Assembly (NCBI RefSeq): GCF_018282095.1
Contig: NZ_CP074127.1
Coordinates: 310,001-374,000, forward strand
Length of the DNA stretch: 64,000 bases
Source: Pseudovibrio brasiliensis
GTDB taxonomy: Bacteria; Pseudomonadota; Alphaproteobacteria; Rhizobiales; Stappiaceae
Direction of reading: 5' to 3'
Shown: positions 1 to 64,000 of the stretch, one piece after another
Position numbering within the stretch: the stretch's first letter is position 1
How the letters are laid out: the number at the start of each line of letters is the position of its first letter
Made by a program: the position numbers and the translations under genes
The notes under the pieces: model-generated
The model's input: the letters and a program-made list of their open reading frames with translations, nothing else
What the model was told of the DNA's origin: nothing
The model's database searches: none

Positions 1-930
1 TTCATTGCACTGCTTTATATCACAGCCCCAGCTGTGGGGGCGATGGCTCGTTTGAACATCACTGAAATGATGTGGCCAAATGGCGGTGTTAAAGGCGAAG
101 CAGTTGCTGTCGAGCAGATCCAGAACGATCCGAAGTACGATTGGATGCACACCTGGCAGAAGACTGGTCTTCTCGCTTGGGACGATAAGAACGGCGACGG
201 CAAAATCCAGTACTACAACGACAAGAATGCAGACATGCAGACACTTGCCGGTGAAAAAGGCTGGGTTGGCAACGAGTTGACCAAGTTCAACCGCGACATC
301 CTCGTGCTGGCGAACCCGGAAATCGCTAACCTGCCAGGTTGGGTGATTGGTCTGGTGGCTGCCGGTGGTTTGGCTGCGGCACTCTCAACGGCAGCAGGAT
401 TGTTGCTCGCGATCTCCTCAGCGGTCAGTCATGACCTCATTAAAGGGGCTATCAATCCGTCTATTTCGGAAAAGAACGAGTTGATGTCGGCCCGTGTGGC
501 GATGGCTGTCGCGATTGTTGTGGCAACTTATCTGGGGCTTAATCCTCCGGGGTTTGCGGCACAAACAGTTGCATTGGCCTTCGGTCTTGCCGCGGCTTCG
601 ATCTTCCCGGCGCTGATGATGGGTATCTTCTCAACCCGCATCAACAACACCGGTGCTGTTGCCGGCATGCTGGCTGGTTTGGTTGTGACTCTGGTTTACA
701 TCTTCCTGCATAAAGGTTGGTTCTTCATTCCAGGCACAAACAGCTTCACGGATGCTGATCCGCTTCTAGGTACCATCAAGTCAACGTCCTTCGGCGCAAT
801 TGGTGCAGCGGTGAACTTTGCAGTGGCTTACATCGTGGCTGGTATGACTAAAGAAACACCGGAAGCGATCAAAGATCTGGTCGAAAGCGTTCGTATCCCA
901 CGTGGTGCTGGCGCAGCTGTGGACCACTAA
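1..930 (+). CDS. Sodium:solute symporter, VC_2705/acetate-type (5' truncated by window)
   Basis: C-terminal part of a sodium/solute symporter of the SSS family that probably imports acetate or another short monocarboxylate with Na+. The frame is open to the window edge (FIALLYITAPAVGAMAR precedes the GTG at 34), so the true start lies upstream. Membrane segments include the Ser-rich helix AAALSTAAGLLLAISSAVSH around codons 125-145, which in this family carries Na+ ligands, and several further helices to about codon 285. A long hydrophilic insert at codons 30-105 (YNDKNADMQTLAGEKGW) is typical of the large VC_2705 subgroup and not of plain ActP. The DUF294 and exonuclease genes downstream are its usual companions. 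The family is secure; the substrate is inferred. Confidence 0.85.
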   Translation, partial: FIALLYITAPAVGAMARLNITEMMWPNGGVKGEAVAVEQIQNDPKYDWMHTWQKTGLLAWDDKNGDGKIQYYNDKNADMQTLAGEKGWVGNELTKFNRDILVLANPEIANLPGWVIGLVAAGGLAAALSTAAGLLLAISSAVSHDLIKGAINPSISEKNELMSARVAMAVAIVVATYLGLNPPGFAAQTVALAFGLAAASIFPALMMGIFSTRINNTGAVAGMLAGLVVTLVYIFLHKGWFFIPGTNSFTDADPLLGTIKSTSFGAIGAAVNFAVAYIVAGMTKETPEAIKDLVESVRIPRGAGAAVDH

Positions 931-980
931 GTTTAGGAAGTGGCTTGCATAAAATCTGCGAGCCGCACCCTACAAAATCA

Positions 981-1010
981 ATCCTGCCCGGCTTAGGCTG
1001 GGCAGGATCT
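981..1010 (+). terminator. Hairpin between symporter and DUF294 gene
   Basis: ATCCTGCCC (981-989) pairs with GGGCAGGAT (1000-1008), a perfect 9-bp stem with a 10-nt loop followed by CTTACTTCTTC. The tail is pyrimidine-rich but not a clean U-run, so it may attenuate between the symporter and the next gene or act as a transcript-stabilising hairpin. Confidence 0.55.
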
Positions 1011-1036
1011 TACTTCTTCTACCCAAAGGTGGAATC

Positions 1037-2866
1037 ATGCCTCTCACATCTGCGCAAATCCTGCACTTCCTGAAATCTGTACATCCTTATGATGCCCTTC
1101 CTGAGGCAGATCAGAAGGACTTGGCTGGACAGATAGGTGTTTGGGAAAAGTCGTCGGGTGAAGGCATCTACCAGCTCGGTGATGACCTGCCGGGCCTCTT
1201 TCTGATTTATGAAGGCGCAGCCGAAATCCGCGACAAGAACAATGCGATGATCAGTCGCCTTGGAATCCGGAACTCCTTTGGCGAGCGTGGGCTTCTCCTT
1301 GATGGACGTGCTGTCACATCAGCTTACAGCGCAGAGCAGACAATTCTGTTGGTATTTTCACCCGAGATTATCGCTGGCCTGATCGCAAAGTATCAACTTG
1401 TCGCCCGTTTTTTTGACAGAACACAGAAGCCACGAAGCCGTGAAAGTGATCTGACGGCGATTCCCATTGAATCCTTCATGGCATCCAACCCACTGACCTG
1501 CCGCCCTGAGGATACCGTAAAACAAGCAGCGCAGCAGATGCGTGATGCGCGTATTTCATCTCTGTGTGTGACGGATGATGAAGGCAGGCTGATTGGAATT
1601 ATCACGGTACGCGATTTATCTTTTAAAGTGCTGGCATCCGAGCTCCCTGTGGAGACACTGGTTGAAGCTGTGATGACGGCAAATCCCATTACACTGGGCC
1701 CGGCAGCAATCGGATCAGATCTGCTTCACCTTATGATGGAACGCTGCATTGGGCACGTGCCAATCGTGGAGGGTGGGCATCTGGTCGGCATGGTGACCCA
1801 GACAGACCTGACCCGTTTTCAGGCCATCAGTTCTGCTGAGTTAGTCAGCCAGGTTGCAACTGCCAAAGATGCGGAAGAGATTGCCCTAGCGACAGCCAGA
1901 ATACCAAATCTCCTCGTTCAGTTGGTTGCAGGCGGCAGCCGACATGAGATCGTGACCCGCCTGATTACGGATATTGCAGATGCGGCGACCAGACGTTTGT
2001 TGTCTTTAGCAGAAACGAAGTTTGGCCCACCACCGGTTCCTTATCTGTGGCTTGCCTGTGGCTCTCAGGGGCGCCGGGAGCAGACCGGTGTCAGTGATCA
2101 GGACAACTGTTTGATTTTGCATGACAGTGTCACAGAGACTGACCGTGAAGGGTATTTTGCTGATCTGGCTCAGTTTGTCTGCGATGGCCTGAACACCAGC
2201 GGTTACGTCTATTGTCCAGGTGATATGATGGCTACCAATCCACGATGGACGCAGCCACTTACGGTTTGGAAATCTTATTTCGAAGGTTGGATCAACAAGC
2301 CGGATCCGGAAGCGCAAATGCTGAGTTCGGTAATGTTCGATCTAAGGCCAATTGGTGGAGACACAACGCTTTTTGAGAACCTGCAAGCTGAAACACTGGA
2401 AGCTTCCAGCCGTAACTCAATCTTTGTTGCGCACATGGTCAGTAACTCTCTCAAACACACGCCGCCTTTGAGTTTGCTGCGCGGATTGGCGACCATCCGC
2501 TCCGGAGAACACAAAAACACGTTGGATATGAAACACAACGGTGTTGTGCCTGTGGTTGATCTGGCACGCATATACGCGCTGCAGGGGCAGATTGGTGCCG
2601 TTAACACCAGAGCCCGTCTGGAAGAAGCACGAGAAACTGGCCAACTGAGCAAGTCAGGCGCTGGAGATCTGTTGGATGCTTATGATTTGATTGCAGAAAC
2701 CCGCATCCAGCATCAGGCCGACCTGGTCAAACAAGGGGCTGAGCCGGACAACTTTTTGCAACCATCTACTTTGTCAGATTTTGAGCGGGCCCATGTGCGA
2801 GATGCGTTTGTAGTGGTCAAAACCATGCAATCAGCCGTTGGGCATGGCCGCGGAATGCTGAGCTAA
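1037..2866 (+). CDS. cNMP-binding / CBS-pair / DUF294 nucleotidyltransferase-like protein
   Basis: 609-aa cytosolic signalling protein. Domains in order: a Crp-like cyclic-nucleotide fold (about 10-130, with NSFGERGLLLDG like a phosphate-binding cassette), two CBS domains (about 145-200 and 210-265), a DUF294 nucleotidyltransferase-like domain (about 290-440) with GSQGRREQTGVSDQDN near residue 342, which fits the GS-x-DxD pattern of GlnD/GlnE-type enzymes, and a C-terminal DUF294_C helical domain. The family sits beside acetate-type symporters and a DnaQ-like exonuclease in many proteobacteria, so a role in controlling the carrier or sensing adenylates is inferred. No reaction is established from sequence alone. 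Confidence 0.88.
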   Translation: MPLTSAQILHFLKSVHPYDALPEADQKDLAGQIGVWEKSSGEGIYQLGDDLPGLFLIYEGAAEIRDKNNAMISRLGIRNSFGERGLLLDGRAVTSAYSAEQTILLVFSPEIIAGLIAKYQLVARFFDRTQKPRSRESDLTAIPIESFMASNPLTCRPEDTVKQAAQQMRDARISSLCVTDDEGRLIGIITVRDLSFKVLASELPVETLVEAVMTANPITLGPAAIGSDLLHLMMERCIGHVPIVEGGHLVGMVTQTDLTRFQAISSAELVSQVATAKDAEEIALATARIPNLLVQLVAGGSRHEIVTRLITDIADAATRRLLSLAETKFGPPPVPYLWLACGSQGRREQTGVSDQDNCLILHDSVTETDREGYFADLAQFVCDGLNTSGYVYCPGDMMATNPRWTQPLTVWKSYFEGWINKPDPEAQMLSSVMFDLRPIGGDTTLFENLQAETLEASSRNSIFVAHMVSNSLKHTPPLSLLRGLATIRSGEHKNTLDMKHNGVVPVVDLARIYALQGQIGAVNTRARLEEARETGQLSKSGAGDLLDAYDLIAETRIQHQADLVKQGAEPDNFLQPSTLSDFERAHVRDAFVVVKTMQSAVGHGRGMLS

Positions 2867-2926
2867 ATAATAATCATAATGGCTGGATTGAGCGAAGGCT
2901 TATGACAGCTGCTTGGGAGGAATAGA

Positions 2927-3448
2927 ATGTTTATCGAGTTGATCGGGACATTTATCGCAGGTATTGCCGGGGCTGGCCTTGTGATGCTGATCAATCATGT
3001 TCTCCGTGGACGTTTGCCGCGCTGGTTCGCTCCTGTTGCTGCGGGTCTTGCAATGCTCCTGACAACAATCTCAAGCGAGTACAGTTGGTTCTCCCGCACA
3101 AAAGACACCCTGCCAGAAGGTATGGTTGTGGCGCAAACGGTTGAGAGCAAAGCCTTCTATCGGCCATGGACGTATGTACAGCCCTTCACCGAACGATTTG
3201 TGGCAATTGATACGGCAACCATTCAGAAGCACCCAGACCAGCCAGGCATGAAGTTGGCGCAGGCCTACTTCTTTGGGCGTTGGGCACCAGTGAACAAGCT
3301 TCCTGTCCTGACAGACTGCGCGGAAGGTCGGCGAGCGGCCCTGGCAGATGGTATTGCCTTTGAAAAAGGTGGTGCAGTGACGGGCGCGCAATGGGTTACA
3401 TCTTCCAAAGATGACCCGATCATCTCAACAATATGTGGGGCAGGATAA
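2927..3448 (+). CDS. Small membrane protein, function unknown
   Basis: 173 aa. The N-terminus has two hydrophobic segments (about 3-24 and 34-50) separated by a basic turn (RGRLPRW), followed by a soluble, probably periplasmic domain of about 120 residues with two Cys (CAEGRRA and the C-terminal CGAG) that could form a disulfide. It starts with ATG after GGAGGAAT. Its TAA stop shares one base with the ATG of the next gene (TAATG), so the pair is translationally coupled. I do not recognise a family; the position suggests it works with the DUF294/exonuclease pair. Confidence 0.75.
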   Translation: MFIELIGTFIAGIAGAGLVMLINHVLRGRLPRWFAPVAAGLAMLLTTISSEYSWFSRTKDTLPEGMVVAQTVESKAFYRPWTYVQPFTERFVAIDTATIQKHPDQPGMKLAQAYFFGRWAPVNKLPVLTDCAEGRRAALADGIAFEKGGAVTGAQWVTSSKDDPIISTICGAG

Positions 3449-4863
3449 TGCTTGTAGGGCTCAGTCTACGACTTCGGATTTTTCTTCTGTTTGCAGGTGT
3501 TGCCGCAACCAGTTGTGCCGTCGTCGGAGCTGCGCTCTATTTCGGATACACCCGTATCCCTGAAACCAATGCTGCCTCCGGGTTTATTCTCGCCGGATTA
3601 CTTTCCACTTTTGGCCTGCTTGCCATCTCTGTCAGCATCTGGCTGCTCTTTGATGAAAACGTCGCTAAACCAGTGCAACAGCTTTCCGCAGCGATCCGCA
3701 CAAGAACGCACGCAGATGTGGAAGCATCAATCGACTTACAAAGTGCAAAGTATTTGGGTGACCTTGCACCAGCTGCACAGGCTGTAACAGGGCGATTGAC
3801 TGACGAAGTCGCCGGAGTGGGTGATCTGGTTGCCGATGCGACTGCTCAGTTAGCTGCTGAGCGAGAACAGCTTGCCTTGCTTCTTACCGAAATTCCCGTG
3901 GCCATCGTACTTGTCAGCCCGGCTCACAAGATCATGCTTTATGATGGACAAGCAGCAGATATCCTTGGGCAAGTCCATGTTCCTCGCCTGAGTGCATCTA
4001 TCTTTGATTACTTTGCTGAAGACGAGATCCTTGGGGCTTATGAGAAGCTCAAGGAACTGCGCACCGAAGTTGCAGTGAAGGCGAAGGGGACAAGAGGTAA
4101 TCTCAACTTCCAACTGCGCCTTAAAAAGCTCAGTCAGGCATCGGGTTACATGATCCTGATCGACGATGCCACCGCACGCTTCGCACCAGAAGCACCACGG
4201 CCATTAATCTATGATTTTGACGCCACTCAGCATTTTGAGACTGAGAAGGCGATCGAGCAGCAACTTCTGAAAGATCTGAGCTTTGTTGTGTTTGATACCG
4301 AAACCACGGGTTTGATGCCAAACAAGGATGAAATCGTTCAAATCGGCGCTGTGCGGGTTGTCAATGGAAGGATCATTCCCGGTGAAACAGTGGATCAACT
4401 GGTGAACCCGGGTCGCCCGATCCCAGCAGCGTCCACGGGAGTGCACCGCATCACCGACGACATGGTGGCAGATGCCCCGGATCCTGTGACTGCGACTTCA
4501 GATTTTCACGTATTCGCCAAAGATGCTGTTATCGTTGCCCACAACGCCCCATTCGACATGGCCTTCTTGCAACGCTACGGTCATATGTCTGGCCATGTAT
4601 GGGATCATCCAATCCTCGATACCGTTCTGCTTTCAGCCATAGTCTTCGGAGCAGAGCAGGAACACACCCTCGACGCCCTCTGCACCCGACTTGATATCGA
4701 AATCCCCGAAGCCCTCCGCCACACCGCCCTAGGCGACGCCCAAGCCACCGCCGAGGCCCTCTGCAAACTCCTCCCCATCCTGACATCCCGCGGCTTCGAA
4801 ACCTTTGGGAAGGTCGTAGAACAGACAAGAAAATATGGGCGATTGTTGAAGGATATGAATTGA
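3448..4863 (+). CDS. Membrane-anchored DnaQ-like 3'-5' exonuclease with PAS-like region
   Basis: 471 aa from the ATG at 3448, chosen over the in-frame ATG at 3433 because it forms the TAATG overlap with the upstream gene. Two N-terminal membrane helices (about 8-30 and 40-65) lead into a HAMP-like linker (NVAKPVQQLSAAIR), a PAS-like region (about 140-240: IPVAIVLVSPAHKIMLYDGQA) and a C-terminal DEDDh exonuclease domain. Exo I is VFDTETTGL, Exo II is HNAPFDMAFL, and Exo III is HTALGDAQAT with the His and Asp. The layout looks like a sensor kinase whose output module is a nuclease. This architecture recurs next to acetate-type symporters and is often labelled DNA polymerase III epsilon; a replicative role is unlikely. 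Confidence 0.85.
   Translation: MLVGLSLRLRIFLLFAGVAATSCAVVGAALYFGYTRIPETNAASGFILAGLLSTFGLLAISVSIWLLFDENVAKPVQQLSAAIRTRTHADVEASIDLQSAKYLGDLAPAAQAVTGRLTDEVAGVGDLVADATAQLAAEREQLALLLTEIPVAIVLVSPAHKIMLYDGQAADILGQVHVPRLSASIFDYFAEDEILGAYEKLKELRTEVAVKAKGTRGNLNFQLRLKKLSQASGYMILIDDATARFAPEAPRPLIYDFDATQHFETEKAIEQQLLKDLSFVVFDTETTGLMPNKDEIVQIGAVRVVNGRIIPGETVDQLVNPGRPIPAASTGVHRITDDMVADAPDPVTATSDFHVFAKDAVIVAHNAPFDMAFLQRYGHMSGHVWDHPILDTVLLSAIVFGAEQEHTLDALCTRLDIEIPEALRHTALGDAQATAEALCKLLPILTSRGFETFGKVVEQTRKYGRLLKDMN
4681..4800 (+). terminator. C-rich 3' end of exonuclease gene, candidate Rho loading site
   Basis: By my count these 120 bases hold 55 C and 23 G, against about 13 C and 14 G in a 60-base stretch 450 bases upstream. 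The bias falls mainly in synonymous positions of the last codons. No hairpin terminator follows the stop, and a convergent gene ends 110 bases away. C over G in the transcript is the known character of rut sites. Confidence 0.4.
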
Positions 4864-4972
4864 GGTTAGTGCTTACATCTCTATTCGTTTCTTCCTCTTC
4901 AAACTATATCGTATTTACAATAGCAATTGGGTAGTAGCATACTCTTGCTCAACTCGACTTCCCCCATCCCCC

Positions 4973-7900
4973 TCAATACTGCACAAACAGTCTTGCGTTG
5001 GCGCCGTGGTCTACGGCTGCGTTGGAGAGGAGGCCGTAGTAGTTGACGTTGAGTTGGATGTGCTCAGTGAGGTTGGATTGGAGGCCAGTTTCGATCAGGG
5101 CGACGTTGCGGGCGATTGGGACGCTTGCCACAGTGAATGGGTTGCCGCTGTCGATGAAGCTTTGGGTATAGTCCAGCGTTTCCGCGGAAGCATATTGCCA
5201 GGCTGCCAGTCCGACGAAACTGGTGTCGCCGTAAAGGTAGTTGGAAAGATCAAACTCGCCGCGTGTTCCCAGTGTCAGGAAGGTGAGGGAGTTGGATTGG
5301 CTGTCGGCCTTCAGTGCTGCTGCACCGCCTTTTTCATTGAAGCCGGGGCCGGTGAGATAAGCGTAGGCAACACCGGCGAAGGGTTCCAGATTGCCGTAAG
5401 TGCTTTCCAGCGTGTAGCCGAGCTCACCAAATACCTGAACGGAGCCAGCAAACTGGTCAGCTGAAAGTGTTTCCTCCGGAAAGAGGGCCACATTACGATC
5501 GGTTGCAATGTTGTACCAAGTTCCGGCAACACCGCCGCGTAATTTGACATTGTCGATCGGGTTGGTACTTGCGTAGCCGCCCACGCTGTAGCTGTCGCTG
5601 TCTGAAGAGGCATCTATGGAGCTTATGTTGATGGATGTGCGGCCAAAGCCAGCAACCACACCGAGCTGCACCATGTTGAAGTAGGTTGCATCAACACCGA
5701 CAAGAACGCCGCCGACGCTTCTGCCTGTGGTGCGGGCATTGCCGTCTGAGAAGAACTCTCCCCAGCTGCCGTAAACCTGACCCCACATCTCAAAGTCACC
5801 GACGGTGCGTGTGACCATGTCGTCATCCATTTCTGATGCAAAGGCGCTATGGGCTTTGTAAAGCCGGTCATTCACTGCCTGCCTTAGGAAGCGACTATCT
5901 GCGAGGAGGATTGCCCGGGTCGACGCGTTGATTTCACCGGAGAGGGGATCAAGAAGCGCCTTGATCTGCGCGTTGTTCATTGGCGCAAGCTGTGTGAACA
6001 GGTCTCCGCTCTCATTGATGGTATCCAATGCCAGTGTGACGGAATGTTCGTTCCGTGTATTTGCCAGACCATTGAAGTTGTTGGAGCTGCGGATGAACTG
6101 GATCGCGACATCGTTTCCATCACCCGGAATGCCGTAGAGCACGTTTACATCCAGCATGAACATATCGTGGCTGACTGAACTAAATGTGCCGGTTGGTGGC
6201 TCGGTCCCCGGTGTAGAGAGGTTGTCGATAATGACGAACTCGTCACCAATTCTCACTGGTGTTGGGCCCATCACATTCACGAGATCAAGAGCAACACCGG
6301 TCAGATCTACACTGCCACCTGCCAGAATCTGGATCTGATCTGCATTTGCCATTCCGGTAACAGGGTCAGAGCCGATTTCCATTTCCAACGTGCCGCCGGT
6401 GCCTGTGGCATCCAGACTGCCGAGCGTGATGGTGCCGAAGGAGGCGCCAGGTGCTATGATGCCGCCATTCAGAGTGACGCTGCCGCTGGCTGTTCCGTAT
6501 CCTTCCAGACGGCCATCTGAGTTAACCGTCAGGCTACCTGCCAGAGTGGAGCTGTCTGTTGAAGATGCCCCGATCCGCATGGTGCCGCCGTTGATGGTTG
6601 AGCTGACCAGTGATTTGGTGCCATCTGAGAGAATAAGAGTGCCAGCACCGTTCTTAAGGAAGGTGCCGCCACCGGGGGAGGCGTTGCCGGTCCAGGTGAG
6701 GGTGGCACCTGCATTGGCCATATCGATGGCGTTGTCGTTGCTGTTCACTTGCAGTTTAGTGGTATCGACGGTTTCACTGCCTGTGCCCAGATAGAACAGG
6801 GTGCCGCCATTGATGATCACATCGCCGGAACCAATGGCGGAGGTGGAGAAGCCTTCTAAACCAACAGTACCGGAATCAATTTCAATATCAGCAGAATAAT
6901 CAGAGTTGTCGCCCAGCAGGTTAACTTCGCCCGGGCCGGTGAAGGTGACCTGATCTGAACCTGTGAGACCTGACATGATGTTGATTTGACCGACCACATC
7001 AGTTGTACCCACCACGTTCCCGGCACCGGAAAACATCAGCTCATTGATGGTGACTGTGCTGCCGCCTGTATAGGTCAGGGTCGAGGAGTTCAGTGTGATG
7101 CCGACGTTACCATTGCCGATGTTAGCACCGTCATTAAAGATCAGCTCGGTGTCAGTCACGTCAAGGTCACCAGTCCATGAGCTGTTGGTGCCGGTGAGGG
7201 TGGCTGTTTGACCACCATCGATGGACAAGTTGCCTGAGCCAGAAAGATTGGAGGAGATTTCCAGATCGACTGTATTGTCATCTATGTCGATTGTATTGCT
7301 TGTACCACTGGCGATCGCAATCCTTGAGAGATTGACGTCTGTGGTGCCCTGATAAAGCAAATTACCGTTGCTGAGGGTGGTTGTGCCAAGCCCAAGGCGG
7401 TCCGGGTCGGTAAACTCGATGGAACTGTTTTCCTGAACGATGAGGCCACCGGAGAAGCTGTTATTGCCTTGCAGGTTGACTGTGCCGCCAGATCCAATGG
7501 TGAGTGTGCCTGGTGTGCTGCCACCATCTGTAATGTCGCCGGTCAGCGTCAGGGTACGGCCTGATATGACATCAAGAGTGCCATCGTTATGCATCTCAAA
7601 ATCGTTTGCAATGCTGATATCAGAACCGGAAGAAAAGCTTAAATCCCCTCCATAGTAAAGAATGCTTCCAGTGCCGATATTGGCTGCTGCTTCGAACTGT
7701 ACCGTACCTTCAGCCAAATCTAATCCGCCACTGAAGGAACTGCCTGCACCAGCCAGAACCAGTAAGCCATCACCAAGTTTCTTTAAACGGCCTGTCCCGC
7801 TGATATCGTTGCTTGCTGCGAGAATATCTCCAGAACCAACCTCGATTGTGGATGTCCCATCCAGGTCTATGAGGTTATTGATTACAGCAGTTGTGCCGAT

Positions 7901-10282
7901 GAAGGTGAGATTGCCATTGTCGAGTTCAATCGCACCTGTGCCCAGATCGTCGGAGTCTGCGAAGCCAACTGTACTGTTTTCGTGAACGATCAGACCGCCA
8001 GTGAATGTATTGGCTCCTCGCAAATTGACTGTTCCACCAGAGCCGATAGTGAATGAGCCGGAAGAGCCGCCGCCATCAACGATGTTACCGGTGATGGTGA
8101 CTGCGCGTCCGGACTGCAGGTCAAGTGTACTGTCATCATGAAGCTCAATCGTGTTTGTGATCGTTGTGCTGGCCCCGATGAAAGAGAGATTCCCACTATC
8201 GAGTTCGATGGTGCCAGTACCTAGATCATTAGAATCTGCGAAGCCAACGGTGCTGTTTTCCTGAACGATCAGACCGCCTGAGAATGTGTTGGTGCCTCGC
8301 AGATTGACTGTGCCGCCAGAACCGATGGTCAGCGTGGCGGGGGAGCCACCACCATCAACAACGTTGCCTGTGATGGTGAGCGTGCGCCCGGATTGAACAT
8401 CAAGTGTACCGTCATTGTGCATCTCAAACGTATTTGCGATGGTTGCATCTGAGCCGGAAACATAGCTTAGATCGCCGCCGTAATAGATGATGTTTCCAGT
8501 ACCGATGTTGGCTGCTGCTCCAAACTGGACTGTGCCTTCGGCCAGATCCAATCCACCACTGAAGCTACTGCCAGCTCCACCAAGAACGAGTGTTCCATCA
8601 CCGAACTTTTTCAGGCGACCCGAACCGCTGATATCGTTGCTGACGGTAAGTGTGTCACCGGTCCCGACGGTCATAGAGGATGTGCCATCCAGATCAATGA
8701 GATTGCTGATGGTTGCTGTGGTTCCGTTGAAGGTGAGATTGCCATTGTCCAGCTCAACAGTGCCGCTGCCGAGATCATCGGAATCTGAGAACCCAACCGT
8801 GCTGTTTTCCTGAACCACAAGACCGCCGGAGAAGGTGTTGGTGCCTTGCAAATCAACCGTACCGCCAGAGCCGATGGTCAGCTTGCCGGGTGAACTGCCG
8901 CCATTGACGATGTTGCCTGTGATTGTGAGAGTACGCCCGGACCGCACATCGAGCGTGCCATTGTTGTGCATCTCAAACGTGTTTGAAATAGTTGCGTCAG
9001 CGACTGAAACAAAACTCAGATCTCCACCATAGTAAATGATATTTCCGGTGCCTATGCTCGCGGCTAAATCAAATTGGACTGTACCTGCTGCCAGATCCAA
9101 ACCACCACTGAAGTTGCTCCCGGTTCCGCCTAAAACCAGCAAACCGTTGCCAAGCTTCTTCAATCGGCCACCGCCGCTAATATCATTGCTAATGCCAAGA
9201 GTGTCACCTGTACCTACTTCAACAGAAGAGGTCCCATCCAGATCAATAAGGTTATTGATGACTTCAGTCGTGCCGTTGAAGGTGAGGTGGCCGTTATTGA
9301 GCTCAATCGGGCCACTGCCAAGATTGGAGGCTCTGGAGAAAATAACTTCTGTACTGTCGATATCGGCACCGCCGGTCCAGGTATTATTGCCTGACAGTGT
9401 GGTCGTGCCGTTGCCTTCAAACTTAATTTTGCCGTTGCCGATAATGTCGCCGGCAAGCGTGAGGTCTCCGCTGGAAGTTTCAAATGTGGCGTCATTCACT
9501 GCGCCTACATTTGTAACTTCAATATCACCATCAACCGTTGTGCTGCCTGTTATGACAAAGGTGCCACCAACGAAGTCGAGTTGAGCGTTCCCGACTGCAT
9601 TGGTACCGGTGAAAACGGCGGTCGCGTTTTCCTCAAAGAACATTTTGCCAGAAAACCGGCTGTTATTATTCGTTATCTGAGTGGTGCCGTTTTCAAAAAG
9701 CACTTCGCCTGCACCCGATGAGACTGAGACCAGATCTGCCATAAGATGACTTCCACCGGTGCTCGTGGTGTTAATCACAATCTTGGAGCCGTTCAGCATG
9801 TAAATGTCGTCTACCCTTAGGTAGCCAGCGGCAAGTGCAGCTGCGTTTTCTTCTCCACCAATGTTGATAGTTCCCTGACCTTCCAACACAATGTCGCCAG
9901 TTGGTGCAAAAAGCTGGCCGCTCTCATAGAGGTTTATAGTGCCCTCGTTGAAACCGTTTCCAACTTCTATGAATACGAAATTTCCTGACTGAGTGACTGA
10001 CGCACCCTCATAAACGTTCAGCGTGCCGTTTGCGTTTGCAACACCGATCTCTACCAGTTGCCCGATGGGTACTGTCGTTCCACTGAACACATTCAGTGTT
10101 CCATCAGAGCCGTTTTGGCCAATGCGCAATCCATTTGTGCCATTAATTGTGAAGGGAGGATTGTTGATGGTGCCAGTAATAACTGTCTGAGCGTTCACCC
10201 GTTCCACCTGAAGGCTGAACAGGCAGGCAAACGTGAGACCTGCAAGTGCGGTTGTTCCGAGGAGACGCTCACTGTACCACAT
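4973..10282 (-). CDS. Large type V autotransporter with beta-strand repeats
   Basis: About 1769 aa. I place the start at the ATG at 10282 (MWYSERLLGTTALAG), not at 10369, because GAGGG lies just upstream and the product then begins with a signal peptide ending near RVNA|QTV. The passenger is a long run of Gly/Asn/Thr-rich autotransporter-associated beta-strand repeats (FSGGLDLAEGTVQF, GSGGTVNLRGTNTF types), expected to fold as a beta-helix on the cell surface. About the last 280 residues (from MWGQVYGSWGEFF) form the beta-barrel, which ends ARLFVQY with a terminal aromatic. The passenger could act in adhesion or aggregation, but no catalytic motif was seen. It is transcribed alone. Confidence 0.9.
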   Translation of the reverse strand: MWYSERLLGTTALAGLTFACLFSLQVERVNAQTVITGTINNPPFTINGTNGLRIGQNGSDGTLNVFSGTTVPIGQLVEIGVANANGTLNVYEGASVTQSGNFVFIEVGNGFNEGTINLYESGQLFAPTGDIVLEGQGTINIGGEENAAALAAGYLRVDDIYMLNGSKIVINTTSTGGSHLMADLVSVSSGAGEVLFENGTTQITNNNSRFSGKMFFEENATAVFTGTNAVGNAQLDFVGGTFVITGSTTVDGDIEVTNVGAVNDATFETSSGDLTLAGDIIGNGKIKFEGNGTTTLSGNNTWTGGADIDSTEVIFSRASNLGSGPIELNNGHLTFNGTTEVINNLIDLDGTSSVEVGTGDTLGISNDISGGGRLKKLGNGLLVLGGTGSNFSGGLDLAAGTVQFDLAASIGTGNIIYYGGDLSFVSVADATISNTFEMHNNGTLDVRSGRTLTITGNIVNGGSSPGKLTIGSGGTVDLQGTNTFSGGLVVQENSTVGFSDSDDLGSGTVELDNGNLTFNGTTATISNLIDLDGTSSMTVGTGDTLTVSNDISGSGRLKKFGDGTLVLGGAGSSFSGGLDLAEGTVQFGAAANIGTGNIIYYGGDLSYVSGSDATIANTFEMHNDGTLDVQSGRTLTITGNVVDGGGSPATLTIGSGGTVNLRGTNTFSGGLIVQENSTVGFADSNDLGTGTIELDSGNLSFIGASTTITNTIELHDDSTLDLQSGRAVTITGNIVDGGGSSGSFTIGSGGTVNLRGANTFTGGLIVHENSTVGFADSDDLGTGAIELDNGNLTFIGTTAVINNLIDLDGTSTIEVGSGDILAASNDISGTGRLKKLGDGLLVLAGAGSSFSGGLDLAEGTVQFEAAANIGTGSILYYGGDLSFSSGSDISIANDFEMHNDGTLDVISGRTLTLTGDITDGGSTPGTLTIGSGGTVNLQGNNSFSGGLIVQENSSIEFTDPDRLGLGTTTLSNGNLLYQGTTDVNLSRIAIASGTSNTIDIDDNTVDLEISSNLSGSGNLSIDGGQTATLTGTNSSWTGDLDVTDTELIFNDGANIGNGNVGITLNSSTLTYTGGSTVTINELMFSGAGNVVGTTDVVGQINIMSGLTGSDQVTFTGPGEVNLLGDNSDYSADIEIDSGTVGLEGFSTSAIGSGDVIINGGTLFYLGTGSETVDTTKLQVNSNDNAIDMANAGATLTWTGNASPGGGTFLKNGAGTLILSDGTKSLVSSTINGGTMRIGASSTDSSTLAGSLTVNSDGRLEGYGTASGSVTLNGGIIAPGASFGTITLGSLDATGTGGTLEMEIGSDPVTGMANADQIQILAGGSVDLTGVALDLVNVMGPTPVRIGDEFVIIDNLSTPGTEPPTGTFSSVSHDMFMLDVNVLYGIPGDGNDVAIQFIRSSNNFNGLANTRNEHSVTLALDTINESGDLFTQLAPMNNAQIKALLDPLSGEINASTRAILLADSRFLRQAVNDRLYKAHSAFASEMDDDMVTRTVGDFEMWGQVYGSWGEFFSDGNARTTGRSVGGVLVGVDATYFNMVQLGVVAGFGRTSINISSIDASSDSDSYSVGGYASTNPIDNVKLRGGVAGTWYNIATDRNVALFPEETLSADQFAGSVQVFGELGYTLESTYGNLEPFAGVAYAYLTGPGFNEKGGAAALKADSQSNSLTFLTLGTRGEFDLSNYLYGDTSFVGLAAWQYASAETLDYTQSFIDSGNPFTVASVPIARNVALIETGLQSNLTEHIQLNVNYYGLLSNAAVDHGANARLFVQY
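5000..5110 (-). terminator. C-rich 3' end of autotransporter gene, candidate Rho loading site
   Basis: On the plus strand 4981-5100 holds about 47 G and 21 C, so the transcript is strongly C over G within the last barrel-coding codons. No hairpin with a U-run follows the stop at 4973. It faces the similar C-rich end of the convergent exonuclease gene. Confidence 0.35.
7425..9350 (-). repeat. In-frame tandem repeats of 549, 279, 549 and about 549 nt in the autotransporter
   Basis: The anchor CTGTTTTCSTGAACSA (plus strand) begins at 7425, 7974, 8253 and 8802, giving periods of 549, 279 and 549 nt (183, 93 and 183 codons); a diverged copy starts near 9351. The 279-nt unit lacks an internal 270 nt (90 codons) covering the INNLIDLDG to YYGGDLSF segment, so it looks like a deletion product of a full unit. 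All differences keep the frame, as expected from homologous recombination between units. Copies are close but not identical at DNA level. Confidence 0.85.
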
Positions 10283-10585
10283 TTCAACCCTCACACATTT
10301 GCCAGCAACAGCAGTTCGGAGACAGTTGTTCGGTCGAGCACAGCCGTCACGGAAAACTGCGCAGAGCAAAACGCAGCTTTAGTGTAAGTAATCGCATTAG
10401 TAATCTGTTAAGATTTCTTTGCGCGACACAAGTATGCTGTATTCGACTGAGGAGCTGTGAAGTGATACGTAAAACATTTTTCACAGAACATAGATTAACT
10501 GAATCGAATATATGTATTAATAGAGTTTTTATTTGTTAAATTAGATTTAATTGTGAATTCAATTTATTAATGGTGAAATATACTT

Positions 10586-10610
10586 AATATAAAGCCCGCG
10601 GAGAGGGCTC
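10586..10610 (-). terminator. Weak terminator after Rrf2 regulator gene
   Basis: On the minus strand GAGCCC-TCTCCGC-GGGCTT is followed by TATATT. The short stem (10593-10597 with 10605-10609) lies about 10 bases past the stop of the Rrf2 gene. Confidence 0.45.
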
Positions 10611-10619
10611 GGAATATTT

Positions 10620-11069
10620 CTACTGGTTTTGTTGTGCGACCAAAACATCTGGCACAGGAAGTCCGGTAATTGCGCTTTCAATCGTCATTTCATCAAGGAC
10701 GTCCAGAAATGCGATGGAGGCTCGTTGCATCAGAGGTTTCAGGCGGCAAGAGGGCAGGAAGCAGCACTGGATTTCACCGCACTCGCTCTGACGCAAGCAT
10801 TCAACAACGGCAAAGTCATTCTCAACGGCCCGGACGACATCCCCAACGCTGATGTCCTTTGCCTGGCGGCCAAGCCTAAAGCCACCGCCACGGCCGCGCA
10901 TGGTCTCCAGAATGCCCGCGCGGGAGAGCTGATTGACCAGTTTCATCAGGTGCCCGCGTGAAAAGCCTTGCTGTTGAACCACCTGATCGATGCGTTGAAG
11001 CGCATCTGGTTGCATGGCGCATTGCATCGTGAGTCGTAGAGCAAAATCGCTCGCCTGATTTAATCGCAT
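10620..11069 (-). CDS. nsrR: Rrf2-family Fe-S regulator, NsrR-like
   Basis: 149-aa DNA-binding repressor. An N-terminal winged helix (about 1-75: MRLNQASDFALRL, then GRGGGFRLGR in the wing) is followed by the Fe-S loop VVECLRQSECGEIQCCFLPSC (about 88-108), whose Cys spacing fits NsrR/IscR-type cluster binding. ECL and PSCRLK resemble NsrR, the nitric-oxide sensor, more than IscR. Upstream GGAG sits 8 bases before the ATG. It is divergent from two small membrane-protein genes, with palindromes between (see 11084 and 11129). Rrf2 assignment is firm; NO sensing is inferred. Confidence 0.8.
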   Translation of the reverse strand: MRLNQASDFALRLTMQCAMQPDALQRIDQVVQQQGFSRGHLMKLVNQLSRAGILETMRGRGGGFRLGRQAKDISVGDVVRAVENDFAVVECLRQSECGEIQCCFLPSCRLKPLMQRASIAFLDVLDEMTIESAITGLPVPDVLVAQQNQ

Positions 11070-11083
11070 CGTGAGGCTCCAAA

Positions 11084-11102
11084 GATATATCCACTGTATA
11101 TC
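11084..11102 (-). promoter_or_regulatory. GATATA-N7-TATATC inverted repeat, candidate autoregulatory operator
   Basis: A perfect 6+6 inverted repeat with a 7-nt spacer, ending 15 bases upstream of the Rrf2 start codon and abutting its Shine-Dalgarno region. The position suits autorepression. It is not a textbook NsrR site. Confidence 0.4.
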
Positions 11103-11128
11103 ATATCTCTCAGCGTCTCTGAATACGA

Positions 11129-11149
11129 AAGATATAAAACTTCCATCTT
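11129..11149. promoter_or_regulatory. AAGAT...ATCTT dyad, possible NsrR/Rrf2 site
   Basis: A 21-nt imperfect palindrome (AAGATATAAAA-C-TTCCATCTT, 7 of 10 pairs match) with the AAGAT/ATCTT ends seen in enterobacterial NsrR sites, though with different spacing. Confidence 0.3.
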
Positions 11150-11437
11150 ATTGATATAAAACATAAAAACGCGAGAGTTACATGTTCATTGAGACCAAGA
11201 AGACAATCTCAGAATCTAAAAGATGCAAATCATATATTCCATTTAAGTGGTGATGTGATAAAGATATATATGAAATAGATATTAAAGAATCGCGGTGGAG
11301 CAGCTCGCGATGTACAGCACGTGTCGTGATCTTTTCTGTTCTCAAACTCCCAGGAAAAGCGGCGCGTGCTGTGCTGCTCAGCATGCTCTCACACCCTCAG
11401 CTCCACGCGAGTTTCTGCAAATGTTTGGAGATAAGCC

Positions 11438-11659
11438 ATGTTGCCCGCAATTGTCTTAGTGGCCGAAGGTCTCGTCGTTCTCTGGTTCCTGCTGTTTCTG
11501 ATAATGATCACCAGCACCTATCTGGATGGAAAGGACTACGGAACCGCAATCAGGACCAGCGTTGAAATGGCTTTCCTCAAGCACATCCGCAATTTTGTTG
11601 TTCTCGGCATCTCAACAGCCTGTCTCTTCACCCTCGCCGAAGCCTTTGAACTCGTCTGA
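11438..11659 (+). CDS. 73-aa inner-membrane protein, unknown
   Basis: MLPAIVLVAEGLVVLWFLLF begins a hydrophobic helix (about 1-25), followed by a short polar loop (STYLDGKDYGTAIRTSVEM) and a second helix (about 48-66: FVVLGISTACLFTLAEAF). It is probably a two-helix protein of the cytoplasmic membrane. GGAGATAAGCC precedes the ATG at good spacing. It lies divergent from an NsrR-like regulator and 20 bases before another tiny membrane ORF, so a role in the response that regulator governs is plausible. No family is recognised. Confidence 0.7.
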   Translation: MLPAIVLVAEGLVVLWFLLFLIMITSTYLDGKDYGTAIRTSVEMAFLKHIRNFVVLGISTACLFTLAEAFELV

Positions 11660-11679
11660 CAACAAAAATGGAGAGTCCC

Positions 11680-11772
11680 ATGAAACTCTACCCCTACCTC
11701 CCCGCCATCTTCATCTGGGCCCTAGTCCCAGCCCCCCTCTGGATCTGGCTCTGCGTCTCCTGGTTTGTCTGA
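11680..11772 (+). CDS. 30-aa Trp-rich single-helix membrane micropeptide (putative)
   Basis: Starts MKLYPYLPAIFIWALVPAPL and ends WLCVSWFV: one hydrophobic helix with four Trp in 30 residues, preceded by GGAGAG seven bases before the ATG. It follows the 73-aa gene by 20 bases and would be co-transcribed. The size and Trp content recall small accessory subunits such as CydX, but no homology is claimed. Caveat: the stretch is C-rich (28 C, 12 G in 11701-11760), which can itself create open frames rich in Pro and Leu. Confidence 0.5.
   Translation: MKLYPYLPAIFIWALVPAPLWIWLCVSWFV
11701..11772 (+). terminator. C-rich end of the small-membrane-protein unit, candidate Rho loading site
   Basis: 28 C against 12 G in 11701-11760 on the transcript strand, no hairpin terminator, and a convergent gene ending 15 bases downstream. 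Confidence 0.35.
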
Positions 11773-11786
11773 GAGGTGAGGGGGGA

Positions 11787-13514
11787 TTAACTCCTCACCT
11801 CAAACTCCGAACTCGCTATCCCCTTCTCACCTGGCTTGCACGTGAACAGCCCGCCGGAGAGGGGGGCTTCGGCTAGGGTGGCGGCTGGGAGGCGAGTGCG
11901 GGCGCTGGTGATGTAGAGGGTGTCGAGGTTTTCTCCGCCGAAGGTGACGCTGGTTGGGCGTGGGACGGGGAGATCGATCACGCGATCTAACGTTCCATCC
12001 GGCAGGTAGCGGTTGACGCGCCAGCCGTCCCAGATGGCGACCCAGACGCCGCCCTGATCATCCACTGTCAGGCCATCGGGACGGCCTTCGCTTTCTGGGA
12101 TCGTTGCGAAGATGCGCTTGTTGGTGAGAGTGCCGATGCCCGGCTCGGTATCGTAGGCGTAGATGACGCCCAGGACCGTATCGACAAAGTAGAACACTCT
12201 GGAATCCGGGCTCCAGCCCAGACCGTTGGAAACGGCGATGCCGGTTTCCTTGACGGTGAAGTTGCCGTCATTGGTGACGCGGTAAAGACCGCCTGTTGGC
12301 TGGCTTGCGTCGAGCCGCATGGAGCCAACCCACACAGCACCGCCCGGGCCAACTTTGGCATCGTTGAGGCGGTTGCCGGTGACATCCCGTTCCGGATGCA
12401 TGAAGGGGGTCAGCTGAGCGCTAGCAAAATCCAGCCATTCCAAGCCATCCTGCGTGGCCAGCAGCAAGCGGCCATCGTTGGTTGGCATCACAGCACTGAC
12501 CAGTTTACCGACATCACAGCTGTCATTGGAGCCGGTTTCAGGATCAAACCGGCAAACGCTTGGCTTAAGAATATCGACCCAGTACAGCTTGTTTTCGCCG
12601 CTGTGCCAGACCGGGGACTCGCCCAGTTGTGCGCCCCATGGCAGCACGCATTCCAATGGCTTGGCCATGTTCGCTCTGTTTGTTCTTGGTCTTGGCTGGG
12701 AGCTGATGGCAACGGCACCGGCCACACCGGTAATACGGCGGGCAGCAGCCATCAGTTCGCGTCCAATCGGGTGGATCTGGCCTTCTGTCATGCGCGAGGA
12801 TGGCCCGAGGACGGCCAATGCGCCAACGGGCTGTCCGTCCTTACCCGTGATCGCCACTGCAACGGAGTTCACGCCTGCAAAATGCTCTTCCAGTGAGATG
12901 GCATAGCCGCGGGCTCTGATCAGGGTGAGATCTGCTTGCAGTTGTTCCTTGCTGGTGATCGTCTGATCAGTGAAGGAGTGCAGGCTCATATTCTGCAGCA
13001 ATCTGCGCAAGGTGGTTGGATCCTGAAAAGCCAGAAGCGCTTTGCCGGCTGCTGTTGCGTGGGCCGGTACTTTCTGGCCTACATCCACACGCACGGCGAG
13101 GCCCTGACCGGATCGCTCTTCCAGATAGAGCACGCGGTCTTCATCCAATCGGCACAGGGTGACAGTTTCCTGAAGATCATCAGAAAGACGCTGCAGCTCA
13201 GACCCTGCCACGGAGGACAGGTCGAACGTGTCCCAAACCTTGTGGGAGAGCTCCATGAAGCGCGGGCCGAGGGTGTAGATACCCTTGCCCTCATCTTGCC
13301 GAACAAGACCGAAGGCAATGAGTGTTTTCAGGATGCGGGCAAAGGTGGGTTTTGGCAGACCAGAGAGTTTGAGCAGCTCAGAAAAACGATGCGGCTCATC
13401 CGCATCGGCGATGATATCAAGCAGGGTCAGGCCTTTGGCCAGCGCTGCGGCACCCGTTGGCACTTTGGCTTTGGTATCACGGTCTTCTTTGACTGTTTCA
13501 CCCTGCATCATCAA
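11787..13514 (-). CDS. IclR-type regulator fused to SMP-30/gluconolactonase domain
   Basis: 575 aa, about twice a normal IclR. Residues 1-95 form an IclR winged helix (ALAKGLTLLDIIADADEPHR, FSELLKLSGLPKPTFARIL) and about 100-265 the IclR effector domain (GKALLAF, EEHFAGVNSVAVAI, GALAVLGPSSRM). After a short linker (SSQPRPRTNRANMAK), residues 285-575 are a complete SMP-30 beta-propeller. Its metal and catalytic positions appear intact: Glu in LGESPVWH, Asn in NRLNDAKVGP, Asn in VSNGLGWSPD and Asp in EGRPDGLTVDD. It is the last gene of the sugar-acid operon, where a lactonase is expected. The frame is continuous, so this is not a misread pair. It may act as regulator, lactonase or both. Confidence 0.88.
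   Translation of the reverse strand: MMMQGETVKEDRDTKAKVPTGAAALAKGLTLLDIIADADEPHRFSELLKLSGLPKPTFARILKTLIAFGLVRQDEGKGIYTLGPRFMELSHKVWDTFDLSSVAGSELQRLSDDLQETVTLCRLDEDRVLYLEERSGQGLAVRVDVGQKVPAHATAAGKALLAFQDPTTLRRLLQNMSLHSFTDQTITSKEQLQADLTLIRARGYAISLEEHFAGVNSVAVAITGKDGQPVGALAVLGPSSRMTEGQIHPIGRELMAAARRITGVAGAVAISSQPRPRTNRANMAKPLECVLPWGAQLGESPVWHSGENKLYWVDILKPSVCRFDPETGSNDSCDVGKLVSAVMPTNDGRLLLATQDGLEWLDFASAQLTPFMHPERDVTGNRLNDAKVGPGGAVWVGSMRLDASQPTGGLYRVTNDGNFTVKETGIAVSNGLGWSPDSRVFYFVDTVLGVIYAYDTEPGIGTLTNKRIFATIPESEGRPDGLTVDDQGGVWVAIWDGWRVNRYLPDGTLDRVIDLPVPRPTSVTFGGENLDTLYITSARTRLPAATLAEAPLSGGLFTCKPGEKGIASSEFEVRS
11870..11960 (-). terminator. C-rich 3' end of IclR-SMP-30 gene, candidate Rho loading site
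   Basis: Plus strand 11881-11940 holds about 29 G and 12 C, so the minus-strand transcript is C over G near its end. No hairpin terminator is seen after the stop at 11787. Confidence 0.35.
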
Positions 13515-13609
13515 TCACGATCCCCGAACCTGCTGCACTCTGTCGAAGTTTGCCACTATCTTACAAACAAGCGACCGACTCTGCATCCCAGAGCCGGTCA
13601 CTCTCCCTA

Positions 13610-14932
13610 TCAACGACTGCTTACACCTGCAACCAAATCTGGCAATGTCAGTGTTATTGCCGGGAAGAAGGTGATCACAATTAGTGTAATCACAATAGGT
13701 AGATAGAACGGCATCATGGCCTTGACCAATTTGCCATAGCTGATCTTGGCAATGTCCATCATGATGAACAGGATCACGCCAAATGGTGGGGAGACCGCAC
13801 CGATCAGCAAGTTGAAGATCATCATCACGCCGAACTGGGTGGTGTCCATGCCGATGTGCTCGATGAGTGGCAGCAGGGTTGGCACACCGATCAGCAGAAT
13901 CGCAGTGGTTTCCATGAAGAGCCCGGCTACCAGCAGCATCAGGTTGATCATCAGCAACAGTACAATTGGGTTGTCTGAGATGGACAGCAGAGCTGTTTGC
14001 AGCGTTTCCGGCACGTTGAGCACGGAGATCAACCAGGAGATTGGGGCTGCACAGCCGATGATGAACACCATGGCACCGATGGTGAAGGTGGTGGCCCGCA
14101 TGGCATCCAGAACATCTTTGAAAGACATCTCACGGGAGAGCGCTCCAAGCGCCATGGCGTAAACGGTGACGATTGCGCCTAGCTCGGTTGGGGTTGCCAC
14201 ACCAAGCAGCAGGCCGGACACCAACAGGATTGGAGCCAGAAGACCCGGCAAAGCGCGCCATCCCGCAACAACCACTTCGCGGAAGGTGGCCCGCGGGGCA
14301 ACAGGTGAGTGCACCTTGCCGGAGACAGCCATGAAGTAGATGAGCACCATCAGAACGAAGCCGAGGAACAGGCCCGGCACGATGCCAGCCAGGAACAGGC
14401 GGGCGATGGATTCACCGGACAGCACGGCGTAAATCACCATGATCACACTTGGTGGGATGATCGGGCCAATGATGGAGGAAGCCGCAGTAACGGCAGCGCT
14501 GAAGGGCTTTTCAAAGCCGGCGTCTTTCATGGCCTTGATTTCGATGGTGCCAAGGCCAGCAGCATCGGCCTGTGCCACGCCGGACATGCCGGAAAAGACG
14601 ATGGAGGCCAGAATGTTTACGTGCGCAAGGCCGCCGTGAATATGGGCCACCAGCGTCTTGGCAAAGGCGAAGATCCTATCTGCAATGCCTGAGACGTTGA
14701 GCAGGTTGCCCGCAAAGACGAACAGTGGGATTGCAAGCAGTGGGAAGCTTTCCAGCGATGGCGTGACGCGCTGTGCAATGATCTTCAGACCCACGGCAGA
14801 GAACAGCGGTGAAGCGCCGGTGACCTGCTGGATGACGATGAAGATGACGGAGGCTGCCAGCATGGCGAACGGCACCGGCATGCGTAGAAAGATTAGGCCA
14901 AACAAGAGGCCGAGCAGAAGAAGTGCTTCCAT
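13610..14932 (-). CDS. dctM: TRAP transporter large permease (DctM), sugar-acid cluster
   Basis: 440-aa inner-membrane protein of the tripartite ATP-independent periplasmic transporters, moving an organic acid with Na+. It is hydrophobic throughout with about 12 helices; IVFSGMSGVAQADAAGLGTI and SSIIGPIIPPSVIMVIY are DctM hallmarks. The start lies 2 bases after the DctQ stop. With DctQ and DctP it forms a whole transporter. The substrate is inferred from the dehydratase, lactonase and aldolase around it: an aldonate or uronate-like acid. Confidence 0.92.
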   Translation of the reverse strand: MEALLLLGLLFGLIFLRMPVPFAMLAASVIFIVIQQVTGASPLFSAVGLKIIAQRVTPSLESFPLLAIPLFVFAGNLLNVSGIADRIFAFAKTLVAHIHGGLAHVNILASIVFSGMSGVAQADAAGLGTIEIKAMKDAGFEKPFSAAVTAASSIIGPIIPPSVIMVIYAVLSGESIARLFLAGIVPGLFLGFVLMVLIYFMAVSGKVHSPVAPRATFREVVVAGWRALPGLLAPILLVSGLLLGVATPTELGAIVTVYAMALGALSREMSFKDVLDAMRATTFTIGAMVFIIGCAAPISWLISVLNVPETLQTALLSISDNPIVLLLMINLMLLVAGLFMETTAILLIGVPTLLPLIEHIGMDTTQFGVMMIFNLLIGAVSPPFGVILFIMMDIAKISYGKLVKAMMPFYLPIVITLIVITFFPAITLTLPDLVAGVSSR

Positions 14933-14934
14933 GA

Positions 14935-15426
14935 TCAGACCAGAGCCTCCTGCTCGTCTTTGCGCTCAAAGATCACGTCATAAGCCAGCGACAGGATGAT
15001 CGAGGAGAAGCAGTAGATAAGTGGAATGGAGTTGTAGAATGCGACCGGGAAGTTGAACGGCAGGGAGATGGTGGTACGGCGCATCTCAACCTTCAGAACC
15101 GGATTAACGTGCAGCAGAATGACGACGAGCGTTGCAATCGTCACCAGCGCCATGATCACGCCCAGTGCTTTGGAGAGTGACCCTTGCGGGAAAAGGTCTA
15201 CCAGAATATGGCGCTTTTCCTTGGTTGCCACGGCGGCAGCCAGCATGGTCAGCAGAATAAAGGCGATTGTTACGATCTCTTCCATCCAGGCAATGGGAGA
15301 GTCAAAAACGTACCGCAGGATGATCTGGAAAGAGATGGTTCCTACGATCATGGCAATCAGAGCCATACATAGTGCCATTTCTATCTTCCCGAGAACCGTC
15401 ACAACGGTCTTCAAGAAACTTTTCAT
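14935..15426 (-). CDS. dctQ: TRAP transporter small permease (DctQ), sugar-acid cluster
   Basis: 163 aa with four membrane helices (about 13-37, 45-68, 86-108 and 127-150). FQIILRYVFDSPIAWMEEI is the conserved DctQ region after helix 1. It is the partner of the DctM encoded 2 bases downstream. It is separated from dctP by a 100-base gap with a GC-rich hairpin. Confidence 0.9.
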   Translation of the reverse strand: MKSFLKTVVTVLGKIEMALCMALIAMIVGTISFQIILRYVFDSPIAWMEEIVTIAFILLTMLAAAVATKEKRHILVDLFPQGSLSKALGVIMALVTIATLVVILLHVNPVLKVEMRRTTISLPFNFPVAFYNSIPLIYCFSSIILSLAYDVIFERKDEQEALV

Positions 15427-15474
15427 CGAAAAGCCCTCTTAATGCGGCTTGGACCGCGATTGATTAGAGGAGAA

Positions 15475-15492
15475 GCGCGGGCAGCCCCGCGC
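15475..15492 (-). other. Intercistronic hairpin between dctP and dctQ
   Basis: GCGCGGG (15475-15481) pairs with CCCGCGC (15486-15492). Hairpins occur at the same point, just after dctP, in all three TRAP operons of the window. A role in letting the binding protein exceed the permease is inferred. Confidence 0.5.
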
Positions 15493-15528
15493 CTCACAAC
15501 AGCTTTGGTGTCCGGTCAGAGGCCGGGC

Positions 15529-16503
15529 TTAGTATTTCTGGACAGCTTCAAACAGGCCTTTGCGCCACAGGCCTTCGGCTTCCACATCCGCAACGCCAGC
15601 GTTGGCAGCTTCGCGCAGTGGGGTGGCGTCGATCTCACGGATGGTGGCACCGCCCTTGCGCATTTCATCCAGCACGGTTTCACGGCGCTCGGTGGAGTAC
15701 TCGTAAACCCAGCGGGAGGCGTCTTCCGCAGCTTTGGTCAGCAGGTCCTGCTGTTCTGGTGAGAAGCTCTGGAACTTGTCTTCGTTGATGACGATGGTGG
15801 ATGTGGCCCACACATGGTTGGTCATGTACACGTTTGGTGCTGCCTCGTGGAAACGCTGGGAGATTGCCGCGCTTGGAGGGCCTTCTGCACCATCAACAAT
15901 GCCGGTGCGCATGGCCAGGAACACTTCACCCCAGGCAACCTGTGTTGGCTGCGCGCCGATGGCTTTCCAGAGGCTCAGGTAAGCCGGGATCTGCGGAATG
16001 CGCATTTTGCGACCTGAGAAGTCAGCTTTCTCGTTCAGCTCTTCAGTCAGGAATACAACACGTGGTTCAGTTGGACCGGAAGACAGCGGACGGATACGAG
16101 CCTCGTTGATCATGTCTTTCGTCAGATCGTCAAACAGATCGCTCTTGAAGAAGTTGAAGACGTGATCCGCATCGCGGAACGTGAAGCCCCAGGTGAGGAT
16201 GTTGGTGTCTGGTGCGTAGCTGGTGAGCCAGGAACCAGCGGTGCCGAATGCATCCAGAGAACCGGCGGAGAGCTGGTCCATCACCTGCGGAGGTGTGCCC
16301 AGCTGAGTACCGGTGATGTAGCTGACATCGATGTCGCCGTTAGAACGTTCTTCAACCAGTTTGGCAAAGTGCTTGTTCATCAAATCAACGGGTGAATCAA
16401 TGGCATCCGCATTCACAAGAACCAGTGTTTCCGCTTGTGCTGCAAAGGATATGGCAACCGCTGCACTCGCCCCAAGTAGCAGTGATTTAATATAGGATTT
16501 CAT
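15529..16503 (-). CDS. dctP: TRAP substrate-binding protein (DctP), sugar-acid cluster
   Basis: 324-aa periplasmic solute receptor. A signal peptide (LLLGASAAVAISFAAQA|E) precedes a DctP fold. The conserved Arg region (SGPTEPRVVFLTEELNEKADFSGRKMRIP) and AWGEVFLAMRTGIVDGAEGP are typical; an Arg here pairs with the ligand carboxylate in the family. It is encoded 24 bases after the enolase-superfamily gene, so uptake and catabolism are one operon. Confidence 0.92.
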   Translation of the reverse strand: MKSYIKSLLLGASAAVAISFAAQAETLVLVNADAIDSPVDLMNKHFAKLVEERSNGDIDVSYITGTQLGTPPQVMDQLSAGSLDAFGTAGSWLTSYAPDTNILTWGFTFRDADHVFNFFKSDLFDDLTKDMINEARIRPLSSGPTEPRVVFLTEELNEKADFSGRKMRIPQIPAYLSLWKAIGAQPTQVAWGEVFLAMRTGIVDGAEGPPSAAISQRFHEAAPNVYMTNHVWATSTIVINEDKFQSFSPEQQDLLTKAAEDASRWVYEYSTERRETVLDEMRKGGATIREIDATPLREAANAGVADVEAEGLWRKGLFEAVQKY

Positions 16504-16527
16504 AGAGCTTTCCTCCCTAAAGCAAGG

Positions 16528-17697
16528 TTAGAGCGTTTCCAGAAGCGCCAATGCTTCTGGCGAAGGTTTGACACCAAGACCCGGACCTTCCGGCAGGAAG
16601 TACGTCCCCGCTTTGCAATCCATGTTCCCGACTAGCAGGCGGCGGTTTGGTTCAAAGATGGAATGTTGGAATTCGTGCCCACGGGTGGCGGACAGAGCGG
16701 CAGAAGCTTGCAGGCTTGCTGCCAGAAAGATCCCCGCACCAATGGTGGCGTGAGGAATAACGTCAATGCCGAGTTCTTCGGCCAGCCGACCAATGCGCAT
16801 AAAGCTGGTGATGCCCTTATGCCCCATTTCTGGCTGAACGATTGAGATGCGGCACCGCTCGATGCGGTGACGCATATCCCACACAGTGCGCCACTCTTCA
16901 CCCACCGCGATCTTCTGCGATGTGCTCTGGCTCACTTGTGCAAGGGCATTGATATCTTCAGTGCGCACCGGTGCCTCAGCAAACCAAAGGCCGTATGGCG
17001 CCATGCCCTCAATGAGGGACAGAGCTTCATCGGCTGTCTGGTTCCAGTGCATATCCGCCGCGATCAGAGCTTTTGGTCCCAGAGCGGAACGCAAATGCTC
17101 GATTTCGGCAACCGGGCCATCATCAGCCACCGGGCTGGCAAATTTAAAGGCGTGGAAGCCCTTCTCCTGCCAGCTCAGCGCCAGTTCTGCGCGTTTCTCA
17201 CGGGTTGGTTCCGGCAGGCCGGAAACGTAAGCAAGAATGCCGTCCTGCTTCACACCACCCAGCAGCTCCACCACAGGTTTCCCTGCCTGCTGCCCGGCAA
17301 TGTCCCAAAGCGCGATGTCGATGGCGGCGAGTGCATCCACATAGAAACCGCCGGTGTAACCGCGCACGCGCATCAGATCATAAAGATCGTCGAAGATGAC
17401 TTCCGGATCTGCTGGATCACGGCCAATGACAAAACTGGCCAGCAGATCGTTGATGATGGCACCAACAGCGCCCGGCGCAGCCAGACCATAGGTCTCCCCC
17501 CAACCAACTGCGCCATTGCGTGTTTCAAGACGCACCAGCACAGAACGGTCGAAGATTGGATAGACCGTGCGGTTTCCACGACGCACCAGATATCCCTGCG
17601 CGTTGGGCTCTTCACCCGGACGTGCAGCACCCAGATAGGGTGTTTCGCGAGGTTGAGTTAATGTGAAAACCTCAACTTTTGCGACAGGATCTGTCAT
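16528..17697 (-). CDS. Enolase-superfamily sugar-acid dehydratase (MR subgroup)
   Basis: 389 aa with an N-terminal capping domain (1-130) and a TIM barrel. Visible catalytic pieces: Lys in FHAFKFAS, the metal-binding AADMHWNQ (Asp with a His two on, as in galactonate-type dehydratases), Glu in FAEAP, Glu in VGEEWRT, and His in IPHATIGAG. QPEMGH replaces the usual QPD, so the His-Asp dyad has Glu for Asp. The expected reaction is removal of water from an aldonate to give a 2-keto-3-deoxy acid. DgoK and DgoA nearby point to D-galactonate or a relative. Its ATG overlaps the stop of the upstream lyase gene (TAATG). Confidence 0.85.
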   Translation of the reverse strand: MTDPVAKVEVFTLTQPRETPYLGAARPGEEPNAQGYLVRRGNRTVYPIFDRSVLVRLETRNGAVGWGETYGLAAPGAVGAIINDLLASFVIGRDPADPEVIFDDLYDLMRVRGYTGGFYVDALAAIDIALWDIAGQQAGKPVVELLGGVKQDGILAYVSGLPEPTREKRAELALSWQEKGFHAFKFASPVADDGPVAEIEHLRSALGPKALIAADMHWNQTADEALSLIEGMAPYGLWFAEAPVRTEDINALAQVSQSTSQKIAVGEEWRTVWDMRHRIERCRISIVQPEMGHKGITSFMRIGRLAEELGIDVIPHATIGAGIFLAASLQASAALSATRGHEFQHSIFEPNRRLLVGNMDCKAGTYFLPEGPGLGVKPSPEALALLETL

Positions 17698-18614
17698 TAC
17701 GCTGCCCCTTCCATGACAGAGCTTTCCAACAAGCCCAGCTCCACCAGATTATTGTCAATATCCGCTAGAGAGGTTTTGTCCAAGAGGGGGGTTGGTGCGC
17801 GCACGTCTGTTTCGATGGAAATACCGCGTTTTAGCAGCACATATTTGGTCAGGCGCATGCGGTAAAGCGCTTGAATTGCAAGCAAAGGTAGAGTTCGGAT
17901 GTAAAGGTCCCGCGCTTTGGACTGCTTGCCAGAGCGCCATGCGCGATCCATCTGCACATGCAGATCAGCGATTTCAACGGCTGGCATCGCCGCGCAGGCA
18001 CCGCGCTCGTACTCATCCAGAATGTAACGTGCACCACCGCCACCGATGACGCCTTTGAGGCCCGCTGGACGGTTTGCCAAAATCTCAACAATAGCCGGAC
18101 CCGCCGGAAGGGTCTCTTCCTTCACGTAGGTGACAGCAGGCACAGCTTCGAGGATTTTCAGGATCGCTTTTGGTGACAGATCAGAGCCACGAGGTGCTGG
18201 CGCGTTCTGCAGGATGATCTCCATACCCGGCAGACCTTCAGCAACCTCTGTCATGAAGACCAGTGCTTCTGCCTCACCCAGCTCCTTTGGAGGCTGCACC
18301 ATCAGGTGGCCAATGCCCAAAGCTTCGGCTGTCTTGCCATGCGCAATCACCAGCTCCGGCTTTGCAGCGCTGGCACCGGCGACGATCGGCAGACGACCAG
18401 CAACGGTATCAACGACCACTTTCAGAAGGCTGCTGCGCTCGTCTGCGGTGAGCTTCTCCACCTCACTGGCGAAACCGGGAAACACCACTCCATCCACGCC
18501 AGCGGACAGGGCGAAGGTCACCACCTCTTTCATTCCGTCGAGATCAACTCCGCCATCTTTTGAGAAGGGCGTCGGCAGTACCGGCAAGATGCCATTTAGA
18601 TCAGCTTTTTTCAT
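17697..18614 (-). CDS. DHDPS/NAL-family lyase or dehydratase
   Basis: 305-aa class I TIM-barrel enzyme that forms a Schiff base with a 2-keto acid. The catalytic Lys is in AVTYVKEET (about residue 165). The GVDGVVFPGFASE stretch sits where DHDPS has its GTTGE loop. The usual Tyr of the YNVP motif is absent: the site reads ILQNAPAPRG, as in some dehydratase-type members. A role as dihydrodipicolinate synthase is therefore unlikely; a 2-keto-3-deoxy sugar-acid aldolase or dehydratase fits the operon. It is the first gene of the dehydratase-TRAP-lactonase operon. Confidence 0.8.
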   Translation of the reverse strand: MKKADLNGILPVLPTPFSKDGGVDLDGMKEVVTFALSAGVDGVVFPGFASEVEKLTADERSSLLKVVVDTVAGRLPIVAGASAAKPELVIAHGKTAEALGIGHLMVQPPKELGEAEALVFMTEVAEGLPGMEIILQNAPAPRGSDLSPKAILKILEAVPAVTYVKEETLPAGPAIVEILANRPAGLKGVIGGGGARYILDEYERGACAAMPAVEIADLHVQMDRAWRSGKQSKARDLYIRTLPLLAIQALYRMRLTKYVLLKRGISIETDVRAPTPLLDKTSLADIDNNLVELGLLESSVMEGAA

Positions 18615-18978
18615 TGGTCCACTTTATGATACCTTGTGTTATTTATTGATACTAATAAAATCGGCGATATATCGCAATAGGGTTTTCAACGTAATCGGAG
18701 GACGCGACAGAACACCAAAACACCATGGTCAAACGGCAGAGTTCTGCCGCTGGAGCGTGGTAGATAGGTAGGATGGGACCGGGACACTGGAAAAATAAAT
18801 CTCGCTCTGAAGCTCTCAAAACGGATGTACTGCGAAAACGATTCTCGCAAAATCACTCAAAAATATGCAGATCAACGCAAACAAACGCACATTTCAACGC
18901 AAGCGTTCAGGCAACAAAAAGGGCGGCAACAGCACTTGCTGAGCCGCCCTTTTTATTCCCCTTCAGGACCGGTGATAA
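18615..18978. other. Intergenic region with promoter of the lyase-TRAP operon
   Basis: 364 bases, no gene seen. Near the lyase start TGATAC occurs twice as a direct repeat 20 bases apart (18627-18632 and 18647-18652, in TTATGATACC and TATTGATACT), and again ahead of the SDR gene (19772-19777). This may be a shared regulator site. The right end holds the SDR terminator. Confidence 0.4.
18916..18954 (-). terminator. Intrinsic terminator after the SDR gene
   Basis: GGGCGGC (18921-18927) pairs with GCCGCCC (18943-18949), flanked by A5 and T5, so on the minus strand it ends in a U-run 25 bases past the SDR stop. Confidence 0.85.
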
Positions 18979-19746
18979 CTAGTAGCCACCAGTCATGAAA
19001 ATGCTCTCGCCTGTCATGAACCCACAGGCATCTGAGGCCAGCAGCAAAGCTGCCCCCACCATCTCATCGGTCGTGCCCTCACGGCCCATCCAGTTGAGCT
19101 GGCGCACGTACTCAGCAAACCCTTCCGGGTCTTCTGCCTTGCGCCCGGCGCTTCTGTCCGTATCGATCAGACCCGGTGCTAGCGTGTTGAGCAGCACGTT
19201 GTCCCTGGCATAATCCCGCGCAAGGCTTTGCATGATGTTGTGCTGCGCCGCTTTGGTGGCCGCATATGCCGTGACGATCTGCTTTGGTTTCAACTGGTTG
19301 ACTGATCCAACACTGACCACACGCCCCCATTTGCGCTCTGCCATCACGGGCAGACAGGTTTGCAGCATTTCTAAGGTCGAGCGCACATTGACGTTGAGCT
19401 GAAACTCCAGATCCTCTGGCGTAAGATCCTCCAGCACTGCGTTTATCTGGGCTGAGGCGTTGATGACCAGAATATCAACTGACCCCGCCACGGCTTCGGC
19501 CTTCTTAATGGCCTGGCGCCCCGCTCTGGGAGCGCTCAGGTCCTGTCCAATGGAGTAAGCAGTGCCGCCACCTGCTCTGATCTCCTCCAGCGTGTTGGCA
19601 CAGGCGTCTTGTTTGTGCCCGTGCACCACCACCGTGGCCCCGGCACCCGCAAGCCCCTTTGCAATGGCCGCGCCAATCCCGCGGCTGGAGCCAGTCACCA
19701 AAGCCGCGCGCCCGGTAAGATTAAAGATTTCATTTGGTGTCCGCAT
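18979..19746 (-). CDS. SDR-family oxidoreductase of the sugar-acid cluster
   Basis: 255-aa Rossmann-fold NAD(P)-dependent dehydrogenase. The nucleotide site is TGSSRGIGAAIA (about 18-29), the structural motif is NASAQ in place of NAGA, the catalytic Ser lies in VVSVGSVNQ and the YxxxK pair is YAATK (about 161-165). Family length is normal. The end FMTGESIFMTGGY is typical. As last gene of the dgoK-dgoA-yhcH unit it could oxidise an aldose to its lactone or interconvert a keto acid. The substrate is not fixed by sequence. Confidence 0.85.
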   Translation of the reverse strand: MRTPNEIFNLTGRAALVTGSSRGIGAAIAKGLAGAGATVVVHGHKQDACANTLEEIRAGGGTAYSIGQDLSAPRAGRQAIKKAEAVAGSVDILVINASAQINAVLEDLTPEDLEFQLNVNVRSTLEMLQTCLPVMAERKWGRVVSVGSVNQLKPKQIVTAYAATKAAQHNIMQSLARDYARDNVLLNTLAPGLIDTDRSAGRKAEDPEGFAEYVRQLNWMGREGTTDEMVGAALLLASDACGFMTGESIFMTGGY

Positions 19747-19793
19747 GACAACCTCGCATCCTGAACAATAATGATACGTGCTAAGTCGTTGAC

Positions 19794-20270
19794 TTAAGAA
19801 GGTTCCAGCACTGAGCGATGCACCTTGAAGATGGCCTTGCGCACGGGTGCTCCTTTACCATCCGGTGCCACCAATGGGCGATGCAGTTCACCGGGAAAGA
19901 ACACAGCAAAGTCGCGCGGCGCCATGAGGACCGTCTTCTCTGCGGCAATCTCAGCTGTAAAGGCGACATCCTTGTCCGCCATCTTATCTTCAGTGACAGC
20001 GCCTGCTGGCATATGGCCGTAACCCAGCACTTCCGTGCCTTCCAGCAGCACCTGAATATCCGCATAATCAGCATGGAATTCTGGCCGGCGCTCATCTATG
20101 GGCTGGGTTTGCGCATCCACCACCATGGCGAAGACCTTATCGCCATCAATGTCATAGCGTCCCGCTTCGCGGTCTTCGCTCAAGAACTCTTCGGCCTCTT
20201 GCAAAAGCTGCTTCAGCTCCGCGGAGATAAAGGGGATGATCTCCAAATGATCAAGATTTGCACTCAACAT
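19794..20270 (-). CDS. YhcH/YjgK/YiaL-family (DUF386) cupin-like sugar enzyme
   Basis: 158-aa beta-sandwich protein. Conserved elements are RRPEFHADYADIQVLLEG (metal-binding His and Glu/Asp region) and FAVFFPGELHRPLVAPDG (second His region). The family includes EbgC and YhcH, proposed anomerases or isomerases for sugar acids and sialic acid. It lies 1 base from dgoA, so it is in the same unit and probably handles the sugar or sugar acid before dehydration. Confidence 0.85.
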   Translation of the reverse strand: MLSANLDHLEIIPFISAELKQLLQEAEEFLSEDREAGRYDIDGDKVFAMVVDAQTQPIDERRPEFHADYADIQVLLEGTEVLGYGHMPAGAVTEDKMADKDVAFTAEIAAEKTVLMAPRDFAVFFPGELHRPLVAPDGKGAPVRKAIFKVHRSVLEPS

Positions 20271-20271
20271 G

Positions 20272-20901
20272 CTAGCATTCCTTCTTGTTTACGTTCGTCA
20301 CGAGAGCTCTGGCCCGCTGGCGCACCTGATCGGGTGTGTCTCCCGGTTTAAAGAGTGAGGACCCGATACCCGCACCGGCTGCGCCAACCGCCATGTACTG
20401 CGCAATATTGTCTGCATCGACGCCACCAACGGGGAGCACACGCGTCCCCTTTGGCAGCACGGCAAGCATGGCTTTGATGATGGAAGGGGGGCAGAGTTCT
20501 GCCGGGAAGAGTTTGAGGGAATGCGCGCCTAACTCAGCAGCAGCAAACGCTTCTGTTGGGGTATAAACGCCTGGCATCCAATCCATATCGAGTAACTGGC
20601 AGGCTTTGCTGACTTCCGCACTGAAGTTGGGTGCAACGATAAACTGCCCTCCAGCTTCCTTCACAGTCTTTACATTGTCTGCAGTGAGCACAGTGCCTGC
20701 GCCAATGCTGACCTGATCGCCAAACCTCTCTGCAATCAATGAGATGCTCTTCAAGGGTTCCGGTGAGTTCAGCGGTACTTCCATAATGTGAATGCCGCCA
20801 TCAATCAGCGCCTGCGCAATGTCCAAAGCCTCATCCGGCGTGAGCCCGCGTAAAATCGCGACTACAGGCGCGGTTTGCATGTGTCTATCGAGTGATTTCA
20901 T
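20272..20901 (-). CDS. dgoA: 2-dehydro-3-deoxy-6-phosphogalactonate aldolase
   Basis: 209-aa class I aldolase that splits KDPGal to pyruvate and glyceraldehyde 3-phosphate. APVVAILRGLTPDEALDIA is close to the DgoA start, with the catalytic Glu region in MEVPLNSP, the Schiff-base Lys in HSLKLFPAE (about residue 131) and the phosphate site in LPVGGVDADNI and GAGIGSSLF. A KDPG aldolase is the alternative, but the DgoK next to it and the PLNSP motif favour galactonate. Confidence 0.87.
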   Translation of the reverse strand: MKSLDRHMQTAPVVAILRGLTPDEALDIAQALIDGGIHIMEVPLNSPEPLKSISLIAERFGDQVSIGAGTVLTADNVKTVKEAGGQFIVAPNFSAEVSKACQLLDMDWMPGVYTPTEAFAAAELGAHSLKLFPAELCPPSIIKAMLAVLPKGTRVLPVGGVDADNIAQYMAVGAAGAGIGSSLFKPGDTPDQVRQRARALVTNVNKKEC

Positions 20902-20915
20902 TGTTCTTCCTGAAA

Positions 20916-21827
20916 TTATTGGATGAGGTTGAGGGCCCGTGCGACCTGTGCTGCACCAAATGCAGCAGACCCGTGCGGGACGATTTTTGACGTGGCCCCC
21001 AGCACAGAAAAGCCGCGCTGATACAGCTCTGGCAACCTGCCATTACCAAGGATCCAGAGTGTGTCTTGAGAGGTTGCGATGGCTTCGGAAAGTTCTGCAC
21101 CGATCAGCAAGCCCGAAAGGCAGCAAGCTGCATGTTCTTCCGGCATGCCATCCACCAAAACACGGGAGCGCGCAGAAAATACGCGGTTGAGCAAAGCACC
21201 AGCCCCACCTTGCCGCGCCCCAATGCGAATGCCTTCCTCAAACCAGGAGCAACCGGTTTCACATGTTTTGCTGCCAAACGCGCCGAGAATGGTGGATTTG
21301 GTGAGGGCACTGAACATCTCTCCGGTGAGATAGGTGCGGAAGCTTCGGATTGCCCCATCTCGAATGATCGTATGTTTGGAATGGGATCCGGGGATGATTA
21401 TGGTTGCATCACGCAGATTGAAGTGGGAGATAGCCCCAAGGATCTCCGTTTCCTCTCCGCGCATCACATCTGCCTGCGCCCCTTCTGCCTTGATGCCCGG
21501 AATAAACCAGAGCGGGCCTAAGTTGGGCAGTGTTACTTGCTTTGTGGCACAGGAAAGGTCTGCAGCTGAGGCTGGCAATGTTGCGTAAGGCACCTCAACC
21601 CAGCCGTTGCGAGAGGTGATCATGCCTGAAAGGACGACTGGCAAGCCCCTATGGAACCCCTTCAGGCCATTGAGGTTATCTCGCAGGACCTCCTCAAACT
21701 TTCCGTCACACTGGAGTATCCCTTGCTCTGTCGAGATTTTATCGAGGATTTTCATTTGGTTGCTGAGAGTGCACGCCCGGAACGAGCTCGTGCCCCAGTC
21801 AACCGCAACCAAACTCGCATCTGTCAT
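20916..21827 (-). CDS. dgoK: 2-dehydro-3-deoxygalactonokinase
   Basis: 303-aa ASKHA-fold kinase that phosphorylates 2-keto-3-deoxygalactonate with ATP. The phosphate-1 motif is VAVDWGTSSFRACTLS (about 8-23); IIIPGSHSKHTIIRDG and GEMFSALTKSTILG are DgoK landmarks. It is the first gene of the dgoK-dgoA-yhcH-SDR operon and is divergent from an IclR gene, with a TTGCT/AGCAA palindrome between. Confidence 0.9.
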   Translation of the reverse strand: MTDASLVAVDWGTSSFRACTLSNQMKILDKISTEQGILQCDGKFEEVLRDNLNGLKGFHRGLPVVLSGMITSRNGWVEVPYATLPASAADLSCATKQVTLPNLGPLWFIPGIKAEGAQADVMRGEETEILGAISHFNLRDATIIIPGSHSKHTIIRDGAIRSFRTYLTGEMFSALTKSTILGAFGSKTCETGCSWFEEGIRIGARQGGAGALLNRVFSARSRVLVDGMPEEHAACCLSGLLIGAELSEAIATSQDTLWILGNGRLPELYQRGFSVLGATSKIVPHGSAAFGAAQVARALNLIQ

Positions 21828-21921
21828 GATCAGCGCCCCATTTTATCGCAGCATCCGATGAGGAAAGCTGTCTGTGTTATTCGGGTGGGTTAGCTCACCC
21901 ATACGCAAACCAATCACAATA

Positions 21922-21936
21922 TTGCTTTTATAGCAA
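21922..21936. promoter_or_regulatory. TTGCT-N5-AGCAA palindrome, candidate IclR operator
   Basis: A perfect 5+5 inverted repeat in the dgoK/iclR divergent promoter. TTGCTATTGATA recurs near 22029, so two sites may flank the promoters. Confidence 0.4.
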
Positions 21937-22101
21937 CATTAAATCATGCCGCAGTTTCGCCTATGCCTTGTGGACCAAGCTGATAGACGCGGCTCAACGC
22001 TGGAAAACAGCGCAGAAAATGCAGTAGTGTTGCTATTGATAACTCATTTGAAGATGGATCAGGTTGGCAATGGCTCAATGATCCGCGATGCGAAGGCAGA
22101 G

Positions 22102-22857
22102 ATGGCAACCAAAAGTCCCGCCCAATCCAACAAGAGCATTTCTGATGGCTTCATCGTTTTGCAGGCGCTTGCCTCCTCTGATCGCCCCATGGGGGGGCGA
22201 GAGTTGGCGCGCATGCTTGATATGGAGACCACACGGGTCAATCGCCTGCTGAAGACCCTGGCATCTATGGATATTCTGCAGCAGACCGCTCAACGCAAAT
22301 ATGAGCCAGGCTCAGGCATGCACGTGCTTGCCGCCCAGAGCCTGCACGCTTCCAGCCTGCTGCGCCATTCCATGGACGCTCTGGAAACGCTGACTTCCAC
22401 CGGTCTGATTGTGGCACTTGGAGTTTTGTGGCGAGATCAGGTGGCCTACCTCTACCACCGCACGCCGGGCATGTCCGCCGGTGACGCTTTGGGTCGTATC
22501 GGATCACGCCCCGCCACCATGACCGGCGTGGGCATGGCACTGCTGGCAGCCACAACGGACGAAGAGATAATAAGTCTCTATGCCGGGCGAGATATCCCCG
22601 GTTACCCCGAAGGACCGGAGGCGCTTATGCAACGCATCAACGCCATACGTGCCCAGAACTACGCTTACGTAGAGGTTCAGCCCGACACCCTCGGCAAAGC
22701 CAGCGACATCCACCAAACCATCGCCACCACCCTAGGCACCCCCACCACCGCCGCCCTAGCCCTCTCCGGCTGGATCCCCGAACCAAGCACCGAAGAGTTG
22801 ATGAAACTGCTGAGAGGCTGTAAGGAGGTGATTGAGGGGAATATGGGTGGAGGTTAA
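22102..22857 (+). CDS. IclR-family regulator of the dgo genes
   Basis: About 251 aa from the ATG at 22102 (MATKSPAQSNKSISDG), preceded by GAAGG. The frame is open from 21946, but the extra N-terminus looks non-coding and has no helix-turn-helix content. The winged helix is GGRELARMLDMETTRVNRLLKTLASMDIL and the effector domain runs from about 80 to 245 (YLYHRTPGMSAGDALGRIGSRPATMTGVGMALLA). It is divergent from dgoK, the usual place for the local regulator. It is normal length, unlike the fused IclR at the other end of the cluster. Confidence 0.85.
   Translation: MATKSPAQSNKSISDGFIVLQALASSDRPMGGRELARMLDMETTRVNRLLKTLASMDILQQTAQRKYEPGSGMHVLAAQSLHASSLLRHSMDALETLTSTGLIVALGVLWRDQVAYLYHRTPGMSAGDALGRIGSRPATMTGVGMALLAATTDEEIISLYAGRDIPGYPEGPEALMQRINAIRAQNYAYVEVQPDTLGKASDIHQTIATTLGTPTTAALALSGWIPEPSTEELMKLLRGCKEVIEGNMGGG
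22671..22790 (+). terminator. C-rich 3' end of iclR, candidate Rho loading site
   Basis: 58 C against 22 G in 22681-22800 on the transcript strand by my count, with no hairpin terminator after the stop. Confidence 0.4.
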
Positions 22858-22876
22858 GTAATTGTAATGTATTCCT

Positions 22877-24436
22877 TTATCCGCACAGACTGCAGGCTGT
22901 TGGGGTAGCTGCGCATCCGCCTCTTGCGGTGCAGCGCAGGTCGGAATGCATTTGCTCTCCAACTTTTTGTGTGCTCACGACCATCTCATCAAATGGCAAC
23001 ACCGCATCAAAGCCGGAAAGGCTTGCCACGGCGGCTGACTGCGCATGAGAAATCCCCGCGATGTTTCGCGCATGGCAAGGGATTTCAACCTCTCCGCCTA
23101 CAGGATCGCACACCAATCCAAGTGTGTTCATCAGGCAGAGAGAGGCAGCATTGAAGGCTTGTTGCGCAGAGCCACCAAACAGGTGAACAAGCCCCGCCGA
23201 CATCATGGCAGCAGATGCGCCGGTTTCGACGGAACACCCCCCGGTTTCAGCGGCAAAACTCCCATGCTCCGCAAAAACAGCTCCAATCAGTGCTGTGACC
23301 TGGAGTGCATCGATAATCCGTTCGCGATCAATACCTTGCTGTTGAAGAGAGTATAGCGTTCCAGGAACGATACCCGAGCTCCCGGCTGTTGGGGCTGCAA
23401 CAACAACTCCTCTGTTGGCGTTGGCATCCATAACCGCAAGAGAAGCGGAGATAGCACCTTGCAGGAAAGGTGAGCCAATCACCTCCACAGGATCTGCAGC
23501 AGCCACCCGTTTTGCGCCAGGTTCCAGAAACTTCATGCTTGAGCTGTCTTTTGTCAGTGCCAATCCGGAGTGAACCGCCTCCATCATCATATCAAGCCGA
23601 TCCGCAAAAGCCTGCCGGGCCTCACTTCGGCTCAAACCCAATCGCTTGGCTTCCAACGACAAGGCAAGATCAGCGAGATTGCCGTTGATGCCTGCTTGCT
23701 CAATCAAATCTGCTGAGCTTGCAAAGAGAGAGACCTCATCTCTGACCGGAAACTGAACAGGTGCGCAGGTTCTCACTCTGGTGCTTTGATCCAGTATCTC
23801 CTGAATAAAAGGAACTTCATGAGAGAATGGGTAAGGGGATTTAATTTCAATAAGTTGAGCGTTTCTGTCAGGCGATTGACGAATATGAGCCTGTACTTTC
23901 TCACCAGACAGAAGCTGTTCTGGAACCACGTTGTTCCCACACTCGACCAAGAGCACATAGTCACTCCCGGAGACATTAATTTCGTGGTCATTCAGGCCAT
24001 CGACTTTGAACATGCCTCCGCCGATCGAGAGGCCTTTGAAGCAATCTTGCCGACGTGTTCCTTCGCGATCTTCCACCGCAACAGCAATCTCAACCCGATT
24101 AGGATGATCAGCAACCTCAAGCTTCCGGATATTTATCTTCAAAGGAAATGGTTGCCCCTTCAGGAGATTGGGCAGAGCTTGTCGGTAGGTCGGGGAGTTG
24201 ATCTTTTCCCCGATAAGGCCCGCTGCAAAGCCCTCATCACTGCCCTGGTTGGTGTACACTTGCGCAAATGATCCATCTGGATCAAAGGCAACTTCAACAC
24301 CAACGATCTTATCGCCTTCACAAACGGCAAGTTGTTGAATGGTTTTGCCGAGAAAGTAGGGAGCAGCAGAATGTGAGCTGGATGGCCCTCTCATAACAGG
24401 GCCAATGATTGAGTTAAGAAGACTGATCGTGCTCAT
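22877..24436 (-). CDS. sdaA: L-serine ammonia-lyase, Fe-S type, single chain
   Basis: 519 aa. The N-terminal beta part opens with IIGPVMRGPSSSHSAAP, the conserved substrate loop. The C-terminal alpha part (from about 250) holds SSSMKFLEPG, PTAGSSGIVPG and the cluster cysteines in TGGCSVETGASAAM, LVCDPVGGEVEIPC and the last Cys in PTACSLCG. It converts L-serine to pyruvate and ammonia in the cytosol. It is longer than most single-chain SdaA (about 455 aa), with extra length in the beta part, so a relative acting on another hydroxy-amino acid is possible. It is transcribed alone, divergent from katG. Confidence 0.87.
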   Translation of the reverse strand: MSTISLLNSIIGPVMRGPSSSHSAAPYFLGKTIQQLAVCEGDKIVGVEVAFDPDGSFAQVYTNQGSDEGFAAGLIGEKINSPTYRQALPNLLKGQPFPLKINIRKLEVADHPNRVEIAVAVEDREGTRRQDCFKGLSIGGGMFKVDGLNDHEINVSGSDYVLLVECGNNVVPEQLLSGEKVQAHIRQSPDRNAQLIEIKSPYPFSHEVPFIQEILDQSTRVRTCAPVQFPVRDEVSLFASSADLIEQAGINGNLADLALSLEAKRLGLSRSEARQAFADRLDMMMEAVHSGLALTKDSSSMKFLEPGAKRVAAADPVEVIGSPFLQGAISASLAVMDANANRGVVVAAPTAGSSGIVPGTLYSLQQQGIDRERIIDALQVTALIGAVFAEHGSFAAETGGCSVETGASAAMMSAGLVHLFGGSAQQAFNAASLCLMNTLGLVCDPVGGEVEIPCHARNIAGISHAQSAAVASLSGFDAVLPFDEMVVSTQKVGEQMHSDLRCTARGGCAATPTACSLCG

Positions 24437-24560
24437 GCAAACTCCCCAGAAAGCATTGTGATATTTTACATAAATGACAATCAGTTTGAAGCAGCTTCTT
24501 TAGTGTTAAAGATGCATAAACCAGCCGTGTTCCACACCCAGACATTACTCAAAATCTAAC

Positions 24561-24579
24561 TAATAAGAAATTCTTATTA
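24561..24579. promoter_or_regulatory. Perfect TAATAAGAA-A-TTCTTATTA palindrome upstream of katG
   Basis: A 9+1+9 perfect inverted repeat in the sdaA/katG divergent region, 149-167 bases before katG and 125-143 before sdaA. The AGAA-TTCT core resembles Fur-family (PerR/Irr) boxes. Peroxide- or iron-linked control of katG is inferred. Confidence 0.45.
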
Positions 24580-24712
24580 CTGCATGTAAAAGATGCAATT
24601 TCACTTAACACACTTCAGTACCTACATTCATTCTAGGATTTGCTGGATGCATCGTTTCGTCTCACCGCTTAAGGTAAACGCTACGTCAAGACCCAGTGAT
24701 CGCCAAACATAG

Positions 24713-26905
<2,193 letters not shown>

Positions 26906-26914
26906 TAAAATCCC

Positions 26915-26945
26915 AGCCCGGGCAGGCAACTGCCCGGGCTTTTTC
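26915..26945 (+). terminator. Intrinsic terminator after katG
   Basis: AGCCCGGGCA (26915-26924) pairs perfectly with TGCCCGGGCT (26931-26940), then TTTTC. A strong 10-bp stem 10 bases past the stop. Confidence 0.92.
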
Positions 26946-27023
26946 GCAACTCTGTTGAGGTGCTTTTCGTCCGTCAGGTATATCCAGTTGCGCTGCTCTT
27001 CTTTTCCAGTTAAGAACCGCTTG

Positions 27024-27112
27024 ACCTCGGGGTGCGCGCTTTTGTCGTGCTGAGATGCCAGATTGGTGAACCCGTTGAACCTGAACCGGCTAGAACCGGC
27101 GGAGGGAAGGGT
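27024..27112 (+). ncRNA. TPP riboswitch (thi box)
   Basis: The conserved aptamer blocks are present in order: CGGGGTGC (from 27028), the pyrimidine-sensor GCTGAGAT (27049-27056), ACCCGTTGAACCTGA (27070-27084) and the closing CCGGCGGAGGGAAGG (27096-27110). It lies just upstream of thiB, so it should lower thiamine-transporter expression when thiamine diphosphate is plentiful. Downstream pairings suggest translational control (see 27100). Confidence 0.95.
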
Positions 27113-27155
27113 ACCGGTTTCATCCATCCTTGCCCTCTCGCCGCAATGGAGGATG
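27100..27155 (+). promoter_or_regulatory. Predicted expression platform of the TPP riboswitch
   Basis: CATCCATCC (27121-27129) can pair with GGAGGATG (27148-27155), burying the thiB ribosome site. Alternatively GGAGGGAAGG (27100-27109), part of the aptamer's 3' side, can pair with CCTTGCCCTC (27128-27137) with one mismatch and free it. Ligand binding would hold the aptamer closed and favour the masked state. Confidence 0.5.
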
Positions 27156-27157
27156 AC

Positions 27158-28138
27158 TTGAAACATCTGTTAATTGCTGCGGGATTACTCACTGCAACAT
27201 CGGCAATGGCTGCCGAAAAACCTGAACTCACTGTTTACACCTATGACAGCTTCGTTTCCGACTGGGGCCCAGGCCCTAAAGTGGAAGAAGCATTTGAAGC
27301 GATCTGCGAGTGTGATCTGAACCTTGTTGGTGTTGAAGATGGCGCTGCGCTGCTTTCCCGCCTTCGTCTTGAAGGCAACAACACCGATGCAGACGTTGCT
27401 CTGGGGCTGGATACCAATCTGATTGAAACTGCCAAGAAGACGGGCCTGTTTGCTCCGCATGCCGTTGAAGCGAAGTACACACTGCCGGTGGACTGGGCAG
27501 ATGAGACCTTTGTGCCTTATGACTGGGGCTATTTCGCTTTCGTGCATAAAAAAGGTGCATCTGTTCCTTCCAGTTTCCGTGAACTGGCCGAGAGCGACAC
27601 CAAGATCCTCATTCAGGATCCACGCTCCTCCACCCCAGGCCTAGGCTTGCTGCTTTGGGTAAAGTCTGCTTATGGCGATGAAGCTGCAGATATCTGGGCA
27701 GGGCTTTCCGATAATATCGTGACAGTTACCAAAGGTTGGTCTGAAGCCTATGGCCTCTTCCTTGATGGGGAAGCGGATATGGTGCTCAGCTACACCACAT
27801 CTCCGGCTTATCATCTGATTGCCGAGGAAGATGACAGCAAAGCCACCGCTGCATTTGATGAAGGCCACTACATGCAGGTGGAAGTGGCAGCGAAACTTGC
27901 TGGCACCGATCAGCCGGAGCTGGCAGACAAGTTCCTGAACTTCATGGTTTCTGACGCTTTCCAGAGCATCATTCCAACAACCAACTGGATGTACCCGGCA
28001 GTTACACCTGCAAGCGGTCTTCCGGCAGGTTTCGAAACCTTGCAAACACCTGAAAAGGCTTTGCTGCTTGCACCTGAAGATGCAGTTGCTGCACGACGTG
28101 AGGCTCTGCCGGAATGGCTCGAAGCGCTCAGCCAGTAA
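27158..28138 (+). CDS. thiB: Thiamine ABC transporter, periplasmic binding protein
   Basis: About 326 aa from a TTG start at 27158, chosen because GGAGGA lies five bases upstream and the product then starts with a compact signal peptide (KHLLIAAGLLTATSAMA|AEK). The in-frame ATG at 27146 overlaps that ribosome site and is the alternative. The mature protein begins PELTVYTYDSFVSDWGPGP, the ThiB signature, with the thiamine site residues in LLLWVKSAYGD and TKGWSEAYGLFLDGEADMVLS. It captures thiamine or TPP for ThiPQ. Its stop overlaps thiP by 25 bases. Confidence 0.9.
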   Translation: MKHLLIAAGLLTATSAMAAEKPELTVYTYDSFVSDWGPGPKVEEAFEAICECDLNLVGVEDGAALLSRLRLEGNNTDADVALGLDTNLIETAKKTGLFAPHAVEAKYTLPVDWADETFVPYDWGYFAFVHKKGASVPSSFRELAESDTKILIQDPRSSTPGLGLLLWVKSAYGDEAADIWAGLSDNIVTVTKGWSEAYGLFLDGEADMVLSYTTSPAYHLIAEEDDSKATAAFDEGHYMQVEVAAKLAGTDQPELADKFLNFMVSDAFQSIIPTTNWMYPAVTPASGLPAGFETLQTPEKALLLAPEDAVAARREALPEWLEALSQ

Positions 28139-29661
28139 GCTCGCTTCCCGGAGTTGCCGCGGCATTGCTCGTCGCGGCACTCATTCTTGGCACGCTGACT
28201 GCTGTTGCTCTGCGTGCTGAATCCGGGCATGGCTTTTCTTTCTCCGACTGGACGGCACTTAAGTTTACGCTCACACAAGCCGTGCTTTCTGCTGTGATCA
28301 GCGTGGGGTTGGCTGTGCCTGTTGCGCGCGCGCTGGCACGCCGCCGGTTTAAGGGCCGCAGCCTGTTGATCGCCTTGCTTGGCGCACCGTTCATCCTTCC
28401 GGTTATTGTTGCCATTCTTGGTCTGCTGCAAGTGTTTGGACGTTCCGGTTGGATCTCAGATGTACTGGTCTATTTCGGCGCATCTCCCATCCGCATCTAT
28501 GGCCTGCACGGTGTTGTGCTGGCTCATGTGTTCTTCAACCTGCCATTGGCAACGCGCCTCATATTGCAGGGGTGGCAAGAGGTGCCGTCGGAGCGTTTTC
28601 GCCTTGCGGCTCAGTTGGGGTGCGACGGCTGGTCTTTGTTCCGTCTGATCGAGCTTCCCATGCTCAAACGCATTTTGCCCGGCGCACTAGCCGTGATTTT
28701 TGCCATTTGCCTCACCAGTTTTGCAGTAGCACTCACCCTTGGTGGTGGGCCCCGTGCCACGACGATTGAGCTGGCGATTTATCAGGCCTTTACCTATGAT
28801 TTTGACCTTGGACGCGCCGCTCTGCTCTCTGCCCTGCAACTGGCGCTGACAGCCGCAGCTGCTTTTGCAGCTCTGAAGCTTTCCCGTGGTGAAGGCTTTG
28901 GTGCCGGGTTGGACAGAGCCATACAGCGCTGGGATGGTGGTACGCCTATCCTCGATAGTTTCTGGATCATACTTGCTGCTACCTTCTTGCTTCTGCCACT
29001 CAGTGCTGTTGTGCTCTCTGGTGTCGCAGGTCTTTTTGCTCTGCCGTTCTTGGTGATCAAATCTGCATTGATCTCGGTTGGCGTTGCTTCAGCCAGTACG
29101 ATCATTCTGTTATTGCTTGCGTTGCCGATGGCTGCAGCAGTTGCTGTTCGAAGGCACAGTACGGTGGAACTTGCAGGTATCCTTGGCCTTGCAGCCTCTC
29201 CGCTAGTGATCGGTACGGGGCTGTTCATCATCATCCGCCCCTGGGCAAACCCAACAGATCTCGCGTTACCTGTCACCGCGCTGGTGAATGCGGCCATGGC
29301 TCTGCCGTTCGCGCTACGCATTCTAGTTCCAGCTGCGAAGGATACTGTTTCCCGTCATGGACGGCTGGCGCTGTCTCTGAACATGGAAGGCTGGGTGTTC
29401 TTCACACGTGTCTTCATTCCGCGTATGAGGCCTCAGATTGGCTTTGCTGCAGGCCTTGCTGCTGCGCTTTCTATGGGTGATCTGGGTGTGATTGCTCTTT
29501 TTGCAGACCCAGAGATTGCAACACTGCCTTTGCAGATCTATCGCCTCATGGGCGCTTACAAGATGGAAGCGGCGGCGGGTGGCGCGCTGTTGTTGCTTGT
29601 GCTTTCCATGTCTTTATTCTGGCTCCTAGATCGAGGAGGACGCTGGCATGCTGAAGCTTGA
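28114..29661 (+). CDS. thiP: Thiamine ABC transporter permease
   Basis: 515-aa inner-membrane permease with two fused MetI-like halves, each about six helices. The ABC-coupling loops are visible as AAQLGCDGWSLFRLIELP in the first half and LSLNMEGWVFFTRVFIP in the second. It overlaps thiB at its start and thiQ at its end (14 bases), so the three are one coupled operon behind the TPP riboswitch. Confidence 0.93.
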   Translation: MARSAQPVSSLPGVAAALLVAALILGTLTAVALRAESGHGFSFSDWTALKFTLTQAVLSAVISVGLAVPVARALARRRFKGRSLLIALLGAPFILPVIVAILGLLQVFGRSGWISDVLVYFGASPIRIYGLHGVVLAHVFFNLPLATRLILQGWQEVPSERFRLAAQLGCDGWSLFRLIELPMLKRILPGALAVIFAICLTSFAVALTLGGGPRATTIELAIYQAFTYDFDLGRAALLSALQLALTAAAAFAALKLSRGEGFGAGLDRAIQRWDGGTPILDSFWIILAATFLLLPLSAVVLSGVAGLFALPFLVIKSALISVGVASASTIILLLLALPMAAAVAVRRHSTVELAGILGLAASPLVIGTGLFIIIRPWANPTDLALPVTALVNAAMALPFALRILVPAAKDTVSRHGRLALSLNMEGWVFFTRVFIPRMRPQIGFAAGLAAALSMGDLGVIALFADPEIATLPLQIYRLMGAYKMEAAAGGALLLLVLSMSLFWLLDRGGRWHAEA

Positions 29662-30340
29662 GTCTTGCATAATCGCCAATGGCGCCTTTCAGCTGCACGC
29701 AGATGTCAGCACAGAAGCTGGTAGCCGTGTTGCCGTGATTGGCCCTTCAGGTGCAGGCAAATCAACCCTGCTGGAAGCGATTGCCGGTTTCCGCCAGATC
29801 TCTGGGGGGCACGTTTCATGGAAGGGGCAGGATCTGACAGAACTGGCACCGGGCAAGCGCCCAATCGCTATGTTGTTTCAGGATGGCAACCTCTTTCCGC
29901 ACCTCGCAGCTGAGCAGAACGCAGCACTTGGTTTGCGCCCAAGCGGCAAGCTTTCAAAAATAGAGCAGGCTCGGGTTTCAGCTGCACTGGAGCGGGTTGG
30001 CCTTGCCGGGATGGCTATGCGCAAACCCGCTGAATTGTCTGGCGGCCAACAAAGCCGCGTTGCGCTCGCCCGTGTGCTCGTGCAACACCGTGATCTGCTT
30101 CTGCTTGATGAGCCCTTCGCAGCGCTCGGTCCTGCCTTGAAGGCCGAAATGCTGGATCTGGTTGCAGAGCTAGCAACTGAGACAGGCACCACCCTCCTGA
30201 TGGTGAGCCACGACCCACAAGACGCCCGCCGCATCACCAACCAAGCCATGCTGGTTGCAGATGGCACCGTCCATCCCCCCGCCGAAACCACACAACTGCT
30301 GGACAATCCTCCAACAGCATTGAAGGAGTATTTGGGGTAG
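29648..30340 (+). CDS. thiQ: Thiamine ABC transporter ATPase
   Basis: 230-aa ABC ATPase. Walker A is GPSGAGKST, Q-loop LFQDGNLFPHL, signature LSGGQQSRVALARVL, Walker B LLLLDEPFAAL, and the switch His lies in LMVSHDP. It powers ThiBP. The last 100 bases are C-rich and no hairpin terminator follows. Confidence 0.94.
   Translation: MLKLESCIIANGAFQLHADVSTEAGSRVAVIGPSGAGKSTLLEAIAGFRQISGGHVSWKGQDLTELAPGKRPIAMLFQDGNLFPHLAAEQNAALGLRPSGKLSKIEQARVSAALERVGLAGMAMRKPAELSGGQQSRVALARVLVQHRDLLLLDEPFAALGPALKAEMLDLVAELATETGTTLLMVSHDPQDARRITNQAMLVADGTVHPPAETTQLLDNPPTALKEYLG
30181..30300 (+). terminator. C-rich 3' end of thiQ, candidate Rho loading site
   Basis: About 51 C against 25 G on the transcript strand, including CCATCCCCCC; no intrinsic terminator in the 157 bases before the next gene. 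Confidence 0.35.
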
Positions 30341-30497
30341 CTCTTCGTTCTGGAGCTCATCAGCCGAACGCAAAAGCGTGATTGGCGTCATTTTGGTATT
30401 TCTGATTTTATCTCTCAAGCAGTGTGTGCGGCCCTGACGGAGTTCCGTTTTTGTGCGCGCTGCGCCTTTGTTTTGCAACTGGAAAGAGGTTTAAATC

Positions 30498-31478
30498 ATG
30501 GGTTTGCTTCAGGATGGACGCTGGGTTGATCAGTGGTATGACACCTCTAAAGCGGGCGGACGATTTGAGCGCAAAGCATCTCAGTTTCGAAACTGGATCA
30601 CCTCAGATGGTCAACCTGGCCCCAGTGGGATCGGTGGTTTTAGAGCAGAAGCGGGTCGTTATCACCTTTACGTTTCACTCGCATGCCCATGGGCTCACAG
30701 AACTCTGATCTTTCGAAGCCTCAAAGGCCTTGAGTATATGATTTCATTGTCCGTTGTCCATTGGCATATGGCTGAAAATGGATGGACCTTCGAAGAGGGC
30801 GAAGGCGTTCAGCCTGATATCGTCAATCATGCCGAGTTCATGTACCAGGTCTATACCGCAGCTCAATCAGACTACTCAGGCCGTGTGACTGTTCCCGTGC
30901 TATGGGACAAAGAGAACAACACGATTGTCTCCAACGAATCCTCTGAGATTATTCGGATGTTCAACTCAGCTTTTGATGATGTCGGGGCGAAATTAGGCGA
31001 TTACTACCCTGAAGCTCTGAGAACCGAAATCGATGCATTGAATGACCGCATCTACACAACTGTCAATAATGGCGTTTACAAAGCTGGGTTCGCAACAACA
31101 CAAGCGGCCTACGAGGAAGCTTTGTATCCTTTGTTCGAGACACTGGACTGGCTTGAAAGCAAGCTTGCGCAACATCGACATTTGACTGGCGCAACTATAA
31201 CCGAGGCCGACTGGCGACTGTTTACAACGCTGGTTCGTTTTGATCCTGTCTATGTGGGACACTTTAAATGCAATCTGCGGCGGATACAGGATTACCCCAA
31301 CTTATCCGGTTACCTTCGGGATCTTTACCAACAACCGGGTATCGCCGAAACCGTCAACCTCCACCACATCAAAGCCCACTACTACACCAGCCACGCAACA
31401 ATAAACCCAACAGGCATAGTACCGGTTGGACCAGAGGTTGACTACAGTCATTCCCATGACAGGGCAAAACTTGGGTAG
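30498..31478 (+). CDS. yqjG: Glutathionyl-hydroquinone reductase (YqjG/Xi-class GST)
   Basis: 326 aa. The active site is LACPWAHRTL, with the Cys that accepts the glutathionyl group, typical of Xi-class enzymes that reduce glutathionylated hydroquinones. A thioredoxin-like N-domain (about 45-150) is followed by an all-helical C-domain with TEADWRLFTTLVRFDPVYVGHFKCN, a strong family marker. It acts in the cytosol in quinone detoxification or recycling. It stands alone between thiQ and the convergent DUF1330 gene. Confidence 0.92.
   Translation: MGLLQDGRWVDQWYDTSKAGGRFERKASQFRNWITSDGQPGPSGIGGFRAEAGRYHLYVSLACPWAHRTLIFRSLKGLEYMISLSVVHWHMAENGWTFEEGEGVQPDIVNHAEFMYQVYTAAQSDYSGRVTVPVLWDKENNTIVSNESSEIIRMFNSAFDDVGAKLGDYYPEALRTEIDALNDRIYTTVNNGVYKAGFATTQAAYEEALYPLFETLDWLESKLAQHRHLTGATITEADWRLFTTLVRFDPVYVGHFKCNLRRIQDYPNLSGYLRDLYQQPGIAETVNLHHIKAHYYTSHATINPTGIVPVGPEVDYSHSHDRAKLG
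31321..31410 (+). terminator. C-rich 3' end of yqjG-like gene, candidate Rho loading site
   Basis: 24 C against 7 G in 31321-31380, continuing with CACCAGCCACGC. The convergent DUF1330 gene ends 45 bases beyond the stop and no hairpin terminator lies between. Confidence 0.4.
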
Positions 31479-31522
31479 GTTACGAGCGAAACAAACGATG
31501 ACGATGCTGGTTTCTTTCCGCC

Positions 31523-31813
31523 TTACTCCATCCCCTCCACAATCATAATATCCGCGAAAGCTACGTGGTCTCGGTGGGATTTGGCTTGTTGGTATTCGGG
31601 GGAGTGGTAGCATGCGAGGGCTTGTTCCATGGTGTCGAATTCGATGACCACGTTGCGGGGATGGGCGGTGCCTTCCAGGTGTTCAGTTTTGCCGCCGCGG
31701 GCGAGGAAGCGGGCGCTGTATTTTTGGAAGGCAGCAGGGGCGGCCTTTGTGTAGTCGGCATAAGCCTCTGCGTCTGTCACTGTGACGTGGGCAATCCAAT
31801 AGGCTTTTGGCAT
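31523..31813 (-). CDS. DUF1330 family protein
   Basis: 96-aa ferredoxin-like fold protein. MPKAYWIAHVTVTDAEAYAD, FLARGGKTEHLEG and VVIEFDTMEQALACYHSPEYQ are typical of DUF1330. Members often accompany catabolic or degradation genes and are suspected small dimeric enzymes. Its ATG follows the stop of the GntR gene directly, so the two are one unit next to the trigonelline-type operon. The last third is C-rich on its transcript. Confidence 0.85.
   Translation of the reverse strand: MPKAYWIAHVTVTDAEAYADYTKAAPAAFQKYSARFLARGGKTEHLEGTAHPRNVVIEFDTMEQALACYHSPEYQQAKSHRDHVAFADIMIVEGME
31560..31680 (-). terminator. C-rich 3' end of DUF1330 gene, candidate Rho loading site
   Basis: Plus strand 31561-31620 holds about 27 G and 8 C, so the transcript is C over G. 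It mirrors the C-rich end of the convergent yqjG-like gene. Confidence 0.35.
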
Positions 31814-32512
31814 TTATTTTTCGCTCTTATTCAGCTCTGCAGTCAGAAGGGTTTTGGCGATGTTGGCGGCTTCTGTCAGGTGCACCTTGATGGCTACGGC
31901 TGCTGCATCGGCATCATTAGATTCGATGGCGGAGTAGATTTTTTCCATCCGCTTGTACCCTGCTTCATGACGGTCACGGGTTCCCAATGTCATTGCACGT
32001 AGGCGGCTGATGCGACCATTGAGTCGCTGCACAACTTCCCATGCCACGTTTTGTTCGCTGATCTCAAAAATACACTGATAGAACAGAGTTGTTGCCTCAA
32101 ACAGATCATTGGTCTCGCCGCTGCTGTACGCGGATTTGAGCTGACCGAGGGCTTTGCCGAGTTTTTTCTTATCCCCATCTTTGGCCAGTTCTGCGCATTT
32201 CTGTGCGGCGCTGGTCTCCAAAAGCATGCGGATTTCATAGATCTGCTGCGCGTTTTCCCAATCCAGTTTTGCGACGATTGGGCCCTTGTTTGGCAGGATT
32301 TCCACCAGCCCTTCAGCTTCAAGGTAACGGATGGTTTCCCTTACAACTGAGCGACTTACGCCTAGCTGGTCGCACAGAGGGCGCTCCACCAGACGGTCCC
32401 CTGACTGGAAGTGCCCGGCAATGATAGCAGCCCGCATTTTCTCAAGGGCCATATCGCGAAGCGTCATTGTAGGACGCTCAATCTTCAAAGGATTATTTGC
32501 AGTCTCGATCAT
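31814..32512 (-). CDS. GntR/FCD-family regulator of the betaine cluster
   Basis: 232 aa. The N-terminal winged helix is MALEKMRAAIIAGHFQSGDRL, then LCDQLGVSRSVVRETIRYLEAEGLV; the C-terminal FCD helical domain has metal-type positions in EIRMLLETSAAQKC and the late HLTEA. It should release DNA when a carboxylate inducer binds. It is divergent from the DUF1185-tgn-like operon, and the palindrome at 32570 fits a GntR operator. Confidence 0.88.
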   Translation of the reverse strand: MIETANNPLKIERPTMTLRDMALEKMRAAIIAGHFQSGDRLVERPLCDQLGVSRSVVRETIRYLEAEGLVEILPNKGPIVAKLDWENAQQIYEIRMLLETSAAQKCAELAKDGDKKKLGKALGQLKSAYSSGETNDLFEATTLFYQCIFEISEQNVAWEVVQRLNGRISRLRAMTLGTRDRHEAGYKRMEKIYSAIESNDADAAAVAIKVHLTEAANIAKTLLTAELNKSEK

Positions 32513-32554
32513 GGTCGCAATCTAGCCTGCGTTTACTTCATTCGCAAGAAGGTA

Positions 32555-32581
32555 TTGACATTCGGTATTATGGTATACCAT
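32555..32581 (+). promoter_or_regulatory. Promoter -35 and GntR operator palindrome of the betaine operon
   Basis: TTGACA (32555-32560) is followed by the perfect 12-bp palindrome ATGGTATACCAT (32570-32581), of the GGTATACC type bound by FCD GntR regulators. Repressor here would block the promoter. The -10 is not clear. Confidence 0.6.
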
Positions 32582-32624
32582 CTTATCACCATCGATTTTG
32601 TGAGTGGAATGAACGGAAGATCAA

Positions 32625-33233
32625 ATGCCGGCAGAAATACGCAAGACGCTTCTTCATGTGGAAGACACGCTGATTGAGGGTGGCAAAAAAGCAGAGGTAC
32701 CTTTGCGGATGATTGCTGCTGTAGCTGTCATCAAGAACCCATGGGCCGGACATGGCTTCGTTGAGGATCTTCGCCCGGGCATCCATGATGTTGCTCCGGA
32801 TGTTGGCAAGCTGCTGACAGACATGATCATCAACTTTGCCGGTTCCGGTGAAGCGGTTGAAGGTTATGGTAAGGCGGCTGTTGTTGGTGTGAACGGTGAA
32901 GTGGAGCACGCTTCTGCACTCATTCACACATTGCAGTTTGGCAATTTTTACCGTGAAGCGGTTGGCGCTAAAACATATCTGGCGTTCTGCAACACTCGCG
33001 CTGGTGCCAATGCGCCGATCATGATTCCACTGATGGACAAGAACGATGGTGGACGTCGGTCTCACTACCTGACCATTCAGCTGGCTATTCCGGATGCTCC
33101 GGCCCCGGATGAGATCGTGATTGCACTGGGCGCTTCTTTGGCAGGTCGTCCGCACCACCGGATTGGTGATCGTTATCAGGACCTTAAGGAGCTGGGACAT
33201 GACGTTGACAACCCTGCAGCTGTCACATCCTAA
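32625..33233 (+). CDS. DUF1185 protein (amino acid synthesis family)
   Basis: 202 aa of PF06684, whose known structures are a variant of the chorismate-mutase fold; reaction unknown. Recognisable pieces are AAVAVIKNPWAG, FAGSGEAVEGYGKAAVVG, GEVEHASALIHTLQFGNFYR and DEIVIALGASLAGRPHHRIGDRY. It is first in the operon and overlaps the hydrolase gene by 35 bases, so it is tightly co-expressed with the ring-cleavage enzymes. The name comes from an inference in the family, not from a proven activity. A role on an N-heterocyclic or acyl-enamine intermediate is plausible. Confidence 0.87.
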   Translation: MPAEIRKTLLHVEDTLIEGGKKAEVPLRMIAAVAVIKNPWAGHGFVEDLRPGIHDVAPDVGKLLTDMIINFAGSGEAVEGYGKAAVVGVNGEVEHASALIHTLQFGNFYREAVGAKTYLAFCNTRAGANAPIMIPLMDKNDGGRRSHYLTIQLAIPDAPAPDEIVIALGASLAGRPHHRIGDRYQDLKELGHDVDNPAAVTS

Positions 33234-34005
33234 AGGTACCGTCTGCTACCGCGAAGTAGGCGAAGGCGAGCCACTCGTGCTGGTGCACGGTGTTGGCATG
33301 CAGGACGCCTCTTGGGGTCCGCAGGTCGAGTTCTTTGCCAAAACGCATCGCGTGATTGCTGTGAATATGCCAGGGCACGGAGGAAGCACTGCGCTTCCTC
33401 AAGGCTCTCAGCTGGAGGACTACGTAGAGTGGCTCCATGCTGTGATCAGCGCGCTGGGATTTGAGCAGGTAAACCTTGCGGGACACTCCATGGGCGCGTT
33501 GATCAGCGGTGGTTACGCAGCAACGCATCCAGAACGCGTAAAACGCGTTGCTTTGTTGAATGGCGTTTACCGCAGAACACCTGAGGCCCGCAGTGCTGTG
33601 CAGGCGCGGGCCAAGGAGATTGCGCAGGGCAATATCAACATCGATGGTCCGCTGAGCCGCTGGTTCGGGAACAGCGATGTTGAGTTGAACGCCAAAGAGC
33701 AGGTCGGCAACTGGCTGCGGGAGGTAGATCCGGTTGGATATGCGATCACTTACAATGCGTTTGCACATGGTGATGCAACCTATGCAGATAAATGGGAAGA
33801 GATCCGGTGTCCCGCTCTTTTGCTGACGGGCGATGGTGATCCGAACTCGACCAAGGAAATGGCCGTGGATATGGCGCAGGCTGCTCAGGACGGCATTGTC
33901 TGCATCATTGAAGGCCACCGTCACATGGTCAACCTGACGGCACCGGAACAAGTCAACGCCGCGATGGCGAGCTGGTTGAAACAACCAATAAGAACAAACG
34001 GATAG
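33199..34005 (+). CDS. tgnD: Alpha/beta hydrolase, TgnD-like
   Basis: 268 aa from the ATG at 33199; AAGGAG lies seven bases upstream, so the open frame from 33121 is not used. Oxyanion loop HGVGMQDASWG, nucleophile elbow LAGHSMGALI, acid in LTGDGDPNST and His in EGHRHMVNL form a complete triad. In the A. baylyi trigonelline pathway an alpha/beta hydrolase splits the N-methylformamido-methylene-succinate into succinate semialdehyde, methylamine, formate and CO2. Assignment rests on this fold plus the neighbours, not on a specific motif. Confidence 0.75.
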   Translation: MTLTTLQLSHPKGTVCYREVGEGEPLVLVHGVGMQDASWGPQVEFFAKTHRVIAVNMPGHGGSTALPQGSQLEDYVEWLHAVISALGFEQVNLAGHSMGALISGGYAATHPERVKRVALLNGVYRRTPEARSAVQARAKEIAQGNINIDGPLSRWFGNSDVELNAKEQVGNWLREVDPVGYAITYNAFAHGDATYADKWEEIRCPALLLTGDGDPNSTKEMAVDMAQAAQDGIVCIIEGHRHMVNLTAPEQVNAAMASWLKQPIRTNG

Positions 34006-34022
34006 AAAGGGAGATCTACCCG

Positions 34023-34940
34023 ATGACAGCCATGGACCCACGGAGTTTGAGGAATGCGTTTGGGACATTCCTGACCGGCGTTACGGTAGTGACAGCCCAT
34101 GGAGCAGATGGTGAGCCGCTTGGCTTTACCGCGAACTCCTTCTCAAGTGTCTCTCTGGACCCGCCATTGCTGCTGGTGTGTCTTGCAAAGAGTTCCAGCA
34201 ATTATGATGCGCTGACAAATGCATCCGGTTTTGCCGTCAACATTCTGGCTGAGACCCAGAAGGATGTGTCCAACACCTTCGCAAGCCGCGTTGAAGACCG
34301 CTTTGCGACCGTGGACTGGAAGGTTGGTCCAAATGGCGCACCAGTCATCTCCGATGTGGCTGCATGGTTCGATTGCTCCATGCACAATGTTGTTGATGCA
34401 GGTGATCATGCGATCCTGATTGGTGAAGTAAAAGCGTTTGATACCGGCGTTGCCAATGGTCTGGGCTATGCCCGTGGCGCCTACTTTACGGCGACACAGG
34501 AAATCAGCTCCATTCAGGTGGACAGCGAGACCATCATCAGCGCGCTCTTGGAACGAGACGGCAAACTGCTGTTTCTTGAAGATGATGCTGGGCAACTGCG
34601 TTTGCCAAGTCGCACGGCCAGCAAAGGCACCCCTACAAAAGAACTTGCTGCGCTCCTGGAAGAAGCCGGGATTCCTTCTTCCGTTGGCTTTATCTACTCC
34701 GTTTATGAGGACGAGAGCGCAAATGCCCAGCATCTGGCCTTTCACTGCAGCGCTGGCGAGGGAGACAGCAAAGTTGGGAGCTTCCTGTCGCTGACGGACG
34801 ATGTGCTGGCACGGGTGAAAGACACAGCAACGCAAACAATGCTCACCCGATTTGCGAGAGAGGCGCAAAAGGGCAACTTCGGCATTTATTTTGGAAATCA
34901 GGAAAGCGGCGAAGTGCGCAAAATCGCACTGGGAGAGTAA
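34023..34940 (+). CDS. tgnB: Flavin reductase component with C-terminal extension, TgnB-like
   Basis: 305 aa. Residues 1-165 are a flavin-reductase-like split barrel (RNAFGTFLTGVTVVTAHG, PLGFTANSFSSVSLDPPLLL) that supplies reduced flavin. Residues 170-305 are an extra domain (ALLERDGKLLFLEDDAG, then ELAALLEEAGIP) with a strand-strand-helix order reminiscent of a degenerate Nudix fold. Stand-alone reductases are near 170 aa, so the extension is notable. It lies 3 bases ahead of the LLM oxygenase, its expected partner. Confidence 0.78.
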   Translation: MTAMDPRSLRNAFGTFLTGVTVVTAHGADGEPLGFTANSFSSVSLDPPLLLVCLAKSSSNYDALTNASGFAVNILAETQKDVSNTFASRVEDRFATVDWKVGPNGAPVISDVAAWFDCSMHNVVDAGDHAILIGEVKAFDTGVANGLGYARGAYFTATQEISSIQVDSETIISALLERDGKLLFLEDDAGQLRLPSRTASKGTPTKELAALLEEAGIPSSVGFIYSVYEDESANAQHLAFHCSAGEGDSKVGSFLSLTDDVLARVKDTATQTMLTRFAREAQKGNFGIYFGNQESGEVRKIALGE

Positions 34941-34943
34941 GCC

Positions 34944-35990
34944 ATGAAATTTTCACTATTCATCCATCTGGAACGTATTTCAGCAGACGAAAGCCAGCAA
35001 AAACTCTATGACGAGTTTCTGCAGCTCTGTGAGATCGCTGACAAAGGCGGCATGCATGCGATCTGGACTGGTGAACACCATGGCATGAACTTCACCATTG
35101 CGCCTAACCCTTTCATCAATCTTGTAGACTTGGCACGGCGGACTGAAAATGTACGTCTTGGAACTGGAACAGTCATCGCGCCCTTCTGGCATCCAATCAA
35201 GCTGGCTGGCGAAGCTGCTATGGCGGACATCATTATGGACGGCCGTCTTGAGCTGGGTATTGCTCGTGGTGCTTACAGCTTCGAATATGAGCGGATGATG
35301 CCAGGTCTTGATGCATGGGAAGCTGGTCAGCGTATGCGTGAACTGGTGCCTGCGGTCAAGAAGCTCTGGGAAGGCGACTATACCCATGAAGGTGAGTATT
35401 GGCAGTTCCCGAAAACCACCTCTGCGCCGCAGCCAATGCAGCAGCCACACCCGCCAATCTGGGTGGCGGCCCGCGATCCAAACTCCCATGACTTTGCAGT
35501 TGCAAACGGTTGTAACGTTCAGGTGACGCCGCTTTGGAACGGTGATGATGAAGTTGAAAGCCTCATGGAGCGCTTCAACGATGCTTGCGAGAAGAGCCCA
35601 TCTGTTCCTCGTCCGAAGATCATGCTGCTGCGCCACACGTATGTTGGTGGAGATGATGCGGATGTTCAGCAGGGTGCTGAAGAGATCAACCGTTTCTACA
35701 ACTACTTCGGTGCATGGTTTAAAAACGAGCGTCCAATCACACAGGGTCTCATTGAGCCGCTGAGTGACGAAGATATCGCGAAACATCCGTTCTACAGCGC
35801 AGAACAGATGCGCACCAACAACGTGATTGGCACCTCTGAGAAGGTTATCGAGCGCCTCAAGCACTACGAAGACCTTGGTTATGACGAGTACTCATTCTGG
35901 ATTGATAGCGGCATGTCGTTTGAGCGTAAGAAGGCGTCTCTTGAACGCTTCATCAACGATGTAATGCCTGCTTTCCAAAAGGATGCATGA
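34944..35990 (+). CDS. tgnA: LLM-class flavin-dependent oxygenase, TgnA-like
   Basis: 348-aa bacterial-luciferase-fold monooxygenase using FMNH2 from the reductase. Landmarks are IWTGEHHGMNFTIAPNPF, VRLGTGTVIAPFWHPIKLAGE, GRLELGIARGAYSFEYERMM and PIWVAARDPNSHDFAV. In the trigonelline route this component opens the N-methylpyridinium ring. Length and layout fit TgnA, but LLM oxygenases act on many substrates, so the assignment leans on the gene set and the betaine carrier. Its stop overlaps the aldehyde dehydrogenase start by 4 bases. Confidence 0.78.
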   Translation: MKFSLFIHLERISADESQQKLYDEFLQLCEIADKGGMHAIWTGEHHGMNFTIAPNPFINLVDLARRTENVRLGTGTVIAPFWHPIKLAGEAAMADIIMDGRLELGIARGAYSFEYERMMPGLDAWEAGQRMRELVPAVKKLWEGDYTHEGEYWQFPKTTSAPQPMQQPHPPIWVAARDPNSHDFAVANGCNVQVTPLWNGDDEVESLMERFNDACEKSPSVPRPKIMLLRHTYVGGDDADVQQGAEEINRFYNYFGAWFKNERPITQGLIEPLSDEDIAKHPFYSAEQMRTNNVIGTSEKVIERLKHYEDLGYDEYSFWIDSGMSFERKKASLERFINDVMPAFQKDA

Positions 35991-37456
35991 TGAAACGCTT
36001 CCAGCACTATATCGATGGTCGTTTTGAAGAGGGTTCAGCACAGTTTCAAAGTCTGGACCCGGCAACCGGTCAGCTTTGGGCAGAAATGCCTGAGGCGCGG
36101 ACAGAGGACGTCAATCGAGCGGTTGCTGCCGCTGAACGGGCTTTCTTTGATCCAAGCTGGAGCGGCCTGACCGCAACACAGCGCGGTAAGCTGCTCTACA
36201 AACTGGCAGATCTGGTTGAAGCCAATGCACCAAAACTGGCTCAGCTGGAAACGCAGGATACCGGCAAGATCATCCGCGAAACCTCTGCGCAAGTGGCGTA
36301 TGTGGCGGACTACTATCGCTATTATGCTGGTCTGGCAGACAAGATTGAAGGCGCTCACCTTCCAATCGACAAGCAGGATATGGAAGTCTGGCTACGCCGT
36401 GAGCCTGTTGGTGTTGTGGCGGCGATTGTTCCATGGAACAACCAGCTCTTCCTGTCTGCAGTTAAGATTGGCCCGGCGCTTGCTGCTGGCTGTACACTGA
36501 TTGTGAAAGCATCGGAAGAAGGTCCAGCACCACTTCTTGAGTTTGCCAAGCTGATTGAGGAAGCCGGCTTCCCGAAAGGCGTTGTCAACATCATCACCGG
36601 CTTTGGTCCGGAATGCGGTCAGGTGCTCACATCACACCCATCCGTTGCCCATGTTGCCTTCACTGGGGGCCCTGAAACCGCCAAGCATATCGTCCGCAAC
36701 TCAGCAGAAAACCTTGCCAGCACTTCGCTGGAACTGGGCGGAAAGTCTCCGTTCATCGTGTTTGAAGATGCGGATATCGACAGTGCGGTCAATGCGCAGA
36801 TCTCCGGCATCTTTGCAGCAACCGGGCAAAGCTGTGTTGCGGGTTCTCGTCTGATCATCGCAAAGAGCATCAAGGATGAGTTTCTCGCCCGTTTGAAGGC
36901 GAAAGCTGAAGCCGTTGTCATCGGCCATCCGCAGGATATGGCGACTGAGGTTGGACCTCTGTGCAGTCAACGTCAGCGTGATCACATCAACGCTGTGATC
37001 AAAGCTTCCGTGGATGCTGGTGCCAAGTTGCTGACAGGTGGCGCAGATTGTGAGCGGGACGGGTTCTACTTCCCGCCAACCATTCTGGATTGCTCAGAAG
37101 TGCCGAATGCCCCTTGTGTGACAACTGAGTTGTTTGGCCCGGTGCTTTCTGTCCTCACTTTTGAGACAGAGACTGAAGCTCTGCAGGTGGCAAACGACAC
37201 CCAATTTGGTCTCGCATCAGGCATCTTCACGAAAAGCCTGACCCGTGCCCACCGCATGGTGAAGGGCATCCGCTCAGGCATCGTTTGGGTCAATACTTAT
37301 CGCGCTGTTTCGCCAGTTGCTCCGTTTGGGGGGCAAGGCCTCTCCGGCCATGGCCGTGAAGGCGGACTGCAGGCGGCGCTGGATTACACGACAATCAAAA
37401 CAGTCTGGTTGCGCACGTCAGATGATCCGATCCCGGATCCATTCGTGATGCGCTGA
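35987..37456 (+). CDS. tgnC: Aldehyde dehydrogenase, TgnC-like
   Basis: 489-aa NAD-dependent aldehyde dehydrogenase. VVAAIVPWNNQLFLS is the coenzyme region, LELGGKSPFIV carries the general-base Glu and GQSCVAGSR the nucleophilic Cys (about 288). In trigonelline breakdown TgnC oxidises the hydroxybutyrolactone formed by ring opening to the methylene-succinate. ATGA overlap with the oxygenase gene shows coupling. The family alone would allow many aldehydes. Confidence 0.8.
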   Translation: MMKRFQHYIDGRFEEGSAQFQSLDPATGQLWAEMPEARTEDVNRAVAAAERAFFDPSWSGLTATQRGKLLYKLADLVEANAPKLAQLETQDTGKIIRETSAQVAYVADYYRYYAGLADKIEGAHLPIDKQDMEVWLRREPVGVVAAIVPWNNQLFLSAVKIGPALAAGCTLIVKASEEGPAPLLEFAKLIEEAGFPKGVVNIITGFGPECGQVLTSHPSVAHVAFTGGPETAKHIVRNSAENLASTSLELGGKSPFIVFEDADIDSAVNAQISGIFAATGQSCVAGSRLIIAKSIKDEFLARLKAKAEAVVIGHPQDMATEVGPLCSQRQRDHINAVIKASVDAGAKLLTGGADCERDGFYFPPTILDCSEVPNAPCVTTELFGPVLSVLTFETETEALQVANDTQFGLASGIFTKSLTRAHRMVKGIRSGIVWVNTYRAVSPVAPFGGQGLSGHGREGGLQAALDYTTIKTVWLRTSDDPIPDPFVMR

Positions 37457-37468
37457 GACAAAGGAGAA

Positions 37469-37539
37469 CCCCATCCATAACCCCAGCAAATGGGGCTGTA
37501 GATAAGCCGGGGTGGAACCCGGCACGGGCAATACGCCCG
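37469..37539 (+). other. Three consecutive hairpins ahead of the BCCT gene
   Basis: CCCCA/TGGGG (37481-37485 with 37491-37495, or CCCCAT at 37469 with ATGGGG at 37490), GCCGGG/CCCGGC (37506-37511 with 37518-37523) and CGGGC/GCCCG (37525-37529 with 37535-37539). No U-run follows, so simple termination is unlikely; the ribosome site GGAGGGAACG comes right after. It may be an mRNA-processing or stability element, or an undescribed leader. Confidence 0.5.
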
Positions 37540-37560
37540 AACATAGCCAGGGAGGGAACG

Positions 37561-39234
37561 ATGGCTACCGATAACAAGCAGGCTCAGGGAGAACTGAGTG
37601 TTGCTGAAACCGGTCTCTTTAAGGGGCTTCACAACGGAATGTCGATTGCGGCCAAAGCAATGGTCGCAGCATTCGTTGTGTTTACAATTCTGAACGTTGA
37701 TTATGCTGGCCAGCTGTACGGGGCGGTACGCAGCTGGGTCGAGACAGCGCTGAGCTGGTACTACATCTCTTCAGTCATGATCATCTTCTTCATCTGTATC
37801 GGCCTGATGGTCAGCCGCTTTGGCTCCATTCGTCTGGGCGATGATGATGCACGTCCGGAATTCAGCAATTTCGCGTGGTTCGCAATGCTGTTTTCCGCAA
37901 GTGTATCTATCGGCATCATGTTCTTCGGCGTTGCAGAACCACTGTTCTACTTCGACAACTCCGCTGGCTGGGGCTACCCGAACAACCCGTTCGCGGATAT
38001 GGCTGGCCACAATGAGATGAACATGGACCGCGCAGTGGATGCTGTGCGCGTAACCAACTTCCACTGGGGTCTGCATGGCTGGGCCATCTACACCATCACT
38101 GGTCTTTGCCTTGCGTACTTCTCATTCCGCAAAAAGCTGCCGCTGACGTTCCGCAGTGCTCTTTATCCGATCCTCGGCGAGCGCATTTACGGTCCTGCTG
38201 GTCACGCTGTTGATCTGCTGGCAGTTTTCGGCACCGTTTTCGGCATCGCGACCTCCATGGGCCTTGGCGTAAACCAGATGGCAGCCGGCCTGAACGTGCT
38301 GTTTGGCATTGATCCGGGCACGCTTACTCAGATTGGTCTGGTGATTGGTATCTCCATCATCGCAACGCTCTCTGCTGTTTCCGGCATTGGCAAAGGCATC
38401 CGTATCCTGTCTGAGTGGAACATCGCTCTGACGCTGATTTTGATCTTGTTCTTTGCACTCGCTGGTCCATCTCAGTGGCTTGCAAGCTTCTTCCTGACAT
38501 CTGTCGGCGATTACATGTCTCACTTCCTATCCATGGGTTTCTGGACCGCAAGCGAGCCGGGTGACGTGAAATGGCAGGGCGGTTGGACCATGTTCTACTG
38601 GGGCTGGTGGCTGTCTTGGGCTCCATTTGTAGGCATGTTCATTGCTCGCATCAGCCGTGGCCGTACCATCCGTGAGTTCATGTTCGGCGCGATGCTGGTC
38701 CCAACTGTGATGGCTTTCCTCTGGATCACCATCTTCGGCGGCAACGCACTCTTCATCGAGATGAATGCTCCGGGCGGTGTAGGTACTGCAGGTCTGATCG
38801 ATACTGTGAACAGCTGGAACCTTGGCGGCGCGCTCTATGGCACCATTGAGCAGATGACTTCTAACGGCACCATCAGCTGGCTGATCGCGGCACTGACCAC
38901 CTTCCTGCTGGCCACATGGTTCATCACATCCTCTGACTCTGGCACTTTGGTGATTACCACCATCCTGTCCATGGGCAACGCACACCCACCAAAACAGCAT
39001 CGCGTCATCTGGGGTGTTGCTCAGGGTGTTGTGGCTGCGGCATTGCTTGTTGCCGGTGGTCTGTCTGCCTTGCAAACAGCGGCAATCGCAGCAGCTCTGC
39101 CGATCAGTGCACTGGTTGTGTTGATGGCATGGGGCATCGTGAAATCCCTGATGCAGGACCCGAGTGCAATCGCAGATGAGCACAAAAAGCTGGCGCCGGA
39201 TGGCACAACGCTTGATCGGGAACTACGAGCCTGA
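37561..39234 (+). CDS. BCCT-family betaine transporter
   Basis: 557-aa carrier of the betaine/carnitine/choline family with 12 membrane helices. The signature is GGWTMFYWGWWLSWAPFVG, with the Trp box, and ISRGRTIREF follows. An aromatic cage is suggested by FHWGLHGWAIYTITG. BCCT members move quaternary ammonium compounds with Na+ or H+. Trigonelline is N-methylnicotinate, a betaine, so the carrier fits the cluster. It has short termini, so osmotic activation of the BetP type is not evident. A terminator-like hairpin follows. Confidence 0.9.
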   Translation: MATDNKQAQGELSVAETGLFKGLHNGMSIAAKAMVAAFVVFTILNVDYAGQLYGAVRSWVETALSWYYISSVMIIFFICIGLMVSRFGSIRLGDDDARPEFSNFAWFAMLFSASVSIGIMFFGVAEPLFYFDNSAGWGYPNNPFADMAGHNEMNMDRAVDAVRVTNFHWGLHGWAIYTITGLCLAYFSFRKKLPLTFRSALYPILGERIYGPAGHAVDLLAVFGTVFGIATSMGLGVNQMAAGLNVLFGIDPGTLTQIGLVIGISIIATLSAVSGIGKGIRILSEWNIALTLILILFFALAGPSQWLASFFLTSVGDYMSHFLSMGFWTASEPGDVKWQGGWTMFYWGWWLSWAPFVGMFIARISRGRTIREFMFGAMLVPTVMAFLWITIFGGNALFIEMNAPGGVGTAGLIDTVNSWNLGGALYGTIEQMTSNGTISWLIAALTTFLLATWFITSSDSGTLVITTILSMGNAHPPKQHRVIWGVAQGVVAAALLVAGGLSALQTAAIAAALPISALVVLMAWGIVKSLMQDPSAIADEHKKLAPDGTTLDRELRA

Positions 39235-39259
39235 CCCGATTTAACGGAAATTGAACAGT

Positions 39260-39292
39260 ATGGGGGCCAAATCTTCTGGTCCCCATTCTTTT
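39260..39292 (+). terminator. Terminator-like hairpin after the BCCT gene
   Basis: ATGGGGGCC (39260-39268) pairs with GGTCCCCAT (39278-39286) with one G-T pair, then TCTTTT. The next gene is 50 bases on, so partial read-through is likely. Confidence 0.6.
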
Positions 39293-39343
39293 ACGGCGTG
39301 ATGAAAACCAGCGTGATTACAAGGAAAGACAAAAGGTGTCACC

Positions 39344-40795
39344 ATGGACCTGAAGCTCAACAACCCCAACCTGCTGCAATCCGGTGCTTATATTGATGGC
39401 GGCTTTGTTTCGCGCCAGAAGACGTTCGCGGTCAACAACCCTTCAACGGGAGAGCTGATTGCCAACGTAGCCGATTGCTCCCGCGAGGATGTTGTTGACG
39501 CCATCAACGCAGCGAAAGTCGCCCAAAAAGCATGGGGCAAGCGCACCGGCAAAGAGCGCTCACAGATCCTGCGCCGCTGGTTTGATCTTCTCATTGAAAA
39601 TGCGGATGATCTTGCTGCCATCCTGACCGCAGAGATGGGCAAACCTTTGGCAGAGTCAAAAGGCGAGATCCTTTACGGCGCCAGCTTCATCGAGTGGTTC
39701 TCCGAGGAAGCCAAGCGCGTTTACGGCGATACTATTCCGGGTCATCAGGAAGACAAACGCATCATGGTGATCAAACAACCCGTTGGCGTTGTTGGTGCGA
39801 TCACCCCATGGAACTTCCCGAATGCCATGATCACCCGCAAAGCCGCGCCAGCTCTGGCTGCTGGCTGTGCCATGATCGTGAAGCCTGCTGACGAAACTCC
39901 GCTGTCTGCTCTTGCTCTGGCCTTATTGGCCGAACAGGCAGGCATTCCAAAAGGCGTGCTGAGCATCTTGCCATCAACTGATGCGGTTGCAGTTGGCGAA
40001 GAGTTGTGCAGTAACGAAATTGTTCAGAAAATCAGTTTCACTGGCTCCACCAATGTGGGCCGCATCCTCATGCGCCAGAGCGCAGATCAGATCAAAAAGC
40101 TCTCACTGGAGCTTGGCGGCAATGCACCGTTTATCGTGTTTAACGATGCGGATCTGGACAAAGCAGTTGAAGGCGCTCTGATCTCCAAGTTCCGCAATGC
40201 CGGCCAGACCTGCGTCTGCTCCAACCGCATTTACGTGCAGGATGGTGTCTACGACGCTTTTGCCAAAAAACTGGCAGAAGCCGTGTGCAACATGAAGGTT
40301 GGTGATGGCTTCGAGCCTGGCGTCACCATTGGCCCGCTCATCACAGATGCAGCGGTTGAAAAGGTGGAATCCCACATCCGCAACGCGCTTGAAAATGGTG
40401 CAAAAGTTGTTTGCGGCGGCGGTCGCAGCGACAAAGGCGGTACTTTCTTCCAGCCAACAGTTCTGTCAGACGTCACCAGTAAAATGGAAGTGGCAAGAGA
40501 AGAAACCTTCGGCCCTCTGGCACCCCTGTTCCGCTTCAAGGAAGTTGATGAAGCCATTGAGGCCGCCAACAACACCGAGTTTGGTCTGGCCTCCTACTTC
40601 TACAGCAATGATCTATCCACGGTCTACAAAGTGGCAGAAGAGCTGGAGTACGGCATGGTTGGCGTGAACACCGGCCTGATCTCAACTGAAGTGGCACCAT
40701 TTGGCGGCGTCAAGCAATCTGGCCTTGGCCGTGAAGGTTCCAAGTACGGCATCGAAGATTACGTCGAAATCAAATACATTTGCATCAGCGTTTAA
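39344..40795 (+). CDS. tgnE: Succinate-semialdehyde dehydrogenase, TgnE/GabD-like
   Basis: 483-aa aldehyde dehydrogenase of the GabD type. GAITPWNFPNAMITRK is the coenzyme region, LELGGNAPFIVF carries the Glu, GQTCVCSNR the Cys with a second Cys two on, as in GabD, and AEMGKPLAESKGEI and EVAPFGGVKQSGLGREGS are GabD landmarks. It would oxidise the succinate semialdehyde released by the TgnD-like hydrolase to succinate. It has its own ribosome site after a possible terminator. Confidence 0.87.
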   Translation: MDLKLNNPNLLQSGAYIDGGFVSRQKTFAVNNPSTGELIANVADCSREDVVDAINAAKVAQKAWGKRTGKERSQILRRWFDLLIENADDLAAILTAEMGKPLAESKGEILYGASFIEWFSEEAKRVYGDTIPGHQEDKRIMVIKQPVGVVGAITPWNFPNAMITRKAAPALAAGCAMIVKPADETPLSALALALLAEQAGIPKGVLSILPSTDAVAVGEELCSNEIVQKISFTGSTNVGRILMRQSADQIKKLSLELGGNAPFIVFNDADLDKAVEGALISKFRNAGQTCVCSNRIYVQDGVYDAFAKKLAEAVCNMKVGDGFEPGVTIGPLITDAAVEKVESHIRNALENGAKVVCGGGRSDKGGTFFQPTVLSDVTSKMEVAREETFGPLAPLFRFKEVDEAIEAANNTEFGLASYFYSNDLSTVYKVAEELEYGMVGVNTGLISTEVAPFGGVKQSGLGREGSKYGIEDYVEIKYICISV

Positions 40796-40809
40796 GAGAG
40801 AAAGTGTAC

Positions 40810-41187
40810 ATGTCTGACCGGTTTGAAAAAGGCCTTGAGCAACGCAAGGCCACCCTTGGCGCTGACTATGTGGAGGCCAATCTGGCAAAAGCGGACGATT
40901 TCAATCGCCCGTTTCAAGAAGCCATGACCGAATGGTGCTGGGGCTTTGGCTGGGGAGACGACGCCATCGACGCTCCAACCCGCAGCCTCATGAATCTGGC
41001 CATGATCGGTGCCCTCGGCAAAATGCACGAATGGGAACTCCACTGCAAAGGAGCTCTACGTAACGGCGTCACCAAAGAACAAATCCGCGCCGCCTGCCAC
41101 ATCGTAGCCATCTACGCTGGCGTCCCCGCCGGAGTAGACTGCTTCCGCAGTGCAAGGAAAGTGCTGGAGGAAGCCGGGGAGTTGTGA
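40810..41187 (+). CDS. Carboxymuconolactone decarboxylase-family protein
   Basis: 125 aa from the ATG at 40810 (MSDRFEKGLEQRKA); the open frame from 40780 is longer but the GTGTAC gap and overlap with the upstream stop make it less likely. An all-helical CMD fold: RSLMNLAMIGALGKMHEWELH, then GVTKEQIRAACHIVAIYAGVPAG. No CxxC is present, so it is not AhpD-like; it is closer to PcaC. It may decarboxylate or isomerise an intermediate of the betaine pathway. It is the last gene before a strong terminator. Confidence 0.85.
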   Translation: MSDRFEKGLEQRKATLGADYVEANLAKADDFNRPFQEAMTEWCWGFGWGDDAIDAPTRSLMNLAMIGALGKMHEWELHCKGALRNGVTKEQIRAACHIVAIYAGVPAGVDCFRSARKVLEEAGEL

Positions 41188-41228
41188 GCGGAATAATGAA
41201 CTAATTGCCGATAAGAACGACTGCTATG

Positions 41229-41263
41229 AAAAGCCACACCAAACTCAATGGTGTGGCTTTTTG
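41229..41263 (+). terminator. Intrinsic terminator of the betaine operon
   Basis: AAAAGCCACACC (41229-41240) pairs with GGTGTGGCTTTT (41250-41261), ending in a U-run 42 bases past the CMD stop. Confidence 0.92.
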
Positions 41264-41291
41264 CTTTTATGAGATTGAAACGATAACTTGC

Positions 41292-41322
41292 TTGACCTTC
41301 CAGTAACTGGAACGATTATGAT
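41292..41322 (+). promoter_or_regulatory. CueR-type promoter of the cusBA genes
   Basis: -35 TTGACC (41292-41297) and -10 TATGAT (41317-41322) are separated by 19 bases, and the spacer holds the perfect repeat TTCCAGT-A-ACTGGAA (41298-41312). A long spacer with a centred dyad is the hallmark of MerR/CueR activation. It matches the copA promoter below. Confidence 0.88.
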
Positions 41323-41462
41323 GTACGGCTCTAGGCTGTTTTGCGCTGATTTATGTCAGCAAAAAGCGGTGTAATGGTGAGGACTTGGAGTGGTGTTGGT
41401 GTTTTCGGATGCTACGGATGACTTCAGGTTGGACCAGTGATTGGTAGAGCAGGACAGGACCG

Positions 41463-42971
41463 ATGCGTAGTAAGTACGCTGTTGTGGTTGGGTTTGCGGT
41501 TGTTGCGAGTATCTCGGCTGGGCTTGGGATTTTTCTTGGAAGTTCAGTAGATTGGACTTCGGAAAGTTCCGGTGGCACTGACAAAGAGATTTTGTATTGG
41601 GTTGCGCCTATGGATCCGAACTTCCGGCGCGATGAACCCGGTAAGTCCCCCATGGGTATGGATCTTATTCCTGTTTATGCAGGTGAAGAAACTCAGCCAA
41701 ACGGAACTGGGGTGACGCTTTCACCGAGTGTCATCAATACAATTGGTGTTCGTACAGCGGTTGCCAGTGTGGAGCCAGTTTCTCAGAAAATCGAAAGCGT
41801 TGGCTTTGTTGGCTATGATGAGCATCGTTCCAGTCGGGTTCATTTGCGCACAGAAGGATGGATCCAGAAGCTCAACATACGCGCCGTTGGTGATCCCGTT
41901 GAAAAGGGTGACTTGCTCTTCACCGTCTACGCGCCAGAAGTGACTGTTGCCAGTGCAGATCTGATCAGAGCAGTGCGAAGAGGTGATAGAGCTGCTGAGC
42001 AAAACATCCGCATTCAGCTTCAGAACTACGGCATTGATCCAGCACAGATTGATGAGATGGCCCAGGACAGCAAACCGGCTGATGTCTTCAAGGTTTTTGC
42101 GCCGCAATCCGGTGTGGTGACCACACTGGAAGCAGCGGATGGCATGTACCTTCAACCAGATTCGATCGCCTTGACGCTTGCGGACCTGTCTTCTGTCTGG
42201 CTGATGGTGGATGTGTTTGAGCAGGATATTGCCCGGCTAAGCCCAAACAGCGAAGTGCTGGCTAGCTTTGAGCATCTTCCCGGAAAAGTCCTGGATGGCC
42301 GCATAGACTACATCTATCCTGAGCTGGACTCCGTCACCCGTACACTGCCTGTTCGCCTGCATTTTGATAACTCCAAGGGCTTTTTGCGCCCTAACATGTT
42401 TGGTCGTGTCACGATCTTTCCTTCCGAAACGCGGAATGCGATCACTGTTCCCACCAGCGCATTGATCCGCACAGGTATGTCTGAACGGGTAATCCTGCAA
42501 ACGGATGAAGGCACCTTCCAGCCCCGTATCGTGACACCCGGATTGACCGGCAGTTTTGGTGAAGGCAGCCGAACGGAGATCCTGCAAGGTCTGCAGCCTG
42601 GCGATGAAGTTGTCACTTCAGCGCAGTTCCTGATCGACAGTGAAAGCTCACTTTCTGCCGGAATGGAACGGATGTCTCCAGCACAAGGCGCTCCCATTTG
42701 GTCTGAAGGGACTGTGACCCGCATTGACCCAGACGCCAACGCTATCACCATCAGCCATGCGGCAATTAAGGAGCTGGACTGGCCAGAGATGGAAACCACT
42801 TTTGCGGTTCGTGGCAATCTGGAGGAGCTTGATGTGTCTGCGAGTAAGCAAATTGAGTTTGCTATCATGCGAGGCTCAGACAAACGCTTCAGCCTTGTCG
42901 AGATGCGCGAGAGTGGAGAAAAGCTCTCCAAATCAGCACCTGCTGAACCGGTGGGGGCCGATGACAAATGA
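41463..42971 (+). CDS. cusB: Copper/silver efflux adaptor, CusB-like
   Basis: 502-aa periplasmic adaptor of an HME-RND pump. A membrane anchor (about 7-25) is followed by a heavy-metal-binding module (YWVAPMDPNFRRDEPGKSPM), then barrel-sandwich and helical hairpin (VHLRTEGWIQKLNIRAVGDPVEKGDLL), beta-barrel and membrane-proximal domains. The Met-rich N-module and a C-terminal extension resembling a CusF-type fold (about 415-490: GTVTRIDPDANAITISHAAI) suggest it accepts Cu(I) directly. No cusC gene is in the window. Overlaps cusA by 4 bases. Confidence 0.92.
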   Translation: MRSKYAVVVGFAVVASISAGLGIFLGSSVDWTSESSGGTDKEILYWVAPMDPNFRRDEPGKSPMGMDLIPVYAGEETQPNGTGVTLSPSVINTIGVRTAVASVEPVSQKIESVGFVGYDEHRSSRVHLRTEGWIQKLNIRAVGDPVEKGDLLFTVYAPEVTVASADLIRAVRRGDRAAEQNIRIQLQNYGIDPAQIDEMAQDSKPADVFKVFAPQSGVVTTLEAADGMYLQPDSIALTLADLSSVWLMVDVFEQDIARLSPNSEVLASFEHLPGKVLDGRIDYIYPELDSVTRTLPVRLHFDNSKGFLRPNMFGRVTIFPSETRNAITVPTSALIRTGMSERVILQTDEGTFQPRIVTPGLTGSFGEGSRTEILQGLQPGDEVVTSAQFLIDSESSLSAGMERMSPAQGAPIWSEGTVTRIDPDANAITISHAAIKELDWPEMETTFAVRGNLEELDVSASKQIEFAIMRGSDKRFSLVEMRESGEKLSKSAPAEPVGADDK

Positions 42972-45900
42972 TTGGCTCCATAATCCGTGCTTCCATCAAG
43001 AACCGTGTGATCGTTCTGATGGCCGCAGTGATGTTGACACTTAGCGGCATCTGGGCACTGAAGGAAACACCTGTCGATGCGATCCCGGACCTTTCTGATG
43101 TTCAGGTGATCATCAAGACTCCTTATGACGGTCAGGCACCTCAGGTTATTGAAGATCAGGTGACCTATCCAATCGCCACTGCCATGTTGTCCGTGCCGGA
43201 TGTGATCGATGTGCGTGGATTCTCGTTTTATGGCGATTCCTACGTTTACGTGGTGTTCAAGGACAGCACCGATCTTTACTGGGCTCGCAGTAGGGTGCTG
43301 GAGTATCTGGCTCAAGTGGGCGCCAAACTGCCGGATGGAGTAACGTCTGAACTTGGACCAGATGCGACGGGTGTGGGCTGGATTTATCAATATGCGCTGA
43401 TCGACCGAACCGGTAATCATGATCTGGCGCAGCTCCGCTCCTTGCAGGATTGGTGGCTGAAGTTCGAGCTTCAAACTGTCAGCGGTGTTTCTGAAGTGGC
43501 AACCATTGGCGGCATGGTCAAGCAGTATCAGGTTGTTGTTGATCCCAATAAACTGCGTGCCTATGGCGTGACACTGCCTGAGCTGATGAGCACGATTGAG
43601 AACGCGAACCGCGAGACCAGCGGGAGCGTTATTGAGATGGCTGAGGCGGAGTATATGGTCCGCGCCACTGGTTACATTCAGTCCATTGAAGACCTGAAGC
43701 AAATCCCGATCAAAGTGAACGAACGGGGTGCGGCTCTTACGCTTGAGGATGTGGCCGAAATTCGCCTTGGTCCGCAAATGCGTCGAGGCGTGGCAGACTT
43801 GAATGGTGAGGGTGACTCCGTTGGAGCCGTCGTGATCATGCGCTGGGGGGAGAACCCGCTGCGTACCATTAAGGGCGTGACGGCTAAGCTTAATGAGCTG
43901 AAGGCCAACTTGCCGGAAGGCGTTGAGATCGTCACCACTTATGATCGCTCCGGCGTGATAGAGCGGGCTATTGATAACCTCACCCAAAAGCTTACCGAAG
44001 AGTTTCTGGTGGTGGTTCTCGTCTGTGCGATCTTCCTTCTGCATCTCAGATCGTCATTGGTGATCTTGATCTCACTGCCACTGGGCATTCTTACAGCACT
44101 GCTCGTGATGCGATTGCAGGGCGTGAATGCAAATATCATGTCTCTTGGCGGGATCGCCATTGCGATTGGTGCCATGGTGGATGCGGCGATTGTGATGATC
44201 GAAGCCATGCACCGGCGGCTTGAGAAGGAGCCAAACCCCGACAAGAACCGCTGGAAAGTGGTTGCTGAGTGCTGCTCGGAGGTTGGGCCAGCATTGTTCT
44301 ATTCGCTTGCGATTATCACCATCAGCTTCCTGCCGGTGTTTGTGCTGGAAGCACAGGAAGGACGTCTGTTCAAACCGCTGGCGTTCACCAAAACCTATGC
44401 CATGGCAGCGGCAACGATTTTAAGTATCACTCTGGTGCCAGTGCTGATGGGATACTTCGTGCGAGGGCGCATTCACCCTGAGGCTAAGAACCCGGTGAAC
44501 CGTTTCTGCATCGCGCTGTATCGGCCAGCCCTTTCGCTGGTCATCACGTGGCCAAAGACAACAATCGTGTTTGCGCTGGTTCTGGTGGCCTCCATTCTTG
44601 TGCCGTTGAACAGGATTGGAACGGAGTTCATGCCGGAGCTGAAGGAAGGGGATTTCCTTTATATGCCCTCGCTTTACACCGGCGTTTCCATCGGCAAAGC
44701 GCGGGAAGTGCTTCAACAAACGGACCGCATGATCATGCAGGTGCCTGAAGTGCAAACGGTCCATGGCAAGCTGGGGCGAGCTGAAACCGCAACGGACCCA
44801 GCACCCTTGACCATGTTTGAAACCACTATTCAGCTGAAACCGCAGAACCTGTGGCGAGAAGGTATGACGCTTGAAAAGATACGGCAGGAGCTGGACAAGT
44901 CCGTGCAGGTGCCTGGCCTGACCAACGTTTGGATTCAGCCCATCAAAAACCGTATCGACATGCTGGCAACGGGCATGAAAACACCGGTGGGCGTGAAGGT
45001 CTCCGGGCCTGATCTGCAGATCATTCAGGATATCTCGGTAGAGATTGAAGGTCTTGTCAAAGGTTTAGAGGGAACGCTGTCGGCTTATGCGGAACGCCCC
45101 AAAGGCGCACGGTTTATCGAGATTGATATCAACCGTAATGCAGCCGCCCGTTACATGCTGAATATCAAGGACGTTCAGGATGTGGTGCAAACCGCAATAG
45201 GCGGCATGGATATTTCTGAGAGTGTTGAAGGGCTGGAGCGTTATCCCATCAATTTACGCTACCCGCAGGATTGGCGGAGCACACCAGAGCAACTGGAGAA
45301 ACTGCCAGTTGTGACGCCATCTGGCGCGCACATTCCACTTGGCGCTGTGTCTGATGTTAAGATCGTCGACGGCCCTGGCATGATCCGCTCCGAAAATGCG
45401 CGACCAACGGGGTTTGTGTTCATTGATATCGAAGGCCGTGATCTGGGTGGCTACGTAAATGAAGCCCAGCAACTTGTCGCCTCGAATGTGAAGATCCCGG
45501 CTGGATACTCAATCACCTGGTCAGGGCAGTATGAGTATATCGAGCGGGTTCAGGAGCGTTTGCAGCTGGTTGCACCAGTTACACTTCTGATTATTACGCT
45601 GATGTTGTTCCTTGCCTTCAACCGGGTGGGAGAAGTTGCGATCATTCTCACTTCACTGCCCATCGCGCTTACCGGCGGTATCTGGTTCGTCTACGCACTG
45701 GGCTTTGATTTGTCGGTTGCGGTGTTGGTAGGCTTTATTGCGCTTGCTGGCGTGGCCGTGGAAACAGCCATTGTGATGCTGCTTTATCTCAACCTTTCTT
45801 GGGACAAGCGCATCGAGACGGCACAGGTGTCACATCAGCAGCTGACGACTAAAGACATTCTGGAATCCGTTGTTGAGGGAGCTTTGTTGCGGTTACGACC

Positions 45901-46150
45901 CAAAGTGATGACTGTTGCAGCTATCTTCGCAGGCCTGATTCCCATCATGCTTGGCAGTGCTACGGGCTCAGAGATTATGAAGCGCATTGCAGCCCCAATG
46001 GTGGGCGGAATGATCACGGCAACGCTGCTTACGCTTTTTGTGATCCCGGCAATCTATGTGCTTTGGAAGAAAGCCCGATTGGCTGCCTTGAATAAGAGAA
46101 TAGAAGCAGCTCCCATCTCTGATGAGCCAATAAAAACAAAAGGTAAGTGA
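42968..46150 (+). CDS. cusA: Copper/silver RND pump, CusA-like
   Basis: 1060-aa inner-membrane proton-driven transporter with two repeats of six helices. HME markers: ETPVDAIPDLSDVQVIIKT near the start, MVDAAIVMIEAMHRRLE in helix 4 with the proton-relay acidic residue, and NRIDMLATGMKTPVGVKVSG, which in CusA holds one of the metal-site Met residues. Two long periplasmic loops are present. It exports Cu(I)/Ag(I) with CusB; an outer-membrane partner must come from elsewhere. Confidence 0.95.
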   Translation: MIGSIIRASIKNRVIVLMAAVMLTLSGIWALKETPVDAIPDLSDVQVIIKTPYDGQAPQVIEDQVTYPIATAMLSVPDVIDVRGFSFYGDSYVYVVFKDSTDLYWARSRVLEYLAQVGAKLPDGVTSELGPDATGVGWIYQYALIDRTGNHDLAQLRSLQDWWLKFELQTVSGVSEVATIGGMVKQYQVVVDPNKLRAYGVTLPELMSTIENANRETSGSVIEMAEAEYMVRATGYIQSIEDLKQIPIKVNERGAALTLEDVAEIRLGPQMRRGVADLNGEGDSVGAVVIMRWGENPLRTIKGVTAKLNELKANLPEGVEIVTTYDRSGVIERAIDNLTQKLTEEFLVVVLVCAIFLLHLRSSLVILISLPLGILTALLVMRLQGVNANIMSLGGIAIAIGAMVDAAIVMIEAMHRRLEKEPNPDKNRWKVVAECCSEVGPALFYSLAIITISFLPVFVLEAQEGRLFKPLAFTKTYAMAAATILSITLVPVLMGYFVRGRIHPEAKNPVNRFCIALYRPALSLVITWPKTTIVFALVLVASILVPLNRIGTEFMPELKEGDFLYMPSLYTGVSIGKAREVLQQTDRMIMQVPEVQTVHGKLGRAETATDPAPLTMFETTIQLKPQNLWREGMTLEKIRQELDKSVQVPGLTNVWIQPIKNRIDMLATGMKTPVGVKVSGPDLQIIQDISVEIEGLVKGLEGTLSAYAERPKGARFIEIDINRNAAARYMLNIKDVQDVVQTAIGGMDISESVEGLERYPINLRYPQDWRSTPEQLEKLPVVTPSGAHIPLGAVSDVKIVDGPGMIRSENARPTGFVFIDIEGRDLGGYVNEAQQLVASNVKIPAGYSITWSGQYEYIERVQERLQLVAPVTLLIITLMLFLAFNRVGEVAIILTSLPIALTGGIWFVYALGFDLSVAVLVGFIALAGVAVETAIVMLLYLNLSWDKRIETAQVSHQQLTTKDILESVVEGALLRLRPKVMTVAAIFAGLIPIMLGSATGSEIMKRIAAPMVGGMITATLLTLFVIPAIYVLWKKARLAALNKRIEAAPISDEPIKTKGK

Positions 46151-46170
46151 GAGAGCGTCGCCTCTCTCAC
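46147..46170 (+). terminator. Hairpin at the end of cusA
   Basis: GTGAGAGAG (46147-46155) pairs with CTCTCTCAC (46162-46170). The stem overlaps the stop codon; no U-run follows, so termination strength is doubtful. Confidence 0.4.
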
Positions 46171-46244
46171 AAAATGCTTTCGCCATGATTAGGTTGCCTC
46201 TGAAAGGGGATCAAACTCTTTCCATCGAATTGTAGTTTTCTTGC

Positions 46245-46275
46245 TTGACCTTCCAGTGACTGGAAGCCTTAGAGT
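46245..46275 (+). promoter_or_regulatory. CueR-type promoter of copA
   Basis: -35 TTGACC (46245-46250), 19-base spacer with CTTCCAGT-G-ACTGGAAG (46250-46266), -10 TAGAGT (46270-46275). It shares TTGCTTGACCTTCCAGT with the cusBA promoter, so one regulator should switch both. Confidence 0.9.
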
Positions 46276-46305
46276 GCGCTTAAGAGACAATGAAATGGTG
46301 AAGTT

Positions 46306-48765
46306 ATGTCCCACAGTTCAACACTGAAAATGCAAGTTGAAGGCATGAATTGTGCCTCTTGTGTCGGTCGTGTCGAGAAAGCGCTTAAAAACATCTCGGG
46401 TGTCATCAACGCTTCCGTCAATCTGGCAACGGAGAGCGTGCAGGTAAACTATGATGAAAGCCTCACACCCAAGGATGTGGCGAATGCGCTGCAAGAGGCT
46501 GGCTACCCAGCCGTTTCAGAAAGCATCACATTTGGTGTCTCCAACCTGAACTGTGCCTCCTGCGTTGGCCGCGCAGAAAAAGCACTGAGAGCCGGTGACG
46601 GTGTTCTGGAAGCGAATGTCAACTTGGCAACCGAGAGCGCGACCGTTCGTTATGCCGTGGGTGCAACAACACCAGCTACAATAGCTGAACTCGTCACAGC
46701 CGCGGGCTATCCAGCTACATTGGAAAAGACAGAGCCGACTGAGACTGCTCACCGAAAAACCGATGAGATCCGTCAGCTCAAAAACAAGACGCTTCTGGCC
46801 ACTGTTTTGGCTCTTCCTGTCTTCCTCATTGAGATGGGCAGCCACTTCATCCTTGGCGCTCATATGCTTGTTGCGGATACGCTTGGCATGCAGAACAGCT
46901 ACTATCTGCAGTTTATCCTGACTACAATTGTGCTGTTTGGCCCGGGCCGTCAGTTTTACACCAAAGGCTTTCCAGCCCTCTTCAAAGGTGCACCAGATAT
47001 GAACTCTCTGGTGGCGCTTGGAACAGCTGCTGCCTATGTATTCTCTCTGGTTTCAACCTTCACACCTCAGGTGCTTCCTGCTGGAACAGTCAACGTCTAC
47101 TATGAAGCTGCGGCCGTGATTGTCGTGCTTATTCTTCTGGGTCGTTTTCTGGAAGCCCGCGCCAAAGGGCGAACAGGGGAAGCCATTCAAAAACTCATCG
47201 GCATGCAGGCTAAAACTGCACGCGTTGAACGCAATGGCGTGGTAAGCGAAGTTCCTATCGAAGAGATCATCGTTGGTGATGTCATTCAGGTGCGTCCCGG
47301 TGAGAAAATCGCGGTCGATGGCACTGTTGTCTCCGGTTCCTCGTTTGTCGATGAGAGTATGATCACCGGTGAACCGACCCCGGTTGAGAAAGCATCTGGT
47401 GATGAAGTTGTGGGTGCGACTATCAACGGCACAGGTGCGCTCAGCGTGCAGGCCAGCAAAGTGGGCAATGACACGGTTCTTTCCCAGATCATTCAGATGG
47501 TGGAACAGGCTCAGGGCGCAAAGCTGCCAATTCAAGGACTGGTTGACAAGATCACGTCCTGGTTTGTTCCCACGGTGATCACCATTGCAATCCTAACTGT
47601 TGGTGTCTGGTTCCTGTTTGGCCCTGACCCAGCCCTCAGTTTGGCACTGGTGGCAGGTGTTGCCGTGCTGATCATCGCATGTCCTTGTGCCATGGGCCTT
47701 GCAACGCCAACCTCCATTATGGTCGGCACAGGCCGTGCTGCAGAACTCGGAGTTCTGTTCCGCAAAGGCGACGCCCTACAGATGCTTCAGGAAACCGGTG
47801 TGGTTGCATTGGACAAGACCGGCACCCTGACAGCTGGTCATCCGGAACTGACTGACATTATCCTGCGTGATGGCCTTGAAGAGAACGACGTCTTGCGGCT
47901 GGTTGCTGCCGTAGAGCAGAACTCAGAACACCCAATCGCAAAAGCAATTGTTCAGGCCGCTGAGGAGCGTGATATCTCCCTGCCAAAACCAGAGAGCTTC
48001 AACTCCCTGACAGGCTTCGGTGTAAGTGCAGTGGTTCAGGGCCGTGATGTTCTTGTTGGTGCAGATCGCCTGATGGAACGTGAAAACATCTCGCTGGAAC
48101 AGCTCTCTGTTGAAGGCACAGTTCTGGCAACTCGGGGAAAAACCCCGCTTTACGTTGCTATCGATGGTGAAATCGCAGCAGTGATAGCCGTGGCAGACCC
48201 CATTAAACAAACGACACCAGATGCAATCAAAGCACTGCATGCTTTAGGCCTCAAGGTGGTGATGATCACGGGTGATAACCAGAAAACTGCCAATGCCATT
48301 GCTAATGAGCTGGGTATCGACAGCGTGGTTGCAGAGGTTCTGCCAGATGGCAAAGTTCGTGCGCTGGAAGATCTGCGCAAGCACGCAGCCGGCAAGCTGG
48401 CCTTTGTAGGAGATGGCATCAATGATGCGCCAGCCCTTGCAGCTGCTGATGTAGGCATCGCAATTGGCACAGGCACCGACGTTGCGATTGAGGCAGCTGA
48501 TGTTGTACTCATGGCAGGAGACCTGAACGGTGTGGTCAATGCCTTCCACATCAGCCAGCAGACTATGCGTAACATCCGGCAGAACCTGTTTTGGGCCTTC
48601 AGCTACAATACTCTGCTGATCCCGGTGGCAGCCGGTGTGTTATACCCATTTGGTGGACCCCTGCTGTCTCCGGTTCTGGCCGCCGGTGCCATGGCACTGT
48701 CCAGCGTGTTTGTCTTGACCAACGCTTTGCGGTTACGCTGGATCAAAACGGCCACCACGCATTAA
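46306..48765 (+). CDS. copA: Copper-exporting P1B-type ATPase
   Basis: 819 aa. Two N-terminal HMA domains carry GMNCASC and LNCASC copper sites. Then eight membrane helices, the actuator TGEPTPVEK, the helix-6 metal motif ACPCAMG, phosphorylation site DKTGTLT, the nucleotide-domain HP in SEHPIAKA and the hinge [16 protein letters not shown]. It pumps Cu(I) from the cytosol to the periplasm, where CusBA can take over. Its own CueR promoter lies 30 bases upstream. cueR follows by 17 bases. Confidence 0.97.
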
Positions 48766-48782
48766 CGAGGGATGATATTACG

Positions 48783-49178
48783 ATGAATATTGGCGAAGTA
48801 GCAGAACGCTCCGGCATCCCGACCAAGACTATTCGTTATTACGAAGACATTGGCTTTCTTCATCCCAAACGGAATGAAAACGGGTACCGCATCTTTGAAG
48901 ATACCGAGCTTCACAAGCTGACATTCATTGGCCGTGCCCGCTCCCTGGGCTTCAACATCGAAGAGTGCCGGGCGTTGCTGGCACTCTATGAAGACAAAGA
49001 CCGCGGCAGCGCAGATGTAAAAAAAATTGCGCAGCAACACGTGCAGGAGATCGAAGACAAAATCGCCGACCTCATCGCCATGCGCGACACCCTAACCCAC
49101 CTCATAACCGCCTGCGCTGGCGACCACCGCCCCGATTGTCCGATTCTGGATAACCTGAGTGATGGGAAAGGGGAGTAG
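48783..49178 (+). CDS. cueR: MerR-family copper regulator CueR
   Basis: 131 aa from the ATG at 48783 (MNIGEVAERSGIPTKTIRYY), which is the normal MerR start; the open frame from 48591 lies inside copA and is not used. Winged helix 1-70, dimer helix about 80-110, and the metal loop ACAGDHRPDCPI with the two Cys of CueR. It activates the two 19-bp-spacer promoters upstream when Cu(I) binds. It is co-transcribed with copA, so it sits under its own control. The end is C-rich, without a hairpin terminator. Confidence 0.94.
   Translation: MNIGEVAERSGIPTKTIRYYEDIGFLHPKRNENGYRIFEDTELHKLTFIGRARSLGFNIEECRALLALYEDKDRGSADVKKIAQQHVQEIEDKIADLIAMRDTLTHLITACAGDHRPDCPILDNLSDGKGE
49060..49140 (+). terminator. 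C-rich 3' end of cueR, candidate Rho loading site
   Basis: 28 C against 12 G in 49081-49140; no hairpin terminator in the 116 bases before the next gene. Confidence 0.35.
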
Positions 49179-49294
49179 TGGAGGTTCAGGATTTCGTTAC
49201 TGCAAAAAGATGACTGTCTGCTTCACCACCATAGACAAGGTAAACTTTGCTGTGTGAACGTATCCTTTTACAACATGCTTAAGAGGACCGTCCC

Positions 49295-49843
49295 GTGTTG
49301 CTGAATACGCCGATTTGTGATTTTGGTTGGAAGGCTCTCGATTTCAGGCTTAAAGATACTGATGGGCAGGGTTTTACGATGTCGGAGCACATTGGTGAGA
49401 ACGGTCTGCTGATCGCATTTATTTGTAATCATTGCCCGTATGTTCAAGCGATTGGCGATCGGTTGGCAGCAGATACCAAGCTTTTGATGTCAGAAGGCTT
49501 TCGCGTGCTAGCGGTCATGTCCAATGACTACAAATCTGTTCCAGCAGATTCTCCTGCTAAAATGAAAGAATTCTCGGAGCTCTATGGATTTGAGTTTCTG
49601 TATCTGATCGATGAAGATCAATCTGTCGGCAAGACATATGGCGCCGTATGCACTCCAGATTTCTTTGGCTTGAACAACAAAGGCGAACTCCAATATCGCG
49701 GCCGTTTGGATGATGCAGGGTTTAATGACCCTACAGGACGAACACCCGAACTGCTCAACGCGATGCGTTTGATTTCTGAAACTGGCTCCGGACCTAAAGA
49801 CCAAGTGCCGAGCATGGGCTGTTCAATCAAGTGGATAAATTAG
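49295..49843 (+). CDS. Thioredoxin-fold (AhpC/TSA-like) protein
   Basis: 182 aa. LLIAFICNHCPYVQAIGDRL holds the CNHC active site of a peroxiredoxin/thioredoxin-like family commonly annotated as thioredoxin family protein. GAVCTPDFFGLNNKGELQYRGRLDD gives the cis-Pro loop (after Thr) and late strands. No signal peptide, so it acts in the cytosol, probably as a disulfide reductase. It is near the copper genes but behind its own gap; a link to copper stress is possible only. Confidence 0.85.
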   Translation: MLLNTPICDFGWKALDFRLKDTDGQGFTMSEHIGENGLLIAFICNHCPYVQAIGDRLAADTKLLMSEGFRVLAVMSNDYKSVPADSPAKMKEFSELYGFEFLYLIDEDQSVGKTYGAVCTPDFFGLNNKGELQYRGRLDDAGFNDPTGRTPELLNAMRLISETGSGPKDQVPSMGCSIKWIN

Positions 49844-49867
49844 TTCCATAATGATAATTTTGCGTTT

Positions 49868-49895
49868 TGTGGCTGGAAAAATGCTTCCAGCTACA
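49868..49895 (+). terminator. Hairpin after the thioredoxin-fold gene
   Basis: TGTGGCTGGAA (49868-49878) pairs with TTCCAGCTACA (49885-49895), with one G-T pair. No strong U-run follows. Confidence 0.4.
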
Positions 49896-49921
49896 CAGCG
49901 GGCTTAACTCTTTCCCTCCGC

Positions 49922-49959
49922 CAAAAACAAAAGGAGCCTGCGACGGTGGCAGGCTCCTT
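49922..49959 (-). terminator. Intrinsic terminator of the gluconate TRAP operon
   Basis: AAGGAGCCTG (49931-49940) pairs with CAGGCTCCTT (49950-49959); on the minus strand it is followed by TTGTTTTTGG, 25-60 bases past the DctM stop. Confidence 0.88.
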
Positions 49960-49982
49960 GTTCAGCGGTGTTATTATTGTTG

Positions 49983-51311
49983 TTAGCTGACTGCGATACC
50001 TGGGAAGATGATCAGCAGGGCTACGGCGACGATCTGGATCATGATGAAAGGCAGCAGGGCCTTGAAGATCTCGCCGAGGCTTATATCGGGTGGTGCCACG
50101 CTCTTTAAGTAGAAGGCGGCCGGTCCGAATGGTGGTGACAGGAAGCTCACCTGCATGTTCATGGCAAACACAACACCGAACCAGATTGGATCGTATCCAA
50201 GCTGCGAGACGATTGGCACGAAGATCGGCATGGTGAGCAGTGCGATGCCAACCCAATCCAGGAACATACCGAGCACGAACAGGATCAGCATCATGAACAG
50301 GATCACGATGGTTGGATCGTCAGAGATGCCGGTGATCAGTGCCTGAACGAAGCGAATGCCGCCCATCAGGTTGAACACACCGACCAACGCGGATGCACCT
50401 ACACCAATCCATACGATCATACCTACGGTAGACAGTGTCTGCTTTGCTGCACCCATGATGAGTTTCAGGGTGAACTCGCGGCGGATGATGGTGGAGATTG
50501 TTACACCGAGCACGCCAATCGCAGAGGCTTCTGTCACACTGGCGATGCCGCCATAGATGGAGCCGAGCACGAAGACCACAACAAGGATTGGCAGGAACAA
50601 GCCTTTCAGAAGACGGATCTTTTCGGAAAGTGGGATCTCTCCTGCTTCTGGAATAGGTGCGACCTCAGGATTAGAGTAGGCGCGGATCAGAATATAGGCC
50701 GCATACATGGCTGCCAGCATCAGACCCGGGAAGAACGCTGCGGTGAACAAATCGCCAATGGAAACACTCGCTGTCAGGCCATATATGATCAGCACAATGG
50801 ATGGTGGGATCATGGTTCCCAGTGCACCACCTGCGCAACACACACCGATGGCGAGTTTACGGTCATAACCAAGGCGCAGCATCTGTGGCAGGGCAATCAC
50901 GCCCAGGAGAACCACCTCACCGCCGATGATGCCAGACATGGCCGCCAGAACAACAGCCACGAGCAGTGTCTGGATGGCGATGCCACCGCGTAGGCGCCCA
51001 CCGACCAGGCGCATGGCGTCGAACAGGTCCCTGGCGATGCCCGACCGATCAAGGATCGCGGCCATGAGCACGAACATGGGAACTGAGACGAAAACAAAAG
51101 AGTTCACAAAGCTGAAGATGCGGCTGACGATGAGCGGCACCGCGCCTGGGCCGAACCAGCCCAATGCGAAGATAAGAGCAACCAGCAGTGTGACGAACGC
51201 AAGAGGCATGCCCGTCAGCAGCAGGAGAAGCAATGAGCCGAACATCAGAAGCGTAGCCACCTCGATGCCCAGAGCTTTAAAATCCGGGATCAGGAAGAGT
51301 AAATCGGTCAT
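49983..51311 (-). CDS. dctM: TRAP transporter large permease (DctM), gluconate-type
   Basis: 442-aa polytopic permease. AAMSGIIGGEVVLLGVIALP and GGALGTMIPPSIVLIIYGLT are DctM family markers. With the DctQ (ATGA overlap) and DctP upstream and gluconokinase just beyond, it probably imports gluconate. Ends just before a strong terminator. Confidence 0.92.
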   Translation of the reverse strand: MTDLLFLIPDFKALGIEVATLLMFGSLLLLLLTGMPLAFVTLLVALIFALGWFGPGAVPLIVSRIFSFVNSFVFVSVPMFVLMAAILDRSGIARDLFDAMRLVGGRLRGGIAIQTLLVAVVLAAMSGIIGGEVVLLGVIALPQMLRLGYDRKLAIGVCCAGGALGTMIPPSIVLIIYGLTASVSIGDLFTAAFFPGLMLAAMYAAYILIRAYSNPEVAPIPEAGEIPLSEKIRLLKGLFLPILVVVFVLGSIYGGIASVTEASAIGVLGVTISTIIRREFTLKLIMGAAKQTLSTVGMIVWIGVGASALVGVFNLMGGIRFVQALITGISDDPTIVILFMMLILFVLGMFLDWVGIALLTMPIFVPIVSQLGYDPIWFGVVFAMNMQVSFLSPPFGPAAFYLKSVAPPDISLGEIFKALLPFIMIQIVAVALLIIFPGIAVS

Positions 51312-51847
51312 TTTTTCTTAGCGTAGTTGACGGCCAGAATTGCAAATTGCAGGCACATAAGAATGAGGATGCCAAGCAGGAACAGTTTCAGCAGTCCTGG
51401 TGTTGGCGGGTTCCATGCCGAGCCGGATGTCTCCAGACGAAAGTCGCCGGAAGGTGTCCAGATTGCGCGCTTCACAACGAGCCAGCCTGCCCAGGAGAAC
51501 AAGGCACTGGCGAGCGCACAGGCAACGGAAATAGCAACGTTGAAAACGCGCCGCATTTCGGGAGAAAGTGCATCATAGATGAGAACCACACGGATGTGCT
51601 TGTTCGTGGATGCACAGTAAAGACCACCAAACAGGAATGTTGTCGCCGTCAAAAAGATAACGGTTTCATGGGCCCAGGTGGTAGGTGAGTTAAACAGATA
51701 TCGCATTGCGACTTCCACAATCAGAATTGCAGCAGACAATACGATTGTGAGTGAAAACAGCGTGCCGAATTTTGCTATTATGCTCCCGAACAGACCTGCT
51801 TCAGGTATGGCCTTCTGGCCTTTGTCCTTATCTTCTTGATCTGACAT
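51308..51847 (-). CDS. dctQ: TRAP transporter small permease (DctQ), gluconate-type
   Basis: 179 aa with four helices after an acidic, charged N-terminus (MSDQEDKDKGQKA). EVAMRYLFNSPTTWAHETV is the conserved DctQ motif. It overlaps dctM by 4 bases and is separated from dctP by a hairpin. Confidence 0.9.
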   Translation of the reverse strand: MSDQEDKDKGQKAIPEAGLFGSIIAKFGTLFSLTIVLSAAILIVEVAMRYLFNSPTTWAHETVIFLTATTFLFGGLYCASTNKHIRVVLIYDALSPEMRRVFNVAISVACALASALFSWAGWLVVKRAIWTPSGDFRLETSGSAWNPPTPGLLKLFLLGILILMCLQFAILAVNYAKKK

Positions 51848-51870
51848 TCACCTTGCCTCCCCCGCTAGGT

Positions 51871-51901
51871 ACCGAACCGTCGGGGAATTTGACGGTCCGG
51901 T
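51871..51901 (-). other. Intercistronic hairpin between dctP and dctQ (gluconate TRAP)
   Basis: ACCGaACCGTC (51871-51881) pairs with GACGGTcCGGT (51891-51901) with one internal mismatch; no U-run. Same position as the hairpins in the other two TRAP operons. Confidence 0.5.
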
Positions 51902-51925
51902 ATGTTTCACGCGATTTAAATCGGC

Positions 51926-52945
51926 TTACTCAGCAAGCAGACCTTGCTCTTTCAGGTAAGCAGACAGTACCGCGTAAACGCGTTTTGCGTTCTCAGATTT
52001 TTCAGCAACTTTTTCCCACTGAGAGCGTGCGATTGTACGGAACTTAGCACGTTCTTCTGCAGACCAGTTGTGAACGGTGATGTTTGGATCTGCAATAGCT
52101 TCTGCGACTGCAACAGCGTCACGCATGGAAAGCTGAGCGGTGATGTCACGTGCGTAGTCACGAACGGACATTTCCAGGATTGCCTGAATGTCAGCTGGCA
52201 TTGTGTCCCATGTTGCTTTGTTCATGGAAACTTCAACCAGTGGCATGGAGTGGAAGCCTGGGTACACTGGATGGCCAGCTACGCCGTGCATGCCCTGCTG
52301 ATGGTTGGTGGAGAACACAGTGTAGTCAGCTGCGTCGATCACGCCTTTGTCCAGAGCGGTGAACACTTCAGAACCTGGCAGGTTCACAGGTGCTGCGCCA
52401 GCTGCTGCAAATACGTTCTGAACCAGACCTTCTGGTGCGCGCATTTTCAGACCTTTCAGGTCTTCAACGCCGTCCAGTGGAACCTTGGAAATGAATGCTT
52501 CAAGACCTGGGGTTGTTGCACCGATGAACTGAAGACCATATGGGTTCAGTAGATCGTTCATCAGCTGCTTACCGCCGCCGTACTCCATGAAGTTCAGCAT
52601 TTCGGAAGGAGAACCGTAAGCACCAACTGGGTTAGCGATCAGACCGAAAGCAGCGTCTTTACCGGTGAAGTAAGATGTGTCGGTGATGTGACCGTCGATG
52701 ATGCCTGCAGCAACAGCGTCCTGGGTTTCAGTGTGCTGAACGATGGTGCCTACTGGCAGCATTTCGATGTTCACACGGTCGTTGGTGAGAACGCCAACGC
52801 GCTTCGCCCAAGCCTGCTGCAGCTCAAAGTTTGGGTTACCAGCTGGGTCAGAAGACTGGAAACGCAGCGAAAAATCTGCTGCAAGTGCCGTGGTTGCGGT
52901 GGATGCTGCAATCACTGCTGCAGCTGCAAATTTCAAAAGTTTCAT
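51926..52945 (-). CDS. dctP: TRAP substrate-binding protein (DctP), gluconate-type
   Basis: About 339 aa from the ATG at 52945, which follows GGGAGG and gives a normal signal peptide (MKLLKFAAAAVIAASTATTALA|AD). The frame runs on to 53053 but that stretch is the upstream gap. DctP landmarks are GVEDLKGLKMRAPEGL, with an Arg for carboxylate binding, and PGSEVFTALDKGVIDAADYT. The preceding gene is gluconokinase, so gluconate is the likely ligand. Confidence 0.9.
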   Translation of the reverse strand: MKLLKFAAAAVIAASTATTALAADFSLRFQSSDPAGNPNFELQQAWAKRVGVLTNDRVNIEMLPVGTIVQHTETQDAVAAGIIDGHITDTSYFTGKDAAFGLIANPVGAYGSPSEMLNFMEYGGGKQLMNDLLNPYGLQFIGATTPGLEAFISKVPLDGVEDLKGLKMRAPEGLVQNVFAAAGAAPVNLPGSEVFTALDKGVIDAADYTVFSTNHQQGMHGVAGHPVYPGFHSMPLVEVSMNKATWDTMPADIQAILEMSVRDYARDITAQLSMRDAVAVAEAIADPNITVHNWSAEERAKFRTIARSQWEKVAEKSENAKRVYAVLSAYLKEQGLLAE

Positions 52946-52988
52946 ACTCACAGTACCTCCCTGAAGAGTATTCAGTATATTGGTGACC

Positions 52989-53519
52989 TCAGGCCACAGT
53001 TTCCGGCATGATTTGGCGCAAAATTTGATTGATGATTTCAGTTTTGGCGCCACTCACATCGATGTTTATGTGCAGCTCGTCAGATGACGGGGGCTGCAGG
53101 ATTTCCAGTTGGCTGTCGAGCAGCTCAAGCGGCATGAAATGATCCTGCCGATTCACCATTCTTTCGCGAATGAGATCTTTTGATCCTGAAAGGAAGATAA
53201 AACAGGCATGAGGCACGTAGCTGCGGATGATATCGCGGTATGACCGCTTGAGAGCGGAGCATGCAACAACAACAGCAGGTGTTGCCTCTTGCTTGGACAG
53301 GTCAACAATCGCTTGTGAAAGATCGTTCAGCCAAGGCCGGCGCATTTCATCCGTTAACGGATGCCCCCGGCCCATTGCTTCAATATTGTCTTCAGGATGA
53401 AAATCATCGGCCTCGACATAGGTCGCCGGTAAACACGTAGCCAAAGCGCGTGCTACTGAAGTTTTTCCGACGCCACAAACACCCATGACGACAAATACTG
53501 ATTTTTTATAGTCTTCCAC
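52989..53519 (-). CDS. gntK: Gluconokinase
   Basis: 176-aa P-loop kinase of the GntK/shikimate-kinase type, making 6-phosphogluconate from gluconate and ATP. P-loop GVCGVGKTSVARAL (about 14-27), YVEADDFHPEDNIEAMGRG is the gluconate-site hallmark, then ACSALKRSYRDIIRSY. Family length is normal. It is the first gene of the TRAP operon and is divergent from the LacI-family regulator. Confidence 0.94.
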   Translation of the reverse strand: MEDYKKSVFVVMGVCGVGKTSVARALATCLPATYVEADDFHPEDNIEAMGRGHPLTDEMRRPWLNDLSQAIVDLSKQEATPAVVVACSALKRSYRDIIRSYVPHACFIFLSGSKDLIRERMVNRQDHFMPLELLDSQLEILQPPSSDELHINIDVSGAKTEIINQILRQIMPETVA

Positions 53520-53553
53520 GGCCCTAGTTTTCCTCCTAAGAGAATTTGATCAT

Positions 53554-53573
53554 AAATGATTGCGCAATCATTT
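53554..53573. promoter_or_regulatory. Perfect 20-bp palindrome, candidate GntR (LacI-family) operator
   Basis: AAATGATTGC/GCAATCATTT is fully symmetric around a central CG, the form expected for a LacI-family dimer. It sits between gntK and gntR, 57 bases before the gntR ATG, so it can control both. Confidence 0.75.
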
Positions 53574-53629
53574 TGCAAGGGGTATCTGAAATATCTAAAA
53601 AGGCGCTCAGGAATAGGGAGTATTTTTTG

Positions 53630-54628
53630 ATGCCAAAACCGACGCTTGTAGATGTTGGACGAGAAGCTGGAGTTAGCGCAATCACAGTTTCCCGCGCTCT
53701 TCGCTCACCGGAAAAGGTGTCGGAGGCTTTGCGCGCAAAAGTTGAAATTGCTGTGAAAAAACTTGGCTATGTGCCGAACCAGTCCGCTTCTACTCTAGCG
53801 TCAAATAAGTCCAGTTCCATCGTGGTTATGGTCCCTTCCATCTCGAACAACGTGTTCACTGATGTGCTTGGGGGAATCAGCGACTCACTGTATGGATCGC
53901 GCTTCAACATGCAGATCGGTTACACCAACTACGACTCGCTGGAGGAAGAACGTATCTTGCGTTCGTTCCTGAACCCTACTCCCTCAGGTGTGATTATTTC
54001 CGGTATCGAGCAAACCCCCGAAACCAAGCAGATGCTTGAAAATGCAGGCGTTCCTGTTGTTCAGATTATGGACATCAGCGACGATCCGATCGATAAGATC
54101 GTGGGGTTCTCTCACGACAAGGCAGCCGAAACGGCAACGCAGCACCTCATCGATTCTGGCTACAAAAACATCGGCTTTATGGGTGCGCAGATGGATCCTC
54201 GCGCTCAAAAACGTCTGGCAGGTTTCAAGAAGGCGATCAAAGCCAATGGTGAGCTGCAGGAGAAGAGCATTGCGGTAACCAACAAGCCCTCCAATGTACA
54301 ACTAGGGGGTACATTGTTCGGAAAGCTGACTTCGCAATTCCCTGAGTGTGATGCTGTTTTGTGCAACAACGATGACTTGGCAATTGGTGTTTTGTTTGAG
54401 TGCCAGCGTCGTGGAATCAAGGTACCGGAAGAGTTCGGCATCTGCGGTTTTAACGATCTGGGCGTCTCATCAGAAACCGTTCCAAGCGTCACCTCAGTCT
54501 CTACAAACCTGCGCGAAATCGGTCGGCTGGCCGGCGCGATGGTGATTGGTAAAGAAGATGCGCCGACTGATCCGATTGTTGATCTGAGCTATCATATCTG
54601 CGTGCGAGAGAGCACCAGAAGGTCTTAG
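53630..54628 (+). CDS. gntR: LacI-family gluconate regulator GntR
   Basis: 332 aa from the ATG at 53630; GGGAG precedes it and the LacI helix-turn-helix (LVDVGREAGVSAITVSRALR) then lies at the usual place, whereas the open frame from 53546 runs through the operator. The hinge (PNQSASTLASNKSSSIVVMVP) and a periplasmic-binding-like effector domain follow. GntR-type neighbours gntK and a TRAP system indicate gluconate as inducer. Confidence 0.92.
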   Translation: MPKPTLVDVGREAGVSAITVSRALRSPEKVSEALRAKVEIAVKKLGYVPNQSASTLASNKSSSIVVMVPSISNNVFTDVLGGISDSLYGSRFNMQIGYTNYDSLEEERILRSFLNPTPSGVIISGIEQTPETKQMLENAGVPVVQIMDISDDPIDKIVGFSHDKAAETATQHLIDSGYKNIGFMGAQMDPRAQKRLAGFKKAIKANGELQEKSIAVTNKPSNVQLGGTLFGKLTSQFPECDAVLCNNDDLAIGVLFECQRRGIKVPEEFGICGFNDLGVSSETVPSVTSVSTNLREIGRLAGAMVIGKEDAPTDPIVDLSYHICVRESTRRS

Positions 54629-54653
54629 GCCAGAGCGGTCACTCTGGCCCTTT
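54628..54653. terminator. Bidirectional terminator between gntR and dld
   Basis: GGCCAGAG (54628-54635) pairs with CTCTGGCC (54642-54649), then CTTT. It lies between convergent stops and may serve both. Confidence 0.75.
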
Positions 54654-54655
54654 GA

Positions 54656-56344
54656 TCAGTGGTAGTGTTTGCAGCGGGATGTTTTGCCCAGTCCCGGATT
54701 GAAGCTGTTTGTCGGGTCGATTAATTTGTAAAACTTGACCAGATCCGGTTTGGCTTTGTAGATGTGCCCGACGTTATGTTCTGCCGGATACTCCGCACCA
54801 CGAGTGTCCAGAATCTCCAGCATTTCCTGCTTGAGGGCAGCCACATCAACGCCCTTCTTCACGATGTAATCCTGATGCAGTACGTGACACATGAAGTGGC
54901 CGTAGTAGAGACGGTGGATCAGCTTGTCTTCGATGTGGTCAGGCAGTTGCTCAAACCAACTGCGGTCATCGCGGCGCAGGGCAATATCCAGAGCAAGAAT
55001 GTCTTCTGCAGCATCACCATGAACGGCTTTGTATCGGACTGCGGCACCAGCAGCGGCAAAGCGATGGAGTGCAGCCATCTTGCCTTCAGTGGCATCGCAC
55101 TCAAAATAGTCCCCTGAGCGAGATGCAAAGAAGTCTTTCAGGAAGGCCCCCGCCTCATCAATCCCTTCATCGCTCATCTTCAGGATGAGATGATGCTCGT
55201 AGTTTTGACGATACTGGGTCATACGCTCTGGCAGTACGCTTGGCCAGATTTTCGCCAGCACCTGCATGAAGCGATCTGTCAGGTTCTTTGGCAGGAAGCT
55301 AATCTTGTTCAGATAAGCATCCATCGCGCCTTTGAGCGCAAAGAACATGGGTAGGCGATCTGTCCCGAGATGATTGATCATCACCACAGTGTCTTTGCCG
55401 TACTTCTCTGAGATGTCGTAGGCTTCTCGGTGCATGTACTCTGCGGAAACCGGCAGGTTCTCGAAATGCGAAAGGATATGGCGGCGCAGTTCTGTTAGTT
55501 CAGCTGGATCATTTGTGCCGATGTAGAAAGTTTTTTCTGCGCCAGCTTTGGGGAACGTATCCAGACGAACAGCAAACACACCCAGCTTACCTGCACAGCC
55601 GCTGGCTTCATAAAGACGACGCTTGTCTGCGTTGAAACGAGCCGGAGTTGAGGCATCCACTTCACGAACGCGGCTGTGATACTCACTGTCGGAAGCTTTC
55701 TGGTTGGTGTCCTTCACATCTGCGGATGTGTAGCTACTGTTTTCCAGATTGGTGAGGATCTCTTCAGCGGAATCGCCAAGCTCTATGCCGAGGTGATTGA
55801 CCAGAACCAGCTCACCATTTGCGTTGAGCTGCGCAAAAAGGGAAAGCTCGGTGTAAGACGGGCCACGGTTGACCAGTGATCCGCCGGAGTTGTTACAAAC
55901 ACCACCGATGATAGACGCACCGATGCAGGATGATCCAATGACCGAATGGGCTTGACGACCGAGCGGTTCCAACAGTTTCTCCAGTTCAAACAAGGTTGAG
56001 CCCGGAAAGCTGACGATCTGCTTGCCGCCATCCAGTGGTTGGATCTGGGTCATGCGGTTGGTGTTAATGAGCACTACATCGCGCTCATACACACCCTTCG
56101 GTGTCGAGCCTTCTGTGAGACCTGTATTGGCCGCCTGCATGATAACAATTTTATCTGCCGCAACACAGGCTTCCAGAACTTTCCATTGCTGCAGCAATGT
56201 GCCGGGGCGGACAACTGCGATAGCCTCCCCTTCTCCAGAGCGGAACCCTTTGCGGAACCGCTCTGTTTTCTTCGGGTCGCTGAGAACATGGCGGTTGCCA
56301 ACGATGCTCTCAAACTGCTTGATCAGTTCTGCGTTGGTCATCAC
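54656..56344 (-). CDS. dld: Quinone-dependent D-lactate dehydrogenase
   Basis: 562-aa FAD enzyme close in length to E. coli Dld. FAD domain: VVRPGTLLQQWKVLEACVAA, TGLTEGSTPKG, GASIIGGVCNNSGGSLVNRG. The C-terminal membrane-binding Lact-deh domain includes AEYPAEHNVGHIYKAKPDLVKFY and ends NPGLGKTSRCKHYH. It oxidises D-lactate to pyruvate at the inner face of the membrane, feeding ubiquinone. The fused TRAP permease gene lies 6 bases upstream, so uptake and oxidation are one operon. Confidence 0.94.
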   Translation of the reverse strand: MMTNAELIKQFESIVGNRHVLSDPKKTERFRKGFRSGEGEAIAVVRPGTLLQQWKVLEACVAADKIVIMQAANTGLTEGSTPKGVYERDVVLINTNRMTQIQPLDGGKQIVSFPGSTLFELEKLLEPLGRQAHSVIGSSCIGASIIGGVCNNSGGSLVNRGPSYTELSLFAQLNANGELVLVNHLGIELGDSAEEILTNLENSSYTSADVKDTNQKASDSEYHSRVREVDASTPARFNADKRRLYEASGCAGKLGVFAVRLDTFPKAGAEKTFYIGTNDPAELTELRRHILSHFENLPVSAEYMHREAYDISEKYGKDTVVMINHLGTDRLPMFFALKGAMDAYLNKISFLPKNLTDRFMQVLAKIWPSVLPERMTQYRQNYEHHLILKMSDEGIDEAGAFLKDFFASRSGDYFECDATEGKMAALHRFAAAGAAVRYKAVHGDAAEDILALDIALRRDDRSWFEQLPDHIEDKLIHRLYYGHFMCHVLHQDYIVKKGVDVAALKQEMLEILDTRGAEYPAEHNVGHIYKAKPDLVKFYKLIDPTNSFNPGLGKTSRCKHYH

Positions 56345-56350
56345 GACATC

Positions 56351-58426
56351 CTAGTAGGCGACGGATGGCAGCCAGGTGGCCAGCGGTGGCATGAAGTACA
56401 CCAGCATCAGACCCAGCAACTGCAGCAGCACGAATGGAATGATACCGCGGTAGATGTCAGTCAGCTTGATCTCTGGCGGGCACACGCCCTTCAGGTAGAA
56501 CAAGGCGAAGCCAACGGGCGGTGTCAGGAACGATGTCTGCAGGGTCACAGCCACAAGGATCACGAACCAGATCAGTGCAGGCTCATCAATCACACCATAG
56601 CCGCCAATATCGAGGCCAAGACCATTGATGATTGGGCGCATCAGAGGCAGCACAATCAGGGTGATCTCGATCCAGTCCAGCACAAAGCCGAGCAGGAAGA
56701 CGATGAACAGAATGAACAGAACTGTTCCGTTCGCGCCGAACCCAGTAGACGCCACCATTTCTTCGATCAGCGCATCACCGCCCATCTCACGCAGGACGTA
56801 AGAGAAGATGGTTGCACCCAGGAAGATCGCGAAGATGTAAGCAGTGGTGTTGAAGGTGGACTTCAGTACGTTGACCAGCTTGCGCAATGTGAGCTTACGG
56901 TAACCAAGAGCCAGCAGGGTCGCGCCCAGTGCACCGATGCCGGAGGCCTCAGTTGGGGTGGTCAGGCCTGCAAAGATGGAACCAAGCACGGCGAGGATCA
57001 GCAACAGAGTTGGCAGTGCTGCGATAAGAACATCCTTGATCGCATGCCAGTCTGGAGCCCTTGCGCCTTCTGGCACAGGAGCAGCATCGCGCTTCACCAG
57101 TGCAATCACGAAGATGTACAGCAGGTACAACATGCCGATGATGATGCCCGGGAACACGGCTGCCATGAACAGATCACCAACGGACAGAGCCATCTGGTCT
57201 GCCATGATCACCAGCATGATGGATGGCGGAATGAGAATGCCGAGCGTACCGGAAGCGGAGACCACACCTGCTGCGAGTGACTTGGAATACTTCTGTTGCA
57301 TCATGGATGGCAGGGACAGCACGCCGAGCAACACTACAGATGCTCCGATGATGCCGGTGGAGGCCGCAAGGATGATACCGATCAGGGTAACGGTGATTGC
57401 AAGGCCACCGCGTACTGTTCCAAACAGCTTCTGCATGGAGGTCATCAGGCGCTCAGCTACACCACTCTCGTCCAGCATCAGGCCCATGAAGATGAACATC
57501 GGCAGCGCGACGAGCACAGCGTTGGACATGGTCGCATAAACACGGTTTACGGTTGCGCCCAGTGTCAGGTAGTCGAGGCCGGTGAATGTGCTTTCAAGGC
57601 CGGTCCATGCCATGTGATCGTTATCGAACAGGTAAGCCAGACCACAATATGCGATGCCGACACCTGCCAGCACCCATGCAACCGGATAACCGGAGAAGAG
57701 CAGCGCAATGAAGGTGAGGAACATTGCGATGACGAGCTTCTCTTCGGTTGTCTCTACGAGGAAAGACAGGCCGTAAGCAACCAGGGCAAAGCCAAGGAAT
57801 GCGAGGAGGATGAGGCGGATGCCCTTCCCTTTTCGCTCGCTCTCACTGTTGACCCAGATGGCGTGAACGTCGTGAATAAGGCGGGCGAGCGCTGCAACTC
57901 CAAGAAGGACAAAGCTTAAGGGGATGATTGCTTTGAAGGCCCAACGCGCAGGCAAGCCTGTTGGGCTGGAGGAGCGTTCGCCAACGCGGAAACTGTCGTA
58001 GAAATAGTCGTAGCCCTGATCCACCATCAGATAGATGAATGGAACCAGCAGCGCCAGAATACCAACAATCTCGATGAAACGCTGAGTGCGTGGGCTCAGC
58101 TGCATGTGTAGCAGGTCAACGCGCACGTGACTGTCTGTCACCAGTGCGTAGGAAATGCCCACCATGGTCACCAGACCGTAGAGGTGCCATTGAAGTTCAT
58201 CGAGCTTTGGGAAGTTGTAGTTAAACAGGTAGCGCATTGTTACCTGAGTGACGATTGCGAGGATCAGGAACAGGTTGGCCCACATAACCACGTGGCCAAC
58301 GCCCTTTACAAAGTGATCCAGTGCAACGGCTATGGGTTGTTTGTCAGTGTCTTCGTGCTCGAGAATTTCTTCAAAGAGCTCAATTGGATCTGAAGTGTCC
58401 TGAGGATTTTTTATCATAGCATTCAC
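56351..58426 (-). CDS. dctQM: TRAP permease, fused DctQM, lactate-type
   Basis: 691 aa: a DctQ module (about 35-190, with QVTMRYLFNYNFPKLDELQW) fused to a DctM module (from about 215; GIIGASVVLLGVLSLPSMM and SASGTLGILIPPSIMLVIM). The linker carries an extra helix. Fused forms are common with TakP/lactate-type receptors. It works with the DctP upstream, and with Dld downstream its substrate is probably lactate or a close 2-hydroxy acid. Confidence 0.92.
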   Translation of the reverse strand: MNAMIKNPQDTSDPIELFEEILEHEDTDKQPIAVALDHFVKGVGHVVMWANLFLILAIVTQVTMRYLFNYNFPKLDELQWHLYGLVTMVGISYALVTDSHVRVDLLHMQLSPRTQRFIEIVGILALLVPFIYLMVDQGYDYFYDSFRVGERSSSPTGLPARWAFKAIIPLSFVLLGVAALARLIHDVHAIWVNSESERKGKGIRLILLAFLGFALVAYGLSFLVETTEEKLVIAMFLTFIALLFSGYPVAWVLAGVGIAYCGLAYLFDNDHMAWTGLESTFTGLDYLTLGATVNRVYATMSNAVLVALPMFIFMGLMLDESGVAERLMTSMQKLFGTVRGGLAITVTLIGIILAASTGIIGASVVLLGVLSLPSMMQQKYSKSLAAGVVSASGTLGILIPPSIMLVIMADQMALSVGDLFMAAVFPGIIIGMLYLLYIFVIALVKRDAAPVPEGARAPDWHAIKDVLIAALPTLLLILAVLGSIFAGLTTPTEASGIGALGATLLALGYRKLTLRKLVNVLKSTFNTTAYIFAIFLGATIFSYVLREMGGDALIEEMVASTGFGANGTVLFILFIVFLLGFVLDWIEITLIVLPLMRPIINGLGLDIGGYGVIDEPALIWFVILVAVTLQTSFLTPPVGFALFYLKGVCPPEIKLTDIYRGIIPFVLLQLLGLMLVYFMPPLATWLPSVAY

Positions 58427-58483
58427 TCTTGCAGGTCAACGCCGCAACTATCTGGGCTGGAAGGCTGAGGCCAATAGCAAAAA

Positions 58484-58511
58484 GGGAGCGGCAAAAGGGG
58501 GAGCCGCTCCC
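58484..58511 (-). terminator. Attenuator-like hairpin between dctP and dctQM
   Basis: GGGAGCGGC (58484-58492) pairs with GCCGCTCCC (58503-58511); on the minus strand it is followed by TTTTTG. It lies between dctP and dctQM, so it can trim expression of the permease relative to the binding protein. Confidence 0.7.
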
Positions 58512-58520
58512 AAATTTTTA

Positions 58521-59585
58521 TTATTTACGCGGCAGGAACGCGTTTTCTTTCCAGATTTTGTAGCCGTCGCGGAACTGGTTCAGGTCAGCCAGAACCTTCG
58601 CGAAGAACGCATCGTTCGCAGCTTCTTCCTGAGCAACTTCGTCCCAAGTTGAGCGGAACACGTCGAGCATTTCAGGAGACCACTGCTTGATCTGAACGCC
58701 ATTGTTGTTGACGTTGTCGAGCAGGGCTTCGTGCTGGATTGCTTCACCTTCTGCAAAGCTGTCAGTTACAGATGCCTTACAGGCGTTCTCGATGATTGCT
58801 CTGTTGGTGTCGCTGGTTTTGTTCCAGACGTCTTTGTTGATCAGCAGCTCAAAAACAGTTGCCTGTTGGTGCCAGCCCGGGAAGTAATTATACTTTACCA
58901 GTTTGTGGAAGCCGAGGCGTGCATCGATTGCTGGCATGGAGAACTCAGTCGCGTCGATCGCGCCTTTTTCAAGCGCCGGGAAGATTTCACCACCTGGCAG
59001 CAGAGAAGTCGCAACGCCGAGTTTCTGCATCACTTTACCGCCAAGACCGAAGAAGCGCATCTTCAGGCCTTTGAGGTCTTCTGGGGAGTTGATCTCTTTG
59101 GAGAACCAGCCGGATGTCTCAGGAGCGATGATTGCACATGGCAGAACTTTTACGTTGTAGCCAGCCTGATCGTACATTTCCTGATAAAGGGACAGGCCGT
59201 TACCGTAGTAGAGCCATGCAGCGTATTCACCAGCTTCTGGGCCGAAAGGAACGGCAGAAAACAGCGGAGCAGCTGGGATTTTACCTGCCCAATAACCTGC
59301 TGTGGTGTAACCGGAGTTGATCTTACCGGAAGAAACGGCATCGAGAATTTCGAATGGTGGAACCAGCTTGCCCGGCTCATAAACCTTCATTTTGATAGAG
59401 CCGCCGGACATCAGCTTCAGCTGGTCAGCGACACGAGGAATTGGACTACCCAGACCTGGCAGAGAGGTTGAGAAAGCGATTGGCGTCTTGAGCAGCAGTT
59501 TGTCGGCTGCATTCGCAATTGGAGCTGCGAGCACAGATGCAGCGACAGAGGCGGCGAGAGCAAGGCTTAAGACAGATTTTTTCAT
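58521..59585 (-). CDS. dctP: TRAP substrate-binding protein, TakP/lactate-type
   Basis: About 354 aa from the ATG at 59585 (GGAGGAAAC just upstream), giving the signal peptide MKKSVLSLALAASVAASVLA. The frame extends to 59684 but without support. TakP-type landmarks: GYWAGKIPAAPLFSAVPFGPEAGEYAAWLYYG, PEDLKGLKMRFFGLGGKVMQKLG and the ligand/metal part in PAIDARLGFHKLVKYNYFPGWHQQ. This branch includes lactate-calcium and 2-keto acid receptors, matching Dld in the operon. Confidence 0.92.
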   Translation of the reverse strand: MKKSVLSLALAASVAASVLAAPIANAADKLLLKTPIAFSTSLPGLGSPIPRVADQLKLMSGGSIKMKVYEPGKLVPPFEILDAVSSGKINSGYTTAGYWAGKIPAAPLFSAVPFGPEAGEYAAWLYYGNGLSLYQEMYDQAGYNVKVLPCAIIAPETSGWFSKEINSPEDLKGLKMRFFGLGGKVMQKLGVATSLLPGGEIFPALEKGAIDATEFSMPAIDARLGFHKLVKYNYFPGWHQQATVFELLINKDVWNKTSDTNRAIIENACKASVTDSFAEGEAIQHEALLDNVNNNGVQIKQWSPEMLDVFRSTWDEVAQEEAANDAFFAKVLADLNQFRDGYKIWKENAFLPRK

Positions 59586-59924
59586 GTTTCCTCCAAATGG
59601 CATTCGGCTGCTAAACGCGCTTTTGCGCTGTCCTCCCAAGCAGCTGATTGATGGTAAATAATATTGACCTCTAAAATAAATCAAGAAATATATTTTGCGG
59701 TTTTAGCCGTTTTTCGGGCTTGACACGCGTGTAAATACTAATAGTGCGGTTGCGTATAATTTTTGGAATTTTGTGCTTAAGGATTGGAAATTGAGCGGTA
59801 AAACAACGTATTAGTGCGTAATGCATACTTTGATATATCAATATTGTGGCTCTCTGGCCTCTTTCTCTTGAATTGGAAAATAAAATCGACCAATATTGGA
59901 TTTGTGTCCGGCAGGAAGTGTAAA
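59586..59924. other. Divergent promoter region between lactate TRAP and its regulator
   Basis: 339 bases without a gene, AT-rich in the middle. A minus-strand promoter is visible (TCTTGA at 59681-59686, 17 bases, TATTAT at 59658-59663). TATAAT at 59755-59760 could serve the plus strand with a weak -35. The repeat TAATAGTGCG/TATTAGTGCG occurs at 59739-59748 and 59809-59818, 70 bases apart, a candidate site for the GntR regulator. Confidence 0.45.
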
Positions 59925-60710
59925 ATGGTGTCTGTAGATAATCTTTTTGAGCCGATCGATCACGATACAGTGGTGGATTCTGTAACTGAACAGATCGAGG
60001 GTCTCATTCTGGCCGGTGTGCTGAAAGAAGGTACGAAGCTGCCTTCTGAAAGAGATATTTCGGAGCGCATGGGCGTGTCTCGTCCCAAGGTTCGTGAAGC
60101 ATTAAAGCGACTGGAAGATTCCAATCTCATCACCATTCGTCATGGGGAAGGATCGTTTATCGCGCCATTGATCAGCGCGGCCATGAGTCCTGCCCTGATC
60201 AACCTGATCAGTCGGAACCAGACAGCTTTCTACGATTACCTTGAATATCGCCGGGTTCAGGAGGGCTTTGCAGCGCGTTTGGCTGCGGAGCGCGCAACGA
60301 AACTGGATCTTGAACGCTTGGAGGCGATCCTTGAAAACTTGCGGGATGCGCAGGCTCGGGCGGATGATATTGCCTCAAAAAAGAACGACATTGCTTTCCA
60401 TCTCGCAATCGTTGACGCCAGCCACAACGCCATGCTCATTCATATGATGTCATCTATTTATGAGCTGACACAAAAAGGCGTCTTCTATAACCGCGAGTTT
60501 CTGCGATCGATTGATGGTACGGGCGAGCAGTTGCTAGAGCAGCATGAGGAAATTGGCCGTGCGATCTTCAGCCGTAATGGTGCTAAGGCAGAAGAAGCTG
60601 CGCATCGCCATATCGACTTCGTGGAGACGTCTTTCCGCCTAGGGCAAGATCAGCAACGCCGCGAACTCATCTCTTCAAAACTCTACGCCCTGCAAAGAGG
60701 TGAAGAATAA
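59925..60710 (+). CDS. FadR-subfamily GntR regulator, LldR-like
   Basis: 261 aa from the ATG at 59925, preceded by AGGAAG; the open frame from 59814 covers promoter DNA. Winged helix TEQIEGLILAGVLKEGTKLPSERDISERMGVSRPKVREALKRLE, then an FCD domain with metal-type residues in EYRRVQEGFAARLAAE, HLAIVDASHN, and the late HRHIDF. Divergent from the lactate TRAP-dld operon, so a lactate-responsive repressor is likely. Confidence 0.88.
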   Translation: MVSVDNLFEPIDHDTVVDSVTEQIEGLILAGVLKEGTKLPSERDISERMGVSRPKVREALKRLEDSNLITIRHGEGSFIAPLISAAMSPALINLISRNQTAFYDYLEYRRVQEGFAARLAAERATKLDLERLEAILENLRDAQARADDIASKKNDIAFHLAIVDASHNAMLIHMMSSIYELTQKGVFYNREFLRSIDGTGEQLLEQHEEIGRAIFSRNGAKAEEAAHRHIDFVETSFRLGQDQQRRELISSKLYALQRGEE

Positions 60711-60757
60711 TTACCACTGTTACATATTGGGAAGCTTTGCCGCTTCTCGCTCAGTGA

Positions 60758-60793
60758 AGGATCATTCGCAAGCATGCCTCGCGAATGATCTTT
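60758..60793. terminator. Bidirectional terminator between gntR-type and DUF2478 genes
   Basis: GATCATTCGC (60760-60769) pairs perfectly with GCGAATGATC (60781-60790), then TTTG; it lies between convergent genes. Confidence 0.75.
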
Positions 60794-60805
60794 GTGCTAA
60801 GGTGC

Positions 60806-61291
60806 CTAGCGGTTCTCAATCCACGCTTTCAGGTCGGCAATGTTTGGTTCAACAAACTCTGCCATATCACCTGAGAACTCTTTGAAGGCGTCAATGTTGA
60901 TGTCATTTGTGCCCACGAGCACTGATGCGCCGCTTTCCAGCGCTTTTACAATAAGATCCCTAAAGCCGCTGCCGTTGGCTTCCTGTTCGCCAAACTTGTT
61001 CAGGATGAACACATCAAACGGCTGGTCAATACGCTGAGCCACCTCGCCTGCAGCTTGTGCAAGGGCGGATGTGTCTAGTCGGCAACCGGAAGATTCTTTG
61101 CCAAGAGATTGAGTGATCGAGATCTGTGGGCCGTCTGGCAGGACGAGTACGTCCATATCACAGCGGTGGCGATCTTCGTTCACTGTTTCTGCCTGCACGA
61201 TACCGCAAGTCCGTATGCCGTCTTCCCGAAGTTTCTCGGAGAGTTCTGTCAGCACCAGTTTCCCTTTTGGCAGGGTGTAAGCAATTCTCAT
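60806..61291 (-). CDS. DUF2478 protein (NTPase-like)
   Basis: 161 aa. MRIAYTLPKGKLVLTELSEKL begins where a P-loop would be, but no full GxxxxGKS/T is present. RHRCDMDVLVLPDG, SSGCRLDTSALAQAA and VFILNKFGEQEANGSGFRDLI match DUF2478, a family often near molybdate or siroheme genes and related to the NTPase1 fold. Here no such genes are adjacent. Function is open. A perfect 8+8 inverted repeat lies 51-77 bases upstream. Confidence 0.78.
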   Translation of the reverse strand: MRIAYTLPKGKLVLTELSEKLREDGIRTCGIVQAETVNEDRHRCDMDVLVLPDGPQISITQSLGKESSGCRLDTSALAQAAGEVAQRIDQPFDVFILNKFGEQEANGSGFRDLIVKALESGASVLVGTNDINIDAFKEFSGDMAEFVEPNIADLKAWIENR

Positions 61292-61341
61292 CTGGGGTCG
61301 TCCTTGCGCTTCTGTTTTTTCAGCTATGTGAAAACTCTCAT

Positions 61342-61368
61342 ATCAAACTGTAATAATCCTAGTTTGAT
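61342..61368 (-). promoter_or_regulatory. ATCAAACT-N11-AGTTTGAT inverted repeat upstream of DUF2478 gene
   Basis: Perfect 8-bp arms (61342-61349 and 61361-61368) about 19 bases centre to centre, near two helical turns. Suits a dimeric regulator; the regulator is unknown. A hairpin role is less likely since there is no U-run. Confidence 0.45.
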
Positions 61369-61467
61369 CTACGCAAGGTTACCCCTGCGGCGAATGCGCA
61401 CAATCTTCTTTCAAAGGCAGACTTCGCGCATCCACTGCAGGGTGTAAGGTGTGGCTATTGTCCAGGT

Positions 61468-62736
61468 CTAGCCCGCATGCGCCAACTCTGGTGGCTGAAA
61501 AGCCTCTGCAAAGATATCTGTCAGGCGAACTGGTGGTTTGAGTGCTGTCGCATTGCTGAGTAGCTCCCTTACTTGAGGTGATGAAGTCGGATCAAAACGA
61601 ACAATCGCATTCGGTCCGCCAGTCAGTGTGATGGATTGTACCTTTATGGGCGATTGCGCGTAGGTGCCAAGGAGCAGTCGGAGCTCCTTGGCATTCAGTA
61701 ATTCGTATGGCTTGGGCGTGGTCAGGTGAACTCTGTCGGTCTCGATGCGGCGCAGGACAACTGGCGTTTCCATGTTGGTTCTGAGGCGTACAAGCCCTGC
61801 TATGTCTGTGTCTATAAGCGCTGAGGTCACCTCCTGTGCGCCGAAAAGGTGATCGTACTCATGTGTGGGGTAGTGGCGCCGGAGCAGTTTCAGCTCATCC
61901 GGTGTCAGCGAAGCTGCGCCCTGGATTGGGCCATGAAGGAAGTGCTCCAACTCTTTTGCGCTCCAACGATTACCGTCATAAGCCGTCGACACTTTGCTTA
62001 GCTTTTGAAAGCTGTCGAACTCATATTCCATATAGTATTTGAAGAGATTGCGCTCATCGGGAGTATCGCCATAGACTCTCTGATAGTCGGCATGCATCTC
62101 AGTGAAGTTGAGATAAGCCCCAGTTGCTGTTGTGCCATTCACGTAGTCGAACGCATCAATTACTTCGTGGCTTAAGCGCCTGAAAAGCAGAAGTGCCTCG
62201 TAGAAATCCATGTGCTTTGGAGTGCAGGCCATGACGAGATCGTGGATGCTCAAATCCTCTCTTGCGACCTGAAACATGTATTTCAGCAAAGCATGGATGA
62301 GTGAGCCTTCCTGAGAGCGGTAGTCCGGGTGAACTGTGAGTGAGGAGGCTTCAGCGATGCGTCGGTCCCACTTCGTGATGTGATCCAGAGAGAAGATCTG
62401 CTCAACAGGCAGTTCCTCCTGAGACTTCACGATAACCGTTGTGGTTGCGATGACAGTTTCACCCTGTTTTGCGATGAGAGTGTAGCTGGATGGGAGAATG
62501 TAGTAGGGCGTGAACCTGTAGCCCGTACCATCCTCCTTCATGTAGCCCACTTGAGTATAAGAGTCGTAGAGTAACTTGCAGACCTGAGTGAGCTCTTCAG
62601 GTGTATCTGCTTGTTTGAAAATGACGCCTGCAGGAGGGCTGTTTTGCAGCTTTACCCTTCTCCGGAAAATGGAAAACTTTCGCGATCTGGCCGCTTCATG
62701 ATTTGCGCAGTGCTGATTGGTATTGATCATGCTCAA
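61468..62736 (-). CDS. FeeM-like N-acyl amino acid synthase (GNAT fold) with C-terminal domain
   Basis: 422 aa. Residues about 35-250 resemble the FeeM/autoinducer-synthase branch of GNAT acyltransferases: LTQVCKLLYDSYTQVGYM, IAEASSLTVHPDYRSQEGSLIHALL, HDLVMACTPKHMDFYEALLLFRR. These join a fatty acyl group, usually from acyl-ACP, to an amino acid. Residues 290-400 form a second domain of beta character (LVRLRTNMETPVVLRRIE, IKVQSITLTGGPNAIVRF), perhaps PilZ-like. It is alone, divergent from a ThiF-like gene. The product could be a signalling or membrane lipid; not proven. Confidence 0.7.
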   Translation of the reverse strand: MSMINTNQHCANHEAARSRKFSIFRRRVKLQNSPPAGVIFKQADTPEELTQVCKLLYDSYTQVGYMKEDGTGYRFTPYYILPSSYTLIAKQGETVIATTTVIVKSQEELPVEQIFSLDHITKWDRRIAEASSLTVHPDYRSQEGSLIHALLKYMFQVAREDLSIHDLVMACTPKHMDFYEALLLFRRLSHEVIDAFDYVNGTTATGAYLNFTEMHADYQRVYGDTPDERNLFKYYMEYEFDSFQKLSKVSTAYDGNRWSAKELEHFLHGPIQGAASLTPDELKLLRRHYPTHEYDHLFGAQEVTSALIDTDIAGLVRLRTNMETPVVLRRIETDRVHLTTPKPYELLNAKELRLLLGTYAQSPIKVQSITLTGGPNAIVRFDPTSSPQVRELLSNATALKPPVRLTDIFAEAFQPPELAHAG

Positions 62737-62835
62737 TCACCTTTACTTGAACAATCTCGCTTGTTGCAGAATAAAAATCGAAATTACCTAAAGTTATAAT
62801 TCTGCAATTCCTTGATGAATTTGAATAGAATAAAA

Positions 62836-62857
62836 ATAATATTAACGTTAATATTAT
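62836..62857. promoter_or_regulatory. Perfect 22-bp palindrome between FeeM-like and ThiF-like genes
   Basis: Half-site ATAATATTAAC mirrored as GTTAATATTAT, fully symmetric about CG at 62846-62847. It lies about 100 bases before the acyltransferase start and 18 bases before TTGACA (62876-62881), a -35 for the ThiF-like gene. Position fits an operator for both. Confidence 0.6.
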
Positions 62858-62998
62858 AATTAACATTGACAAATACTTGTTATGACAAAAATATGCTTAG
62901 TTGGATTGTGTTTTAAATTTAAGCGCAATCGATAAATTATATTACTGAGCGCGTTGAGCACTTGGATTGAATTTACGTTTTATTTGTGGAGGAAGGCA

Positions 62999-63901
62999 TT
63001 GACTGTTTTAGCTGCATCCCAAGTTCATGAGGTATCACCGGTCGTAAACACCGGATTTTCCTATGAAGCTGCATTTTCCAGAAACATCGGATGGGTCACT
63101 GAAGAGGAGCAACAACTGCTTCGAGGTAAGCGGGTTGCCATTGCCGGAATGGGTGGTGTCGGTGGCATCCATGCCGTCACGCTGGCGCGCCTGGGCATTG
63201 GCGCGTTCAGCGTGGCAGATTTTGATCACTTCGATATCGTTAACTTCAATCGCCAGATTGGTGCTACCGTCAGCACACTGCAGGAGCCGAAGGTTTCGGT
63301 GATGTCAGAGCAAGTGCGAAACATCAATCCGGAGGCGGATCTTCGTGTGTTTCCTGACGGCGTAACAGATGAGAATATCGATGCCTTCCTGGAAGGCGTG
63401 GACATGTTTGTCGATGGGTTCGATTTCTTCGTGCTTGGCATGCGACGCAAAGTGTTTGCGAAGTGTCGTGAGCTCGGTATCCCGGCTGTAACTGCCGCAC
63501 CACTTGGTATGGGGACTGCCTATCTATGCTTCACACCGGATGGCATGAGCTTTGAGGATTACTTCCAATTCGAAGGTGAAGACGAGCTGCATCAGTACTT
63601 CAAGTTCCTGCTCGGCCTCGCTCCAAGTGCGTTACATCGCCATTCACTGGTTGATACCTCCCAGTTGAACCTAAGTGAGGAGCGTGGCCCTTCTACAGCT
63701 GCCGGGTGTCAGTTGGCTGCTGGTGTTGTCGGTGCGCAGGCTGTGAAGCTGTTGCTTGGTCGTGGGCCTTTGAAGCCCGCCCCATGGTACCATCACTTTG
63801 ATGCCTACGAGGGTAAGTTCGTCACCAAACGCCTCCCTTCTGGAAATGGCAACTTCTTTCAAAAATTGAAGCTTAAGAAAACGATGAAGTTGTTTTCCTA
63901 G
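62999..63901 (+). CDS. E1/ThiF-like adenylyltransferase
   Basis: 300 aa from a TTG at 62999, chosen because GGAGGAAGG precedes it; the frame from 62954 lacks a ribosome site. The nucleotide site is IAGMGGVGGIHAVTLARLG with DFDHFDIVNFNRQ (Asp, Arg and Asn of the adenylation site). The later Cys in AKCRELGIPAVTAAPLG is near where E1 enzymes have their catalytic Cys. No CxxC zinc pairs as in MoeB/ThiF are seen. It should adenylate the C-terminus of a small protein or peptide, but no such partner gene is in the window. A strong terminator follows. Confidence 0.82.
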   Translation: MTVLAASQVHEVSPVVNTGFSYEAAFSRNIGWVTEEEQQLLRGKRVAIAGMGGVGGIHAVTLARLGIGAFSVADFDHFDIVNFNRQIGATVSTLQEPKVSVMSEQVRNINPEADLRVFPDGVTDENIDAFLEGVDMFVDGFDFFVLGMRRKVFAKCRELGIPAVTAAPLGMGTAYLCFTPDGMSFEDYFQFEGEDELHQYFKFLLGLAPSALHRHSLVDTSQLNLSEERGPSTAAGCQLAAGVVGAQAVKLLLGRGPLKPAPWYHHFDAYEGKFVTKRLPSGNGNFFQKLKLKKTMKLFS

Positions 63902-63924
63902 GAGCTGCACTCTGAGTTTTTCGT

Positions 63925-63963
63925 ACGCGCAGGATGAAACTTGTCCTGCGCGTCTTCTGTTTT
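63925..63963 (+). terminator. Intrinsic terminator after the ThiF-like gene
   Basis: ACGCGCAGGA (63925-63934) pairs with TCCTGCGCGT (63944-63953), then CTTCTGTTTT. The gene is therefore monocistronic. Confidence 0.88.
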
Positions 63964-64000
63964 AGAGATTATGGGGTGTTGTGCGATTTAATATGAGTTA

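What the first reader, a model, noticed from the sequence alone, without database searches (positions are those of the whole stretch)
61468..63963. FeeM-like acyltransferase facing an E1/ThiF-like enzyme across a shared palindrome
A putative N-acyl amino acid synthase with an extra C-terminal domain and an E1-like adenylyltransferase lacking zinc CxxC pairs are divergent, with a perfect 22-bp palindrome between them and a terminator closing the ThiF unit. FeeM products are signalling or surfactant lipids, and E1-like enzymes activate C-terminal carboxylates. A joint pathway, such as acylation of a peptide or modification of an acyl-amino acid, is a real possibility and I know of no described system of this form.
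Basis: inference. Interest (0 to 1): 0.72.

Follow-up and report, generated by a model that had tools for sequence, protein, structure and literature searches.

The report
N-acyl amino acid synthase–ThiF cyclase pair
Two facing genes in a marine Pseudovibrio bacterium probably make a fatty acid–amino acid lipid and then close its acid end into a reactive ring, a pathway already worked out in other bacteria, but here without the usual oxidising enzyme and with an unusual regulatory-looking extra domain.

Summary
[quoted passage not shown] 61468-62736, -) faces a ThiF/E1-like enzyme without CxxC pairs (start best placed at 62999, end 63901, +). Between them lies a perfect 22-bp palindrome (62836-62857) that occurs once in the genome and whose core is the best conserved intergenic stretch in seven Pseudovibrio species. 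The two families are functionally linked: the same 7 of 16 Pseudovibrio genomes carry both; 14 of 16 genomes with this ThiF subfamily in a 398-genome phylum sample have a FeeM-family gene within about 5 kb; and one Nitratidesulfovibrio protein fuses FeeM, ThiF and a nitroreductase. The system is, however, described: NAS + ThiF cyclase + flavin oxidase make acyl-oxazolones and N-acyl-dehydrotyrosines (OxzAB, TyzABC, TrzAS, NasY clusters). Most likely the synthase makes an N-acyl amino acid and ThiF adenylates and cyclises it to an oxazolone. What departs: no flavin oxidase at the locus or, by profile, anywhere in this genome, so the product should be the saturated azlactone; and the C-terminal domain is modelled as a PilZ fold without the c-di-GMP motif (NAS-PilZ fusions are published). 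Verdict: new variant of a known kind. No product was shown.

The parts
61468..62736 (-). [quoted passage not shown]
   Evidence: PF21926 E 5e-30, 104.8 bits vs cut-off 27; Foldseek best hits are FeeM 2g0b
62164..62583 (-). FeeM catalytic domain (residues 52-191), conserved Glu129 in RRIAEASSLTV aligned with the Glu of other NAS proteins
   Evidence: catalytic Glu role from PMC4897644
61537..61827 (-). PilZ-like beta-barrel domain (residues about 304-400), canonical c-di-GMP motifs absent
   Evidence: AlphaFold model, pLDDT mostly 62-77 in this part; VIA Z 11.2 to BcsA 697-798; Foldseek to YcgR, CeSA, BcsA, VCA0042, MapZ PilZ domains; motifs absent
62737..62998 (.). shared divergent intergenic region, 74% A+T over its first 217 bases
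62836..62857 (.). 22-bp perfect palindrome, probable binding site of an unknown dimeric regulator
   Evidence: core conserved in 7 Pseudovibrio species; single copy in the genome
62988..62996 (+). ribosome-binding site GGAGGAAGG before TTG 62999
   Evidence: sequence
62999..63901 (+). ThiF/E1-like adenylating cyclase, PRK08223 subfamily, 300 aa (open frame from 62954); no CxxC pairs; ATP-site residues R43, GxGGxGG 65-71, D89/D91, R100, K113, D154/D157 (numbered from 62954) kept
63925..63953 (+). intrinsic terminator-like hairpin after thiF

Best explanation
The two genes form a small lipid pathway. The synthase joins a fatty acyl group (from acyl-ACP or acyl-CoA) to the amino group of an amino acid, probably aromatic. 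The ThiF-like enzyme then uses ATP to adenylate the free carboxylate, and the amide oxygen closes on it to give a 5(4H)-oxazolone (azlactone). Because no TyzC/OxzB-type flavin oxidase accompanies the pair, or was found in this genome, the product should stay saturated: a reactive azlactone that hydrolyses back, reacts with amines or alcohols, or is trapped by an unknown acceptor. The C-terminal PilZ-like domain probably controls the synthase through a partner protein rather than by canonical c-di-GMP binding. The palindrome is probably the operator through which one regulator controls both promoters. Shown here: protein families, linkage, conserved active-site residues, conserved unique palindrome, lack of a detectable oxidase. 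Inferred: substrates, cyclisation, product, regulation.
For: Pfam and NCBIfam assignments. NF011425/PRK14852 matches the synthase at model positions 29-230 and the ThiF protein at 312-588; its member in Nitratidesulfovibrio vulgaris is one 989-aa protein with FeeM, ThiF and nitroreductase domains. The same 7 of 16 Pseudovibrio genomes hold both genes, always divergent with the same neighbours where the contig allows. In the phylum sample 15 of 16 genomes with NF006077 have a FeeM-family hit against 101 of 398 overall, 14 of 16 within about 5 kb (statistics). The ThiF protein is 53-58% identical to ThiF proteins directly followed by, or fused to, a flavin oxidase, including a complete NAS-ThiF-oxidase operon in L065. 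Biochemistry of homologous systems: TyzA N-acylates Tyr/Phe and TyzB is an ATP-dependent cyclase; TrzS gives the cyclised, non-oxidised intermediate when O2 is limiting (PMC10404671, PMC12856293). No oxidase hit in this genome, G006 or G007 with a profile that does find oxidase-like proteins in ten other Pseudovibrio genomes.
Against: No product, substrate or expression data. OxzB, TyzB and TrzS sequences could not be fetched, so identity to the biochemically tested enzymes was not measured; the score against the Rv1355c (TrzS) model is far below its cut-off (78.5 of 476 bits). Many PRK08223-type proteins sit in PEP-CTERM-type loci without an oxidase, and in the stieleriacine, kyonggic and thalassotalic acid producers no oxazolone was seen, so ThiF may do something other than yield a free oxazolone. 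An oxidase too divergent for the profile, or one of the seven generic nitroreductases, could still serve.
Confidence: 0.68

Rival explanations
1. The pair makes 2,3-dehydro N-acyl amino acids or desaturated oxazolones as in the Tyz/Oxz/NasY systems, the oxidase step being supplied by an unlinked nitroreductase of the genome.
For: Seven PF00881 matches in the genome; clusters dispersed over the genome are known for Stieleria; the nearest ThiF homologues often sit beside an oxidase.
Against: The oxidase profile found nothing in G000, G006, G007; PF00881 is a general family present in all 14 control genomes.
Confidence: 0.15
2. ThiF adenylates the N-acyl amino acid as an activated donor, and the acyl-aminoacyl group is passed to another molecule (a lipid head group, amine or protein) instead of being released as an oxazolone.
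For: Oxidase-free NAS/ThiF pairs recur, notably in exosortase-type loci; ThiF-fold enzymes such as MccB and the ubiquitin E1s activate carboxylates for transfer; azlactones are acylating agents (general chemistry).
Against: No acceptor or transferase gene is conserved next to the pair apart from DUF2478; no direct evidence.
Confidence: 0.12
3. The two genes are unrelated neighbours that merely share a promoter region; ThiF belongs to cofactor or sulfur metabolism.
For: General ThiF/MoeB fold.
Against: Identical presence in 7 of 16 genomes, family-wide linkage and a natural fusion; no CxxC pairs; other ThiF-family proteins exist in the genome.
Confidence: 0.03
4. ThiF is an E1 of an antiphage conjugation system (E1-E2 / Bil / Bub type).
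For: Weak PADLOC E1-E2 matches, E 8e-14 at best, over about 130 residues of models of 430-600 residues.
Against: The NF006077 match is over 370 bits stronger; no E2, JAB or ubiquitin-like gene recognised among the neighbours.
Confidence: 0.02

Closest known systems
TyzABC (Mycobacterium tuberculosis Rv2336-Rv2338c), acyl-tyrazolone biosynthesis, PMC10404671
   Same: FeeM-fold N-acyltransferase on one strand, ThiF cyclase on the other
   Different: Tyz has the flavin oxidase TyzC next to the cyclase; TyzA is 322 aa; no PilZ-like domain is described
OxzAB (Pseudoalteromonas rubra), as described in PMC10404671
   Same: acyltransferase plus ThiF domain acting on the acylated amino acid
   Different: OxzB is a ThiF-oxidase fusion; here ThiF stands alone and no oxidase was found
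NasY clusters of Thalassotalea, Massilia and Stieleria (thalassotalic acids, kyonggic acids, stieleriacines), PMC12479983
   Same: NAS and ThiF genes side by side
   Different: those include a nitroreductase; in Massilia umbonata, which makes saturated products, ThiF is missing too, whereas here ThiF is kept without the oxidase
Nas343 and Nas354, metagenomic NAS-PilZ proteins, PMC4897644
   Same: FeeM domain followed by a PilZ-like domain; catalytic Glu
   Different: no ThiF partner is mentioned there ('ThiF' not found in the text); here the c-di-GMP motifs are absent
PRK14852 (NF011425), Nitratidesulfovibrio vulgaris DVUL_RS15680
   Same: FeeM and PRK08223-type ThiF in one pathway
   Different: single 989-aa polypeptide with oxidase domain in an XrtA/PEP-CTERM locus

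Membership tests
Acyl-oxazolone (Oxz/Tyz/Trz) pathway | FeeM-fold N-acyl amino acid synthase with catalytic Glu | tested here: met
   PF21926 104.8 bits; Foldseek to FeeM 2g0b; Glu129 aligned
Acyl-oxazolone (Oxz/Tyz/Trz) pathway | ThiF-like cyclase gene adjacent or fused | tested here: met
   Divergent neighbour in all seven Pseudovibrio genomes
Acyl-oxazolone (Oxz/Tyz/Trz) pathway | Flavin-dependent oxidase (FDO-A, nitroreductase superfamily) adjacent or fused | tested here: not met
   None in the flanks and no profile hit in G000
Acyl-oxazolone (Oxz/Tyz/Trz) pathway | Oxazolone product | not testable with these tools
   Needs LC-MS with acetonitrile quench
N-acyl amino acid synthase with PilZ domain (Nas343/Nas354) | C-terminal PilZ fold | tested here: inconclusive
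   Model and fold matches agree, but the model is of low to moderate confidence and sequence comparison gives nothing
N-acyl amino acid synthase with PilZ domain (Nas343/Nas354) | c-di-GMP motifs RxxxR and D/NxSxxG | tested here: not met
   Absent in the window protein; D/NxSxxG absent in all five aligned, RxxxR only in P. japonicus
Canonical ThiF/MoeB (sulfur carrier activation) | Zn-binding CxxC pairs | tested here: not met
   No CxxC
PRK08223 (NF006077) ThiF subfamily | Score over curated cut-off | tested here: met
   423.8 vs 266 bits
PEP-CTERM/exosortase-associated acyltransferase (TIGR03694) | Score over cut-off; exosortase in the genome | tested here: not met
   12.3 vs 111.95 bits; no PF09721 match in G000
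E1-E2 antiphage systems | E1 with E2/JAB/ubiquitin-like partners | tested here: not met
   Weak partial matches only; no such neighbours recognised

The most novel reading that the evidence does not exclude
An oxidase-free, PilZ-equipped NAS/ThiF system that makes saturated azlactones, or uses them to hand an N-acyl-aminoacyl group to another molecule, under a dedicated palindrome-binding regulator and second-messenger-type control: a branch of the oxazolone family with a different end product.
Probability: 0.35. Interest if true: 0.6.

Novelty: new variant of a known kind. Interest (0 to 1): 0.4.

Why it matters
Acyl-oxazolones are a recently recognised bacterial lipid class, and the role of the ThiF enzyme in related N-acyl tyrosine producers is called enigmatic (PMC12479983). 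A system that keeps synthase and ThiF but has no oxidase separates cyclisation from desaturation and makes the ThiF step testable alone. The PilZ-like domain would tie such a product to second-messenger or partner-protein control in host-associated marine bacteria.

Tried and rejected
Nitroreductase next to the pair: none. The 389-aa nitroreductase-like protein shared by most of these Pseudovibrio (L021) was considered as the missing oxidase: no BLAST similarity to the ThiF-linked oxidases and no profile hit in G000. Exosortase link: no exosortase in G000. PilZ by sequence: no Pfam hit, no PDB sequence hit to a PilZ protein, hhalign against two PilZ domains of the same genome gave 0.35% probability; only structure comparison supports it. 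Palindrome regulon: no second site. Tree of ThiF proteins: Pseudovibrio is one clade, but whether its oxidase was lost or never present cannot be read from it, since the label changes about six times and several forks are open. Plasmid relatives: no near match in PLSDB. The one genome-contig scan used a single-protein query and so reached only near relatives. No paper found on AclA, the best solved-structure match of the ThiF model. Antiphage E1 reading: only weak partial matches.

Full report
Observation. The FeeM-like ORF runs 61468-62736 (-); ATG 62730 is the likely start. The ThiF ORF is open from 62954, but GGAGGAAGG at 62988-62996 and TTG at 62999 point to a 300-aa protein and a 262-bp intergenic region. 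The window lies on a 473-kb contig of a 6.03-Mb genome; close matches show that the genus is Pseudovibrio. Family matches are well over cut-off: PF21926 104.8 bits, PF00899 141.8 bits, NF006077/PRK08223 423.8 bits. There is no CxxC pair in the ThiF protein.

Palindrome. ATAATATTAACGTTAATATTAT (62836-62857) is the longest perfect palindrome in the window; one of 22 bp or more arose in 8 of 20,000 Markov copies of the intergenic region. In seven Pseudovibrio species the ATTAACGTTAAT core and the bases after it are the best conserved stretch of a region that otherwise drifts. TATTAACGTTAATA with up to one mismatch occurs only here in the genome. That fits a dedicated operator; no regulator gene was identified. 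TTGACA lies about nine bases downstream at 62866-62871 and is only partly conserved.

Functional link. ThiF and NAS occur in exactly the same 7 of 16 Pseudovibrio genomes. They are divergent, and share flanking genes where the contig reaches: DUF2478 on one side, an NMT1-like ABC transporter on the other. In 398 genomes of the phylum, 16 have NF006077; 15 of these have a FeeM-family hit against 101 of 398 overall, and 14 have one within about 5 kb, at 0.2 to 4.5 kb by the coordinates. Chance co-location on this scale is negligible, with the caveat that genomes are related and that several of the hits are weak FeeM matches to TIGR03694-type acyltransferases. NF011425 matches the synthase with its N-terminal part and the ThiF protein with its middle part. 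Its member in Nitratidesulfovibrio vulgaris is a single 989-aa protein with FeeM (43-198), ThiF (316-565) and nitroreductase domains; the separate synthase and oxidase genes of L065, which flank a ThiF gene, hit the same model at its two ends.

Known pathway. The published biochemistry matches. TyzA N-acylates Tyr/Phe, TyzB cyclises with ATP, TyzC desaturates; OxzA with the ThiF-oxidase fusion OxzB, and TrzA with TrzS, do the same kind of chemistry (PMC10404671, PMC12856293). NAS-ThiF-nitroreductase clusters accompany 2,3-dehydro N-acyl tyrosines in Thalassotalea, Massilia and Stieleria (PMC12479983).

What differs. First, the oxidase. No oxidase gene lies next to the Pseudovibrio pair. A profile of seven ThiF-linked oxidases has no hit in G000, G006 or G007, all of which carry the pair, although it finds oxidase-like proteins in ten other Pseudovibrio genomes. 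TrzS under O2 limitation accumulates the cyclised, non-oxidised intermediate, and oxazolones are hydrolysed by acid and opened by alcohols. So the expected product is a saturated, reactive azlactone; this is inference. Oxidase-free NAS/ThiF loci recur elsewhere, mostly in PEP-CTERM-type contexts, but this genome has no exosortase.

Second, the C-terminal domain. The AlphaFold model is weak overall (mean pLDDT 44), probably because only five close sequences were used, but residues 310-390 reach about 62-77. This part aligns with BcsA residues 697-798, which by general knowledge is its PilZ domain (Z 11.2, rmsd 2.7 over 95 residues), and Foldseek lists PilZ domains of YcgR, CeSA, BcsA, VCA0042 and MapZ. 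Sequence methods do not see it, and RxxxR and D/NxSxxG are absent. NAS-PilZ proteins were reported in 2016 with proposed c-di-GMP control (PMC4897644), so the architecture is not new; the pairing with ThiF is not mentioned there. Between Pseudovibrio species this part is 40-55% identical, the NAS domain 68-85%, and ThiF 88-97%.

ThiF details. The model matches E. coli ThiF (1zfn, Z 21.0), MoeB (1jw9, Z 20.8) and AclA (9egb, Z 21.5). ATP-site residues aligned with E. coli ThiF are kept: the glycine-rich loop, ADFD, NxxRQ, PK, and VDGFD. In TrzS an Asp thought to contact ATP in this fold is needed for cyclisation. In the tree Pseudovibrio forms one clade (100/99) among oxidase-linked and oxidase-free relatives; loss versus original absence of the oxidase is not resolved.

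Conclusion. [quoted passage not shown] It works like the acyl-oxazolone pathways but fails one of their defining features, the oxidase. It is filed as a new variant, not as a member, with moderate interest.

Noticed in passing
G000:C3:273394-273855 (L069 5972-6904, -): A second FeeM-family protein in the same genome, fused to a cyclic-nucleotide-binding domain (PF00027 E 4e-14), next to a putative methyltransferase gene; resembles cAMP-activated NasP as cited in PMC4897644.
   Followed up: partly
L082 4742-7512 (G004, another Pseudovibrio): A ThiF-oxidase fusion of the Rv1355c/TrzS family (620 bits vs cut-off 476) beside a 240-aa possible acyltransferase without Pfam hit: a Trz-type oxazolone locus in an alphaproteobacterium.
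   Followed up: partly
L079 3873-9028 (G010) and L080 4014-9175 (G002): A different five-gene cluster in other Pseudovibrio: a 313-319-aa protein without Pfam hit, a distant ThiF, a 400-aa protein without Pfam hit, a GNAT-like protein and an Acg-like flavin oxidase. Possibly another oxazolone-type pathway.
   Followed up: partly
L058, L059, L061, L062, L067: PRK08223-type ThiF genes in loci with PEP-CTERM-like, TPR or TIGR03694-like acyltransferase genes and no oxidase nearby: the NAS/ThiF pair seems to be part of some exosortase systems.
   Followed up: partly
L029 6519-7783 (P. denitrificans JCM 12308): The NAS gene is split into two frames in this draft; other genes nearby on the contig are also split, so sequencing indels are likely.
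   Followed up: partly
window 53554-53573: A second long perfect palindrome, 20 bp, AAATGATTGCGCAATCATTT, near the start of the ORF at 53546.
   Followed up: no
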